From assembly GCA_020631485.1 (NCBI GenBank), contig JAHDHC010000005.1, positions 12,661 through 76,660 of the forward strand: a stretch of DNA of 64,000 bases, read 5' to 3'. The first letter of the stretch is position 1. Each line of letters opens with the position of its first letter. The stretch is from Candidatus Altimarinota bacterium. GTDB lineage: Bacteria > Patescibacteriota > Gracilibacteria > BD1-5 > UBA6164. The notes beneath the pieces were generated by a model. That model did no database searches. It was given only the letters and a program-made list of their open reading frames with translations, and was not told the DNA's origin. Position numbers and translations under genes: made by a program. Of the stretch, positions 1-64,000 are shown piece by piece.

Positions 1-3
1 CAT

Positions 4-9
4 TATAAT
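4..9 (+). promoter_or_regulatory. Possible -10 box (TATAAT) for the first ORF
   Basis: A perfect TATAAT lies about 80 bases before the ATG of the first small ORF. The -35 region would fall outside the window, so this rests on the -10 alone. Confidence 0.35.
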
Positions 10-89
10 ACAAAATTACTATCATTGCAGATAGTTGGGAAAACATCCCCCATATGTGGTGTAAACTTAACTAACGCCCTGGAGGGCAA

Positions 90-320
90 ATGTACAGATC
101 CGATTCAAAACTATTGAGCCAACCATCAGTCCAAACAGCAGCGCTGGATTCTGCACGTATTGCAAGAGTAGCAACTGGTTTTGATCAGCTTCATGCCGAA
201 GTTGATCAAAACCCAGACGCGTCAATGGCTCTGAAGCTTCAGAAAGTAAGAGCAAAACAAAAGTTGATGGCTGAACTCGATAATGCTGGAGTGCAATACT
301 CTAGCTGAGGTACGGTGTAA
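90..320 (+). CDS. Small hypothetical protein (76 aa)
   Basis: The ATG follows a clear Shine-Dalgarno sequence (GGAGGG), which most genes here lack. With UGA as glycine the frame runs to TAA at 318-320 (76 aa). Under the standard code it would stop at TGA 306-308 (72 aa). The product is soluble and rich in Ala, Gln and charged residues, with no signal peptide or membrane segment. A hairpin follows directly. I do not recognise the family. The Shine-Dalgarno sequence and the absence of earlier in-frame TGA resemble the foreign-looking genes at 7.2-8.4 kb, so a different origin is possible. That the ORF is real is fairly likely; its function is unknown. Confidence 0.5.
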
Positions 321-325
321 GTGAT

Positions 326-355
326 GGTAGGTGAGGGGAGTTTTCCTCGCCTACC
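326..355 (+). terminator. Hairpin after the first small ORF
   Basis: GGTAGGTGAGG pairs with CCTCGCCTACC (one G-T pair) around a short loop, six bases after the ORF stop. A T-run appears only about 30 bases later, so it is a probable but not classic terminator. Confidence 0.5.
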
Positions 356-442
356 TGATAAGAAGTAGTCCAGAGATGGGCACTTTTTTGTTGGGAATTT
401 TTGGTGATAATATCTCTATTTTAAGCCAATAAATATATAAAA

Positions 443-469
443 TTAGCACCTAAGTAAAAAAAGTGCTAA
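443..469 (+). promoter_or_regulatory. CIRCE-like operator (HrcA site) upstream of dnaK
   Basis: TTAGCACCT, nine bases, then AAGTGCTAA. This matches the CIRCE layout TTAGCACTC-N9-GAGTGCTAA with changes only at the inner positions. CIRCE is the operator of the heat-shock repressor HrcA and typically precedes dnaK or groE operons. The site lies about 225 bases before dnaK, with palindromic repeats between, so the leader is unusually long. HrcA itself is not in the window. Confidence 0.75.
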
Positions 470-545
470 AAAAGTTTTGACTTGAAAAAAGAAAATGATA
501 ATATGTATGCAAGTCATGATTTTTCGTGGCAAAAATAATCCCTCG

Positions 546-620
546 TATCCCCCTGCTTCGTATTCACTCAGCTTCCCCCTTATTAAGGGAGAGACCGAAA
601 CGAAGTGAAGGAGGGGGATA
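546..620. repeat. Large nested palindromic repeat
   Basis: Outer arms TATCCCCCT and AGGGGGATA enclose TTCGT and ACGAA, with an inner CCCTTATTAAGGG hairpin. It belongs to the dispersed GC-rich palindromes of this genome and lies in the dnaK leader. A reverse-strand ORF across it is probably an artefact. Confidence 0.75.
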
Positions 621-629
621 ACCAAAAAC

Positions 630-667
630 TCCCTTCCTTTTGAAAGGAAGGGCCGGGGATGGATTAG
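630..667. repeat. Palindromic repeat, CCCTTCC type
   Basis: CCCTTCCTTTTGAAAGGAAGGG is followed by a tail GCCGGGGATGGATTAG. Nearly the same unit with tail recurs at 6002-6041, and the tail appears inverted at 18314-18333, so this is one mobile or amplified family. Confidence 0.85.
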
Positions 668-693
668 AATATTACAACTAACTATAAAAAATT

Positions 694-2589
694 ATGTGAA
701 AAATTATTTGAATCGACTTGGGTACGACCAATTCTTGTGTCGCATTCATGGAGGGATGAGAAGCAAAAGTCATCCCAAATGCAGAAGGGAATAGAACGAC
801 TCCTTCTATTGTCGCTATTGATAAAGAGGGAAATACTATTGTGGGGACACCTGCAAAGAGACAGGCTATTACAAACCCTATGGGGACTATATTTTCAGCG
901 AAGAGATTTATCGGACGTAAGTTTGACGAAGTAGAAGATGAGATAAAAAATGTTCCCTACGAAGTAGTGAAAGGGAAAAATGGAGAAGTGCTTATTAAAT
1001 TTGACGGAAAAGAAGTACGCCCAGAAGAGATTTCAAGTCACGTACTTATGAAACTTAAAGAAGATGCAGAAAAGTTTCTTGGATCAAAAGTATCAGAAGC
1101 CGTTATTACTGTTCCTGCCTATTTCAATGATGATCAGAGACAAGCGACGATCAATGCTGGGAAGATAGCTGGACTTGAGGTTAAAAGAATCGTAAATGAG
1201 CCAACAGCTGCAGCTCTTGCATATGGTGCTGGAAAATGAAAAAATGAAAAAATAGCAGTATATGACCTTTGAGGTTGAACTTTTGATATCTCGATTCTTG
1301 AGCTTTCAGAAGAGGGGACATTTGAAGTACTCGCGACAAATGGTGACACGCATCTCGGATGAGACGATTTTGATAAAAAGATCGTCGACTATATCGTAGA
1401 TGAGTTCAAAAAACAAGAAGCTGTAGATCTGAGAAATGATCCTATGGCACTCCAAAGAGTCCGTGATGAAGCTGAAAAAGCGAAAAAAGAGCTTTCAGCA
1501 ACGACAAGTTATGAGATCAATCTTCCATATATTACTGTTGATTCTACTGGACCAAAAAATCTTATGATGAGTATCAGTAGATCAAAGTTTGAAGAGCTTA
1601 TCTGAGACCTCGTGACAAGAAGTCTCGAGCCATGTAAAAAAGTACTCAGCGATGCTGGACTCAAAGCATCAGAGCTCAATACTGTACTTCTCGTAGGAGG
1701 ATCTACAAGAGTTCCACTCGTACTTCAAAAAGTAGAAGAATTCTTTGGGAAAAAACCATCAGCTTCGGTAAATCCTGATGAAGCAGTAGCTCAAGGTGCT
1801 GCAGTTCAAGCAGGTATAATCGGATGAGATGTAACAGATGTTTTACTGCTTGATGTTACTCCACTTTCACTCAGTATCGAGACGATGTGAGGAGTTGCTA
1901 CGAGAATGATCGAGAGAAATACGACTATCCCAGCATCTAAAGCTGAGACATTTTCAACAGCTGTAGATAATCAGCCAAGTGTAGAGATCAATGTACTACA
2001 GTGAGAAAGAGAAATGGCAGCTGACAATAAGTCACTCGGGAGATTTATCCTCGATGGTATAGCGTCAGCTCCGAGAGGGACTCCACAGATTGAAGTGACA
2101 TTTGATATAGATGCAAACGGAGTACTCACGGTAAAAGCTAAAGATAAAGGAACTGGAAAAGAACAACATATAACGATCCAAGGATCTACGGGTATGGACG
2201 ATGCTGAAGTTGATAAACTCGTAAAAGAAGCAGAAGAAAAAGCTGGAGAGGACAAGGCCAGAAAAGAAGCAGTAGAAGCGAGAAATCTCGCAGATTCTAC
2301 AGTCTACCAATCTGAAAAAACTCTTACAGACAATGCTGATAAAGTAGAAGAAGCTGATAAAAAAGTAGCACAAGACGCTATTGCAGAGCTCAAGAAAGTA
2401 CTTGAAAATACTGCTGCAACAAAAGATGAGCTTGAGCCAGCAACGAAAAAAGTCCAAGACATCATGATGAAGGTTGGACAATCTATCTATGCTCAACCAG
2501 GAGCCGACGGAGCCCAAGCTGCCCCAGAAGATGCTTCAGCTGATGATGGAGTGGTTGACGCTGAAGTAGAAGAAGACGAGAAGAAGTAG
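694..2589 (+). CDS. dnaK: Chaperone protein DnaK (Hsp70)
   Basis: ATP-driven Hsp70 chaperone of the cytoplasm, working with DnaJ (also here, at 29.5 kb) and GrpE. The 631-residue length is normal. The N-terminus reads [18 protein letters not shown], where glycines 2 and 6 are TGA. The phosphate loop YDLGGGTFDI near residue 190 uses two more, and the linker region and substrate-binding domain follow. The C-terminus ends in an acidic tail. The start was chosen from family alignment because conserved sequence begins at this ATG, with no Shine-Dalgarno upstream. A CIRCE-like site suggests HrcA control. A strong terminator follows. Identity is certain, and the gene is among the clearest proofs of the UGA-glycine code. 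Confidence 0.98.
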
Positions 2590-2601
2590 AAATACCTAAA
2601 C

Positions 2602-2637
2602 AAAAAAACAGATTTACTCGTAAATCTGTTTTTTTTA
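2602..2637 (+). terminator. Terminator of dnaK
   Basis: AAAACAGATTTA and TAAATCTGTTTT form a 15-bp stem around CTCG, flanked by A and T runs, so it could act in both directions. Confidence 0.9.
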
Positions 2638-2684
2638 ATCTGTCTAGATTTCTTGAGTCTGAACTAGATCTTATGTTTTACTTT

Positions 2685-3164
2685 CTAAACTGTAATTTCA
2701 GAAGGGAATTGTTCTATTCAGGGTGTACTATTATCCCTTTCTAGTAGGGCTTTCTGTACGAGTATATTTGCATCTAATATAAGATAATAATAGTCTTTTT
2801 TGCTATATCATCTATTGAGCCACTTTTCAAAAAGTCAGTTTAGATCATCCTTCAATTTTCAATATCTTTGAGTTCAGAGCACACTTTCAAGAGCTATTGT
2901 ATGAGAATCAAGAAGATGAAAAACAAGATTGTGAGCGTAATCCATTCTTGTTTTTTGATCTCGTTTTGCATCAAGAGTACATATGATAGAGTCTATATGA
3001 TCCTGAGCTGTGAGTGCACATTCATAGGCATTTTTCGTATTTTCCTCCAATTCTGCTACACGTATATCAAACGTTGTTAACTGATCGTTTCTTTGTTGAG
3101 GAGTAGAACATGCTGTGCTGAGTAACATAGCTGATGCTCATAGGGTGGTTAGTATTTTTTTCAT
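2685..3164 (-). CDS. Putative lipoprotein (159 aa)
   Basis: With UGA as glycine the frame runs from ATG (MKKILTTLGASAM...) to TAG. The first 20 or so residues are a signal sequence ending in the lipobox LLSTAC, so the mature protein is probably lipid-anchored outside the cytoplasmic membrane. The mature part is Asp/Glu/Lys-rich, with helix-forming stretches and several Tyr. It has no recognisable domain. It is transcribed towards dnaK and stands alone. The family is not recognised; the lipoprotein call rests on the signal and lipobox. Confidence 0.8.
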
Positions 3165-3262
3165 AGGACAAATTAGAAATATCTTATATATTATAAATAT
3201 AAATTTATATTGTCAATAAATTTTAAAGAGATATTGCGATTACTTTTTTGGACTCTGAGACT

Positions 3263-3293
3263 AAAAAACAGATTTAGTATTCATCTGTTTTTT
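3263..3293 (-). terminator. Terminator of the ABC ATPase gene
   Basis: AAAAAACAGAT and ATCTGTTTTTT form the stem. The TAA stop of the ATPase gene lies in the loop region, so the gene ends inside its own terminator. Confidence 0.8.
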
Positions 3294-4266
3294 GAGTTTT
3301 AGTCTTTTTTCATAAGTCATGTACATACCAGGAATCTGGATTTTGGATTGCTTGTTCTATTAGGATTTCATCATGTGATGCAGCGAATATTCTACCACGA
3401 AGTTCCTCTTGAAACATCGTTTCTCTTGTAGTTTCTTTGCTTTTTCTATCGAGTCAATTTGTAGGTTCATCCAGAAGATATAAAGCCCTGCTATGTATAT
3501 CTTTAAAAATAGATTTTGTATATTCACCTAATGACATATCTGCATCTTTTTGAGATTCGTTGAGGATAATTCTCTTACGAGTCAACGCAGCTGTAGTTCA
3601 AATCACTTTTAGGTGTCACCAAAGAACTATATCATTTGCAAGTAAACCATGAGCTTCTTGTATCATGAGTACGAAATTACCATAAACAACTTCGGGTTTT
3701 ATTTTGTATTTTTTCGCAAATTTTTCTGCACTTGTACAAAACTGCTCACAAGCATTCTCAAAGATTCATGCAGAATTATCTCTATTATATTTTGGTGAAT
3801 TTACAGTTTCATATATATATATTGATATTGTTTTGGATAATTGTTCTTTACTTGCTCTATAGTTTTTATCAAATACATGTGTACTTCAGAGTTTATATAC
3901 GGCATTAATTGCTCTATTGAATCAAGTCACGCATATTTCTTCAAATTCTTCATATATTTCATCTACTTCTTCTGGTTCCTTATGCTCCATAATACTGCCA
4001 ACTACACAGTAATCTGCGTAATCAAAAGAGTCTTCAAGCATATCTGTAAAAGCTTTATACGGATTTCATTTTTGTTGATTTTCTCCAGATAAAACATCTT
4101 GGTATCTCTGAAGGGAGCTATCAATAAGTTGTAACATGGTTGTTTTACCTGTTCCATTATCTCATATCAAGAGAAGATTTTTTCATCATACATCTATTTT
4201 ATCTCAGATCTTCCAGTTTGATTGATCATGTGGAAGATTGAGAACTTCAAGTCATTTAATTGCCAT
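3274..4266 (-). CDS. ABC-type ATPase (single nucleotide-binding domain)
   Basis: Soluble ATPase of 330 residues. Walker A GDNGTGKTT is at about residues 35-43, a signature-like MSLGEY lies further on, Walker B plus D-loop is LYLLDEPTNGLD, and the switch histidine is in AASHDE. The order and motifs are those of an ABC nucleotide-binding domain. No membrane partner is encoded nearby and no second ABC domain is present, so a transporter role is unproven. It starts 10 bases after the stop of the secreted-protein gene upstream on the same strand, so the two are probably co-transcribed. The stop lies inside the terminator hairpin. The family is certain, the substrate unknown. Confidence 0.88.
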
Positions 4267-4276
4267 ATTTTTTACA

Positions 4277-4753
4277 TTATTTTTCTAGAGCTATTCTATC
4301 TTTTACTTTTTTTCCAAAGTAGTTCAGATAGTTTGGTTCTTTTGGTTCAAGTTGAGAATCTCTTGTAATTACAGAGAGGAGTTCTAAGAGTTCTGTAGAA
4401 AATTTTGTAAATTCTTTAGCATCTATATATTTTCCAAGTTCACAAAGATAATCATTATATGCTATTTTCCAGAGTTTTTGCTCTTCATCTTGAGTGTATG
4501 TAAAATTAGGTATCTTCTTATTTTCTCTGAGAGTATCTATGGTGAGATATCAGATTATAGGAGAGTCTTTTGGAGTTTCGCAAGTATCTTTCATTAGCAG
4601 AGCGTCTACTTCCTGAGTAGTTCAGGTGTAAATTAATGTAATATCTTCTGAGATTCTAGCATTTGGAAGTGGGTCTTCATTTGCATTTACTGAACCTGCT
4701 ACTAGAGCTCCCGAAAGAGCCATTGCAGTAGATAGAGAGGATAATTTATTCAT
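4277..4753 (-). CDS. Secreted hypothetical protein (158 aa)
   Basis: The N-terminus MNKLSSLSTAMALSGALVAG, followed by SVNA, looks like a cleavable signal peptide, so the protein is probably exported. The mature part has two or three Cys and is acidic, with no domain I recognise. It has two in-frame TGA glycines and ends in TAA 10 bases before the ABC ATPase start, which suggests a two-gene operon. A link between export and the ATPase is only inferred from the arrangement. Confidence 0.78.
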
Positions 4754-4812
4754 GAAAAAATTTATGTTTTATGAAAATACATTAAACATAGAAAAATAAT
4801 TGTCAATATCTT

Positions 4813-5937
4813 TTAGAGTAACGCTTTAAAAATATCTACGCTATCAAGTTGTTCCCAGCTAACATCGACGCGGCCAAAGTGCCCGTAGGTGGCAGTTTTT
4901 GCAAAGATTGGTTTTTTGAGATCGAGTTTTTTAATGATTCCATTGGGACTGAGGTCGAAGTTATCATGTACGGCATCGATGATAGCTTGTTTGTCTACTT
5001 TTTCGGTATCAAAGGTTTTGACATAGATCGATACTGGTTCTACAACTCCGATCGCGTAGGCAAGCTGTACTTCACATCTTTCACATACTCCAGACGCGAC
5101 AATATTTTTTGCAAGATATCTCGCAATATACGCTCCTGATCTATCAACTTTTGATGGATCTTTTCCAGAAAAGGCTCCTCATCCATGACGCCCGAGTCAT
5201 CCGTAGGTGTCTACGATGATCTTTCTCCCGGTGAGACCACAGTCTCATTTCGGTCCACCGATGACAAATTTTCCTGTTGGATTAATGTGTATTTTAGTAT
5301 TTTCATCGATCATATCACCGAGTTCTGATTGAATAACCTCTTTCATAATCCCAGCTCTGAGCTCTTCTTGACTCACTGATGCAAGATGTTGGTTTGATAT
5401 AACAACAGCATCGACACGAATAGGCACAGCATCATCATATTCTACGGTTACTTGGGTTTTTCCATCTGGTTGGAGATAGGGGAGTATTCACTGTTTTCTC
5501 ACATATTCGAGTCTTTTTCCAAGTTTGTGAGCGAGACTGATTGGAGTAGAAAGATAGTTTTCGGTTTCATTGGTCGCAAAACCAAACATGATTCCTTGGT
5601 CACCCGCTCAGCCCGTATCTACCCCTTGGGCAATATCTGGTGATTGAGAATTGATAAGAATTTGTACTGATACATCATCAGCACTAAATCCAGCTTCTAG
5701 ACTATCATATCCGATATCTCTTACTACCTTTCTTGCGATATCCTGGAAATTGACCCAAGCATTTGTCGTGATCTCTCCACTCACCACGATAGTTCCTGTA
5801 GTCACAAGACATTCACAGGCTACTCTAGAGTTTGGGTCTTCTTCTAGACAGGCATCAAGTATAGCATCACTTATCTGGTCACAGATCTTGTCTGGATGAC
5901 CACTGGTAACAGATTCTGAACTAATAAAGTGTTTCAT
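4813..5937 (-). CDS. metK: S-adenosylmethionine synthase
   Basis: Makes S-adenosylmethionine from methionine and ATP in the cytoplasm. The 374-residue length is near the family norm. It begins [20 protein letters not shown], the ATP-binding start of MetK. The signature [16 protein letters not shown] is near residue 110, and the later segment [20 protein letters not shown] holds the phosphate-loop region, with TGA for several glycines. Monocistronic. It supplies the donor for methyltransferases, one of which is at 49.9 kb. No Shine-Dalgarno is visible. Identity certain. Confidence 0.97.
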
Positions 5938-6001
5938 GGTTAATAATTGTTTTATAGCATTTATTATTTTTATAATCTACTCCTAATTTCTTTCTATATG
6001 T

Positions 6002-6041
6002 TCCCTTCCTTTTGAAAGGAAGGGTTAGGGATGGATTAGAA
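6002..6041. repeat. Palindromic repeat, CCCTTCC type
   Basis: CCCTTCCTTTTGAAAGGAAGGG plus tail TTAGGGATGGATTAGAA, almost identical to the unit before dnaK. Confidence 0.85.
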
Positions 6042-6074
6042 CAAACATAAAATACTAAAATAAAATACATCTTC

Positions 6075-6142
6075 GCCAGCGTATGGAAAAGATGTATGAA
6101 AATCGTTATCTACAGAGATTTTGTATATCTTTTCCTACTGGC
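6075..6142. repeat. Long imperfect hairpin
   Basis: GCCAG and, five bases on, GGAAAAGAT pair with ATCTTTTCC and GGC; AAAATC pairs with GATTTT nearer the loop. The stem is about 20 bp with a few mismatches around a roughly 12-base loop. It is unlike the GC-rich family and has no T-run, so it is not an ordinary terminator. A structured RNA or small mobile hairpin is possible. Confidence 0.55.
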
Positions 6143-6181
6143 ATGTAGGGGAGGAAGGAGCACCTTATCTCATAATCCCTC

Positions 6182-6222
6182 CCTACAGCTGAGCTGTAGG
6201 ACTCCCTTTTTCAAAAAGGGAG
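6182..6222. repeat. Double palindrome
   Basis: CCTACAGCT-GAGCTGTAGG is followed at once by CTCCCTTTTT-C-AAAAAGGGAG. Two hairpins stand side by side, as in other composite copies of the family. Confidence 0.75.
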
Positions 6223-6381
6223 AGTTGAAGGTTTTATCAAACAGGTTGCTGGAACGGTCGTTGAGCCTCATCTCTCTCGTTCACTCTTGATATATTCATC
6301 AAGCGTCATGGATATTATTGAATAAGTTCTATATTGCAAATTTTTAAACCCAAAATTCCTGGTATTAATGGCTCTTATTTT

Positions 6382-6412
6382 CTCCCCTGAGAAGGGGAGG
6401 CTAGGAAGGGTT
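6382..6412. repeat. Palindromic repeat, CTCCCC type
   Basis: CTCCCCTGAGAAGGGGAG followed by GCTAGGAAGGGTT, the same core-plus-tail layout as the intragenic copies. Confidence 0.8.
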
Positions 6413-6439
6413 AAAAAAAATTTGCATTTTATTTTTGTA

Positions 6440-6458
6440 TATATATACTGTATATATT
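6440..6458 (+). promoter_or_regulatory. Candidate operator palindrome before the LexA-like gene
   Basis: TATATATAC-T-GTATATAT, an inverted repeat with eight-base perfect arms around one base, ends 16 bases before the LexA-like ATG. LexA genes are usually self-repressed, so this is a plausible operator, but AT-rich sequence makes chance palindromes common. Confidence 0.45.
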
Positions 6459-6474
6459 CTTTATATCTATAAAC

Positions 6475-7110
6475 ATGAAAACTATGTTAACAGATAAGCA
6501 ACAAAAAGTACTTGATGCCATTACAGAGTATGTATATACACATGGAAAATCTCCGACTATAGAAGAACTACAAGTAACACTGCAACAAAAGTCCAAAAGA
6601 GGAGTGACTCAGTACCTTGAGGCATTGGAGAAAAAAGGATGTATCAGTAGGAGTTCATGATATAGATCTATAAAGCTCAAAAATCAAACATGAGAAAATA
6701 TCGTAAATCTTCCTATATTGTGAGTTGCAAATGCAGGTTCGCCTATGGCCATAGCAGAGGAAAATGATAACGGAGTACTTCCAGTATCAAAGAGTCTTGT
6801 TTCAGGAGACGAGTCAAACTTCTTTGTCTTGCAAGTAGATGGAACTTCTATGAATAGATGCGAGGTAAATGGGAAGATTATAGAGAATGGATCATACGTC
6901 TTGATACAAAAATGAAACCATATCGTGAATGAGTCAGATATTTACTTATTCATCGTGAATAACTGCGCAACTATAAAAAAGCAAAAAAGAGAAGGAAATA
7001 ATCTCTATCTTATCCCGGATTCGAAAGATTCTTTTCATAAGCCAATTATTCTCTCAGAGGATGACGATGTTGAAGTAAGTGGAAAAGTTATAGACGTCTT
7101 TAATTTCTAG
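6475..7110 (+). CDS. lexA: LexA-family repressor / peptidase S24
   Basis: DNA-damage-response type repressor of 211 residues. Residues 5-70 form the winged-helix DNA-binding domain (LTDKQQKVLDAITEYVYTHG and onward). The S24 self-cleavage domain follows. The scissile Ala87-Gly88 is in VANAGSPMA, the nucleophile Ser125 in VDGTSMNR, and the general-base Lys168 in CATIKK. All key residues of a RecA-stimulated autoprotease are present. Several glycines are TGA. The start at 6475 is favoured, but an in-frame ATG at 6484 is possible. A palindrome just upstream may be its own operator. It stands alone, before the foreign-looking cassette. The LexA call is strong; targets are unknown. Confidence 0.9.
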
Positions 7111-7127
7111 GAAATACTTCCCAAACA

Positions 7128-7158
7128 TTGACATTCACTCGCTCAGTATTATCATAAA
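7128..7158 (+). promoter_or_regulatory. Possible promoter of the first cassette gene
   Basis: A perfect TTGACA at 7128-7133 with a weak CATAAA 19 bases on. It lies about 35-60 bases before the preferred ATG at 7192. Confidence 0.35.
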
Positions 7159-7191
7159 ATCGTGTTTCACTTCACAAGACAAGGAAGAACA

Positions 7192-7518
7192 ATGATGCTA
7201 TTAGCTTTCATTATTTTACTTTTGCTAGTTACTGTTGTTATTTTCCTGATCGAATTAGCTTTAGGCCTATTTATAATTTTTATTGGATTAGCTTCGAGTT
7301 TATTTTTCATTTTTTTATCTGTGATATTTGCGATCATACAAATGATCGTTTACGAACTGATAAACTTGGCTAACTTGTGTTACGATTATCTGATGAATAT
7401 CGAAATATTTCAGATATATGTATTTCAGTATTTTGTCATAATGATTGTAATGTGTCCACTCATCTGGTGTACTGCGAAGCTCGTGAGTATAAGGGAAGCG
7501 CATGTTCACCAGTACTAG
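7192..7518 (+). CDS. Hydrophobic membrane protein (108 aa)
   Basis: Small membrane protein with two long hydrophobic stretches at the N-terminus and another near the C-terminus, so probably three transmembrane helices. The ATG at 7192 follows AAGGAAG. A GTG at 7162 in frame would add ten residues but lacks that ribosome site. No TGA codon occurs in the frame; all glycines are GGN. Leucines often use TTA and TTG, unlike the CTC/CTT habit of neighbours. It ends in TAG next to a strong terminator that is duplicated after the next gene. The family is not recognised; transfer from a standard-code donor is suspected. Confidence 0.65.
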   Translation: MMLLAFIILLLLVTVVIFLIELALGLFIIFIGLASSLFFIFLSVIFAIIQMIVYELINLANLCYDYLMNIEIFQIYVFQYFVIMIVMCPLIWCTAKLVSIREAHVHQY

Positions 7519-7520
7519 AG

Positions 7521-7550
7521 ACGAAAAACCCCGCGTAGACGGGGTTTCGT
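7521..7550 (+). terminator. Cassette terminator, copy 1
   Basis: ACGAAAAACCCCG and CGGGGTTTCGT form a strong GC stem. The same 30 bases occur at 8429-8458. Confidence 0.9.
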
Positions 7551-7664
7551 TGTGTTTGACTTTTATAAAAGATTTTTTCAAATTTATACTTTTTCAATAA
7601 AGTAAATGTCCTAGGCTGATTTATAGAAGTACTTAAATTCCCAAGAACTCTAAAGTTCTTTATA

Positions 7665-7692
7665 TTGACAAATATTATAAATAACATATAAA
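7665..7692 (+). promoter_or_regulatory. Promoter of the second cassette gene
   Basis: TTGACA, 16 bases, TATAAA, close to the sigma-70 consensus, placed about 70 bases before the ATG at 7760. Confidence 0.7.
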
Positions 7693-7759
7693 GTTACTAG
7701 TCTACGGTTTTTGATGAATAAAACATCATTCGCCGCGAGGCGAAAAGGGAGAACTTTGT

Positions 7760-8446
7760 ATGATCTTTGCTATATTTTTCTTGTTGTCGTTGGTCTTGTG
7801 TTGTGAAGTATATCGCTATCTTCTGAAACAACGTAAAGACATATGGCCAGTAATTCTTCTGTATGGAATTTCAGGTATTTGTTGTTTTGTTGTTTTTCTT
7901 GTGATAGGCTCAACTCAATACGATTTTGTATTTCTGTTGCCACATTTACTATCTTCGCTTGTAGCACTCATTTATTGTTATTACAAAAAAGAGTTCTGGG
8001 AATTTTTCTGGAAGTACAAGCTTAGGTTAAAGGGAATTTTATTGTTCGGTGCAGCCGCAGTATATGCATCAACAGTTTCTGTACAACTCGCATTTGTACT
8101 TATTTCTCTTGTATATATCACTGGATTTTGGGTTGATCCCTTCAGCATGATGTCACTCGAAAGTACAGAAAATGAAGCATATTACCTAAGAATTTGGTAT
8201 TGCCTATTGAGACTCAAAGTGCAAATTTTTATGATATTGAGTTTTCTTGTTGCCATGTTTTTAGAGTTTGTTTTCCTAGAAATAGGGAAGACAACAATTG
8301 ACGAAATTGCTACAGTGGTTCATGCTTCTGTATTTGTGCTTTTAATTTTTGGGCATATGATGAGAAAGAAGCTTCGAACGATAGCTCTCTGGCTTCACAG
8401 AAAGTGCAACTGGATGATTCGTACAGAGACGAAAAACCCCGCGTAG
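7760..8446 (+). CDS. Polytopic membrane protein (228 aa)
   Basis: Integral membrane protein with roughly five or six hydrophobic segments; the first spans residues 1-15 and others lie near 30-50, 55-72, 90-125 and 150-200. The ATG follows GGGAG at good spacing. None of its glycines is TGA, while native genes use TGA for a large share, so it may come from a standard-code donor. It has its own near-consensus promoter and ends in TAG inside the stem of the second copy of the cassette terminator. No family is recognised and no catalytic motif is visible. It shares its 3' end, but no obvious protein similarity, with the gene upstream. Confidence 0.72.
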   Translation: MIFAIFFLLSLVLCCEVYRYLLKQRKDIWPVILLYGISGICCFVVFLVIGSTQYDFVFLLPHLLSSLVALIYCYYKKEFWEFFWKYKLRLKGILLFGAAAVYASTVSVQLAFVLISLVYITGFWVDPFSMMSLESTENEAYYLRIWYCLLRLKVQIFMILSFLVAMFLEFVFLEIGKTTIDEIATVVHASVFVLLIFGHMMRKKLRTIALWLHRKCNWMIRTETKNPA

Positions 8447-8458
8447 ACGGGGTTTCGT
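8429..8458 (+). terminator. Cassette terminator, copy 2
   Basis: Same 30 bases as 7521-7550, with matching flanks (AGAG before, TTG after). The stop codon of the upstream gene (8444-8446) is in the loop. Confidence 0.9.
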
Positions 8459-8490
8459 TGCGTTTGGGCTTTACAAATATTTTAATTAAC

Positions 8491-8769
8491 TTAACTGAGT
8501 AGTGGTTCTCATATTTGTCATTGTTGTCACAGGGCGTAGACACATTCTCAAAGTGTGTCATTTCTTACAACTCTGAGTATTATTGGTGTATCTGATCAAA
8601 TGGAAACTTCACACTCATTTGATCAAAGTAAATTTTCACACATATTTCGAATAGCTTCTGAAACTTGGTTGAGAGGGATTAAGGTATGCCCATATTCAGA
8701 ATCGCGAGCAAGTTTTTTAAGTGCTTCCTCTCAAGCTTTACCAATTGAATCTAAAGGTACTTGTTTCAT
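8491..8769 (-). CDS. Small hypothetical protein (92 aa)
   Basis: Visible only with UGA as glycine: seven in-frame TGA codons between ATG (MKQVPLDSIGKAGEEALKK...) and TAA. The protein is soluble with alternating charged and hydrophobic residues. The segment IGSDTPIILRVVRNDTLGE suggests a small alpha/beta fold. It is convergent with the foreign-looking cassette and returns to native codon use, so the cassette boundary lies between 8458 and 8491. Function unknown. Confidence 0.7.
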
Positions 8770-8899
8770 AGTGTTTTTAATAAATTATTATACCTATATG
8801 ATAACTGTAAAAAAAAATGTGTCAATTTATTCGAGATAATCTTTACAAATAAAAAAATCGCTATAGTATCAGGCGCGAATTGATTTTGTAAGAAATAGT

Positions 8900-10330
8900 A
8901 TGTTTATAGATGAAGTAAAAATCACGGTTATTTCCTGAAAATGAGGGGATGGACTTGTTTCGTGGAGGAGAGAAAAATACATCCCAAAATGAGGACCACG
9001 GGGGGGAAACGGAGGAAAATGAGGAGATGTATATATCATTACGAATGAAAATATCAATACCCTTTCTGACTATAGGCATAAAAAAGTCCTGAGGGCAGAA
9101 GATGGAGAAAAGTGAGGAACAAATACGATCTCATGAGCAAATGCTCCAGATTTATATCTCGAAGTTCCGGTAGGAACGATTATCAAAGATGCAGATACAG
9201 GAGAAAAGATTGTAGACCTTGATACACATAATCAAAAAGTCCTAATAGTAGAGTGAGGAAGGTGAGGATATGGGAATGCTCATTTTTGTTCGAGTGTCAG
9301 ACAAGCTCCAGCATTTGCTGAGCTCTGAGACATATGTGAACAAAGAGAGATTCAACTCGAGCTCAAACTTGTAGCAGATATTGGAATCATCGGAATCCCC
9401 AGTGCAGGGAAATCGACTCTTATATCCAATATCACAAATGTAAAGGCAAAAATATGAGATTATCCATTTACTACTCTTACACCAAATCTCTGAGTATTGG
9501 ATCATAAGTGAAAGAGTCTCGTGCTCGAAGATGTACCTGGGCTTATTCCTGGAGCGAGTGAAGGAAAATGACTTGGGATTGAGTTTCTCAAACATATCGA
9601 ACGCACGGGTGTACTCATGCATATGCTTGATCTTTACCGACTTGATAATGTTTTTGATGATTACGAAGATATCAGAAATGAGCTTGAGCAATTTTCTCAA
9701 TCAACTTTTGCTGCATCCCTCTCCTGAGAAGGAGAGGGAATTCAAGGGTGAGGTTTAATATCTAAACAAGAGATTGTTGTATTTTCAAAGGCTGATTTGC
9801 TTGATGGAGAGATGAAAGAACACATTGTCTCAGAATTTCAGAAAAAATATCCTGATGCAGTAGTATTTTGTATATCTGCAGCAACAGGAGAAGGGATAGA
9901 AGAGTTGAAAGATTATCTCGTGGATAATTTTGCTACTAACCCTCTAACCCCCTTGTCAGGGGGAACCGATTCTTCCCTTGATAAGGGAACTGAGGGGTTT
10001 GTTAAAAAATATGATCTTAAAAATAAAGTTGACCCTAAAAAGGTATTTGTGACATATCTCGGGGATATGAAGTTTGAAGCTCGAGGAAAGAGGCTCGAAC
10101 AGATCGTAAGAATGACAGATTTTGAGAACCCTGAGGCTGTGCTGAGAGTGTATGATGTGCTTGAAAAAATGATGGTGATCCGTGATGTAGAAAAACTTAT
10201 AAAAAAAGAAGTCTGAGAATGAGTAGATAATAGTTTCTTTTTTGAAGGAAATGAGGAAGATACCTTTGCTCCAGTTATTTCCATAGCATGAAAAGAAATT
10301 CCTCTTGATAGACTCAGATATAATTTATAG
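8900..10330 (+). CDS. obg: GTPase Obg/CgtA
   Basis: Essential GTPase of ribosome assembly and stress control. The N-terminal glycine-rich Obg fold begins [20 protein letters not shown], with many glycines as TGA. The GTPase P-loop is GIPSAGKST near residue 165 and the DxPG motif is [14 protein letters not shown]-terminal OCT-like domain ends the 476-residue protein, longer than the usual 420-440. The extra length is largely two palindromic repeats translated in frame: one just before the NKxD strand, one between the G domain and the OCT domain. The NKxD motif reads SKAD, with Ser for Asn, an unusual change that may affect guanine specificity. Family certain. Confidence 0.95.
9715..9756. repeat. 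Palindromic repeat inside obg, copy 1
   Basis: CCCTCTCCTGAGAAGGAGAGGG with tail AATTCAAGGGTGAGGTT. It is read in frame as SLSGEGEGIQGGGL, with TGA glycines in loop and tail. Confidence 0.85.
9937..10001. repeat. Palindromic repeat inside obg, copy 2
   Basis: Outer AACCCTC and GAGGGGTT enclose two hairpins, CCCCCTTGTCAGGGGG and TTCCCTTGATAAGGGAA. It is read in frame as [20 protein letters not shown] between the G domain and the C-terminal domain. Confidence 0.85.
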
Positions 10331-10524
10331 ATGTGTGTACTTATTTTTTACGAAAAATTTTGTTCCTATTTTGAAATTATAGATTGAGGGGAGGGAAGAG
10401 AGAAGATCAACAAATAGTAAAATATAGTGAAGCTATAATATATAAAGATGTAAAGATATATTTATGTCTTTATATTTTTTATTGTGATACAATTATTTTA
10501 GATATTAAAAACAAATATAAAAAT

Positions 10525-11037
10525 ATGACTGGAGTAGAACAATTTCTCAAACATGAGCAGCTAAAAACATACTTTTCATACCAAAGAAAAGAAGTAGTGA
10601 GTATTCTTGCTCTCAATCTCCATACAGTAGATACAAGTGCAAGTATGGACACCGTACTTGAAGATGTAGTTGAAGTATTTTTTGATAATGGAGGAAGATA
10701 CTTCAAGAAAATTGCTGATAAGTTAGATGATATGTCTCCATTCCTGAAAATCCTCTTGTATGATCAACGAATTATTGAGAGAGGAGCATTTTATGTCCTC
10801 ACATCAGAATGAGTGAAGTTTTATCTCAAAAATACTTACTGAGAGACAATCGCTTACTATTATGCAAATATTATAGAAAGACTCTCTGAAGTTTCAGAAA
10901 TCCCTGGGGAAGACTTTAGAGACTCAGTTCCAGAAATCTTTGCAAATGATATATATCAAAACCTCACTGATCTTCAAAATCTTTGACTCATAAAGATGAC
11001 GGTATGAAGAGGGGATGATTATATGATCAGTGTGTAG
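10525..11037 (+). CDS. Hypothetical cytoplasmic protein (170 aa)
   Basis: Soluble, mostly helical protein without signal peptide or membrane segment; TGA codons at EGVKF, YGETI, LGLIK and VGRGD are read as glycine. The C-terminal part (YQNLTDLQNLGLIKMTVGRGDDYMISV) resembles the wing of a winged-helix domain, but that is only an impression. The ATG at 10525 is chosen because the upstream in-frame stretch is AT-rich with poor coding character. A terminator follows. The family is not recognised. Confidence 0.75.
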
Positions 11038-11050
11038 AAAAATTAGTTTT

Positions 11051-11076
11051 AAAAAGAGCTATTTGCTCTTTTTTTG
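11051..11076 (+). terminator. Terminator after the 170-aa gene
   Basis: AAAAAGAGC-TATTT-GCTCTTTTTTT. Confidence 0.9.
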
Positions 11077-11121
11077 TTTTGAAATACTATGTTCTAGATT
11101 ATTTTTATAATATTTTGAACT

Positions 11122-11571
11122 ATGTATTTTTGGAACATTCAGAAACTGGAAGAGGACTTAAAGAAATGATTGAGTGAAAAAGAAGATATGAAATACCTTC
11201 TTTTGCTCATGGCTTTGTTTATGCTTGCAACTATTCCTATGGTCACAAACCCAAATATGTATGACTATATACTTGGTATATCTATGGTTATATTTACGAT
11301 TATTGAAGTCCTGACCCTCTACAAGTTCAATAAATGAGAAAAGGGAAAAAACTTTCTCAGTAGATATCTCTCTATCTGATGGGTTATGATGATCCGTACT
11401 CTCGTCTTTGTGATGATTCCTCTTGTTATTCTCTATATTTTGGCAAATATTTTTTTTCTCGGTAATCCTGATTTTGAGAGTTCTAATATATCAGATATCG
11501 TTCTCAATATAGTATATCTCTCAATATATCTCTATCTTCAGATCCAATCATTTAAAAGAGTGAATGTATAA
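11122..11571 (+). CDS. Membrane protein (149 aa)
   Basis: Four hydrophobic segments can be seen: near residues 24-42 (YLLLLMALFMLATIP), 50-68, 88-112 and 130-143. The N-terminus MYFWNIQKLEEDLKKGLSEKED is charged and amphipathic, so it probably faces the cytoplasm. TGA codons at KKG, KGE and IGW are glycines. It follows a terminator, so it has its own promoter. No family recognised. Confidence 0.75.
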
Positions 11572-11591
11572 AAATTAAAAACAATAGAGGG

Positions 11592-12266
11592 TTAGTCCTT
11601 TTCTGGGAAATATTCATGTAATAACATTAAGATTTTTGGTGTATTAAATCAAGACTCTAAAAGAGTTGTATCAACTCTTAATACAATCTTTTCTTTTATT
11701 AATTTCAACATTTCTTCAATCCATTTTACATTTTCTTTTCATAAATCTAGCATTGGACATCATTGATAAGACTCAAAGTATTTTATCCTTGTAGATTCTC
11801 TGAGAGTGCTTTCTATTTCATCTTTCGTTGTATCGATATATTTCTCTTCTATTACTTTGTAAACAATATGACTTATTCTATTTATGCTACTTCAACTAAC
11901 TCAATTGGACATAGTCTTTAGTAAGAGAAAAATTACTAATCTATCAGATATACCAAACATTTTTTGTAATAGTATGAGAGAAATTATTTCACTAATTCAA
12001 GTTCAAATTGGAGCAGTTAAATCATCTAATCCTTCAGTATATCTATCTAAGATTGAAAATAGAGCTTCTTCTATTATTTTTGTAACTGATTCATACTGAT
12101 TTCAAGTGTTATCAACTATTTTGCTAATATCATCGTTTGTGATATCTATAACTATAACTTCTAGTCAGTTCAATATTTTTATGGCTTCATATGCGGATTT
12201 TCTAAATAAATCTAGTGCATCTTTGTTTTCGGATTCTATTTGACTTCATTTACAGTGAGTGTTCAT
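11592..12266 (-). CDS. Hypothetical protein (224 aa)
   Basis: Reads from ATG (MNTHCKGSQIESENKDALDL...) to TAA with about ten in-frame TGA glycines. It is rich in Ile, Leu and Glu, predicted helical, with a Gly-rich hydrophobic middle (LTAPIGTGISEIISLILLQKMFGI) that could be one or two membrane-associated helices. A WIEEMLKLIKEKIVLRVDTTLL stretch near the C-terminus is amphipathic. The family is not recognised. It is convergent with the gene to the left. Confidence 0.7.
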
Positions 12267-12392
12267 AAAATTTATTTATGATATTTTTAAAAAGTATATT
12301 TTAATTTTTATGAAATAAGTGTCAATTTGAATGTCAATTTGCTCTTTTGGTTTTTTAGTATACTATGCAGATCATAAAAATAATATAGAATC

Positions 12393-13469
12393 ATGAAGTT
12401 TAACTTAGATAATCTTGTAGAGGAGTTTGGAGAGCTCGAGATGAAGCTTGGAGATCCAGACGTTTTTAAAGATCAAAAAAAAGTGAGAGAAGTAGCTACG
12501 AGAAAAAAGTCTATAGAATCGGCAGTTGAGCTCTACAAGAGCTACAAGCAACTTAATGAGTCTCTTGTAGAAAACAAAGAAATGCTTGATTCAGAAAAAG
12601 ACGAGGAGATGCGAGATTTGCTCAAGTCTGAAATATCAGAAGCTGAAAATACAATTCCAGAAATGGAAGAAAAACTTACAATTGCACTTCTCCCAACTGA
12701 TCCTAATGATGAAAAAAATATCATAGTCGAGCTTCGTGCAGGAACATGAGGAGATGAAGCTGCACTTTTTGCAGGAGAGCTAGCAAGAGCTTATTTGGTA
12801 TTTGCTGAAGAAGAATGATTTAAAGTTGAGATAACAGAAAGAACGGATAATGAAACAGGAGGCGTAAAAGAAATGATTTTTGAAGTAAAAGGAGATTGAG
12901 CTTATTCTAGATTTAAGTTTGAGTCATGAGTACATCGTGTCCAGAGAATACCTGAAACAGAAAGTAAAGGGAGAGTACATACCTCGGCTATCACGGTTGC
13001 TATTATGCCAGAAGTTGATGAAATAGATATAGAGATAAAAGATGAAGATGTAGAGATGAGTTTTTGTAGAGCATCAGGTGCTGGAGGACAGCATGTAAAC
13101 AAGACTGATAGTGCCGTAAACCTAAGACATAAACCAACAGGGATCACAGTATTTTGCCAGGATGGAAGAAGTCAGCACAAAAATAGAGAAAAAGCACGGA
13201 ATATTCTCAGATCAAGAATATATGCGCACGAAGAAGAAAAGAGACAAAAAGAGCTCTGAGAAGCAAGACTTGCACAGGTCTGAAGTGGAGATAGATCAGA
13301 AAAGATTAGGACCTATAACTTCCCACAAGATCGTGTGACAGACCACAGAATCTGACAAAATTTCTCTGGAATCCCTTGAATTATGTCATGAAAACTCAAG
13401 CCCATAGTAGATGCCTGTGCCGTAGCTGACGAGCAAGCTCGCCTCGAGCAAGCAGGAAAGGGGATGTAA
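12393..13469 (+). CDS. prfA: Peptide chain release factor 1
   Basis: Recognises UAA and UAG and releases the finished protein. It has 358 residues, the normal length. The codon-recognition tripeptide P-x-T is PET at residues 187-189 ([14 protein letters not shown]), and the catalytic GGQ is at 231-233 ([14 protein letters not shown]). This is RF1, not RF2, whose tripeptide is SPF. It fits a genome where only UAA and UAG end genes. The window has no RF2. The next gene begins 12 bases after the stop, so they may be co-transcribed. Identity certain. Confidence 0.97.
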
Positions 13470-13481
13470 TTGAAATATAAT

Positions 13482-13880
13482 ATGGAATTAGGCACAAGAG
13501 AAGAGTGGAATAAACGACCGGTGGATTTGATAAGTGATGATTGATGCCATTTTTGTGATGAATGGCTAGATGAGAGGTATACAATTTGGGAATGAGAGTT
13601 TTGGAGAATTCTCGTAAATAAGTATCCCTACACTTGAGACATTTTTCACATTTTGTTAGTCCCAAAAAAACACTATGAGAAGTCTACTGATGTACCAAGT
13701 GATGAATGGAAAGAAATATCTAAAGCTCATAAATTTATCGAATGATATTTTGGGGATCTAGATTATTTCTCATTTACTCGTGAAACATTTTGAAGTAGAA
13801 GCTTAAAACACTTGCATATACACTTTATAAGATGAAACTCTCCAGCCAAAAGAATTATTGATATGATAAAAAACTATTAA
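13482..13880 (+). CDS. HIT-like nucleotide-binding protein
   Basis: 132 residues. An N-terminal CHFC pair could bind zinc. The core NKYPYTGDIFHILLVPKKHYEK matches the central strand region of the histidine-triad fold, and LKHLHIHFI gives the H-x-H-x-H triad near residue 115. HIT proteins hydrolyse or transfer nucleotides from substrates such as AMP-lysine or Ap4A. It sits 12 bases after prfA and ends at a terminator, so probably the second gene of a prfA operon. Family likely, substrate unknown. Confidence 0.8.
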
Positions 13881-13916
13881 AAATCAATTCACGATAAAGT
13901 GAATTGATTTTTTTGT
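13881..13916 (+). terminator. Terminator after the HIT-like gene
   Basis: AAATCAATTCAC-GATAAA-GTGAATTGATTT followed by a T-run. Confidence 0.92.
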
Positions 13917-13983
13917 TGAAAGGATTATTATTTATGGTGAATAATAATTCTGTCACTTTTCGTGACTCAAGTCGTTATATTAG

Positions 13984-14544
13984 ATGGACACAGAGACCTT
14001 ACATATCCAGAATTGCCAGCTTGGGAAGCATGATTCTTTTTCTTTTTTGTATGAGAAGTATATCGATGAGATATATAAGTTCGTGTATCTCAAAACTTAT
14101 GATACTCCAAAGGCAGAAGATATTACGAGTGAAGTTTTTGTAAAAGCGCTCAATTCTATATCTACTTTTAAACTTGATGCAGGAGCAAACTTTAGAGCAT
14201 GGCTCTATAGAATAGCCTATAATCAAGTGGTTGATACGTTTAAAAAAGAAAAGGAAATAGTAACCTTTGAGGACTATATAGAGGATGGAATAGAGCACGA
14301 TATAGGAAGGCAGATTGACGACAAAGAAAAACTGAAATCAGTTTTTGCCCTTCTTGCAAAGCAAAAAGAAGAGCACCGTGATATAGCAATCATGAGAATC
14401 TGGAATGGACTCAGTTATAAAGAGATAGCAGAAATAACAGGGAAATCTGAAGTGAATTGTAAAAAGATATTTTCTCGTATGATGGCTGTAGTCCATGCAA
14501 ATTTTGTATTTTTGATAGCATGTATGCTTTACTTTGTTTTATAA
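13984..14544 (+). CDS. ECF-type RNA polymerase sigma factor
   Basis: Alternative sigma factor of 186 residues. Region 2 covers about residues 18-85, including FLYEKYIDEIYKFVYLKT, the DITSEVFVKAL core-binding stretch and FRAWLYRIAYNQVVDTF for -10 recognition. Region 4 (about 115-165) holds the helix-turn-helix LSYKEIAEITGKSEVNCKKIF. The last 17 residues are hydrophobic (FVFLIACMLYFVL), unusual for a sigma factor, perhaps a membrane-tethering tail. The next gene, 6 bases on, encodes a single-pass protein that may be its regulator. The downstream surface genes may be targets. No TGA codon occurs in this frame. Family strong. Confidence 0.88.
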   Translation: MDTETLHIQNCQLGKHDSFSFLYEKYIDEIYKFVYLKTYDTPKAEDITSEVFVKALNSISTFKLDAGANFRAWLYRIAYNQVVDTFKKEKEIVTFEDYIEDGIEHDIGRQIDDKEKLKSVFALLAKQKEEHRDIAIMRIWNGLSYKEIAEITGKSEVNCKKIFSRMMAVVHANFVFLIACMLYFVL

Positions 14545-14550
14545 AACAGG

Positions 14551-15852
14551 ATGTTAAAGAGCACTAAAAAAATCTTGGATGAGTTATATGAAATCGATCC
14601 AAATTTCAAGACTCAAGCAAAAAGCCTCAAGAGCCTTGTGGTATTTTTGGAACACCATAATCCTCAAGTTCAAGCTTCAAAAGAATTTAAAAATAAACTC
14701 AAAAATAAACTCAATACGATCTGAGAGTTTAAACAAATACAGCCTAAATCAAAGATGAATTTTATGGGGATCATAAGACCTCTGTTTTTGACTATTTTTT
14801 GAGTTTTTGTTTTACTTCAGTTTCATAACTTCCTGTCTATCAAACATGCGGAACTAGTAGCAACTCGTGCGCTTTTGTCTGAAAAGCAAGAAGAAAGTGT
14901 TTTTGTATGATCAGACGATGTATCAGAACCATCTGATATAAACATTCTTTGAGATCTAAACGAAGAAGAAAACATAGAAGATCCTGATACGCTGAGTAAT
15001 ACAGAAAATACTACAGAACAAGTTGATGATGATACAAACGAAGACAGAGTTGATGAACCAGCTGTATCTCAAGCTTCTCAAGAAGCTTCATCTGTATCAA
15101 GTACTACTGAATCTCGTGTGACTCCCCAAGAAAGTTCAGAACAGCTACAACAAACTCAAACACAAGATATAGAGTCTTTTGATTCTCAAGCTCAGCAAAG
15201 TGAAGATATTCCTCAAGATCAATCAACACTCTCAGACCAAGAACAATCATCTGCTCTAGATAATGCAGAACAAAGTAGTGAACAAAATACACAAGAAAGT
15301 CAAAATGTCTCAACTATGACTGTTGAAGATGACGAATCAGCTCCTAGCCCCGAGCAAGAAGCACCAACGACTGTTTCAAACACCGAAGAGGCTTCTACGA
15401 CTTCTTCATCGAATAAGCAAGAACAAGCGGAAAATACGGAGGATAATGCTGATATGCAAGAATCTTCTACGACAGTGAGAACTGTTTTTAGTTCAGAAAG
15501 ATGAGGGTGAGACTCAGAAATGACGAATTCTGCATCAACTGATACAACTAAACAAGATGATCAAGTAGATGAAGACAAAGAGAGCTCCCCAAATACTTCA
15601 TGAGATCAAGCCGATGATGCTAACGAAGAGACGAATACTTCAGATTCACAAGAAACTCAAGCAAAGAGAACTGACTATTATCGTTGTGATGCTGGGAAGA
15701 TCCAATACATCGATGAAGTAGATAAAAGAAGAATCATAAAGACATACTGTTCGGAAAAATGATGAGAGTACAATAGAGAAACCTACGAATGTATGATAAA
15801 TGTGAAAAAATGAGTCTCGATAGACTACATAGAGAGAGATTTGTGTCAGTAA
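14551..15852 (+). CDS. Single-pass membrane protein, possible anti-sigma factor
   Basis: Reads through several TGA glycines to give 433 residues. Residues 1-70 are a basic cytoplasmic part, 73-92 a transmembrane helix (PLFLTIFGVFVLLQF). The outer region, about 105-365, is low-complexity and rich in Ser, Thr, Gln, Glu and Asp, a flexible stalk. The last 65 residues carry four Cys (YRCDAG, TYCSEK, YECMIN, DLCQ) and may fold by disulfides. Position right after an ECF sigma gene and the in-out topology suggest an anti-sigma factor or surface sensor, but the cytoplasmic part has no anti-sigma motif I can name. Confidence 0.7.
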
Positions 15853-15920
15853 TATGTCACAGAATCTTAGTAGAGTAGTTATAGATAATAGAGAATATTT
15901 TAATAGTTAAAAGATAGTAT

Positions 15921-18209
15921 ATGAAAAAAGTACTTGTGATAGGACTTATGTTTTTTTTAGGTATAGGGTCAGTGAGCGCCTTGGACATAGATGATACTCA
16001 GATCGAAGATGCTTTGGCTGATAAAGAAGCAAAAGAACTTGAAGTAGACTTTCGTATGAAGAGTTTTCAAAGTTGTGACAATATGGAAGATGTCATGAAC
16101 GATTATTTTAAAGGTTACTGGAAAAACCAAGGTGGTTCAGTAAATAGAGGCTGATTTTTCCCAGTTCCTATGATGCTTGAGGATTCAGTACTCCAAGAAT
16201 CTGCCGATTTTAGTGAATCTTCTACTACTGCAAAATCAGCAGTGACATGAGAAGTATGAGGAGGTGGAGGAACTAATTTTTCCAAAACAAACACACAAGT
16301 ACAATGAGTAGACGAATCAGATATCGTAAAAACAGATGGAATACGTAGTTATTATTATAACGCAACACAAAAAGCTGTATTTATCATTGAGAATAATACC
16401 ATCCAAAAAAAGATAAAGATCCCTCAAAGTATGTATAGTGCCCAACTCTATGTAGCAAATAATAAGCTCGTTATTATAACAACAGGAACATCACGTACAG
16501 ATTATAGTAAAAGAGGGTATTTTATAAATAGAAACTCAAAAACCTATACTATGGTTTTTGACGTATCAGAGAGTAGTAAACCAAAACTCGAAAAGCTCTA
16601 CATGAGTGATGGATATTATTCTCAATCACGTAGAATTGGAGATCTTGTGTATGTACTTAGTACAAACTCTATGAATTTTCCATACTACTCCTATAAATCA
16701 GAAGAAGATATAGATATAGTTGCATCAAAAGTTATCCCTAGAAAAATAGAACTTACCCTCACAAGTAATACTGAAGAGCAAAACTTGAGCATCAAAGGTA
16801 AATCATTTCCATACAATATCAAAGGATGAGCTGTAGCAAAGTGTAATGATATAGAATATGTCTTTCCTGACGAGGATACCATGAAAAACTACAGTATCAG
16901 CCCAAGTTACAACATCATATCAGTTATAGATATAGAAAATACTGATGCTGAAGTTTCAACGAAACTTATCGCTTGATCAAACAATGAAGTATATATGAGT
17001 ATGGATAACCTCTATCTTAGTTCCTCAATGTCTATGAATTATGATTTCTCATGTCCAACATGGGGAAGGTGTTTTATGCCATTTTATAACAGAGGTCAAA
17101 ATACTCTCCTTCATAAGCTCAATATAAAAGGAAAGACTCTTGCGTATCAGGACTCTACCATCATCCCATGAAGTCCACTGACACAGTATAGTATGGATGA
17201 AAATGCATGAAATTTCAGAGTCATTACCCAAGAATACTATCCAGAAAGATCTACATGACTCTATATTCTCGATGAAGATTTACAGATGAAAGGGAGTCTC
17301 ACATGACTTGGAAAAACAGAAGACTTTAAGAGTTCTAGGTTCATGGGGGATAAACTCTATCTCGTGACCTTTCAACAAATAGATCCGTTCTTTGTGATTG
17401 ACGTTTCAGATGCTACACAACCAGAAGTGCTTGGTGAACTCAAAATGCCAGGATATAGCACCTATCTTCATCCATATGACGATACTCATATAATAGGTCT
17501 TGGACAAGCAACTGAAGAACTAGAACAAGGAAGAGTTCGTAATGGAGGATTAAAAGTTGATCTCTATGAAGTAAATTATGATAAAAAATGTGGAGATACT
17601 GATCTCAGTCCTGAGGAAAATGAGAAGTGTGATTCATGAGATTATAAATGAATCATCGTGAAACAAAAATATACGCAAAATTTCTGAGAACAGGGAAGTT
17701 ATTCAGAAGCGCTCTACAATCCAAGAATGTTTATATGGAACAAATCGCAAAATCGTCTTTTGCTCCCAGCAAGTTTGTATAAAAATGATAGTGTAGATAT
17801 ATATTCGAGAACAGATTTTTTCCAAGGAGTATTATCTATAAATATAGATAAAGACTCATGAATCACAGAAGGTCCACGCATAAGTCATATGGACACTTCA
17901 GGAGCCGAGGCTGAAAGAAAGAAAGAATGTGAAAAATATACAAATATACCTAAAGAACCAGAGTGCAAACAACTCATCTGATGATGAGAATACTGTGGAT
18001 CATCAAGAAGAGAAACATATGTTCCTAACTATTGTTTTGCAGATTCGCCTATATGAGAATATATAGCTTCAAGAAGTTGGAACTACAGCAAAAGTTTCAT
18101 ACAAAGAGCCTTATATATAGGAGATACTGTTCTTACATTTTCTGATGAACAATTTCAAACCCACGACATAAATAGCTGAGATAAAAAGAGTTCTTTGTAT
18201 ATGAAGTAA
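15921..18209 (+). CDS. Secreted beta-propeller domain protein
   Basis: 762 residues with signal peptide MKKVLVIGLMFFLGIGSVSA. After an acidic linker and a poly-Gly stretch the region VQGVDESDIVKTDGIRSYYY matches the start of the secreted beta-propeller family (PF09826 type). Repeated blade-like units of about 45-60 residues follow, such as MVFDVSESSKPKLEKLYM and FFVIDVSDATQPEVLGELKM. Many glycines are TGA. A C-terminal Cys-containing part ends the protein. It is probably exposed on the surface for protein or glycan binding. It follows the sigma/anti-sigma-like pair after a 68-base gap, so it may be in the same regulon. Confidence 0.85.
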
Positions 18210-18249
18210 AAAAGATACATGCCAGACAAAAGCTTTGCTTTTCTCATCA

Positions 18250-18288
18250 AAAAAAATAGTATAAACCATATATTTATGCTATTTTTTT
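18250..18288 (+). terminator. Hairpin between propeller gene and prepilin start
   Basis: AAAATAGTATAAA pairs with TTTATGCTATTTT, followed by T-rich sequence. The prepilin ATG starts at the base after the T-run, so the hairpin also lies in the prepilin 5' leader. Confidence 0.7.
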
Positions 18289-19770
18289 ATGAAAACACAA
18301 AAAACAAACCTTTCTAATCCATCCCCAGCCCTTAGCTTCAGAACTCACCCCCAACCCCTCTCTTGAAAAGAGAGGGGAGTAAGCGGGTTTACTCTTGTAG
18401 AGCTTATCGTGGTTGTTACTATTCTCGCAATACTCGCAACTATCTGATTTGTGAGTTATAGTAGTTATCTTATAGGAGTAAGAGATACCAATAGGATCGC
18501 CCAGATGACGAAGATATCAGATGCGCTGAATCTCTATTCTACGAGAAATGCACTTCCAATCCCAGAAGAAAATGTAGAGGTTCAGATAAATGGAAGTACC
18601 GTATGATACCAGTGATATGCTGGTAATAGTGTGCTTGAAAGCATAGAGTTTGAGAAGGGAGGAAAAGACCCAAAAGATAATAGTTATTTCAGTTATTATC
18701 TCACAAAAGATAGGAAGTATTTTCAGCTTCTGGGGTTTCTTGAGGAATGATCCGATCTTACGAGTTACACCCCTAGTTTATTTCTCACTCAGAAAAATAA
18801 TGATAGTTCCCCCTCAATGAGGGGGATGCCTGAAAGGCAGGGGGAGCTGAGTTTGGTAAATAGAGTATATGCTAATACTTACTTGGAAAGAATCCCAACA
18901 GTACTCGGGAAGAAGCTCTGAATCTTGACAGATACAGACAATACTCCGATTCAAGAGATCGGAGCAGTAGTGAGTGACGGATTTTTAGATCTCAGTGCAA
19001 CATCTACAGATTATATTTTACATGTTTCGAGTGATGAATCTATCATCGCAAGTGGTTCTGAGCTTGCAGCAAAATCTCAGTTACTTGTGAACTATGTTCC
19101 AAGATTTAGTCCAAAATCCATTCCATGACTATTTATGTGGTTTGATGCTGCTGATGTAACTTCTATACAGAAAAATAGTTCAAATATCATAAGTCAATGG
19201 GATGATAAATCAGGAAATAATAATCATTTTGATTCTATCGAAGGTGACCCTAGCTATGGAGATTATTCTATATCGGGACAAAAAACTGTTTATTTTGATG
19301 GGAATGACTCCATGAAAACTAGCACTACTTTTGATGCACCATTTACAATAATCTATGTATGAAAAATGGAATGATCACAAAATGGGAGAGCATTAACAGG
19401 TGATTATAATTCTATAATATGATTTTATGCAAATAATAAAAATGATTTATTCCTCAATGGAGCTTGGATTCAAAACTCTTCTGATCCATCTTGAACAAAT
19501 ACAGAAATGTTTTCAGTAACTCGTGATTCTGTAAGGGCAACTAATTTCTATAATAATTGAGAAAAACTATCTTTGTCTTCTGAAACAGCATGATGACTAA
19601 CTTTCGGTCATCTACGGATATGATGAGGATGACCAAATGGATGATGATTAGTAGCTCAACAAAAATCAAAAGTTGAATTGGCAGAAATACTTATCTTTGA
19701 TACGGTTATTTCAGATGATGAAAGGCAAAAAATTGAATCATATCTCAATGCCAAATGGTGACCATTTTAA
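18289..19770 (+). CDS. Type IV prepilin-like protein with LamG-like domain
   Basis: 493 residues. Cleavage after Gly33 precedes FTLVELIVVVTILAILATIG, the hallmark of type IV pilins with Glu5 present. The leader of 33 residues is far longer than the usual 6-15 and is mostly encoded by palindromic repeat sequence. A second repeat is translated near residue 175. The C-terminal half (MWFDAADVTSIQKNSSNIIS..., FDGNDSM, LAEILIFDTVISDDERQKIESYL) matches the concanavalin/LamG-like fold of secreted carbohydrate-binding proteins. So it is a pseudopilin carrying an adhesion domain. Terminators lie on both sides. The class is certain, the ligand unknown. Confidence 0.88.
18314..18380. repeat. Composite palindromic repeat in the prepilin leader
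   Basis: CTAATCCATCCCCAGCCCTT is the inverted tail of the unit at 630-667. It is followed by CTCACCCCCAACCCCTCTC-TTGAAAA-GAGAGGGGAG. The whole is translated as most of the leader peptide, with TGA as Gly26. Confidence 0.85.
18804..18850. repeat. Palindromic repeat inside the prepilin gene
   Basis: CCCCCTCAATGAGGGGG followed by GCCTGAAAGGC and GGGGGAGCTGA, read in frame as SSPSMRGMPERQGELS. Confidence 0.8.
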
Positions 19771-19788
19771 GAAATAGCTATAGTCCAA

Positions 19789-19823
19789 AAAAACACTTTT
19801 AGAAAAAATAAAAGTGTTTTTTT
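19789..19823 (+). terminator. Terminator after the prepilin gene
   Basis: AAAACACTTTT and AAAAGTGTTTT with a T-run. Confidence 0.92.
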
Positions 19824-19837
19824 ATATTGGCACATTT

Positions 19838-19866
19838 TTGCATGTGCTGAAAATATATGCTAAAAT
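19838..19866 (+). promoter_or_regulatory. Promoter of the PKD-protein gene
   Basis: TTGCAT, 17 bases, TAAAAT with a TG one base upstream of the -10, an extended -10 layout also seen at 31776-31804. A GCACAT/ATGTGC inverted repeat overlaps the -35. Confidence 0.6.
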
Positions 19867-19902
19867 ATAAAGGAATAAAAAAATAAAAACAAAAATATTT
19901 TT

Positions 19903-22900
19903 ATGAATACGTTTTTTAGGAAAACTACATTCCTAGTTATATGACTGATGTGTTTCAGTATTTTTAGTGTGAATACTGCTCATGCTGTGAGTGTAAATTC
20001 TGCAAATAGAACTCTTGAATATCTCGAGTTTAGAGATATTGATCGTGGGACATATAACGAATACAGATATAGGATCACAGAAAAGTACTTTGAGCTTCGT
20101 GATAGCTTTCAAGTAAATAGAAATATGGATACATCAATACTCCAAGACTTATCTACACTTGTTCAAAAGAGTTATGATTACCTTCCAGATAACCTTGAAA
20201 ACAAAAACCTCTACACACAACTGCAAACAGACATTCGTAATGCACTTCAGACTCCATGAAGTGATTCAACATACAACATCCTCATAGCTTCGATGCAAAA
20301 CTATGTAGAGGATGTCTCTATCCAAAGAATGAACGGAAGCATTGAGGTAAGCCCAAATGAAGGAAATGCTCCACTTAATGCTACTCTCAGAGCTAATATT
20401 GTAGATCCTACATGAGTAGATATTCCAAGCTATAACTATGTTTGGTGGAGTGATACTGGATCTGGAAGAAAAGTCCTATGAACCAAAAAATATCTCAACT
20501 ACACTTTCAATGAAGAAGGGAATTATTCGATTTTTCTGTGAGTTAAATCAAACCATAAAAATGTAAAAGGAAACTCAGATGTGCTCCCGTATTATGGAAA
20601 GGCAGAAATCAGAGTAAAAGAAAAAGTAGCATCTCTCATAATCAAGGTAAATTCACAAAGACTCAATAACGCAGATGAGTTAAAGTTTGACTCAGAAGTT
20701 GCAAAGTACTGATTGTTGTTTGATGCGACATCTTCAACTCCAAATTCGTGAATGAAGTTTACAGAAACAAACTGGGATTTTTGAAATGGTGTTGTAAGAA
20801 AAAATAGTTGATCCCCAAGAGTGGAGAAAGTCCCATATACCACAGATGGAGAATACAAAGTAAAACTTACACTCACGACAAACACCGGAAAAACAATAAC
20901 ACGAGATTTTAGTGTCCTTATCAATCATCCTGCTGCAAATATACAATCAAGTAGATCAGAATGATATATCGGAGACAAATTTACATTTTCATCAAAAAAC
21001 CGTAAGATCGATGAAGATGCGATAAACTACTCATGGGAAATTATAGATATCAATAATGATGAAGTAATTCATACAAAAAACTCAAATATTTTTAACTATA
21101 TATTTACAAAAAAATGACGTTATAATGTACAGCTCAGAATCACCCTTCCAAACGGTGATCAAGATACTGATACAAAGATTATCTACATAAATTCTCGTCC
21201 ACCACAGGCAAGTTTCATCACAAGGATACCATATCCAAATAGACCAAACTATGTCTTGCTCGATGGTTCAAGAAGTTTTGATCCTGATATCTCCGATGAA
21301 GGAAAGATGAGATACGAATGGACTATTGATGGAGAAAGAGTAGAGCTTATTGATGCAAATAGTAACGGAAGTGTTGGATATTATTATTTTGATTCTATAG
21401 GACAACATAGTATAGGACTAGAAGTTACAGACCCAGATGAAATGTGAGATGTCGAAAGTGGGACCATCGAGATCAAGTCTCTGCTTGATGTAGATTTTAG
21501 CTCGAACCCAACTGCAATTCAGAGAAATGGAACGATTCGTTTCCAAGCATCATCACAAAATGCAAGATTTTATGAGTGGGATTTCTGAGATGGGATAAAG
21601 GACTATGGAAGCAATAAAAGTATCTCACACACTTATGAAAAATCTGGTTCGTTTGTCGTAACACTCACAGTAACTGACGAAGCAAACAACAGAAACTCTG
21701 TAAAAAAGAATGTATTTGTATGAAAGAGTAACACGCCTTTGAGTGTCTTTAGTATGAAGAAAAATTCTGCGGAAAACCTCGAGTATGATCCTAGTGCCTG
21801 TGCAGGAAGATGAGCATTTATCGCAAATAAAATAGACAATATCAATTTTGATGGAAAAAAGTCTATAAATCTCGATGGCTCAAATCAGTGACTTACATAT
21901 TCTTGGAAAATATGACTCAATGATTATGAAACAAATGCAAATCCTAGCTATAAGTTTGACGAGCTTGGCTGTTTTCCAGTAAAACTTACGGTAGTGAGTG
22001 ATCAAAACAAATCAACGCACTCGACAGAGAAGCTCATAGAAGTGAGAAATATCCTCCCACAACTCTCAACACTTACGATCGATTCGTCAAATGATGAAAA
22101 TGATCCAATTATATTTAACATACGAGCGATAGGAGCTAAAGATCCTGATGGAGTTATACAGTCGTATTTGTGGTACTATTACACTGACTATGATACAGAA
22201 GCTCAGTGATTTAAAACTACGCCTGTACCAGAAACATCTTTTGTGCTTCCAAAAATCACAGGAACATACTTTTTTTGAGTGGTTCTCAAGGATAACAACG
22301 AGGAAACGTTTGGAAGTGAAGATATATGAAAATTCTTTAGAACTGTTTCAAGTGATCAGAGTGATACTCCTATAATAGAACTCAAGGTAAATGATAATTC
22401 ACTTTCGATAAACGAAGAAATCGTATTTACAGCGAAGGTAAAAAATATCATAGGAAAAGATCTATCAAACTCTGTTGAGTACTATTGGGATTTTGATGGA
22501 GATGGTTTCTTTGAGAAAAAATGAACCAGCCCTACTGTTACGTACAAATACAAAAAATCAGGGACATTTTACCCAAAACTCAAGGTCAAATACAGAGGAC
22601 TGAGTAACGTAAGAAATCTCACAGTTGATGTGAGCAATAAGCTCATGGCTGACTTTGACTATATTTCTGTAGGAAATAAGTTTGTATTTCTCGATACATC
22701 TCAGGGGAAGATCGACTCTGCGACTTGGGATTTTTGAGATGGAACAAAGTCTAATATAGCTTGAGATGTAGTACATAGCTATACCGGTGAAAAAAGGGTT
22801 CATACCGTAAAACTGACTATCCGTGAAGGGACAAAAACTGAAACAGTCGAAAAAGAAGTGGTTGCAAACATGAGAAATATTCTCAAAGCGAGAAAAACTG

Positions 22901-25560
22901 GGCTCAGTCTCTTTAGTTCTCCGATTATCGAGGATGACGTGATGAAGCTCACTGAAGAAGATGAGAAAATCACCCTCTATTTATGAGAAGCAAATGGGAG
23001 AGATCAAGGAGAAGTAGCCTACTATGTGGTTGACTACGATATAGAAACTGATAGTGATCTCAACTGAGGAAAAGACGATGATAGAGACAATATCAACACT
23101 TCAAGTTATAGAAACGGGACCCCGCTCAATATTCCAGTAAACGGAAACAAAAAACAAACAGTAAGAGTATTTACACTTGATGAAAATGAAGAGCTCATAA
23201 ACTCTTATGATTTTAGTATCGACAAAGCATATATAGTAGAAGAAACAATCAATCTCGATGATATAGTGTTTGAAGGAGTTTCTGAAAAAGAGAAAAAAAA
23301 GATCGAAGAGCTCAAAAGTCTTTTAACTGATCTCCCTGCTTGAACTCGTTTACAAGCTATGAAATATGTACAGAAACTTCAGGAGTGATGGTATGATTCT
23401 CGTTCAAAAACGGATACCATGGTAGAGATGCAGATGTTTTTGAGCCAGATACCAGAATATGATCCAACAGAGGTAAATGAACTTCTCGAATCTTTTCTCG
23501 TAGATGATTCTACTGACAGTTGAGAAAAAGAAGTACAGTTCAATGCCTTGAGTAATCTGATACCACAAAATATCAGTTGTGAAGATAAAGGTGAGTCAGA
23601 AAGTTGTTATGAAGCGCTTATTGTAAAACTTGAAAATATAAAAAACTCTACCAACCTCGAAGAAAATAAAAAACTCTGATCAGAAGTACTTGAGACAATT
23701 GGCCAACAGTCAAAAGATGTCATGAGTGCTGACTCTAAACTGAGATTTAAAGAAGTCTTAAAACCATTTGTCTATGGGGGAATCTCAAATGTACCAGAAG
23801 AAGAATTAGCTGAGATAGAAGAACCACAGGCTGACCCTACAAAGAAATGACTCTCTATTTTAAAATGGATTCTCTATATTACAGCATGAATTCTTGGGCT
23901 TATACTTCTCGGTTTGATACTGTTCTTTATATTTTACAAACTCAGAAATAAAGATGAAAATGTAGAGTTTCAGGATTTCATCATAGAAAAAACAAGTGGT
24001 TCATCGAAAAATACACAAGGAGAAGATGGAGTTATCACTGATCCACTCAACGAGAAAAACTCAGATGACGCACTCGCAAATATCAGTTTCTCTGAAACAA
24101 AAAATGAGAAACAACAAGAGGTTCAGGAAGCATGAGTAAAACAAAAAGATACAGCTATAGAAGATATTGATGATCCTCTCAATTGAGTAAATACTAACTC
24201 ATGAACGAAAAAAGAGTCAAAGATGATGCCTGATACTTCTTCTCAGAATCCAGAAGTAATCCCAAGCTGGCTTGGGACACCAAAAAAATCAACTGAAACA
24301 GCAGAGCAAAAATCTCCTACAGAGTCAGTCTGAACCTCTAAAACAAAGAGAGAAAAAACCGTAGAACTCAGAGGAAAAGATCAAGCTCCAAGTTCAGTAG
24401 GAGATACAAAGCCTCAAGCTGAAAATAAAGAATCTATTCCTGACTGGCTCAAATGAGCTGATCTCTCATCTCCAAAGCAAAAAGAAGAAATTGTAGCTCA
24501 AAAAACTCCTGAGAAGAAAGCAGAGACAACTTCTCAAACAGAAAAAAAACAAGAGGATAAAGGCACTAATACAGATTCTCAAACTTCTTCAAAATTGTCA
24601 GAAGAAGAAGCGAACATCCCTGACTGGCTCAAATGAGCTCAGTTTAAGAAAAATGATACTCCAAACAAGATCGCAGAAACACAAGAAAGAAAGATTGAAA
24701 AAAAGGATACAGATAGTCAAAAGAGTTCTAAAACTTCTAAAAAAGACAATGATCCTAAGTCAGAAAATCTTTCAGAAAATAATCTTGAAGGCGTAGAAAC
24801 GAAATCTGAAAATAAGAATTGAGTAAATTCTGAGAGCAAAGATCAAGATGTAAAATCTTGAGAAAACAAGAAAGATACTCTCAAGAAAAATCCTAAAAAA
24901 TCTGAGAGTTCAGATCAAAACCAAAAGGATAAAAAAGGAAATTGATCTCAGAAATTTGTAAAAGATGAAGAACTTGAAGATCTTACAAAACTTGATGATG
25001 GTATTCCTGACTGGCTCAAGTGAAGTCTTGATACGAAAAAAGATACAACAAAAGAGAAAATTGAGAAGAAAAAAGATTCAAAAGCCAAAAAACCAGAGCA
25101 AAAGCAACAAACACCACAAGATCAATGATGATCGAAATCTTTACAAGAAACACTTCTTGAGAATACTAAAGCTTCTCAAAAAGATAAAGGATCAGAATCT
25201 TCTAGATGAGAAAAAAAGAACTTTGAAAATACTACAAAAGATATTAAAGGTGCAGACAAGGACTCAAAATATGAAAGCCCTAAAAAACAAGAAACACCAG
25301 AGATATGAGAGATTTCAGTAAAAAAAGACTCAAAAACTCCTCAAAAATGACCAAGTAAAAAATCTAAAACCTCAGAAGAAAAGGGAGAAGAAGTACTTCC
25401 TGCTTCGAAAGATACCACAAAGAAAGCTCAAAGTTCTTCTAAACTCAAAGCTGATGCTGAAGCTTCTGAGAAAAAAGATGCACTATGAGAATGAGCTCTC
25501 TGGGAGGATGGTATGGAAATACCCGACTGGCTCAAATGATGAGATGATGATACAAAATAA
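19903..25560 (+). CDS. Giant PKD-repeat surface protein with cytoplasmic IPDWLKG motifs
   Basis: 1885 residues, one of the longest genes here, with dozens of TGA glycines. Signal peptide at 1-26. Then many Ig-like PKD domains of about 80 residues with the typical [YW]xWDFGDG pattern, for example YEWDFGDGIKDYGSN, YYWDFDGDGFFEKK and TWDFGDGTKSN. A helical region follows, then a transmembrane helix near 1317-1346. The last 540 residues are a Lys/Glu/Ser-rich disordered tail holding five IPDWLKG-like motifs at about 1453, 1512, 1572, 1701 and 1873, the last close to the C-terminus. The outer part probably acts in adhesion, the tail in binding an unknown cytoplasmic partner. Own promoter and terminator. 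Confidence 0.88.
24259..25539 (+). repeat. Five near-identical motif repeats in the tail of the PKD protein
   Basis: Motifs IPSWLG (24259), IPDWLKG (24436), IPDWLKG (24616), IPDWLKG (25003) and IPDWLKG (25519). The last four share the DNA pattern CCTGACTGGCTCAA or nearly so, each followed by TGA as glycine. Confidence 0.9.
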
Positions 25561-25597
25561 AAAAATCTTCTTCAGTTTCTGAAGAAGATTTTTTTGA
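25561..25597 (+). terminator. Terminator after the PKD-protein gene
   Basis: AAAAATCTTCTTCAG and CTGAAGAAGATTTTT around TTT. Confidence 0.93.
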
Positions 25598-25749
25598 CAA
25601 AGTGATGCTTGTGGATATCTTTTGATTAGTATATAACTAATCAAAGTCATATGATCCTTGCTCCCGTTCATTCATGTGTGTAGAGTATTATTTTGATTTT
25701 GAAAATACTCTATTTACTAGAGTTTTTTTTATATTTAAAAATTGAGTAT

Positions 25750-27474
25750 ATGTTACAACTTTCAAAATTTCCATTTAAAACCTTGAAGACTCTTCCAAAA
25801 GTGAGTGATAATAGGTCAACAAGCCTTTTATTGCAGGGAGGATATATCAGACAAGCGATGTCAGGAGCATACGAGTTTCTCCCTATGGGGCATAGAGTTA
25901 TTCAGAAAATATCAGAAGTGATACGTGAAGAAATGGATCTCGCATGATATCATGAAATGAAAATGACCATTCTCACGCCAAAAGAGTTTTGGGAAAAAAC
26001 AGGCAGATGGGACATAGAAGATTATTTTAAAGTTCCAGGACATGGAGGGAGTGAGTACAGAATCGCTCCTACAAACGAAGAAAATGTTACTCCGATTATG
26101 AATGAGTTTATTAATTCATACAAAGATCTTCCGACCTGTGTGTATCATATACAGAAAAAGTTTCGTAATGAAAAAAGAGCAAAATCATGACTACTCAGGG
26201 GAAGAGAATTTCTCATGAAAGATGCTTATAGTTTCCATGCTGATATGGAGAATTTCCAAGAATTTTATGAGGATGTAAAAAAAGTTTATCTGAAAATATA
26301 TGAGAGACTCTGACTCTGAGCTGATACGGTTATCGCTGACGCTGATGGTGGAGCGATTAGTGATCAAAATTCTCATGAGTTTCAAACCTTTTTAGATATA
26401 GGGGAAGATATTATAGTGACAGATAGTTGAGGGTACTGTTATAACCTCGAACTAGCGTCAGGGATAGCAGATGACAAAAACATAGACGAAGCCGAAAAGG
26501 ATCTCGAATACATGGATACGGTAGAAGATATCGTAAATATGAAAAAAATGACAGCGTATTTTGAGGCACCAGATTGGCAAATGCTCAAAACAGTGATCTA
26601 TAGGCTCACCTCACCTAACCTCTCCTGAAAGGAGAGGGATAATATGGATAAAATAAAATATATCTGAGTATCTCTTAGGGGGGACCTAGATATTAGTGAG
26701 GTAAAGTTGAGACAATTTGTCCAATCAAAGTACGGAAATCAAAGTCTCAGTCTCGCTACTGAAGATGACCTCGCAAGTATCTGAACTGTGAGAGGTTTTA
26801 TATCACCAATAAAAGATGCAGGACTTGATGTTGTATTCTATGGAGATGATTCGCTTAAAACTGTGAAAAATTTCTTCTGAGGAGCCAATGCTCTTGCAAA
26901 ATCAACAAAAAATCTAAATATTAGAGATCTTGATATAGAGGAATATCACAATTTTGCTGAACCAAAAGAGTGATTTACTTCTCTCAATATAGCAGGAGAA
27001 AAGCTCCAGTTTAGAAAAGCTTCAGAGGTTGGAAATATCTTTCATCTCTGAACAAAGTATACTAAACCTTTTTGAGTGAGTTATCTTGATGCAGATAATA
27101 CAATGCAAGACCAGGTAGAGATGTGATGTTATGGTATATGAGTATCGAGACTTATGGGAGTGATGGCAGAGTATTTCATGACAGAAAAAGGGATCAACTG
27201 GCCTGATTGAATAGCCCCATATGATTATGTAGTTATTGTGATTTGAGAACAAAATCTAGAAAAATCGATACAGATAGGACAAGAGCTAGAATCAAACTGA
27301 CAATCTGTAATTCTTGATGATAGGATGGGAAGAAAAGACGGATTTTGACAAAAGATCTGAGATGCTGAGCTCTGGGGAATACCAAACAAAATTATCATAT
27401 CACCAAAAACCCTCGATCAAGGATGATATGAGTTACAAATAAGATGAGAAGAAACTAAAATAGTGAAGTTATAA
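25750..27474 (+). CDS. proS: Prolyl-tRNA synthetase
   Basis: Charges tRNA-Pro with proline. 574 residues, as in E. coli. Class II motif 2 region [21 protein letters not shown] is near residue 145, the YbaK-like editing domain spans about 230-380 ([18 protein letters not shown]), and motif 3 is in [16 protein letters not shown]-terminal anticodon-binding domain follows. A palindromic repeat is translated in frame in the editing domain (LTSPNLSGKERDN), in a loop before the KYIGVSLRGD strand. Glycines are often TGA. No Shine-Dalgarno is seen. It is followed after nine bases by an interrupted small ORF. Identity certain. Confidence 0.97.
26606..26640. repeat. Palindromic repeat inside proS
   Basis: TCACCTCACCTAAC then CTCTCCTGAAAGGAGAG, read in frame with the loop TGA as glycine. 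Confidence 0.85.
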
Positions 27475-27483
27475 TTACCTCTG

Positions 27484-27750
27484 ATGCAGGAAATATCATT
27501 ACAAGAAAAGTTTTTAGCTATAGAAAAACTGAGGAGTTCTGAGTAACAGAAACATCCCCTTCTCTGTTCTAATGATGAAGCTTTTATTTTTGCTATACGG
27601 GCAGATCAAACAAAACATAGGGTTGCATGACTCTTAACGCTCACATATATTATAGAACTTTCACCAATTGAACTCTCAAAAAAAACTTCTGAGAGTCAAG
27701 TGAAAAGAGTTATAGATAGTACATATAGAATAGTGATCGATACTAAGTAA
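27484..27750 (+). pseudogene. Small ORF interrupted by an in-frame TAA
   Basis: From ATG (MQEISLQEKFLAIEKLRSSE) the frame meets TAA at 27544-27546, then continues in good coding character for 67 codons (QKHPLLCSNDEAFIFAIRAD...) with one TGA glycine to TAA at 27748-27750. The two parts share one frame and together would make an 88-residue protein. Either a nonsense mutation has split the gene, or the second part starts at a non-ATG codon. It begins nine bases after proS. No family recognised. Confidence 0.5.
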
Positions 27751-27772
27751 TATTATAACAAAATATATTCCT

Positions 27773-27788
27773 TAGAATCTAGATTCTA
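27773..27788. promoter_or_regulatory. 16-bp perfect palindrome
   Basis: TAGAATCTAGATTCTA, perfectly self-complementary, 10 bases before a TTGACA -35 box. A candidate operator for the next gene. Confidence 0.45.
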
Positions 27789-27798
27789 GCGAGAATTA

Positions 27799-27826
27799 TT
27801 GACATTGTAAATAAAAAATTTATTAT
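27799..27826 (+). promoter_or_regulatory. Promoter of the 171-aa gene
   Basis: TTGACA, 16 bases, TATTAT, ending 30 bases before the ATG. Confidence 0.65.
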
Positions 27827-27855
27827 CAATTAAATTAATAGTAAATTTTTTATTT

Positions 27856-28371
27856 ATGGAATTAAAAGAACATTTAATTACTGGATGAATCGAACATTGA
27901 CAATATTTAGATTATTCTTTTCAAGATTTTGAAGAAAATATCTGAGATACTGCTTTTTATAAGAAGGTTTATAAGATAATTGAAGCACAAAATAATACAG
28001 AAAAAGATTTAGATTATTTTTCTGAACTCACTTTTGAAAGCTTCAAAATCTTTATATCTCATTATGCTACGGAACTTTTAAAAGTGCATATAGCCAGACC
28101 TAATGAAAAAGTAGATCATGCGTTTCCTTGAGTAAAAGAATGTATCGTATGGAGTTGTGTACAAGCATGAGTAATAGAGAAGTGAGTGAATCTATCTCAA
28201 ATAGACTATGACATAGATGATTCACAACAAAAAATGATATCTAGATATGCAATTAGCTTAGAGGATTTACAGCCATTCCTCGTCGCAAAAAAACGCCAAG
28301 ATACCCAGAACTTTCAATCTGCAATTAAGAAAATTCAAGAACGATGCTGTGAAATTTGTGATGAACATTAA
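27856..28371 (+). CDS. Hypothetical protein (171 aa)
   Basis: Soluble acidic protein with TGA glycines at TGGIEHG, IGDT, PGVKE, AGVIEKG. It has helical stretches and a C-terminal Cys pair (RCCEICDEH) that might bind metal or form disulfides. Its promoter is near consensus with a 16-bp palindrome upstream, so expression may be regulated. No family recognised. Confidence 0.75.
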
Positions 28372-28373
28372 CA

Positions 28374-28406
28374 ATAAAGGGCTCATTTAGCTCTTTATTT
28401 TTTGTC
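28374..28406. terminator. Shared bidirectional terminator
   Basis: AATAAAG..CT-CATTT-AG..CTTTATT followed by T-run. It lies between convergent genes and overlaps the stop of the phospholipase-D-like gene. Confidence 0.8.
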
Positions 28407-29444
28407 TTTATCCCATATTCATAGAAACTTCTCAATGATTTCTGGGTTTGTAATGAGCACTCATATTTCTCTATTTTTTTCGATCGAGTAGTAGGAGAAA
28501 TTGATACTTCAAATATAGAGATAGCTATCATCTATGAGCATAGCTTTTGCATGAAGTTTAGGTTTTTTCATAGTATTCACTGTAACTCAGGCAGTTTTAA
28601 ATATATCTTGGCTTTCTTTGTTGGAAGCTATGTCTTTGAGTTCTGGAAATATTATTTCGACACTGATTCAGCGCTGTACAGCGTTTGAAAGTTCTTGTTC
28701 GAGTGTATCATCTGAAAAAGTTTGGGAGTAGATTTTGATAGATTCCTCAGCATTTTCTACGAGGGTTGAGAACTTGTGACGTGTGAGGAGGGGAGACATG
28801 ATGAGTCTGTGGTCATAGTCAGTATATTTTTCTCATGAAAAATCCGCGAGGTATATTTCTGTGAGCATTTCTACAAAGTCAGAGTCTCAAATCTCGATAA
28901 AAAAGTCTCTGTTGTAGGCAAAACTCGAATAAGAATAATTCCCAGTAGATATGACAGCTCTATCATCGATGATCAGCAACTTTGTGTGATTTAGTGAGTA
29001 GTTATCAGGATTTGACCAGACAACATTTACTCATCACGATTCTAGGTCATTATATCGAGTGTTATTGAGAAAAGGTGCTTTATATACATTTTTTTCCATG
29101 ATGACACGCACATCTATACCTCTTTTTTGTGCTTTTTTGAGAGCCTCAAATATACGCTTCTCTGTAAAAATATAGCTTGAAAGATAGACTCTTTTTTCAG
29201 CAGAATTGATTTTATCTGTGATGATATTGATCAGATTAAATGATCATGATTGAGGAGTATAATAGAGCTTTATATCTTGAAACTCTTGAATATCTTCAAG
29301 TTTGAAATTTGAGAGTTGTGAGAGTGTTGTTGTCTTCTGATTTCAGTAATCAACAGATTTTTTATAGTGCGTGATATACTCATTTTGACATCATGAAAAC
29401 ACCCATATTAGGAGCAGTAAAAGTATGATTTTTATATACTTCAT
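28395..29444 (-). CDS. Phospholipase-D-like lipoprotein
   Basis: 349 residues. A hydrophobic N-terminus ends in VFSGC, a lipobox, so it is probably a membrane-anchored exported lipoprotein. Two HKD motifs are present: NHTKLLIIDDRAVISTGNYS and LHAKAMLIDDSYLYIGSINFS, each with His, Lys and Asp. This pair forms the active site of the phospholipase D superfamily, which includes phospholipases, cardiolipin synthases and nucleases. The two-motif single-chain build and export fit a lipid-acting or secreted nuclease enzyme. Substrate not decidable. The ATG at 29444 fits the signal peptide; a repeat lies just upstream. Confidence 0.87.
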
Positions 29445-29455
29445 ATTTCATATTA

Positions 29456-29490
29456 CTCCCTCTCCTCTGAGGAGAGGGTTGGGGTGAGGT
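29456..29490. repeat. Palindromic repeat between two minus-strand genes
   Basis: CTCCCTCTCCTCTGAGGAGAGGG followed by TTGGGGTGAGGT. Same family as the intragenic copies, here between dnaJ and the phospholipase-D-like gene. Confidence 0.85.
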
Positions 29491-29521
29491 AAATTATAAG
29501 AAGCTTGAGAATTAGCAGGTT

Positions 29522-30619
29522 TTAGCCAAAAATCTTTTCAAAGATTCACTTTTTATCGCAGACATTTATCTTTTTTTCCTTTGCTATTTCTTCGTAAAGC
29601 TCTCTTTCTTTTTTTCAAAGTTTCTTCGGGATCTTTATATTGAGATGTATGTATAAATCTCATTTAGAGTCGTACTGGACATCTTTTATACCATCTCAGG
29701 GAATAGTGATACTCGTTCACATTTGGGTTCCAGAATCTATCTGGATCGTTCTCTTTCCTATAATCGGTATCTGTACATCTTTTGAAGTCCCAAGAATGGC
29801 TTCGACGATATTTATCTCGAGGTCATAGTGAAGATTGTTCCCGTCTCTTTTGAGTCATTTTTCTTCTTGTTCAACACGAAACTTCACATAGAGATCTCAT
29901 TTTGCTTTTGTGCCGATTCATTCGTTTCACTCTTCTGCTATTTTTATAACCATTGAGTCATCGATTCATGCAGGTATCTCAAGTTCGTAGTCTACTTTTG
30001 TTGAAACTCTTTTTTGCCCATTACACACTTCACAGACATGCGTAAAACTCTCTCATGTCCCTCAACAATCCTGACATACTCATGTTTGTTGTATTGTTCA
30101 GAGCATTGTTTGTTTAGTGTAGGTGACATATCAAGTCCCATTACAGCTATTACAAGCTGTTTTTCCTGTTCCTCATTCTCCTTTACAGGCTGTACAAGAA
30201 ACCATTTTATTATAAGAAATGGTCTTTTTTCCTCATTTTATAGAAGTCGCAAGATCTATGTTGACATAGGTTTCTATGTCTTCTCATTTTTGCTCTCAAG
30301 GATTTCTTCTTTGTCTCGTTCTGGCTCATCATTGTCCTCAAAAAAATGATTCAAAGATATCTGATATATCTACATCAAATCCTCAGGCTTGAAAACCTCA
30401 TGCTCCTGATCAAGCCTTTCAAAAAGTGTCGTATTGCTGTCTTTTTTGATCATCTCAGAGCACTCAATAGGCCTCGTTTACTTCTTTAAATTTTGCTTCA
30501 GCCGCTTTATCGCCTGATGTCCTATCAGGGTGATATTGCATCGCAAGTTTCCTATATGCTTTTTTTATTTCTTCTTTTGAAGCTCATCTCTGAAGACCAA
30601 GTATGCTATAGTAGTCCAT
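29522..30619 (-). CDS. dnaJ: Chaperone protein DnaJ
   Basis: Hsp40 partner of DnaK, stimulating its ATPase and delivering substrates. 365 residues. J-domain at 1-65 ([22 protein letters not shown]...) with HPD in YHPDRT. A Gly/Phe-rich linker follows, largely TGA-coded. The zinc domain has four CxxC units: CTACKGEG, CNSCNGTG, CQDCGGTG and CEVCNGQK. The fourth ends in Lys rather than Gly. C-terminal substrate-binding domains complete the protein. It is far from dnaK and on the other strand. No CIRCE site is seen upstream. Identity certain. Confidence 0.97.
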
Positions 30620-30701
30620 TTTTTCTTTTAGGTAATACTTCTAAATCGCGATGCATCATACAAAAAAAAGTTTTTTTTTCAAGCTCTTTAGAAGGATACT
30701 A

Positions 30702-31712
30702 TTAGATGTCTCATTTTTCAGAAAGCATAATTGCAATTTTGTGAGTTTTTTTAAATTGAGAGAGTATTATATTTATACTCGTTACGAGTGGAACAGCGAG
30801 AAATGCTCAGACAATTCACCAGAGACTTCCAAAAATAATAAGTGAAATAAGTATAAAAAATCCACTCAGGTTTAGGCGTGTTCCAATCAGTCTTGGTTCA
30901 AGAAAATTTCAGGTAAATGTTTGGGGGATGAGGAGAGCTCAGAGGAGGAGAAAAGGAGTGAGACTTGAGTCAAAAACACTAAAAGAAAAGAGAAAGGGAA
31001 TACTCATAGCGATAATAGCTCAGATATTTGGGATAAAATCAAAAAGAAATATCAGAAATGCAAAGAAGAGTGCGTATTCTAAACCAAATAAACTCATCAT
31101 AATAAAACTCACTGTTGCATTGAGGCTGGCCATCGAGAACTTTACACCAAAATAGAGTGTAAGGTCATCGTGTATTTTAGAGCTTATTGTCTCAAACTTT
31201 TTGTATTCTTGCTGTGTAAGTATCTTTTTTATCTTAGAAATAAAATGGTTTTTTTCTATAAACAAAAATACAAGGAGAAACGCAATGGTTCATACTTGCC
31301 CAAGGAAACCAGAAGCAAGACTTGAAAATGATTGAAACATTGATTGGAAATCTATCCTTGACGCAAAACTTCTTATATCTAAGGAAATTCAGAGTTGTTT
31401 TTGGAGATACTCACTGAGTCACAAAAATACTTCTTTGTAGCGTTCAATGTCTTGTCAAAAAGCATCGATTTGTGTTGAGACTATAAGATATATTATACTA
31501 AAAAATAAGACAATTGATACTATACAAGCAGCTATACTGGCAAACTTGCTTTTGAACTTAAGATAAAAAAACGAATAGGCAGAGCGAATTAAAATATATA
31601 TAAACACAGTAAAGAGAAGTGAGACAAAGAGAGATTTTCCTATGTAGAGTATGTATCATAGTCAAATAAGTATGACAAGAATACTTGCTGATTGCTGTAT
31701 TTTAGAGTTCAT
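30702..31712 (-). CDS. AI-2E family membrane permease
   Basis: 336 residues with about eight hydrophobic segments. The family core is visible: DFIPNIGAIIAMSIPFLF and GNFLEPRLIGTRLNLSGFF, then IIFGSLWGIVGAFLAVPL near the C-terminus, all typical of the PF01594 AI-2E transporter family (TqsA, YdiK and relatives). Members have been proposed to export autoinducer-2 or ions, so the substrate is open. TGA glycines lie at the conserved sites. It is transcribed in the same direction as dnaJ, 82 bases upstream of it, so co-transcription is possible. Confidence 0.87.
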
Positions 31713-31775
31713 TTTTTATATTTTTAGGAGCTTTTTTTACTCTATGGAAAAGTAGCAAAAAAACAAGTCTGATAT

Positions 31776-31804
31776 TTGCAAGCTCATATTTTTTATGCTA
31801 AAAT
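31776..31804 (+). promoter_or_regulatory. Promoter of the VTC-domain gene
   Basis: TTGCAA, 17 bases, TAAAAT with TG one base before the -10. It closely resembles the promoter of the PKD-protein gene. Confidence 0.65.
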
Positions 31805-31833
31805 TATTACAAATATAAAAACAAAAATAAAAG

Positions 31834-32709
31834 ATGAAGCAAGTATTGAAAAACAAACTTTTTAGCCTCCCAAGTATAGACCTAACAGGTCTAAATGCGA
31901 GCGCGAGTTATCTCAAAAGAAAAGATAGGAAATTTCTCTTAACAGAAAGACAACTCATAGAAGTTCTCTCTGATCTTCCTGAAGTGTATCAGGTCCTCGA
32001 GATAGATGGAAAAAGAGTTTTTTGATACGACAATGTGTATATGGATACGCAAGACTATTTGTTTTATAAGCAGCATGAAAACAAAGTCCCAAGTAGAACA
32101 AAAGTAAGAACGAGACTCTATCAAGATTCAAAACTCGCATTTTTTGAATACAAACAAAAGGAAAATGGAGTTACAAAAAAATATAGATATCAGTTCCCAT
32201 TTCTCGAACATGGAACTATGACAAAGTGAAAAAAGAGATTTTTTGATGGAGTGTATCAAAATAACTACGAAGAAAAAACTCCAGATATCTCTCCATCAAT
32301 CAGGACAAGATACAATAGACTCACTCTTGTTGCAACTGATGGAGAGGAGAGACTTACGATCGATTTCAACATACGTGTACAAGACATCAGAAATAAGTGA
32401 TCTCGAGAAAAACAACTTAAAAATCTTGTGATACTTGAAAGCAAATCTATGAGCAAGACGTGCAGAAGTGTCGAGCTTATGAAAGAAAAATGATTCAAAA
32501 GAGCGAGATGATGTAGTAAATATTCTCTCTGAGTCGTGTATTCATGACTTGCAGAAAAATGGACTACATTTGAAAACACGATCAAGAAGATCAAGGAAAT
32601 CCGCACTGAGTTTATCAATGCTCGTAGTAGAAAACCAGCAATGAAAAATCTCGAATCAAAACTTGACAATAACTTTACAACCACTAAAATATCTGTAGTT
32701 ATTAAATAG
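31834..32709 (+). CDS. VTC-domain (polyphosphate polymerase-like) protein
   Basis: 291 residues. The order of motifs fits the VTC domain, a triphosphate-tunnel fold that makes polyphosphate from ATP in yeast Vtc4: YLKRKDRKFLL, the strand YDNVYMDTQDYLFYKQHE, the basic KVRTRLY, FFEYKQK, then RTRYNRLTLVATDGEERLTIDFNI, VILESKSM and KYSLGVVYSGLAEK. Basic and acidic residues alternate as expected for a tunnel binding phosphate and metal. No signal peptide or membrane part. A second tunnel-fold (CYTH) gene lies 1 kb on. Family likely, activity inferred. Confidence 0.82.
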
Positions 32710-32722
32710 TATATATACAATT

Positions 32723-33010
32723 ATGAATAATAGATCTTCTTCTCACTCTTATCATCCTGATAATGAATTGTTAATACAAACTGAACAAGACAAAATTGGA
32801 GATGATGAAATGGAAGCAATAGAATGATTTGAACACGATGAAAGAGTGGCAGCTCAAATGCTACTTGAATGAAGTACATATACGAGTGTAGATGAAATAC
32901 CAAGTTCTCAAGAGCCTTTAGTTTCTGGTAGAAAAGAAGCAACAAATTGTGTTACAGAACGAATTCTAGATGCAGTGAGATGAACTGTTGATGAAGAACT
33001 TAATTTCTAA
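32723..33010 (+). CDS. Small acidic hypothetical protein (95 aa)
   Basis: Begins 13 bases after the VTC-domain gene, so it is probably co-transcribed. Reads MNNRSSSHSYHPDNELLIQ... with TGA glycines at IEGFE, LEGSTY and VRGTV. Acidic, soluble, no known domain. A terminator follows. Confidence 0.7.
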
Positions 33011-33034
33011 TCAAGAATCCCCAATTGGGGATTT
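33011..33034 (+). terminator. Hairpin after the 95-aa gene
   Basis: AATCCCC-AATT-GGGGATT followed by TT; short but GC-rich. Confidence 0.65.
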
Positions 33035-33048
33035 TATGTTTAGTGGAC

Positions 33049-33597
33049 TTAGTCAAAGTTGAGATACTCAACACCGTAGTGTGCAAAAAGTGAGCGCGAT
33101 CATCCGATCATCTGCTCATTTTTTGTAAGTCCGAGTTTTTTGATGAGTATGTCAATTTCCTCTCGACGATTTGCTTCTATTTCGAGGAGAGGAGGGATAT
33201 TTTCGTATTCATCTATATCAAACTCTATTCCATGAAGTCTGTAGGATATTCTGTGTTTTTTCTTCTCTCGAGTTTTGGTCATACCATATTTTTCTAGAAC
33301 TCTCGAGAAACTCTCAACATCAGTTATCTCTGTTTCGTGTTCATCTTTTGCATTTACTTTTTCTGTCTTTCTGAGTTCTTTTCTCTTTCTCTTGATTGTG
33401 TAGATATGCTCTTCTCATTTTTTTCTCACACGAAAAAGCCTATCATTATTTTCCATTTTTAGATTAGGATTATCAGGGAAATCATAATAGATGTCATGAA
33501 TAAACCCTTCAAAGGTTTTTTCTGCTCAGAATGATTCGAGCTTTTCTACTACTTTTTTGATATGTATATCAAGGATTTTTATTTCTTTTTCAAGCAT
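33049..33597 (-). CDS. CYTH-domain triphosphatase/adenylate cyclase-like protein
   Basis: 182 residues. It starts MLEKEIKILDI with the ExExK signature (Glu3, Glu5, Lys7) of the CYTH family, followed by strands with the expected basic residues: DRLFRVRKKGEEHIYTIKRKRKE, then YRLHGIEFDIDEYENIPPLLEIEA, where the acidic LEIEA is typical. CYTH proteins hydrolyse inorganic or thiamine triphosphate or make cAMP. In sequence it resembles the CyaB/thiamine-triphosphatase group. It is convergent with the VTC-domain module. Family strong, substrate unknown. Confidence 0.86.
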
Positions 33598-33619
33598 GTA
33601 AGTATTATAGCATGTTTTT

Positions 33620-33703
33620 CTATTTTCTAAAAAATTCTATATCATTGATATAACGCGTAGTATCGTCTTCATCAACTTCTGACTCAAAGATGATCTTATA
33701 CAT
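33620..33703 (-). CDS. Short ORF overlapping the next (27 aa)
   Basis: ATG overlaps the stop of the 49-aa ORF (ATGTATAA arrangement). It reads MYKIIFESEVDEDDTTRYIN and seven further residues to TAG. Its composition looks coding, so it may be a coupled micro-gene or the true C-terminus of the upstream ORF after a frameshift. Confidence 0.4.
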   Translation of the reverse strand: MYKIIFESEVDEDDTTRYINDIEFFRK

Positions 33704-33845
33704 GACTTTTTTGCGTGTTATGTGTGTCTTTTTGCATATTTACAACTTTTTGGGCGAACTTTTTTGCGCTTTCTTTTAATCTTTTATTTGATCTTTCACG
33801 AGCTTCTTCAATTGTATAATATGTTTTTCAGTCTTTTTGTATCAT
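33696..33845 (-). CDS. Small basic hypothetical protein (49 aa)
   Basis: MIQKDGKTYYTIEEARERSN and 29 further residues, a Lys-rich amphipathic helix, ending in TAA. One TGA glycine. Either a very small protein or the N-terminal part of a roughly 75-residue protein broken by a frameshift near 33700. No family recognised. Confidence 0.45.
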
Positions 33846-34021
33846 ATAACGAACTTATATATTATCTGATATTTATTGTAGCTAAGAATATATTTTTTCA
33901 AATTCTAAGTTATGATTTATCAGTTTTTTAAAAGTTTCATATATTATGACTTTCACAATAATATTTGATTTTACAAGCTATTTACATATCTTGGATATAG
34001 TTAATAGCTAATAATAGAAAT

Positions 34022-34795
34022 ATGAGTTTAGGAAAAATTGAGCAAGGAGAGGTATTTGTAGATACAGGAGAAGCTTGGAAAGAAGAGAAAATACGAAGCT
34101 ACAGTGGTTCATCTACAAGGCGTAGTGATTATATGAATTGGCTTACTTTTGACTCATGAATTAGAAATATACGAAGAGATAATAGTGATATTAATGAATT
34201 ATATGACACACTTCTTACGGATGGATCTATGTTGATGAAATTACCTCCATACATATGTGAATCATGAACATGGGAATATCTTTTAAGAGATATAGGAAAT
34301 GTAATAATTATGGCGTCTTTTTGAAAGCCAGAACATAAAGAAAGAATAGAAGAAATTGCCAAAAATATTGAAGGGAAGATGAAGATAATGCAAGCAAGAG
34401 AGGAGTATGAAGAGTGTTTGAAAAATGCTCAAAAAAAACACCAAGCATCTCAAGTGCTGTGAGCTGATTGGTCAGATGAAGAAATAGAAAAATATAAAAA
34501 AGAAACTTTTTTAGGGGATTACAATATTCTTATGTGATTGCATATAAAATTAAAAAATACTCTCGAATGAAAGGAGGTTACTAACGAATGATTGCATGAA
34601 GCATACATGCTTATGTATTCTTTATACGATAAAATAATTAAAATGCCAATATATGCACTGGATGATACATTTGAATGGTGAACAATTGGTTTTGAGTTAG
34701 AAGCTTTATGAGAATATTATGTAGGAAATGGTAAAGACCTCATATCTTCATTGAGTGAAATTATGAACTTAAGACATGATTATAAACACTGCTAA
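34022..34795 (+). CDS. Hypothetical protein (257 aa)
   Basis: Soluble, helical and acidic protein with nine TGA glycines. It begins MSLGKIEQGEVFVDTGEAWK. The middle (IEEIAKNIEGKMKIMQAREEYEECLKNAQKK) is a likely coiled coil. The second half (GLHIKLKNTLEGKEVTNEG...) is also helical. No signal peptide or transmembrane segment. It stands alone before a terminator shared with the convergent aspS. No family recognised. Confidence 0.75.
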
Positions 34796-34820
34796 AAAAA
34801 AGAGCTTTAGCTCTTTTTTT
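34794..34820. terminator. Terminator between the 257-aa gene and aspS
   Basis: AAAAAAAGAGC-TTTA-GCTCTTTTTTT, with A and T runs on both sides, so it can serve both convergent genes. Confidence 0.9.
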
Positions 34821-34836
34821 TGATATTTACAATTTA

Positions 34837-36624
34837 TTACTCCTCTTCGAGTTCAACTTTTATACTGAGTTCTGCAAGTTGCTCATCTTCAATCTCAGTT
34901 GGAGCATTCATCATAGCATCTTGTGCTTTTCATGATTTTGGAAATGCGTAGATTTCTCTGATATTTTCTTCATCCTTGAGGATCATCATAAATCTGTCCA
35001 TTCAGATGGCAAATCATCCATGCGGAGGAACTCCAAACTGAAATGCCTCATACATCGCTCAAAACTTGTCCTTTACTTCTTGCTCAGTTCTCCCAACTTT
35101 TTCAAAGGCAGCTACAAGTGCAGCAAGATCATGATTACGGATAGATCCTGAGAGTATCTCATATCCATTACAGGCAAGATCATATTGTACTGATTGTACT
35201 TTGAGAAGATCTTCTTCTTGAAAGGCTGCAATTCATCCTTTTGGCATTGAAAAAGGGTTGTGTCCGAAATCTACCTTTCCAGTGATCTCATTGATCTCAA
35301 ACATTGGGAAGTCAGTGATCCACGCAAATGAGAGAAGGCTTGTATCTTGAAGCCCAAGTTTTTCTGCGAGATATACTCTGAATTTCCCCATATAGTTACA
35401 CACGAGTTCTTTTTCTCCTGCTCAGAAAAATACTACATCTCAGATCTGAAGATGCGTTCTTTCTACGATTTCATTGAGATCTTCTTCACTAAAAAATTTA
35501 TTGAGTGGTCCTTTGAGTCCATCTTCTTTCATCTGAAAGTATCAGAGTCATTTTGCTCAGAATTTTCTCACATAGTCTTCAAATCATTTCATCTGCGTTT
35601 TAGAAAACTTTTCATCTCAGCCTACTACTTTTATTGCCTTGATCCTGTTTGTTTCAGGATCTGATGCGATACTTGCAAAAATCTCATTTGTTGATCTTGC
35701 GAATATATCGATCACATCTATAAGATGTAAATCATACCTTAGATCAGGTTTATCTGTCCCATATCTCTCCATAGACTCATTATAAGTGAGTTTTACAAAA
35801 TTTCGACTTTCTAGTATTTGCTTATCTGAAAGTTCTCATACAACATCGGTGAGATAGTTTTCAACGACTGCAAAAACGTCTTCTTGTTCTACAAAACTCA
35901 TCTCACAGTCTATTTGGTAAAATTCACATGAATGTCTATCTGCTCTCGGGTCTTCGTCACGAAAACAGGGAGCAATCTGAAAATATTTATCTATTCCTCA
36001 TACCATAAGGAGTTGTTTGTATTGCTGAGGTGCTTGAGGAAGTGCGTAAAATTTCCCAGGATTGAGTCTCGAGGGGATGACAAAATCACGAGCTCACTCT
36101 GGACTAGATGCTGTGAAAATAGGAGTTTGCACGTCAAGAAAGTCTCTATTTGCAAACCAGTCTCTTGTGTATTTAAGAAACTTTGATCTAAAAACAACAT
36201 TATCGAGAGCTGAAGGTCTTCTGAGATCTATATATCTGTGTTTGTAACGAATATCTTCACCAGCAAGTTCGCCATGATCATCGAGCTCAAAAGGAGGAGT
36301 CTTTGAACTACTGAGGAGTTCAACTGCGGAAGTGATGATCTCTATAGCTCCAGTTTTCATATTTGGGTTTGCTTGCCCTTCTGGTCTTGGGCGTACTTTT
36401 CCTGTGACTTTTATGACATATTCACTTCTAAAACTATCAGCCAGTTCCCATGAAGCTGTGTCATCTTCTGGATCAAAGACTACTTGTGAGAGTCCATAGC
36501 GATCTCTGAGGTCTATAAAAATAATTCATCCATGATCCCTTCTGTTTGATACCCATCAACATAGCGTTACTTCTTCTCCTATATTTTTATCAGTGAGTTC
36601 GTCACATGTATGAGTTCTGAGCAT
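34837..36624 (-). CDS. aspS: Aspartyl-tRNA synthetase
   Basis: Charges tRNA-Asp (or tRNA-Asp and tRNA-Asn in organisms lacking AsnRS). 595 residues, the bacterial type. The N-terminal OB-fold anticodon domain starts [20 protein letters not shown] and continues with [19 protein letters not shown]. Class II motif 2 follows [11 protein letters not shown], and motif 3 is [19 protein letters not shown] near the C-terminus. A GAD insertion is expected from length. TGA codons fall at conserved glycines. Divergent from the giant orphan gene. Identity certain. Confidence 0.97.
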
Positions 36625-36705
36625 TTTTTTTAATTCTTTAGATATAAAACATTGCACGATTATAGGAAAAACAAGCTATAAATCAAGGGAAAAATATTTT
36701 GCAAT

Positions 36706-36733
36706 TTGACAAAATATAAGTATAATATATAAA
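36706..36733 (+). promoter_or_regulatory. Promoter of the 1418-aa gene
   Basis: TTGACA, 16 bases, TATAAA, ending 21 bases before the ATG. Confidence 0.7.
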
Positions 36734-36754
36734 ATATTTTATCATACAATTACT

Positions 36755-39700
36755 ATGACAGGAAATAGTGAGAATAATGTCAATAATATACTGGAAGAAA
36801 ACACAAAGAAGATGACTCCAGCTCAAGCGAAAGCTCAACTCATACAAGAATACCTCAAAAAGAAACTCAAAACTCCAGAAAGTATCGCATTTCTAAATGA
36901 AATAGATGAATCAAGAGATATTCCTGAGAGTATGAAAAAAGACCTTTTATTTTATATAAAAACAGTATCAAAATATGGAGATGTCTTAACGGAGTCTGAT
37001 ATAGAAGGGCTCACGTATATGGATGTTATCCCAGAAGTTACAGGAGTCATCACCTCACTCAGGACAAAAAGAACGGCTTTGAAAAATATTTTTCTCAGGG
37101 AGTACAATATCAGTTCAAGTAAATACGACAAAGATCTCGAGCCGATTATTAAAAAACTTGATGAAAATGGCCTTGCTGAACTCTTAGATATGGGGGAAGA
37201 GGAGAGAAGGGATCTACTTGTGGAAGTCTATGGGAAAAAAATCCCAGAAAAAAAGAATCTTACAAGATTTATTAATGACTTCAATCTCAAATGAAGACTC
37301 AAGAAACTGAGTCCAGATGAGAGAGAGAGATTTGACTATACACTCTCTCTCATCTATCAAAAAAAAGGTCATCTCGATACAGGAGATCTCGAAGAACTGT
37401 TTGATCTATGAATATTTACAGAGTCTGAAAAAAAAGAACTTGTAAGTATATTTATCCCAACTATGAGTCTCGCAAACGCTAGACTTTTAGGTATTGTTTC
37501 AGAGACTGAGGAGACAAAAATTCGTAACAAGTATGTAGATGAGGGAATAGCTTACTATGAGCTTAAAAAATGACTTTCAGATAGTGAGCTGGAAGCTTTG
37601 CGTACAAAGATATTTGCAGACCTTGAGACAAAGGATCTCATGATCGAAATAGCAGGATTGAAAGACTTTGACAAAGTTTTATGAAAATTGATAGATGCCT
37701 GAGAACTCGAAAAAATAGTCGCATGATACAACAATGTTTTGTATAAAGCCGAAGAGCAGATCTGAGAAACAGAAAACTATGACCAGTTTGAAAAAAAACT
37801 CACGGAAAGTATATGAAAACTCCAAGCTCAAAAGTTTCAGCCATGATCTACTTTAGCACTCCGTGAACAAGATGCTCAGTGAGAAACACATACTTTTTTC
37901 TTTGAGATTCTCAATAATGGGGAAAATACCTGAAATATCGTCCTGAAGCCCAGAGGAAAAGACAGTTATGATCGCTATGATAGTGGGAAAATGTGAGCAA
38001 AGTCATTTGATGAAGTTCTTGGTATTGTCAACAATTCCTTTGAGTGAAAAACCGGAAAAAAAGTGTTATGATTTCAAGTGCTTGATGAGTTTGATCTAAA
38101 AAAACAAATCGAATCTTGAAACATAGAACTAGATCATGATTCTGTAAAATTTTTAGACGATGCAGCGCTTAAGCAAGAAAAAGAAAATGTCAAAGAAAGC
38201 CTAAATGAGAGAAAGAAAGAGTTGCGTGATGCATGAAAGAGAAACATCCAGATTGAAAATGATCCACAAGTACAAGACCTCAAAGAAAAACAAAAAGAAC
38301 TTTTTGATGATACAGAAAGTCTCGAGATCAAAAACCAGAGACTTCTCAATCAAGCGCTTGATAATCTTGATCCAGATTGAAAAAAATATGGTTTTCATGA
38401 AAATACGACTTTTAAGTCTCAGAAAGGATGAGTGTTTACCGTAAAACACATAAATCCTATTTCAAATACGATTGTAATCTTTTCCCCATCAGCTCCATGA
38501 GGAACGCAAGAAATGTCCTACACAGATTTTGTGACAGCTTTTAAATCAGAATCAGCAAAGAGGATTTCTTCTTCTAAAACTTTTGAACAACTTCTTGAGC
38601 AAGTATCTTCGGAAAATGATATCTCATCAGAATGGTCAAAGTTTCATATCGACAACGGTGAGATACGTCTCAAAGATGGAAAGAAAAAAATAGACTATGA
38701 TTTTCTGGTAGGTGAGGATAACGAACTTATAAAAATCGTTGATATCAATGATGGGACAGGAATAGCAACGATCAATTTCTGAACGGTAGAACAGAAAAAA
38801 GAACACAATACAGGGAAAAAGGGAGAAAAACTCGAGGATGATACCTATATGAAAGAAACTTTTCGAGTAGATCCGACAAAGCACCAAGTGACAATGGGAT
38901 GGCTTGAGGACTACATCAAGTCAAACAAACAAATCCCAAGAGGACTCGAAGAGTGAAAAGCTGAAGAGACCAATTTTAAAAATGATGACAGTGATAGAAG
39001 TGGAAGTTTCATGTCGAGACTTTTTAAAAATAATTTCTCTATATTTGAGATTGTTTCAGGTTCAAAGCTTATGCTTGAGAACCTTCAAGCATATCTCAAA
39101 GAATGAGCTGATGAGCACTCTGCACAGTTTGCCAAGTCGTTCTTTTGAAAATTTCTCCCTGATGAAGTAAAGGCTGATCTCTCATCGAGACTGGAATCTG
39201 CTCAGAAAAAGAGGTCAGATGAGTATATTGATAAGCTTAAATCAATCGATTCTGGACCAGCAACTGAGATGATCGGGAAGTGGCTCAAAAACAAGGATGT
39301 CCCTCAATACAAGCTCGAAGCTGGACTCCTCTTTATGATGGAAAAATATGGGACCCTTTATTGTAAGTGAATTTATGAGGATGATGGAAAGTATCTTTGG
39401 TACAGGGCTCTTTGAGGAAAAGTTTGAGATGAGCTTTTTATGAAGGAATACAGAGAAACGCAAGAAGCGGATCAACCATTTTCAGAGGAACAGCTAGTAT
39501 TCGCTTTGCTATGAAAACAAATTAAACCATGAGGGTATAATTGAATACAAAGAAGATCGAGAATACAAAAAGACTACAAAGCAGTCAGAATACAATGAAA
39601 AAAAGATGAGATCGAGAAGGGAAAAGATGATGCTTTGAGATTCAGACAAGTACAATGAAGAGTAGATGGAGGTATGTGAGAGTTATACTCCGGTAACTAT

Positions 39701-41011
39701 CCAAATGCAGTTGGATGGATAGAACAAATAGTAAATAAAGGGGGTACATATGCACAGATGAATAAGTTGCCTTTTGTTATGGCATTTTCATGAATCATGT
39801 TTGATTTTGATGATGCATATATACTTGATCAAATTAAGGCTTTCAGTACAAAGTCTCAAATCCTTCCAATAACAACTCTCATGTCAAAGAAATCAGATAT
39901 GAAACTTCTTGATAAAACTATCTATCAAGTTATTTCTAGACTAGAAGATAGTTGAAAATACCCAGGCATACAGGCAAAAGCTGACAAAATAATTGGAATG
40001 CGTGGAGATATAAAAAAAGCTAAAATTATCGAGGCGACAGATAATTTTTATAAAGAATATGGTGATGTACTTACAGATATATTGAGTCAAGCAAACTATG
40101 CACCTAAATCTCAAAATGAAACACAAGAGTTCAATAAAATGATTTTGCTAGAAAAAGACCCTGGTGTTTGAGTTGATTGAAAACATCAATGATGAAATAA
40201 TACATTTAAAGAATATTATAATCATATTAGAGGTTTTATGGATGGGGATTGACAATTTAAAGAAGAATGACTCATGGCAGATGGAATGGCATGAATTGGA
40301 GTGACATGATCTCATATGAGAAAAGTAGTAAAACAAAACCTTACATATAGGACAGCTTGATATCCAAATATGCCATGATCAATTAAACTCGTATGGAAAG
40401 AAATCTCAAACACTTTAAAGTCTATTGCAAAGACATCATATTATTGATTAAATCTTGAATCACGTGAAAATAAAGAGGTTCAAGAAAGACTCATGATTGA
40501 TGTGCTGAAAAATTTACTTTCTTGAATACTTGATGCTCATGGTGCTGATCCAAAGGTTCTACAATCATATGAAGGATGAATCTTTTCCAACCTGAGTAAT
40601 GATTGGAACATACAAATCTCAAAAGATCTTGTTGATCAACAAACAGGTAGAGCTTTTGATCCAGAAGCAATTATGAATGCCTCTGAAGATTCAAGTATTG
40701 GGAAAAAATTGCAGAAAATGGTTGATTGAATTATAAGATTTGAGCAGTGATGAGTATCACTCAATACACAATCTTCAGGACCAACTAAAAAGCAAGAAAA
40801 TTCTTTTGAACTTATTGAAAAGGGGACAAAGGACACCCTAAAAAAGATAGTAGATGAAGTTGATTATGACTTTTTGTGAAAAGAAGTGCCTGATGATATA
40901 CATGTAGATTTAGATAAGTTCAAAAAAGATGGAGCATATAACAGGTCACGAGAAAGTATGAGTGCAAATAATAGAGTTCAGGAAGAATATGACTTAGAGG
41001 AAGAAGCATAA
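36755..41011 (+). CDS. Giant cytoplasmic orphan protein (1418 aa)
   Basis: Reads from MTGNSENNVNNILEENTKKM to EEYDLEEEA with dozens of TGA glycines. No signal peptide and no clear transmembrane segment, so cytoplasmic. Very rich in Lys and Glu. The first 600 residues are helical with coiled-coil-like stretches (KQEKENVKESLNERKKELRD, DLKEKQKELFDDTESLEIKN). A beta-rich part near 530-740 includes GFHENTTFKSQKGGVFTVKH and FRVDPTKHQVTMGWLEDYIK. The last third is helical and Gly-containing. I recognise no domain. Near-consensus promoter and strong terminator suggest high expression as a single gene. Confidence 0.82.
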
Positions 41012-41048
41012 AAAACAAGGACTAATCTTAGGATTAGTCCTTGTTTTT
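41011..41048. terminator. Bidirectional terminator
   Basis: AAAAACAAGGACTAATC-TTAG-GATTAGTCCTTGTTTTT, a 17-bp perfect stem. The stop of the convergent pseudopilin gene lies inside it. Confidence 0.95.
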
Positions 41049-41657
41049 CCAGTTAGTGAGGGTATGAGAGAGCTCAACTCGGTGTTGACTCGCAACTCCC
41101 CATTGTACGAGACTCCTGACGAGGAGTTCTTCGTCATTGGAGTTGTTGCTTCCATCTGTATTGGTATCAACAGGATAGGAGATAATGATTTCTCGAGTAT
41201 AGGCTGGATTAGCATAATCAGCTATCTGCTGGTTATAAAAACCATTTGCGGTGATCTCGACTCAGAACCTCTGTCGGTATTCGAGAGCTGGAAAAGTTGT
41301 TGCAGTAGATTTGCCATCTAGGTGCCAGCGGAACTCTGAATCTTGACGGATAATATATGATCAAGGGCTAATGTCGTAAGCGAAACTGTTATCTCATATA
41401 CAATTTATATTGTAGTTTTGTACATTCCAGCAGTTTTCATAGTCTCCTGGGTAGATGAGCCAGTTAGTATTACGGATATTTGTTATTCACTCTATTCATT
41501 CGCGAGCTATTTGTATAGCCTTTATACGTTTATTGGTATTGTCAGCAAGTCTTTCTGATGACACAAAAAAGTTATATACTCATACTATTCCAAAACTCAC
41601 AACTGTCATGATGATCAATGCCTCGATAAGAGATGTTGCTTTTTTAGAAAATTGCAT
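41034..41657 (-). CDS. Type IV pseudopilin-like protein
   Basis: 207 residues. MQFSKKATSLIEALIIMTVVSFGIVGVY is a prepilin-like N-terminus: short basic leader, cleavage probably after Ala7 rather than the usual Gly, then a hydrophobic helix with a Glu at position 5 of the mature form (TSLIE). The outer part has Cys residues (ENCWNVQNYNINC), as in minor pseudopilins of the PilV/GspI type. TGA glycines throughout. It ends within the shared terminator. It probably works with the pilin machinery that also handles the LamG-bearing prepilin. Class likely. Confidence 0.82.
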
Positions 41658-41733
41658 AAGATTTTTTCGAAGATGAATTTATAAGCTTCTCAGTGAATAG
41701 CTGAAAAATATACAGATAATTATATAAAAAAAT

Positions 41734-42453
41734 ATGTATGAAAAAAGTTTTTTTCTCGAAAAAGCTCTTGGGAACAATGCATTTTCATTTGAGAAAAGAA
41801 GTAATAAAAGACTCTTCGTGCCTGCATTGATCGAGGCAGATATCTCAGATATAGCTGTCTGAGATACTATCGCATTTGAAGATAGAGATTTTGAAGGGAA
41901 TCTTCAAAGCTGTGTTGGACTCAAGAATTTTTATGAACTCAAGTGGAATGAGAAAAAAATATATCTATTTGATAACCATAATCATGCCTATTTTTTCTGG
42001 TGGAAAGAACATTTAAGCAGCAAAGAAAAAGACAAGAAATATACGCTCATTCATATAGATGAGCACTCAGATATGCGAGATCCATGAGTATATCTTGATA
42101 AAAATCCAAGTTTAGAGCAAGTTTTTGATTACACAAACTATATGGTAAATGTGGGAAACTATATTATCCCAGCGATTCACGACTGACTGATTGAAGCTGA
42201 TGTTGTGCAGATCCGTGACACTCAGAGTTTGAAAGACTATTTTGATCTGGATTTAGAAACAAAAGATATTATACTCAATCTTGATCTTGACTTCTTTGAG
42301 CCTGCTCTTGATTTTATAGATTATAATCTCAAGAAAAAAGTCATTTTAGATGCAGCGAATAAAGCAGATATAATCACGGTAGCTACAAGTCCTTTTTTCA
42401 TTGATCAAGAACGAGCACTGAGAGTATACAGAGATATATTTAGGGTGAGCTAA
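41734..42453 (+). CDS. UPF0489 family protein
   Basis: 239 residues. Motifs IHIDEHSDMRDP, NLDLDFFEP and TVATSPFFIDQERAL are those of the UPF0489 (C5orf22-like) family, which resembles arginase/deacetylase folds and may bind metal through the HIDEHSD aspartates and histidines. Function is not established. It is followed 13 bases on by tsaD, so the two probably share a transcript. The N-terminal 60 residues are less conserved. Confidence 0.8.
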
Positions 42454-42466
42454 TAACAAAAAAAAT

Positions 42467-43516
42467 ATGATAATTCTTGCAATAGAAACCAGTTGTGATG
42501 ACACGAGTATCGCTCTTTTTGAAGACACACAACTCCTTGTGATGGAGACAAAAAGCCAGATTAAGATACACAATCAAACTGGTTGAGTGGTACCTGAAGT
42601 AGCAGCACGTGAACATGCAAACAGTATATTTGAAGTACTTGCTACAGTACTAGATTCTGTAGATGTCTCTACACTCACACACTCATCGGAGCATAGTTGA
42701 GGGGAAAAAATGAATCTCACAGATATTGACTATATAGCTGTGACTGTAAAGCCTGGACTTATCCCTTCGCTTCTCACCTGAATCACCGTAGCAAAGACAC
42801 TTTGAGAGATGTACAGTATTCCGGTAATCGAGATAGATCATATCCAAGCGCATATCTTTGCAAACTATCTCGAAAGAGAGGAAGCAGACATAGAATACCC
42901 ACTTGTATGTCTCACTGTTTCAGGAGGACACAATGAAATCTATTATAAAAAAGAGATGTTTTCGTCTGAAAAAATCTGAGAGACAAGTGATGACTCTGCT
43001 GGAGAAGCATTTGATAAAGTGGCAAAGATGATGTGACTCGGCTACCCAGGTTGACCAATAATCTCAGAACTTGCATGAGTGTATGCTAAAAATTTATGAA
43101 ACATAGAAAGTACAAGCCCTCTATTTCCACGAGTGTGGCTCAAAAAAACGGAGAATGATTTTAGTTTTTCAGGGCTAAAAAGTGCAGTAAAACGTGAAGT
43201 AGATGCTCGATGAAAACTCAGTGATACAGACAAACAAGAGATAGCCTATGAGTTTCAAAATGCTGTTGTAGAGGTCCTTGCCTACAAGCTCGTACAAGCG
43301 TGAAAAAATCTAGGAGTCAAAAACATCATGCTCGCCTGAGGAGTTGGTGCAAATACTCTTCTTCGAGAACAAATCATGAAACTTTCTCTTGAAAATTCTC
43401 TAAGATTTCTGTATCCTAAAAAACTGAGTTATTGTATGGACAATGCTGCTATGATAGGGATTATGGCCTATTATCAGATTAAAAATAATCAGGTAAATGC
43501 TTCTATTCACTCATAG
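42467..43516 (+). CDS. tsaD: tRNA N6-adenosine threonylcarbamoyltransferase TsaD
   Basis: Catalyses the last step of t6A37 formation on ANN-reading tRNAs, with TsaB, TsaC and TsaE. 349 residues. Starts MIILAIETSCDDTSIALF, the ASKHA phosphate-1 motif. The metal-binding pair is in IDHIQAHIFANY (HxxxH), LTVSGGHNEI is the second nucleotide motif, and AGGVGANTLLREQI and CMDNAAMIGIMA close the fold. TGA supplies many of the conserved glycines. Its end overlaps a convergent gene by 14 bases. Identity certain. Confidence 0.96.
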
Positions 43517-44435
43517 CATTTGGGATCTTATATGCGACTTGATTTATAGGTTTGAGCATCGCGTATAAGCTGTTTCTAAATTGTCTAAAATCATTTTCCA
43601 GCATATCAAAAAGTATATGAACGATCATATTAAGCTCGTAGTTTGCAAAAGTTTGATAGGCTACTTCATAGACTTTTTTTGTGTGTTCTCTTTCTTTATA
43701 GAGTTCATTTGAGGCATTGATCTGGAGCTCGAGAATCTGGTTTATGGTATAGTTTTTTTGTAAATAATTATATTCTTCTGCTTCATAGAGATCGAGATAA
43801 GAGTCGATTCACGCTTGAGGATCCCTCTCAAAAACTCACTGTACCTGTTGGCTTATTTCTCTATCTTTTATGAGATTTCAGATATCAAGAACATGTGTAT
43901 CTCTGATATAGTCGAGAAAATGAAGGTATCGACACATCTCATAGCTACTTTCTTCTAGGACACTTTTTTTGATATTTAAGTCTGTATCTGAAACAACGGC
44001 CTTATTACAGTCGAGTGCAGCGATCTTTTGCTCGAGTCTTGTTTGTTGCTCTTGAATCCTCTTTGAAAACAGCCCATCATTGCTGTTGGTTATATTTATT
44101 TCGGTACGTATACGATAAAAAGCACTATTTTGAGCGTTGAGAATAGCACACTTGTATATGTTGTTCATGTTTTTTCTGTAGAGTGCTTTTGCTATGTAGA
44201 GGTTATATCATTCTTGATATGATCTTTCAGCTTTTTGTGTATCATAGGAGGGAATATTTGTATGTTGATCGTAGACACTACAGGTGTTTTTGATACTACA
44301 CACATATCTCGCATATCAGCTCTTATCATCGCAGTCTTGTTTCTCAGCTTGATTTGCAAAACTCTGTAGAGGAGGAAGAAAAAAAATACTCAGTATGAGA
44401 AAAATACTTAGGGAGATGTGTGTATATCTGTTCAT
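43503..44435 (-). CDS. Secreted hypothetical protein (310 aa)
   Basis: A signal peptide (MNRYTHISLSIFLILSIFFL, then PPLQSFA) leads a helical, Cys-containing protein rich in Tyr, Asn and Glu. An alternative ATG at 44459 would add eight residues. The mature part has about seven Cys (KQDCDDKS, YVCSIKNTCSVYD, YKCAIL, LDCNKA, MCRYL), and long helices such as SKRIQEQQTRLEQKIAALDC and NEKY-type stretches typical of periplasmic coiled coils. Few TGA codons occur. Its last 14 bases overlap the end of tsaD. No family recognised. Confidence 0.78.
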
Positions 44436-44528
44436 ACTCTCAAGTATATGTGAATGCATTTTTTTTCAAGTTTTCTCTCTTTACAAAAATCAATTAAACT
44501 ATAATATTTCTGTGTAAACGTGAAAAAT

Positions 44529-45344
44529 ATGAAAATACTTGCTTTTTGAGATGTATACTGACGTATTGGACGTAAAGCTCTTTCTCGAGAAATAGATGTG
44601 ATAAAAGGTCAATACACTCCTGATCTTTGTATTGCAAATATCGATAACTGTAGCTCTGGAAGATGAGCTGTAGAAAAACATATCTATGAACTTGAGTCAC
44701 TGGGGATTGATTTTTTTAGTGGAGGAGATCATTTTTTTGACAATATCACAGATATACAAGAGTACTTGAAAAAAGATGATGCGAAGCTTTTGCGTCCTGC
44801 AAATTTTTATGAACAACGATATTATGATATCCCATGAAAAGGCTACAGCTTAATAGAAAAAAATGGGAAAAATATACTGTTTATTCATCTCATTGGAGAA
44901 GTGTTTATGAATCACAACGTGTATTCACCATTTTTGAAGTTTGACGAGATACTCAGTGAAGTGGCAGATAAAGGCTTGAGTTATGACGTGTGTATTGTAG
45001 ATTTCCACTGTGAAGCGAGTGCAGAGTTTTATGGTCTGGCCCACTTCATTGATGGAAGAGCTGGAGCAATATTTGGAACTCACACACATGTCCAGACAAA
45101 TGATGAAAAAATACTCCCATGAGGAACTGGACTTATCAGTGACGTCTGAATGAATGGAGCACTTTTTGGGGTAATTGGAGCAGAGTATGAAAGTGTGAGA
45201 AAGAGATTTATCACAGGGATAAACAAGTGACTTATATCACAAAGTCTCGAAAAAGAATATGTAATTTCTGCAGTATCATTTGAGATATGAGATGATGGAA
45301 AATGTGTATCTGTTGAGAAAATCAGAAAGGAATGAAGCTTATAA
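44529..45344 (+). CDS. YmdB-like metallophosphoesterase
   Basis: 271 residues. MKILAFGDVYGRIGRKAL, RPANFYEQRYYDIPG, DFHCEASAEFYGLAHFIDGR, GTHTHVQTNDEKILPGGTG and ISDVGMNGAL line up with the YmdB family, dinuclear phosphodiesterases (2',3'-cAMP in Bacillus). The usual NGEN motif is IDNC here and the usual GNH is GGDH, so two metal-site positions appear to be Asp instead of Glu and Asn. Activity may be altered. The stop is four bases before the recQ ATG, so the pair is probably an operon. Confidence 0.85.
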
Positions 45345-45348
45345 AAAA

Positions 45349-47715
45349 ATGAATTTAGAAAAAACACTCAAAGATTTTTTTTGACATGATTGATTTCGAG
45401 AATGACAAAAAGAAATAGTCGAGAGTATCATAGATGGTAATGATACTCTTGTTTTTATGCCAACGGGAGGAGGAAAATCTCTCACTTATCAGATGCCTTG
45501 AGTCGTTTTAGAGGGGCTTACCATCGTCATTTCTCCACTCATATCGCTCATGAAAGATCAAGTAGATGCACTAGGAGAAAGATGAATAAAAGCACGACTT
45601 ATAAACTCTACTCTCTCTTCTGAACAAATAGAGAGTATTTTAGAAGAGCTTCAGTCTGAGAGGTGAAATCCGATCAAGTTTCTCTATATCGCTCCTGAAA
45701 GACTGAACTCATATAAGTTTATCCAAACTATAAAAGATCTCAAGATTGCACTTCTCGCGATAGATGAAGCTCACTGTATCAGCCAATGGTGACACGATTT
45801 TCGCCCAAGCTATATGAAAATACTCTCGTTTGTAGATGTGTTGAAGAAAGAGTCTTCTATAACATATGATATCCCCCCTCCTTTAAGGAGAGGACTAGGG
45901 TGAGGTTCTGTTGAGTGAAAACAAAAAGAAAGCAGCCATTCTTTCCCGATAGTATGATTGACTGCAACAGCGACACAAAAAGTACGAGAAGATATACAAA
46001 AACGTCTTTGACTGACACAATACAATACATTTATTTCATGATTTGATAGAAAAAATATCACTATTGTAGTCAGAGAGATTTCAAAAATTTCAGATAAGAT
46101 ATGAAAAATCGAAGAAGTACTTCAAAAGATCTCATGATCAGGGATAGTGTATTGTTCGAGTCGTAAGTCTGTAAAAGAAGTATATGATGAACTTGAACAG
46201 AGAGGTATCTCAGTTTGAATGTATACATGAGAAATGACTCCAGAACACAGAGAATACATGCAGGACAATTTTATGAGTGGAAAAACTCGCGTAATAGTCG
46301 CGACAAATGCCTTTGGTATGTGAATAGATAAAAAAGATATACGATCGGTGATACACTATAATCTTCCTTGAAGCATAGAAAACTACTATCAAGAAGTAGG
46401 GAGATGATGACGTGATGGCAAAAAGAGTTTTTGAGTTGTACTCGCAAGTTACGGTGATACAAAGATCCAAGAATTTTTCATAGAAAATACCTATCCAGAA
46501 AAATCAGAGGTTTTAGATCTCTATGATTTCTTATACAAACACTATAGTCTCTGAGCAGGGAAATGAGAGACTATTTTAAAGACCTATGGAAATATAGCCG
46601 CAGAAAGTGCTATTGGAAACGATATGAAAGTAGGATCTATTATAAAAGTCCTCGAAAAATATGGAGTACTTGAAAGAGGATATCGCTCAGATACAGATGA
46701 TTGATTTCGTGGAAGATGACTCACACTCACACAAGAAAAACGAACACACAACAATCTCCTTATAGATTGGAATAGACAAGAAAGTCTCAAAAACGAAGCA
46801 TATTTCAAGCTTGAGGAAATCAAGAAATTGTTTTTTTTTCCTCATTGTAGAAAGAGATATATACTGAATTATTTTTGAGACACAGAGGATCTCGAACTAC
46901 TCTGAGATGATTGTAAGACATGTGATTACTGTCTCGGAGGGAAAAAGCACACAAGTGGAGATATGACGAAGCTCCTTCCTGTGTCGGTATATGCTCTTGT
47001 CTTGGAACTCATAAAAAAGTATGACGAAAAGTTCTGAGTCCAGCTCTTTGTAAAACTCCTTGCTGGAAGTCAGGAAAAAAGAATTTTTGAATGGAACCTT
47101 GATAGAAGTGAGTTTTATGGAGCACTCAGAGAATACTCTACTGAGGCAATTAGTGGAATCATAGAATGTCTTATCTATGAATGATATCTCTTCAAACAGT
47201 CAGGAAAATATCCTCTGCTCTGAATAACAGAACTTGGAGAAGCCGTTATCTATAGGGAGAAACAACTGCAAGAAAATCTCTCAACTCTCAATACGCTACT
47301 TGTGACAAAAGTAGGGACAAATATCCTGAAAAATCCATCAAATCATACTCCGAGAAATCTATGAAGCTCACAACTATCATGATCAAAAAAAATAACCTAT
47401 GACGAGACACTCAAGTATTATAAGCAAGGGAAAACACTTGAAGAAATATCACAAATTCGTGAACTGACTCTCTCAACAGTAGAATCACATATTATACGTC
47501 TTTACGAGATTGGAAAAATAAGTATAATCCAGATACTCAAATTCACACAGATCTGAAAAGTTCAGGCAATTAAAAGCCATATTCAAGAATATTTCCCTAA
47601 TTGAGTAGAGAAGCTCAGAGAGCTGAAAGACTCATTGGAACAGGTCTGAAAAATACAAGTAGCGTATTTTGACATAAAAATCGCACTTGCGATGATAGAA
47701 AAAAAAGATGTCTAA
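45349..47715 (+). CDS. recQ: ATP-dependent DNA helicase RecQ
   Basis: 3'-5' DNA helicase of recombination and repair. 788 residues. Motif 0 region FGHDGFREGQKEIV, Walker [17 protein letters not shown] box [19 protein letters not shown], motif III LTATAT, motif [16 protein letters not shown] and motif VI QEVGRGGRDG. The zinc-binding RQC part has [10 protein letters not shown] and CKTCDYC. A C-terminal helix-turn-helix ([30 protein letters not shown]) follows. A palindromic repeat is translated in frame between DEAH and motif III ([13 protein letters not shown]). Identity certain. Confidence 0.95.
45871..45908. repeat. Palindromic repeat inside recQ
   Basis: CCCCTCCTTTAAGGAGAGG with tail ACTAGGGTGAGGTTC. 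The tail TGA is read as glycine. It lies between helicase motifs II and III. Confidence 0.8.
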
Positions 47716-47731
47716 TACATAGAAAAAATAT

Positions 47732-48019
47732 ATGTCTGAAAATTATACAAGAGATGCAGTAGCTCTAGGAGAAGTTATAGAGCAAATAGAAACTTATTTT
47801 CGATTACCTATAAGTTATATGGAGTATTTTGTTCATAAAGTCCATGAATGACTTGAGTATTCAAATAAGAGCCAAAGAGAAATAATGCTTACAATATGCA
47901 AAGATAGAGAAAAAGCACTCATACCATGAGAGTACGTTCAGCTTGTTTGAAACTTAGTAGCACGAGCTATTTCGAGCACGTCTCCATGAATAGATATGAA
48001 TGAGTTAGAAGTTAAATAA
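47732..48019 (+). CDS. Small hypothetical protein (95 aa)
   Basis: 16 bases after recQ. MSENYTRDAVALGEVIEQIE and onward; helical, soluble, with TGA glycines at HEGLEY, IPGEYVQ, VGNLV and SPGID. It may be part of the recQ transcript. No family recognised. Confidence 0.7.
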
Positions 48020-48028
48020 GATATAGAA

Positions 48029-48661
48029 ATGAAAAGAGTCATTGTATCACTTATTTTCTTATGAATTTTATGAATCATAAGTTTTTTGGGGATTAACCAT
48101 TATGTCGTTTCATTTTCAGATGATAAGCTCATATATGGAATTGAAAATTTAGAAGAGACAAGAGTATGACTGGTGTTTTGAGCGCGTGTCTATAGTAATG
48201 GAATTCCAAGCCCTATACTCAGAGATAGACTCGATACAGCGCTCAAGGCATACGAAGATAAAAAAATCGAACGAATCATCGTATCAGGAGATAATTCTAC
48301 GCGTTATTATGACGAGCCGACAAACATGAAAGCGTATCTGGTAGACCTCTGAGTTCCAGAAGAACATATATACATAGACTATGCAGGTTTTGATACTTTT
48401 GACTCGATTTACAGATCAAACTATATATTTTCAGTCGAAGAAATAGTCTTGTTTACCCAAGACTATCACCTCAAAAGAGCCATATACATCGCTGAAAGGC
48501 TCTGAATCTCAGCACAGTGAATGAGTACAGATCTCCAAGACTACAGAGATATAGACTACTTCGAAAGACGTGAGATGTTTTCTCGTATAAAAGCTTTCCT
48601 CGAAATAGAAATTCTCAAATCACAACCAAAGTTTTTAGGAGAAAAGATAGAGATTTTATAA
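48029..48661 (+). CDS. SanA/YdcF-like DUF218 membrane protein
   Basis: 210 residues. One N-terminal transmembrane segment (VIVSLIFLGILGIISFLG) anchors a DUF218 domain: GLVFGARVYSNGIPSPILRD, IIVSGDNSTRYYDEP, VPEEHIYIDYAGFDTFDSIY, VLFTQDYHLKRAIYIAERLG. This order is that of SanA, an envelope-integrity protein linked to vancomycin tolerance in E. coli. Gene spacing of 9 bases to the upstream ORF suggests co-transcription. Several TGA glycines. Family strong, role inferred. Confidence 0.87.
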
Positions 48662-48672
48662 AAACTAAAAAT

Positions 48673-48921
48673 ATGAAGACATTAAAAAAATGGGATACAT
48701 TATCAAAAGAGGAAAGAAATAAAATTAATGGTGAAGTGATAAAATTTTTTCAAGATGAAAGGAAGGAGCAAATTTGATTTATTCAGGCAGATGAATATAT
48801 AGATTTTTTTCTACAACACCTCTTTGATAGTATTTACAATAAATGAATTGATGATGCTCAAAAAATATTATGAGAAAGATTTCAAGATTTTAATGTTGAT
48901 TTAGATTTGCTAAAAAATTAA
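48673..48921 (+). CDS. Small hypothetical protein (82 aa)
   Basis: MKTLKKWDTLSKEERNKING and onward; helical with three TGA glycines and an acidic C-terminus. It follows the SanA-like gene by 11 bases and its stop overlaps that of the convergent phosphotransacetylase-like gene. No family recognised. Confidence 0.68.
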
Positions 48922-49793
48922 CTATTCGCAGTTATATAATATAGATCTAAAATATCAGTAACAGAGCATCCTCTAGATAGATCATTCCCAGGTTTTTTGA
49001 GTCCCTGGATGATCGGTCAGATAGCCTGGGCTCAGCCGAATCTTTGCATGAGTTTATAGCCTATATTTCCAGAGTTAAGATCAGGAAATATGAGGATGTT
49101 TGCTTTTCATTTGAGTGTTGAGTCAGGGTTTTTGAGAAGTGCTACTTCTGGGACAACCGCAGTATCGAGTTGGAGTTCTCACTCAATTATCCCATGTATA
49201 TCATTGTGTTTAAATAAGTCTTTAGCAAGCTTTGTTGCTTGCTGTACTTTCTCGACCATAGGGTGAGAAGCACTTCCTGAGGTAGAAAAACTGAGCATAG
49301 CGACTTTTGGTTCAAATCAGTATTTGAGGGCACTTTGTGCTGTAAGGAGTGCAATCTCTGCGAGTTGCTCAGCATTTGGATCTGCTTGAATCGCAGCATC
49401 AGCAACAAGAAACAATCCAAGAGATGTCTGAATGAGGAAATGACTTGAGAGTCTCCCGATTTGTTCCTCTGTTCATATATTTTTGATATAGGCTCGTACA
49501 ACATCGGCAGTAGAGTCTCTGTTTCCTGAGATAATCCCATCATATTCTCAGTCAGCTAAACATTTTGCTGCAAAGACATTGTTTGTCTCATCACTCGTGT
49601 TTATAAGTTTCTCTACTGCTACTGATTTATAGAGTGAGAGCTCTTCATCTTTTCCACACACTACAGGACTATGTCACTCTGAGAGAAGTTGTTTTACAGC
49701 ATCTAAGATCCTCACATCATCAGGATTTGCAAATGTTATCTTTTTTGAAAGATTCTTTGATTTTATATTTTCGATTATTTCTTGAAGATTCAT
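48918..49793 (-). CDS. Phosphate acetyl/butyryltransferase-like protein
   Basis: 291 residues. [75 protein letters not shown] (with GELQLDTA read from TGA) and [20 protein letters not shown] are the signatures of the PTA/PTB family, which swaps CoA and phosphate on acyl groups (acetyl-CoA to acetyl phosphate). Length matches the short single-domain form. No acetate kinase gene lies nearby. Isolated on its strand. The family is certain; acetyl versus butyryl is not decided. Confidence 0.88.
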
Positions 49794-49862
49794 AGGACTT
49801 AATTTATTGTATTATTGTTTATTCGGGATATTATACTGAGAACTTTAAAATATCTACAAAAA

Positions 49863-50591
49863 ATGTCCTATAAAAAGTTTACTGAGTATTATGATGAGAT
49901 AGTCAGGTGAGGAGAATACTCACTTGACGACGAAGTAGCTATGATTTGAGAATTTATAGAAGAGTTTTGAAATGGAGAAAATAGTATCTTAGAATATGCC
50001 TGTTGATCATGAGTTATAGCATGAGAATTACAGAAAAAATGATACGAAGTGTATGGGATAGACATGAGTATATCGATGCTTGAAAAAGCTAGAAAAAACA
50101 TGGGAGAGAAAAACTGTAAAATATGAGATATGACCACTTATCAAAGCGAAAGAAAATATGATTGTGTCTTGTGTAACTATAACTCCATATGTCATCTCAC
50201 AAGCTGGGAAGAGTGGCAAGCTTGTATGCGCAGTGCACACAATAATCTAAAACCTGGAGGACTCTTTATTTTTGATATAAATACCGTCTGAGAGTTTGAA
50301 AATATCACGAGAGACTTCGCTCAGTTTTATAACATCTGAGAGGACACAGTATGTCTCGAGATGCAGAAGAATAAGTGACTCTTTGAATGGATTGTAAAGA
50401 TGTTTATAAAAAACGAGAGCGGGTCATATGATTGTAAAATTGAAAAAATACCAGAATTATCATTTGAAATAAATGCTATTCAGTGAGAATTAGAAAAAAT
50501 ATGATTTCGAAATCTTCATCTTGAAGACTTTCACAAAGGAAAAGTTGACGAAGAGAGTGAAAGAGTGTATTTTATAGCTGAGAAAATATAA
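49863..50591 (+). CDS. Class I SAM-dependent methyltransferase
   Basis: 242 residues. Motif I ILEYACGSGVIAGELQKKGY and YGIDMSISMLEKARKN give the SAM-binding Rossmann start; CVLCNYNSICHLTSWEEW is the motif IV region and LKPGGLFIFDIN the post-II strand. The middle glycines are mostly TGA. The substrate cannot be read from sequence; small-molecule and tRNA methyltransferases share this layout. Followed after 16 bases by a membrane-protein gene. Confidence 0.87.
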
Positions 50592-50607
50592 CTATAATTT
50601 GTAGAAA

Positions 50608-51222
50608 ATGTTTCTTCATGAGATTAATACCTGAATTATAGATTCACTGAACTTTTATAGCTTAAACTATATTATTTCATTCATATTTATATTCTTTTTT
50701 ATGATTGTTGCCTATAAAATGGTACTCAAAACATTAAAGAGAATGATTAAGCATGATAAGATATATCTGAGAATACTTCTTGTTATGTTGACAATTGATG
50801 CACTGGTAACCACATGACTGTTTTTTTATGAAGTGTTTATAAACCGTAGTATTCTGAGTGGATTTCTTGTATTACTTGTAAGTATAGTAGTATTAGTAAA
50901 TAGTACAGGATGGTTGTGTATTGCATACAACATGGTGCATGGCGCAAGAAAAAATCCATTCTTAGGCATGAAGTCATATCTTCCAATGCTTGTCCTCCTT
51001 ACTATTGTATATCTTTCTCACATTCATTTTTATCATTCTGTAGCATCTCTTATCAGTATATATGTATTATTATTTTGGGAATTGCGTGCAATTATAACAG
51101 TAAGCTTATCCTTTCTGAGAACAGTTATAATTTTTATCAGTTCTATTTTCTCTTCTATGGATCTGCTTCATAAAAAAGCAGATGATATCGAGAAAGATTT
51201 AAAATCTGTTTTTTTTAAATAA
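50608..51222 (+). CDS. Membrane protein (204 aa)
   Basis: Five or so hydrophobic segments (LNYIISFIFIFFFMIVAY; ILLVMLTIDALVTTGLFF; SGFLVLLVSIVVLVN; LPMLVLLTIVYLSHI; ASLISIYVLLFWELRAIITV). The C-terminus is a charged amphipathic helix (KADDIEKDLKSVF). Its stop shares one base with the start of yaaA (TAATG), so translation is probably coupled. TGA is used twice. No family recognised. Confidence 0.75.
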
Positions 51223-51959
51223 TGACAAAAATAATTTTTTTACTTCCTCCATCAGAGGGGAAGAACCCAGAAGGAAAATATGCTTTGGAGTTACTGAGCT
51301 ATGATTTTGTGAAACCCAAAAAAATTGCGATCAATGCAACTGAAAAAGATCTGAAGTGTAAAGATAAAAGGTATGAAGAGGGTATTACACTCAATAAGCA
51401 GTGTGTAAGTTTGCCTTCAAAAGTCAATACTCCTCACCCCCAGCCTCTCTCCCTTGAATGAGAGGGGAGCTTTTTGGAAGCGATACAGAGATATAGTGGA
51501 GTAATGTACAATGCTATCGGCTATGAGAGCATGTTTGAGACGGGAAAACAGTATTTTCAAGAGCACGTTTTGATACTCTCGGGGATGTATGGGATAGTTC
51601 GTCCAAAAGATATCATAGCAAACTACAAACTCCCGATAGAGACAAAGTGACTAGTGCAGTTTTGGTGAGAGAGCATTACTGAAAAAATCAAGGAAATAGC
51701 TCCTGATGCTGTAGTAAATCTTCTCCCACTTTCCTATCAAAAGATGATCGATTTTCAATCACTTGATGCTGAAATAATAAATGTGAACTTTTATACAAAA
51801 AAAGACTGAGAACTCAAGAAAATGACACACGGTGTAAAAAAGGTAAAAGGAGAGTGGTTGAGAGAGATATGCGAAAGATGAGAGCAAAACTATCACAATT
51901 TTTGAGGTATCGTGAGCACTACAAATACATGAGTTGAAATCCAAATAATAAAGAGCTAA
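51222..51959 (+). CDS. yaaA: YaaA/DUF328 family peroxide-stress protein
   Basis: 245 residues. The N-terminus MTKIIFLLPPSEGKNPEG has the family PSEGK, and LSGMYGIVRPKDIIANYKLPIE near residue 120 is the other signature. YaaA lowers intracellular iron and damage during peroxide stress in E. coli and binds DNA. A palindromic repeat is translated in frame near residue 75 (HPQPLSLEGEGS), with a loop TGA as glycine. Coupled to the membrane gene upstream. The stop lies in a perfect palindromic terminator shared with convergent dps. Family certain. Confidence 0.92.
51431..51470. repeat. Palindromic repeat inside yaaA
   Basis: TCCTCACCCCCAGCC then TCTCCCTTGAATGAGAGGGGAG, in frame. Confidence 0.85.
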
Positions 51960-51981
51960 TTCGATCGAATTAGCTCTTTAT
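51948..51981. terminator. Perfect palindromic terminator
   Basis: ATAAAGAGCTAATTCGA and its exact complement make a 34-base perfect palindrome containing the yaaA stop codon; T-rich only weakly afterwards. Serves convergent yaaA and dps. Confidence 0.8.
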
Positions 51982-51990
51982 GGTAGAGTT

Positions 51991-52467
51991 TTATGACATC
52001 ATGCTTCTGAGCATCCAAGCATTTTTTTCATGACTTTGTATCAGTGCTGTGAGAAAGTCTGCGGTTCAGACATCATCCGTTTCCTCTTCTATTTTGAGAA
52101 TACTTTTTCTCATCTGAGTTATTATGAGCTCTTTATCAGCCAGAAGTCTCTGGATCATATCTTTTCTTCCTACTCAGATTTCAGATTCTTCTGATACCAG
52201 GGAGTCTTTGAGAAACTTTTTATAGTTTCCTTCGACCTCATAACCAAGCATTCTGATCCTTTCTGCTACTTCGTCAATTGTTTCAGCACTTGTTCCATAC
52301 ATTTCTTCAAAGAAACTGTGGAGATCGTTAAAATGTGCTCATTTTATATTCCAGTGATAATTTCTGATTTTCATCTCCATCACTCCTTCGGTTGCAAGTA
52401 CTGTTTCAAGAATTCATTTACACAGATTTGTCTCCTTGTCTTTGAGACCTATATTAGCTTTGACCAT
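51991..52467 (-). CDS. dps: Dps-family ferritin-like DNA-binding protein
   Basis: 158 residues. NYHWNIKGAHFNDLHSFFEEMYGTSAETIDEVAERIRMLG is the Dps signature, with His in NYHWN and HFNDLHSFFEEMY giving the ferroxidase residues (H, D, E) at the dimer interface. Dps stores iron as ferric oxide, consumes peroxide and coats DNA. A second block IQRLLADKELIITQMRKSIL and DVGTADFLTALIQSHEKNAW completes the four-helix bundle. It sits beside yaaA. Identity certain. Confidence 0.95.
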
Positions 52468-52593
52468 AATATATTTTTTAAGAATTATTTAGATATTATA
52501 GTATCTTTTTTCCCAAAAAAGTAAATGATTTCTCGACAATTATTTCTTTTAAATATACTAAATTCATACAGACAGACTTTTTTATACACAACT

Positions 52594-53337
52594 ATGTTTT
52601 TGAAGTGATACGATATCCCGTGACTCAAGATATTTGATATTTTCATCACTACACGAGAATGATGATGGAGCGAATGAAAATATAGTTCGCTCAATTTGTG
52701 AATGCTCTCTGGTGACAATGCTGAAATAGTTTCGAAAAATAGAGATTTCCTCGCGAGAGTGCTTTGGAGAAGTATGAGTAATTTCATCTATCTCAGGCAG
52801 GTTCACAAGGCTGAAGTGCTGGTGATAGATGAAAACAATCCATCACAAGAAATATGAGCATATGATGCAGTAGTGACAAACCAGAGCATGTTTATTCCAA
52901 CTATACTCGTAGCTGATTGTGTACCGATCGTGGTGTGTGATGAAGAATTATGAGTATTTTGAGTGATTCACTCTGGCTGGAAGGGGACTTTTCAAAACAT
53001 ATTGAAAAACACACTTGAGAAGATGCAGTCGCATTTTGCTTGTGATATCAAAAATATATCGATCATCATATGACCATGTATTAGTTCTGAAAATTATGAA
53101 GTTGATGACAGAGTTATTGAGAACTTTGATCCCCAGTTTTATACGGAGAATGATACTTGATGATATCAGTTAGATCTGAGAAAATGTGTTACATCTCAGG
53201 CAATAATTGCTTGATGCGATCAGAAAAATATATATCATATTGATCATTGTACTTTTGAAAATAAAAAGCAATTCTTCTCAGCTAGAAGAGATGGATACAA
53301 AAGTGGAAGATTTGCAATGGGGATCTATAAAAGATAA
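52594..53337 (+). CDS. Laccase-domain protein (YfiH/PgeF family)
   Basis: 247 residues. SLNLGMLSGDNAEIVSKNRD and RQVHKAEVLVID are followed by ILVADCVPIVVCDEELGVFGVIHSGWKGTFQNIL, which contains the family C and H ligands (ADCVP, HSGWKG). GPCISSENYEVD and RRDGYKSGRFAMGIYK finish it. The family includes murein-editing PgeF and purine-nucleoside phosphorylases. The N-terminal region is short. Convergent with nothing; the next gene starts 6 bases on. Family certain. Confidence 0.9.
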
Positions 53338-53343
53338 GTTTAT

Positions 53344-55191
53344 ATGAAAATTGATTTATATAGAAATACACATGTGATAAGTTATTTTTTTGTATTTTTG
53401 TTTTTTCTTTTTAATCCGTCATTCACATTAGCTAGCCTCAAAAATGTCTCTTTAGAGAAAGCGACCTATCAGTCTTCGTATTTTGACAACATAGATAGTT
53501 CTTGGGAGGCTGTGGATGGTGATAAAACATCAGGAGACAACCATAGTCATACAAATAAAGAGGCTTCACCATGGTGGGAGGTAGATCTATGATCTGTCCA
53601 GAAAATCTCAAAAATAAAGATCTACAATAGAAACTCAAAGCCACAAAGCTACGCTTCTGCACTTAAAGATTTTTATATTTTTGCCTCAAAAGAAAGGCTT
53701 GAATGAGACATAGCAAAAGATGGAAAAACACTGGTATTTCATCCAGGAACCCTATGAGATTCGAAAGAATTTTCAGTAGATACAGAAGCTCGCTATGTGA
53801 GAGTCCAGTTGAGTGGAGAAGGTTATTTACATATGTCAGAAGTCGAGATTTATACTGAGAATGATGAAAGTTACGCTATCACACTTGAGTGAGTAAGCCC
53901 TTCTGAAAACTCAGCAATTGTACAGTTTCGCACTCCTCAAAATACTCAAGCATACATCGAGTATGGTGAAACAGAAAGTTATGGATCAACCAATACAAAA
54001 GAAAATTCCTTTAGATTTTCATCACACTCACAAACCCTCTCAAATCTCGATTCTGGGAAGAAATATTTTTATAGAATCAACACAAAAGACATCGACGGAA
54101 ACGCAGCCATAAAAAAAGGGGATTTTACTACTCTCTGAATACAAGATGATCTTCAAATACTCTCTCATAGAGTCGAGTTTACCTGATCTAATCAAGCAAA
54201 TGTCGTGTTTAAAACAAATGAAAAAACTCAGGCATCGATCGCATATGGTCAAGATAAAAAATATGATTTTCATACCGTTTTAGAAGCATCGTTTAGGTTC
54301 GATGCACATAGTCAACCACTCAAGTGACTCGAAGCTTGAAAATCATATCAATATCTCATCATGGTCCAAAACCAAGATGGAAACAAAAAGTTTGCAAAAT
54401 GAACCTTTACAAGCCCTAAAACTTCCCCATGAGGAACAACGATAAAAAACACAGACTGGGATATTCGTCAGTCAAACAATGTGAAGTTTTGAAATCATTC
54501 TGGAGATACGAGCTTTCGTCCAAGTAAACCAGGTGATACTGACGCTATAAGGGTCACTGTTGAAAAGTGAGAACACTATGGTACTGGGACTGATTTTAAG
54601 TTTCCGAAATGAACTCAAGAAGCTTGGGTGAGTTACTGTATCCGTCCGTGATACAATTGGAAACCTATCTCCTGAGGAAAACTTCCATGATTTGCTGGAA
54701 ACAGCACTCCATCCAATGGATGACAGGGGTGAGCAAGCTCGACAGGGAACAATGCCTGGTCAGCAAGAGGCTTGTATGGAATCTACAATAGTTCAAAAAA
54801 ATGAGTTGCAGTAGGGAGCTATATATATCATACAAATCAAAAAGGAAAATATGGAGATGCTGACTGGTGGGGACCAGGCTCAAATACACTCTTCTCACAG
54901 GCAAATATGCTCGAACTGAACAAGTGGTATGCAGTCAAACAACATATCAAGATCAATTCTCTTTGAAAAAGAGATGGACTACTTGAAGCGTGGATAGATG
55001 GTGAAAAGGTGTATTCAAACTCAACACTGAACTTTACCAACAATAATAGTTTCAGAGAAATTTACAGATTTTGGCTCGACGTATATTTTTGATGAGGAAA
55101 AACTGCACTGAGTGATCATTATGTATATTTTGATCAAGTGAACTACTCACTTGGCCCAAATGACAAAACTTCAGTTGAGTGTATAAATTAG
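53344..55191 (+). CDS. Secreted discoidin-domain protein with lyase-like C-terminus
   Basis: 615 residues. Signal peptide (FFVFLFFLFNPSFTLA). F5/8 type C (discoidin) domain at about 30-165: NVSLEKATYQSSYFDNIDSS and PWWEVDLGSVQKISKIKIYN, a carbohydrate-binding fold. Two fibronectin-III or PAP-N-like Ig domains follow (about 175-365: LEGVSPSENSAIVQFRTP; HRVEFTGSNQANVVFKTN). The C-terminal 245 residues (WVSYCIRPGYNWKPISGGKLPGFAGN; YHTNQKGKYGDADWWG; NKWYAVKQHIKIN) resemble PL14-type polysaccharide lyases. It probably binds and may cleave an acidic polysaccharide. Catalysis is inferred. Confidence 0.83.
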
Positions 55192-55238
55192 CTCACCTCT
55201 TGTGATACAATCAAAAAATATTCTTAAAACATAGTATT

Positions 55239-55700
55239 ATGAAAATCGATCTAGAAAAAACATATCAAGTCACAGATCCTCAGTGAGGAGTCAGTCTCTG
55301 TAATTTAGAGTCACTATTTAGTTCCTTGGAAAAAGTACTTTTATATTTCTATCCAAAAGATGATACTCCTGGGTGTACTCTGGAAAACACTGATTTTTCA
55401 GACTTCAAAGAGGATTTTGAATCACTTTGAATACAACTTATATGAGTTTCAAAAGATCCTCTTGAGTCACATCAAGGCTTTATTGAAAAATACAATCTTA
55501 AAAATAGCCTTATCTCAGACCCTGATCTTGTATTGCATAAAGAACTCGGAGCATATGGAGAGAAGAACAATTATGGAAAAATAGTAACATGAGTTATCAG
55601 ATCAACTTTTATAATTAACAAAGATTGAGAAATTCTCAAACAATGGAAAAACGTAAAAGCCACTGGCCATGCTCAGAGAATTCTCAAAGAATTGATATAG
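55239..55700 (+). CDS. bcp: Thioredoxin-dependent peroxiredoxin (Bcp/PrxQ type)
   Basis: 153 residues. LYFYPKDDTPGCTLENTDFSDF holds the peroxidatic cysteine (PxxxTPGCT). The usual resolving cysteine five residues on is replaced (E-N-T), so the enzyme may be 1-Cys in type or use a Cys elsewhere. GVSKDPLESHQGFIEKYNL and LISDPDLVLHKELGAYGEK follow the family. It removes peroxides in the cytoplasm. It lies between two secreted lyase-like genes, near yaaA and dps. Family certain. Confidence 0.93.
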
Positions 55701-55791
55701 TCAAAATATAAGATTATTTTTAATAAATATTTCAAAAAAATCTAAAAATATGTTGTAATATATGTATAAAAAAAATATTTTATTTTTATAT

Positions 55792-57285
55792 ATGCATTCA
55801 CAGTTTCAGATTCATTTTAGCAGAAAAGAAATATTGATACTTATATTGAGTCTTGTGACTTCACTATTTTATTATAGTCAGACTCTTGCAGATACGAGTG
55901 ATTTTGTTGTACCAATAATAATTCTTCAATGAGAAGAAATAGTATATCTAGATGTATGAGAGGAATTTAAAGACCCTTGAGCTCTTGCTTATGATAATAG
56001 AGATGGTTTTATCAGTGAGCATGTTATCATCAAGGGATCGGTAGATACACGCAAAGTCTGAGAATATCTATTGATATATAATGTTCAAGACAGTTCTGGA
56101 AATATTTCTGAATCTATAATGAGGCGAATAATTGTGCGAGAAAAACTAGAAAAAAAGAAGCCTAGAATTCTTGACTATGAAGTGAAACAGCTATCAAACG
56201 AGGAACTAAAGATTTTATTTAGTGCTGATGATTATACTCAATCAGCTATTATTTATGGAAAGATCTGAGAAAAACTCAATACAGTGAATGGTGTTGAAAG
56301 AAGCTTTGATTACAAGAATCATGAGCAGACTATCACTTGACTCCAGTTGTGAGAAACATACAAATTTATAGCATATGTGAGAAATAGAGATAAGGAACAT
56401 GATTATGTAAAATGACAATTTACGATGCAAGTATATGAATGATTATCTGAAGATGAGGATAATAAGCCCGGAGACTCAGGAAGCTTTTATTTTACTACAC
56501 TTCCAGATTCTTACAAAGACTTAGAATCCAAGAATACACTCAATTCACTCTGGAAGGATGAGACTCTCTGAATCACACAGGACTTCGTAAAAGAAAATCA
56601 AAACTGGCTCAAACTCTGAATCCCATCACGTAAAAGACTCTCGATTTGAAAAAGTCCTGATGGAAAGACTTCGCTCGTACATACAGTGAAAAAACCACAA
56701 GAAATTCAACCTGTAGGGATAAATCTGAAATCAATTTTTAGACAGCCGTACTCAGATAAAGGGCATGTCGTAGAATTTGATTTTTATTCTACTGGCTATT
56801 CATGATACCCCGGAAAGGTCTTACAACTCGAGTGAGGTCGTGGTTGGCGTGGAAATGGGCATTTTCGTAGAGGGACAGAGCACGGGGAAGCGTGATGGTG
56901 AGTGAATCTGATGCGTCCGACTACTGGGAATAAGAATTATTTCCGTGCATTTGGAAGTCATCTTGATCATCCAACTGATTATGGAGAAGTATTTACAGGA
57001 GACCGTACTCCTTATGAAATCAATGCGTGGAATAAGATTGCACTCGGAGTCTATTATAAAAAAGGGAGTAAAACAGAGGGGAGATATTTCATATATATTA
57101 ATGGAAAAAAACACCTCGAAACAGATTTTCTCCATCTTCCGAGTGAAAAATGACAAACACTTGGAGATATCAAATCTATTCATGTATATCTGAGACTGAT
57201 GGATGGAGGTACACCAAGCAAAATGATAGAGTGAGCGAGCTATATAGAGTATTTTAGAAATATGGATTTCAAGAGTATCAATTAA
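55792..57285 (+). CDS. Secreted Ig-like protein with lyase-like C-terminus
   Basis: 497 residues. An N-terminal signal sequence (ILILILSLVTSLFYYSQTLA) leads a DUF5011-type Ig-like domain (VPIIILQGEEIVYLDVGEEF; GEYLLIYNVQDSSGNISE), then a second Ig-like region. The C-terminal half (VGINLKSIFRQPYSDKGHVVEF; GYSGYPGKVLQLEGGRGWRG; FRAFGSHLDHPTDYGE; NAWNKIALGVYYKKGS) resembles the PL14-like region of the previous secreted gene. An in-frame ATG at 55762 could add ten residues. Same likely role: acting on a polysaccharide outside the cell. Catalytic residues are not identified. Confidence 0.77.
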
Positions 57286-57391
57286 TATTCATAAAATACG
57301 TGTTGAACCTGTGAATCACTCATGCTCATTATAGTATTTGCGCTTAAAATTATTATATAATCAGCTTCTAGTATTATAAAATTTTAAATAA

Positions 57392-57420
57392 TTGACATAA
57401 TTTATATATATTTGTAAATA
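57392..57420 (+). promoter_or_regulatory. Possible promoter of the beta-helix gene
   Basis: TTGACA, 17 bases, TAAATA, 51 bases before the ATG. The -10 match is weak. Confidence 0.4.
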
Positions 57421-57471
57421 TAAAAAAAATATGAGATACTACTTACAATACATGTATATAAGTAGTTTTTT

Positions 57472-59607
57472 ATGAAAATTATTTCTCATTTTGACATCAA
57501 AGTATTGCTCTTGTTCTGATGTGTTATCCTCATAAGTCTTGCGAATATAATTTATACTTTTGCAAGTTTGTCAGCTGATGCTCGTCCAATTATTATCATG
57601 CAATGAGCACTCGAACAAAAGCTAAATGTTTGAGAGGCATATGTAGAACAATGAGCGCTCGTGTATGATGAAAATGATTGATTTCTAGATGGTCAACTTG
57701 AGATTACAGGAAAAGTGGACGTGGATACTCCATGAGAGTATGTTCTGAGCTACAAGGCTCGAAACTCTTTGTGAAATTATTCTATAAATCATTATAGAAA
57801 GATAGAGGTAGTAGGATCAAGAGTCATAGTTCCCAAAACAGATTTACAGATACTTTCTCATAGCGTTGAGTTTATTTCAGGAACTGATGTAAAACTTACA
57901 TTTGTCACAAACACAGAGACACAAGCAGTTGTGTGATATGGAAAATCAGGAAAATACGATACTTACACTCCAGTAGAAAAATCTTACAACTACGCAAAAC
58001 ATATTTTTTATCTGAGAGACATCAGCGCATACGCTTCCTATAACTACTTGATCATGGTAAGAGATGAAGCTGGAAATAAAAAGTTTGCTAAGTGATTTTT
58101 TGGGGAAGACGAAGAAAAAGATTATGAAGATGATGATAGCTCAGGATGATGATCATCGTCCTGAAGATGAGCCACTGGAAAAGTACTTGCAATACCTGGA
58201 GCTGTTTGATGAGGGAAAAATGCAAGATGAGGAAGATGAGGTAGAGTTCTTATCGTCAATACACTCAGTGATATCGTAAACCAAAATGATAATTATCTCT
58301 CACTCAGAGAAGCACTCACTGTAGAAAAGTGACCAAGAACCGTAGTGTTTGCTGTTGGCTGAGTCTTTGATCTCACGAAAAAACGGATAGAGCTCTCTTG
58401 AGCAAACTCTGGCTACCTCACTGTTGCCTGTCAAACAGCACCAAGTCCAGGAGTGATTATAAAAACTTGAAGATTTCATATGTCCAATATCTCAGACATT
58501 GTTATGACTCATTGTGTCCATAGAAACTCTGATACTGGAAATGGATCATGAGGGGCTACGGACAACGGAAGAGGGATCTGAATATGACAATGAGTCACTG
58601 ATGTACTTATAGATCATGCGAGTATTTCTTGGGCGACTGATGAAAATTTTCAAATTTATCAGTGAGATTATTCCCCAAAAAAATCTATAGAATGAATCAC
58701 TTTGAGTAATAGTATCGTATCAGAGGGAGATGCTGATAGTAGTCATCCACAGTCAAAATCTAAGCAAAATCTTGTGTATCACTCGATGTGACCAAGTTGT
58801 AACTCAAACAATGCCAGACTCCAGCAATACAATCCAAAAAAAATATCTATCACTTCAAACTACATCGCACACAACACTTCCAGAAATGGAGCTATTTATT
58901 CATGTGAAGCTGAAAATACAAATAATATTATTTATAACTGGGGAACAATCGGGACAGATCTCATATCTTGGTGATGATCATCAACGGTATTTATCAGAAA
59001 TAATCTTCTCAAAGCCTGAAACACCACTATGCAGTGATGAGCATGAAGATGTGGAGGGACAACTCACAGATGTGCCTATGCTATATGAGTTGGAGGAAAA
59101 TATCCGCTCAATATTGATATCAGAAGTAACTATTATATAGCAGAAGGGAAGAGTTTGGGATCAGCTCAGCTCATGACTGATCATCCAAATATCTTAAAGA
59201 TAAATAAAAATATATATTTTCCATGGGCAGCCCCAGAAAGGGAAAATATAAAGAAACTAGCAGAGAAAAATAGTAGGCATATGAGGTGTATATGAGCATC
59301 AAGACCCTCAAGGGACGTGATTGACGCTCGTGTTATTTCTGAGTTTTATAGTTCGACAGGACATGTATGAATATTTGAAAATAGGAGAGGAAGTTCACAT
59401 AACTCTGTTAAACAACGTGATTATTCTATGTATAAAAATACTCGTCACTCTTCAAGTTATGATACTGACAAAGACGGTATGAGTGATGATTGGGAAAGAG
59501 CAAATGGACTTGATCCAAACAATTCTCAGGATTATAAATGAGATCTTGATAAAGACTGATACACAAATATAGAAGAATTTCTTGCCGATATGGCCTATTG
59601 TGAATAG
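57472..59607 (+). CDS. Secreted right-handed beta-helix (pectate-lyase-like) protein
   Basis: 711 residues with about 50 TGA glycines, one of the most TGA-dependent genes here. Signal segment near 10-35 (LLLFGCVILISLANIIYTFA). An Ig-like DUF5011-type domain (RPIIIMQGALEQKLNVGEAY), then an FN3-like region, an acidic Gly/Ser linker, and a beta-helix: GRVLIVNTLSDIVNQNDNYL, LREALTVEKGPRTVVFAVGG, and VLIDHASISWATDENFQIYQ match pectate lyase superfamily proteins. A C-terminal calcium-binding TSP3-like motif is DTDKDGMSDDWERANGLDP. It fits an extracellular uronan lyase; the substrate is unproven. Confidence 0.85.
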
Positions 59608-59631
59608 TTATCTTTCTTCACACATCTATCT

Positions 59632-59670
59632 AAAAAGCTCGTATTTTTCATTGAAAATATGAGCTTTTTT
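59632..59670 (+). terminator. Terminator after the beta-helix gene
   Basis: AAAAAGCTC pairs with GAGCTTTTTT; an inner ATTTT pairs with AAAAT. Confidence 0.85.
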
Positions 59671-59707
59671 GCTATGCTGTAGAAAATATACGATAAATAA
59701 AATACAT

Positions 59708-60478
59708 ATGGGAAGAGGTCCAGTAGTTCAAGCTCGAAAAAATGTCGTCAATGCCGCAAAGGGAAAAGTTTTTTCAATTCACGCAAAGCTTATAAGCCTT
59801 GCTGCACAGTCAGGAGGGAATCCAGATGATAATCCAGGTCTTGCAGCAGCAATATACAAGGCAAAAAAAGATGGAGTACCAAACGACAATATTGAAAGAT
59901 CTATAAAAAAATGAACTGGTGAAGATAAAGATGCTGCTCAAATTTCTGAAATAATATATGAATGATACGCTCCTGGTTGAGCTCCTGTAATCGTTGTAAC
60001 CCTTACAGATAATAAGAACAGAACAGTTGCAAACATGAGGCATATATTTTCAAAATTTGGAGGAAATATGTGAGAGTCAGGATCAGTATCATGGAACTTT
60101 GAGAGACGTTGAGTTTTGAGATTTGAAAAAACATGACTCGACTGTGAAAAACTCGAAGAAGCAGTTTTTGAAACAGAAGCATTAGATATATGAGAAGAAT
60201 GAGACTTCATGAAAGTTATTACAGATCTAGAACATCTCAGATCTGTAGAAGATGCTCTGAAGCTTGCATGATTTGAAGCAAAGAAATCATCGATCGAACA
60301 TATAGCCCAGACTTTGAGTGAAATCACAGATTTTGATATCGCACTAAAAATCGTAAAGATGATAGAAGCCTTTGATGAAGATGAAGATGTACAAGATATA
60401 TTTATGTGAGCAGAGATCGATGATGCGTTACAGGAAGAAGTTGTGGCGTATATAGAAAAACATAGTTTCAAGACCTAA
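59708..60478 (+). CDS. yebC: YebC/PmpR family protein (TACO1-like)
   Basis: 256 residues. [40 protein letters not shown] and [28 protein letters not shown] are the conserved N-terminal block of YebC proteins, which act as translation factors helping ribosomes past proline runs or as transcription regulators. Y(E/G)[18 protein letters not shown] (TGA at all Gly) and a C-terminal acidic domain follow. The family start MAGHSKW is replaced by MGRGPVV, a common variant. Monocistronic after a terminator. Identity certain. Confidence 0.94.
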
Positions 60479-60601
60479 TTTTTTACACATACATTCTTCA
60501 CACTTTTTTGAGAAAATGAATAGACAGGAGAGGGATGTAAATATTTTTGATTTTTTGCATTAAGCGAATAGAATCTGGACAAATTTTTTAAAACTGATTT
60601 C

Positions 60602-62287
60602 ATGAAAAATATCTGAGGACGTATCACGGCTATTGTTATCGTATTGTTACTTTCTGTATTTTATGTTATACCTTGGGAAACTATGGGTATAGAACTCCCA
60701 TTTTCTGGGAAAGAGTACAAACTTGGGCTTGATCTCCAGTGATGAGTGGAGCTCGATTATAAAGTAGATTTAGAAGAAGCAAAAAAAGAACCAGACTATT
60801 CAAGGCAAAAAGAAAATGATATCGTAGAATGACTGAAAAGAATCATAGACAAAAGAGTAGAGTCCCTCAACATAAATGATAGTGTTATAAGCTCAGCAAG
60901 CTATGGTTCTGAAAAGCATATCGTAGTACAAATCCCACTCAAGTGAAAAAATAGAGAAGAAAACGATGCAAATATCGCGAGAGCAAAAGATGCAATTGGA
61001 AAAGTCGTAAAAATCGAGTTTCGAGAAGAGCGTACGACTGTGACAGACGAAGATCTGGCTCTGAGAAAAGAACTCGCAACAAATGCGCTCGCAGAGATAC
61101 AGGAAAGTAATTATGACTTTTTTGTATCAGCAAACAGGATCCGTGACAATAACGACAAGGTCAATGTAGGGACACTTACAGGTTCTTTAGATGATTTAGA
61201 AAAGTACTTTCCAATTGCAAACATACAAGCTCCTTGACTCCTATGAGAAGTATTAACAGGTACATGACAGGAAAACTATGCTTTTTCTGCATGAGAAATT
61301 GTTCCTTTGAGCCCGGATACTGGATATTGGATCTTGGAAAATATCTCTGATGCTGCTGATGAATACTTGAGTTTTAACTATGTGTTTCTTTCTGACACTC
61401 CATCAGAATGGCAAGCAGCGACTGATTCTCAGTGAAGAATTCTCAATGATAAGTACTTTGTAAAGTCTTCTGTTCAGTACACAGAAGCTGGAACTCCACT
61501 AGTTGAACTGAGCTTCAACAATGATTGAGCTGATATATTTGGAGAGCTAACAACGAGACTTGTCGGGAAACCAATAGCGATATTTGTATGAGGAGAGCTT
61601 CTCACTTCTCCAAATGTAAATGAGCCGATAACAAGTGGAAGAGCCGTTATTACCTGAAACTACACGATCGAGGAAGCCTCTACGCTTGCAAACGATATAA
61701 ATACCTGAGTTGTTCCAGCTGCCATATATCTCACAAGTGAGAGAAGTATAGATTCTAAACTCTGAGCAAACTCTCTTCAAAAACTCTTTTTGGCATGACT
61801 CTTGTGATTTATAATTATCTACTGATTTTTGATCTATGTGTATAGGCTTTCGTGAATCTTGGCTGGGCTTACCTTGTTTATTTACATAGTAGTAGTACTT
61901 GCACTTGTAAAGGCATTTGGAACTGTTCTGACACTCGCATCAGTTGCGTGACTTATACTCTCTCTTGGTATGGCTATCGATGCCAATATTCTTATATTTG
62001 AGAGAATAAAAGACGAGTTGAGAAAAAAGGCAAAACTTCAAACAGCAATCCAAAAATGATTTGACAGTTCATGGTCAGCGATATGGGACTCAAACATTAC
62101 CTGACTGATTATCTCTATGATTCTTTATATATTTGGGATCAATATAATTAAATGATTTGGACTTATGCTTGGTATCTGAATCATAGTATCACTCTTTTGT
62201 GCGATGTTTGTGAGTAGGTTATTTATCGTTTTAGCTTCCCAGAAAAAAGATATTAGTATGAAAAGCTTTATAGGACTTCATAGATAA
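60602..62287 (+). CDS. secD: Protein translocase subunit SecD
   Basis: Integral membrane partner of SecYEG that uses proton motive force to help export proteins. 561 residues. TM1 near residues 5-23 (ITAIVIVLLLSVFYVIPW); the signature YKLGLDLQGGVELDYKVD follows. A large periplasmic P1 head region spans about 60-390, and the last 180 residues contain five TM segments with AIDANILIFERIKDE, the proton-relay motif of SecD. TGA encodes many glycines. SecF is not next to it; the gene ends at a terminator, so SecF must lie elsewhere. Identity certain. Confidence 0.95.
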
Positions 62288-62305
62288 AAATATATATTAA
62301 AAAAT

Positions 62306-62345
62306 AATACCCTCTTTTGTATATCTAAAAGAGGGTATTATTTTT
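62306..62345 (+). terminator. Terminator after secD
   Basis: AATACCCTCTTTT and AAAAGAGGGTATT with a following T-run. Confidence 0.93.
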
Positions 62346-62372
62346 GCTCGCATATTTTCAATATTGTATAAT
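62344..62372 (+). promoter_or_regulatory. Promoter of the final secreted gene
   Basis: TTGCTC, 17 bases, TATAAT, starting within the secD terminator tail and 54 bases before the ATG. Confidence 0.6.
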
Positions 62373-62425
62373 GGAAATGTTAACTTTAAAAAAGGAAAAG
62401 TTATTTATATACTAAAACGAGCCCT

Positions 62426-64000
62426 ATGTATTTTACAAAAAATACTTCGAGTAAGCTCAAAAAACTCACAAGTTTTTTTACCATACTCAGTATAGTTTTG
62501 TCTCAAACTGTTATACTGAGACAAGTAGCGCACGCTGCTACACCCATCGTGAAAACAACTATCTCTCTCCAAAAGACTGGTTCAGAGCCTTTTGATACGA
62601 GTACACAAAATGATGACTGTAGTGAAAATGTGACTTGGGATTCAGACAGAAGCTTCTCAAATGGTCTTCCTGTAAATGATGGAGACAACGGTTCTTGAAA
62701 AGACGGGCAAGATGCCTGTGCTGATAACGATGTCGTGAGACTCTGAGATTCGGTCACTTATAAAGTAGAAGTATCAGTCAACGATAGTGATGTAGATAGA
62801 CTCACTTCTACCGTGACACTTGATCCGTATGATCAAACAACACAACTCCCAAGTGCGAGTGGAACAGTGCATCAAGAATGGATAGAAATCCCGAGTTGAT
62901 GTGAAACTGATCCTACGATTGTGAGTATCCCATCTGAACTTCAAGATTTAGACTCAGATGGCTACAATGAAACACTTTTTTGTAATCTTTGATATGCAAT
63001 AGAAGGGACAAATAAAGTGTTTTTTCCTGCTTCAAAAGTAATAGGGACTTCAACAGATGGAACAAAACCTACACTCAATGACTCTATTGTCTGAGCAAGC
63101 GTAAGTTCTGAGGGTATTTCAAATACAGCTGTTACAGGAAATAACGGAGCATCAGCAACTGTAACTGACGGACCAACAGAAGCTCTCGTAACAGCAAATT
63201 TCCGTGTTAATCTGACGAAATCAATGGTATGATTTGGAATAGATGCTGATGGGAATCCAATCTGGCCAAAGCTTGATCCAAAAAAATGAGCAGATGGTAC
63301 AACAGATTGATACCTTGCACTCTATGACATAAATGCGGAGTATCAAAAATGATCTATGATCGCAAACTCTGATGATGAACTGAGTGATACAGATGGAGAT
63401 GGATATCTCTACGATGCTGACTATGATATCTTAGATATATTTACAGATGACAATACCAATAATGATACTCCTCTCTCAGCCTGAGCACAGCTCTATACTT
63501 GGGATTCGAGTACAGATGCTTGTACATTCAACGGAGATAATGGTCCAGGTGCGACTGTGAGCTGTACACAAACGGATTATCCGGTAGATTGGTCAGGACC
63601 ATCATATGTCGCTGATGGGACAAATGACCCAAACTTCCATATAGATCTTGACAATATCGATACGAGAGATCCAGCAGCTGATGGGAACTTGTTTAGTGTA
63701 AGGATACGTGTATGGATCCCAAAGGCAGATGTAGATAACCATCAGACATGTGGTGCTGGAACTTGCCAATACTTTCATATAAATGAGGCTCAAGCTCTTG
63801 ATACTACGACAAATACTCCAGCTGAGTTTTCTCCAGTTTCAACAGAAGATGCGAGTGGAAATAATCTCGACAATTATGGTACAGGATCAGAACCAGGTGG
63901 TATAGGTGATAGCACACTTCATACTCCAAATAGTGACAATGTCACAAATGGACTTCTTGTGGTTTCAAGTCCGGGTTCATGGACTTACCGTAAAACTTTT
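62426..64000 (+). CDS. Large secreted surface protein (partial, 3' end outside window)
   Basis: At least 525 residues, open at the window end. Signal peptide about 1-38 (FFTILSIVLSQTVILRQVAHA). The mature part is rich in Asp, Thr, Ser and Gly with repeated DGDG-type loops (SDTDGDGYLYDADYDILDIF; VNDGDNGSGKDGQDACADND) that look like calcium-binding sites, and Cys pairs (CETDP, LFCNLG, CTFNG, SCTQ, CGAGTCQ). The segment SVTYKVEVSVNDSDVDRLTSTV resembles DUF11-type surface-protein domains. A role at the cell surface is likely, the ligand unknown. TGA is used often for glycine. Confidence 0.83.

What the first reader, a model, noticed from the sequence alone, without database searches (positions are those of the whole stretch)
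24259..25539. Five IPDWLKG motifs in the cytoplasmic tail of a giant adhesin-like protein
The outer PKD domains, a single membrane helix, and a roughly 540-residue disordered tail with five spaced IPDWLKG motifs suggest multivalent docking to a cytoplasmic partner. The motif DNA is nearly identical among four copies, so it was duplicated and kept. I know of no such motif in named families.
Basis: partly seen in the sequence, partly recalled or inferred. Interest (0 to 1): 0.7.

Follow-up and report, generated by a model that had tools for sequence, protein, structure and literature searches.

The report
Repeated docking motif in surface-protein tail
A giant surface protein of Gracilibacteria carries, on its inner side, several copies of one seven-residue motif (IPDWLKG) that all 30 relatives' tails examined have kept, which marks it as an undescribed docking site for a protein inside the cell, possibly a cell-division protein.

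Summary
Read with TGA=Gly, window 19903-25560 encodes an 1885-residue PKD surface protein with one membrane helix and a 540-residue low-complexity cytoplasmic tail. The tail has four exact IPDWLKG copies plus one degenerate copy (IPSWLG), not five equal ones. Shuffling predicts 0.01 hits in the window; four are found. The gene is present in 58 of 60 relatives. All 30 orthologue tails examined carry 2-7 motif copies (133 strict copies against 0.02 in shuffles; 133 of 172 tail tryptophans), although the rest of the tail is barely conserved. The last copy usually sits at or near the C-terminus. Other families of the class end the tail of a PKD membrane protein with the same motif; one family (f13) has lost it. 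So the motif is old, selected and probably a docking peptide. No paper in the held library describes it. The partner is not identified. The best candidate is the divisome: the motif shares the skeleton [IV]-P-x-[F/W]-L-[K/R] with the FtsZ C-terminal peptide of the same organisms (VPAFLRK), which binds FtsA. FtsA is present and SepF absent. That last step is inference (about 30-35%).

The parts
19903..25560 (+). giant PKD surface protein gene, TGA=Gly (1885 aa)
   Evidence: translation, Pfam PKD, orthologues in 58 of 60 relatives
19903..19986 (+). N-terminal signal peptide, approximate
   Evidence: sequence MNTFFRKTTFLVIGLMCFSIFSVNTAHA
19987..23853 (+). extracellular PKD region plus a membrane-proximal helical part
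23854..23931 (+). single transmembrane helix, approximate residues 1318-1343, followed by KLRNK (inside)
   Evidence: sequence
23938..25557 (+). 540-residue cytoplasmic low-complexity tail
   Evidence: composition; low alignment conservation
23938..23997 (+). juxtamembrane segment NKDxNxxFQDFIIxKTS recurring among orthologues
24259..24276 (+). motif copy 1, degenerate (IPSWLG)
24436..24456 (+). motif copy 2, IPDWLKG
24616..24636 (+). motif copy 3, IPDWLKG
25003..25023 (+). motif copy 4, IPDWLKG(SL)
25501..25539 (+). C-terminal box WEDGMEIPDWLKG, motif copy 5, the most constant position among orthologues
18289..19770 (+). upstream type IV pilin-like (N_methyl) protein; similar genes also flank orthologues in L262 and L263

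Best explanation
The tail is a multivalent docking platform. Each [I/V]-P-D-W-L-K-G copy is a short linear motif that weakly binds a pocket on a cytoplasmic partner, and several copies (2-7) on one disordered tail give avidity or gather several partner molecules under the giant PKD surface protein. SHOWN: the motif is real, non-random, kept in all 30 orthologue tails examined, usually placed at or near the C-terminus, and found in several families of the class. INFERRED: that it is a binding peptide (about 85-90% likely). INFERRED AND UNTESTED: that the partner is the cell-division protein FtsA (about 30-35%). On that reading each copy imitates the FtsZ C-terminal peptide (own genome DLDVPAFLRKKK), with Ile/Val, Pro, aromatic, Leu and basic residue in the same register, so the surface protein is tethered to, or competes at, the FtsA-FtsZ ring.
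For: 30 tails hold 133 copies of [IVL]P[DSNE]WL against 0.02 in shuffled tails; 133 of 172 tail Trp sit in the motif; P 1.00, D .89, W .98, L .97, K .74, G .71. Motif pattern in 58 of 77 genomes of the order, reversed-pattern control 0. The last copy is 7-19 residues from the C-end in most family f1 tails and ends exactly as ..[LI]P[DES]WLK* in most family f3 tails. Other families of the class end a PKD membrane protein with the motif: L128 LPDWLKGEK*, L129 VPDWLKGA*, L131 VPDWLKGV*, L132 LPDWLK*, L136 IPDWLKK*, L137 IPDWLKN*, L269 IPDWLKG*. FtsZ C-termini of the order read mostly D[LYF]D[VI]P[AST]FLR[KN]. Against that profile the average motif window scores like the top 0.07% of 60,801 background 10-mers. 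[IVL]P.[FWY][LIM][KR] has no hit in the window's proteins other than the four motif copies (19,266 aa scanned). FtsA adjoins ftsZ in the own genome. In E. coli I374 and L378 of DIPAFLRK are critical for FtsA binding and the free peptide binds FtsA only at about 50 uM (PMC4117426), so several copies would make sense.
Against: No interaction was tested. The motif has conserved Asp and Trp where FtsZ has Ala/Ser/Thr and Phe, and a G-S-F/L continuation that FtsZ lacks. Many families with FtsZ and a V/I-type FtsZ tail lack the motif, so it is not coupled to FtsZ. In family f9 FtsZ ends in [DE]TPAF[LM]R, yet three genomes carry IPDWLKK at the C-terminus of a DHH phosphoesterase, which suggests a partner independent of the FtsZ tail. 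The loss of the motif together with the V/I to T change in f13 is suggestive but rests on one clade. The comparison with FtsZ was made after seeing the motif.
Confidence: 0.4

Rival explanations
1. The motif docks a dedicated, undescribed hub protein of Patescibacteria unrelated to division; several unrelated proteins (PKD tails, Ig-like membrane proteins, a DHH phosphoesterase) use the same peptide to reach it.
For: Motif on He_PIG-type membrane tails outside the class (L265 DEGDIPDWLKGDD, L266 DDEEIPDWLKSAD) and at the C-terminus of DHH proteins in f9. The Asp and the G-S-F continuation are motif-specific.
Against: Only two such cases outside the class among several hundred genomes, where the pattern as a whole is near its control rate. 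No candidate hub gene was seen next to the gene; neighbours are not conserved.
Confidence: 0.35
2. The motif docks the cytoplasmic side of a pilus or secretion machine (a VirB4/TraG-type ATPase or a PilM-like protein), coupling surface PKD proteins to it.
For: In other families of the class the neighbouring PKD giant starts with a type IV secretion pilin domain (PF18895). Pilin-like N_methyl genes flank the gene in the window, L262 and L263. A TraG/VirB4-type ATPase gene lies in the ftsA-ftsZ region of the own genome.
Against: No cytoplasmic machine gene is linked to the tail gene in any locus read. The pilin domain is on another protein and was not found on the protein of this order.
Confidence: 0.15
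3. The repeats are drifting low-complexity sequence or a recent DNA duplication without function.
For: The four copies are nearly identical in DNA over the motif; some relatives show fresh tandem copies (L038).
Against: The same residues are kept with different codons across genera while flanks diverge; 133 copies against 0.02 expected; C-terminal placement in several families.
Confidence: 0.02
4. The tail motif is a regulated degradation or trafficking signal instead of a scaffold.
For: The last copy sits at or near the extreme C-terminus, where such signals often lie.
Against: Internal copies are just as conserved and need no free C-terminus.
Confidence: 0.08

Closest known systems
FtsZ conserved C-terminal peptide (E. 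coli DYLDIPAFLRKQAD; own genome VEDDLDVPAFLRKKK)
   Same: [I/V]-P-x-aromatic-L-basic in the same register, acidic residues before it, at the end of a disordered linker, weak single-site affinity expected
   Different: Motif has Asp and Trp at the two middle positions, continues with G-S-F/L, is repeated 2-7 times and sits on a membrane protein, not on a tubulin homologue
PKD-domain surface proteins with a T4SS_pilin (PF18895) head in Peregrinibacteria-type genomes
   Same: Homologous PKD ectodomain; in several of these families the neighbouring PKD gene carries a membrane helix and a tail ending in the motif
   Different: In the window's order one protein carries ectodomain, membrane helix and an expanded tail; no pilin head was found by Pfam
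Giant membrane proteins of Vampirococcus lugosii (PMC8080830)
   Same: Very large CPR surface proteins, PKD domains among them, proposed to act in attachment
   Different: The passages read describe no cytoplasmic tail motif; the relation to this gene was not tested

Membership tests
FtsZ C-terminal peptide / FtsA-binding peptide | Ile/Val and Leu at the two binding-critical positions (I374, L378 of E. coli FtsZ) | tested here: met
   V/I 0.94, L 0.97 over 133 windows; critical residues from PMC4117426
FtsZ C-terminal peptide / FtsA-binding peptide | similarity to the organism's own FtsZ tail above background | tested here: met
   42 of 60,801 background 10-mers score as high as the mean motif window; post hoc
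FtsZ C-terminal peptide / FtsA-binding peptide | direct binding to FtsA | not testable with these tools
   no complex prediction or assay available; FtsA present in the own genome
FtsZ C-terminal peptide / FtsA-binding peptide | covariation of motif and FtsZ tail across families | tested here: inconclusive
   f13 and f9 have T-type FtsZ tails; f13 lost the motif, but many V/I families also lack it and f9 has IPDWLKK on a DHH protein
SepF-dependent anchoring | SepF present | tested here: not met
   PF04472 in 0 of 26 genomes of the class, positive in 7 control genomes
PKD-domain surface proteins | PKD domains above the Pfam cut-off | tested here: met
   PF18911 161 bits, cut-off 27
T4SS pilin-PKD proteins | PF18895 head domain | tested here: not met
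   absent from P0001 in Pfam; present in relatives of other families

The most novel reading that the evidence does not exclude
A giant surface protein of Gracilibacteria carries a string of FtsZ-tail mimics on its cytoplasmic side and so ties the outer surface, through FtsA, to the division ring; this would be a direct outside-to-divisome link of a kind I do not know to be described in bacteria.
Probability: 0.3. Interest if true: 0.8.

Novelty: new variant of a known kind. Interest (0 to 1): 0.62.

Why it matters
Conserved short linear motifs shared across a whole order are rarely described in bacteria, and almost nothing is known of how CPR bacteria connect their large surface proteins to the inside of the cell. 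The motif gives a ready bait: a synthetic peptide, or the tail itself, could identify the partner in one pull-down. If the partner is FtsA, it would couple the cell surface to division in these small, often host-attached cells.

Tried and rejected
SepF as partner: absent. Other proteins of the same genome bearing the motif: none by pattern in the own genome; of the other hits inspected in relatives of the order none lay in frame. Conserved gene neighbour as partner: neighbours differ between genera, apart from recurrent pilin-like genes, ssb, lepB and truB in some. Motif as a phylum-wide feature: outside the class only background-level hits, with two real exceptions. Chance or unselected duplication: excluded by the shuffles and conservation. 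Fold of the membrane-proximal ectodomain: modest model (pLDDT 69) and only generic Ig-like hits. Literature: no paper in the held library contains IPDWL, and none of those with PDWLK is relevant. First protein search with a short hand-written peptide found nothing.

Full report
What is there. The window uses the SR1/Gracilibacteria code (TGA=Gly): with table 11 there are 8 ORFs of 150 aa or more, with table 25 there are 80, and the gene at issue needs 50 TGA codons read as Gly. The gene 19903-25560 (+) encodes 1885 residues: signal peptide, a long ectodomain with PKD domains (PF18911 7e-48), a membrane helix near residues 1318-1343 followed by KLRNK, and a 540-residue tail rich in K, E, S and D. 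Motif copies start at 24259 (IPSWLG), 24436, 24616, 25003 and 25519 (IPDWLKG).

Is it more than chance. The DNA pattern for P[DE]WLK occurs four times in the window against 0.01 in shuffles, and the pattern for IP[DE]WLK occurs only in this gene in the 1.2 Mb genome. In 77 genomes of the order 58 have the latter pattern, with no hit of the reversed control. The protein has a single orthologue in nearly all relatives (58 of 60 have a match), 43-50% identical to the window's protein in the ectodomain among the sampled genera of the family.

Conservation. In an alignment of the orthologues the ectodomain is well conserved and the tail almost not (mean column identity in many tail blocks 0.07-0.34), with the motif-bearing blocks the better ones. 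Thirty tails hold 133 copies of [IVL]P[DSNE]WL, against 0.02 in shuffled tails, and 133 of their 172 tryptophans lie in a copy. With a slightly wider pattern every tail has 2-7 copies, most often 4 or 5. The consensus is [VI]-P-D-W-L-K-G-S-[FL]. The last copy is usually at or near the C-terminus: W-D-D-G-M-x-[IV]-P-D-W-L-K plus a few residues in the window's family, and exactly ..[DE][LI]PDWLK* in most of another family, f3. A few tails end otherwise (L005, L012). The DNA of the four copies in the window is alike only over the motif; the shared GAC codon (20% of Asp codons in this gene) suggests copying, but across genera the codons differ, so selection on the peptide maintains it.

Beyond the order. 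A profile of the ectodomain finds relatives in 198 of 288 genomes of the class. Twenty such loci were read. In several non-recoded families the PKD ectodomain is spread over two adjacent genes: a giant whose N-terminus is a type IV secretion pilin domain (PF18895), and a second PKD protein with membrane helix and a tail that ends in the motif (L128, L129, L131, L132; similar in L127 with IPEWLK; L130 has an internal copy and is cut by the contig end). L136 and L137 are single proteins ending in IPDWLKK and IPDWLKN. Other families (for instance L138, L143) have the PKD gene pair without the motif. Family f13, also TGA-recoded, has an orthologue with a membrane helix but a short tail without the motif. 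That f13 is Absconditabacteria (SR1) is my recollection of a genome size, not a test. Outside the class the motif pattern is at control level, with two real cases of an Ig-like membrane protein whose cytoplasmic tail contains IPDWLK (L265, L266).

What could bind it. The motif was found in no other protein of the genomes tested inside the order, and the gene's neighbours are not conserved, so the partner cannot be read from gene context. The closest known peptide is the FtsZ C-terminal peptide. In E. coli it is DYLDIPAFLRKQAD; [quoted passage not shown] FtsZ of the window's genome ends DLDVPAFLRKKK and other members of the order alike. Aligned on Pro, the motif keeps I/V, P, an aromatic, L and a basic residue. 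The average motif window scores against the order's FtsZ tails like the top 42 of 60,801 background 10-mers, and the wider class [IVL]P.[FWY][LIM][KR] has no other hit in the window's proteins. SepF is absent from 26 tested genomes of the class, FtsA is present next to ftsZ in the own genome with clear solved relatives. This makes FtsA the most economical candidate.

What speaks against FtsA. The motif's own Asp, Trp and G-S-F are not FtsZ-like. Across the families sampled, FtsZ tails are V/I-type except in f9 and f13, which have Thr. f13 lost the tail motif, which would fit a changed shared pocket, but many V/I families also lack the motif, and in f9 three genomes carry IPDWLKK at the end of a DHH phosphoesterase. 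The test is therefore inconclusive, and a hub other than FtsA is about as likely.

Verdict. The motif has no description that I could find. The partner is the open question, and it is directly testable.

Noticed in passing
L344 1283-2725, L346 1438-2871, L347 912-2417: A DHH-family phosphoesterase in family f9 genomes ends in ..IPDWLKKSFPKN or similar after a low-complexity linker: the same motif on a predicted soluble protein.
   Followed up: partly
L265 1-1650 and L266 1366-3018: Ig-like membrane proteins from other Patescibacteria families have a cytoplasmic tail with one IPDWLK copy about 50 residues from the C-end.
   Followed up: partly
L128, L129, L137, L138: Giant PKD proteins with a T4SS_pilin (PF18895) head domain followed by a second PKD gene: a recurring arrangement in non-recoded families of the class (the PF18895 match in L137 is below the Pfam cut-off).
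   Followed up: partly
L285, L298-L300, L302, L304, L305, L307: FtsZ C-terminal peptide has Thr in place of Ile/Val (DTPAFLR, ETPAF) in two families, f9 and f13.
   Followed up: partly
L095 6775-8628: A TraG/VirB4-type ATPase gene lies just upstream of ftsA and ftsZ in the window's own genome.
   Followed up: no
G119 contigs C5, C7, C35, C49: The 16-mer CTCCCGACTGGCTCAA occurs several times on different contigs of one f9 genome, not in frame in an ORF of 90 aa or more; perhaps a repeat element.
   Followed up: no
window 36593-41011: A 1472-residue protein without any Pfam match.
   Followed up: no
window 53344-59607: Run of extracellular proteins: a discoidin/polysaccharide-lyase-like protein and two Ig-like surface proteins.
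   Followed up: no
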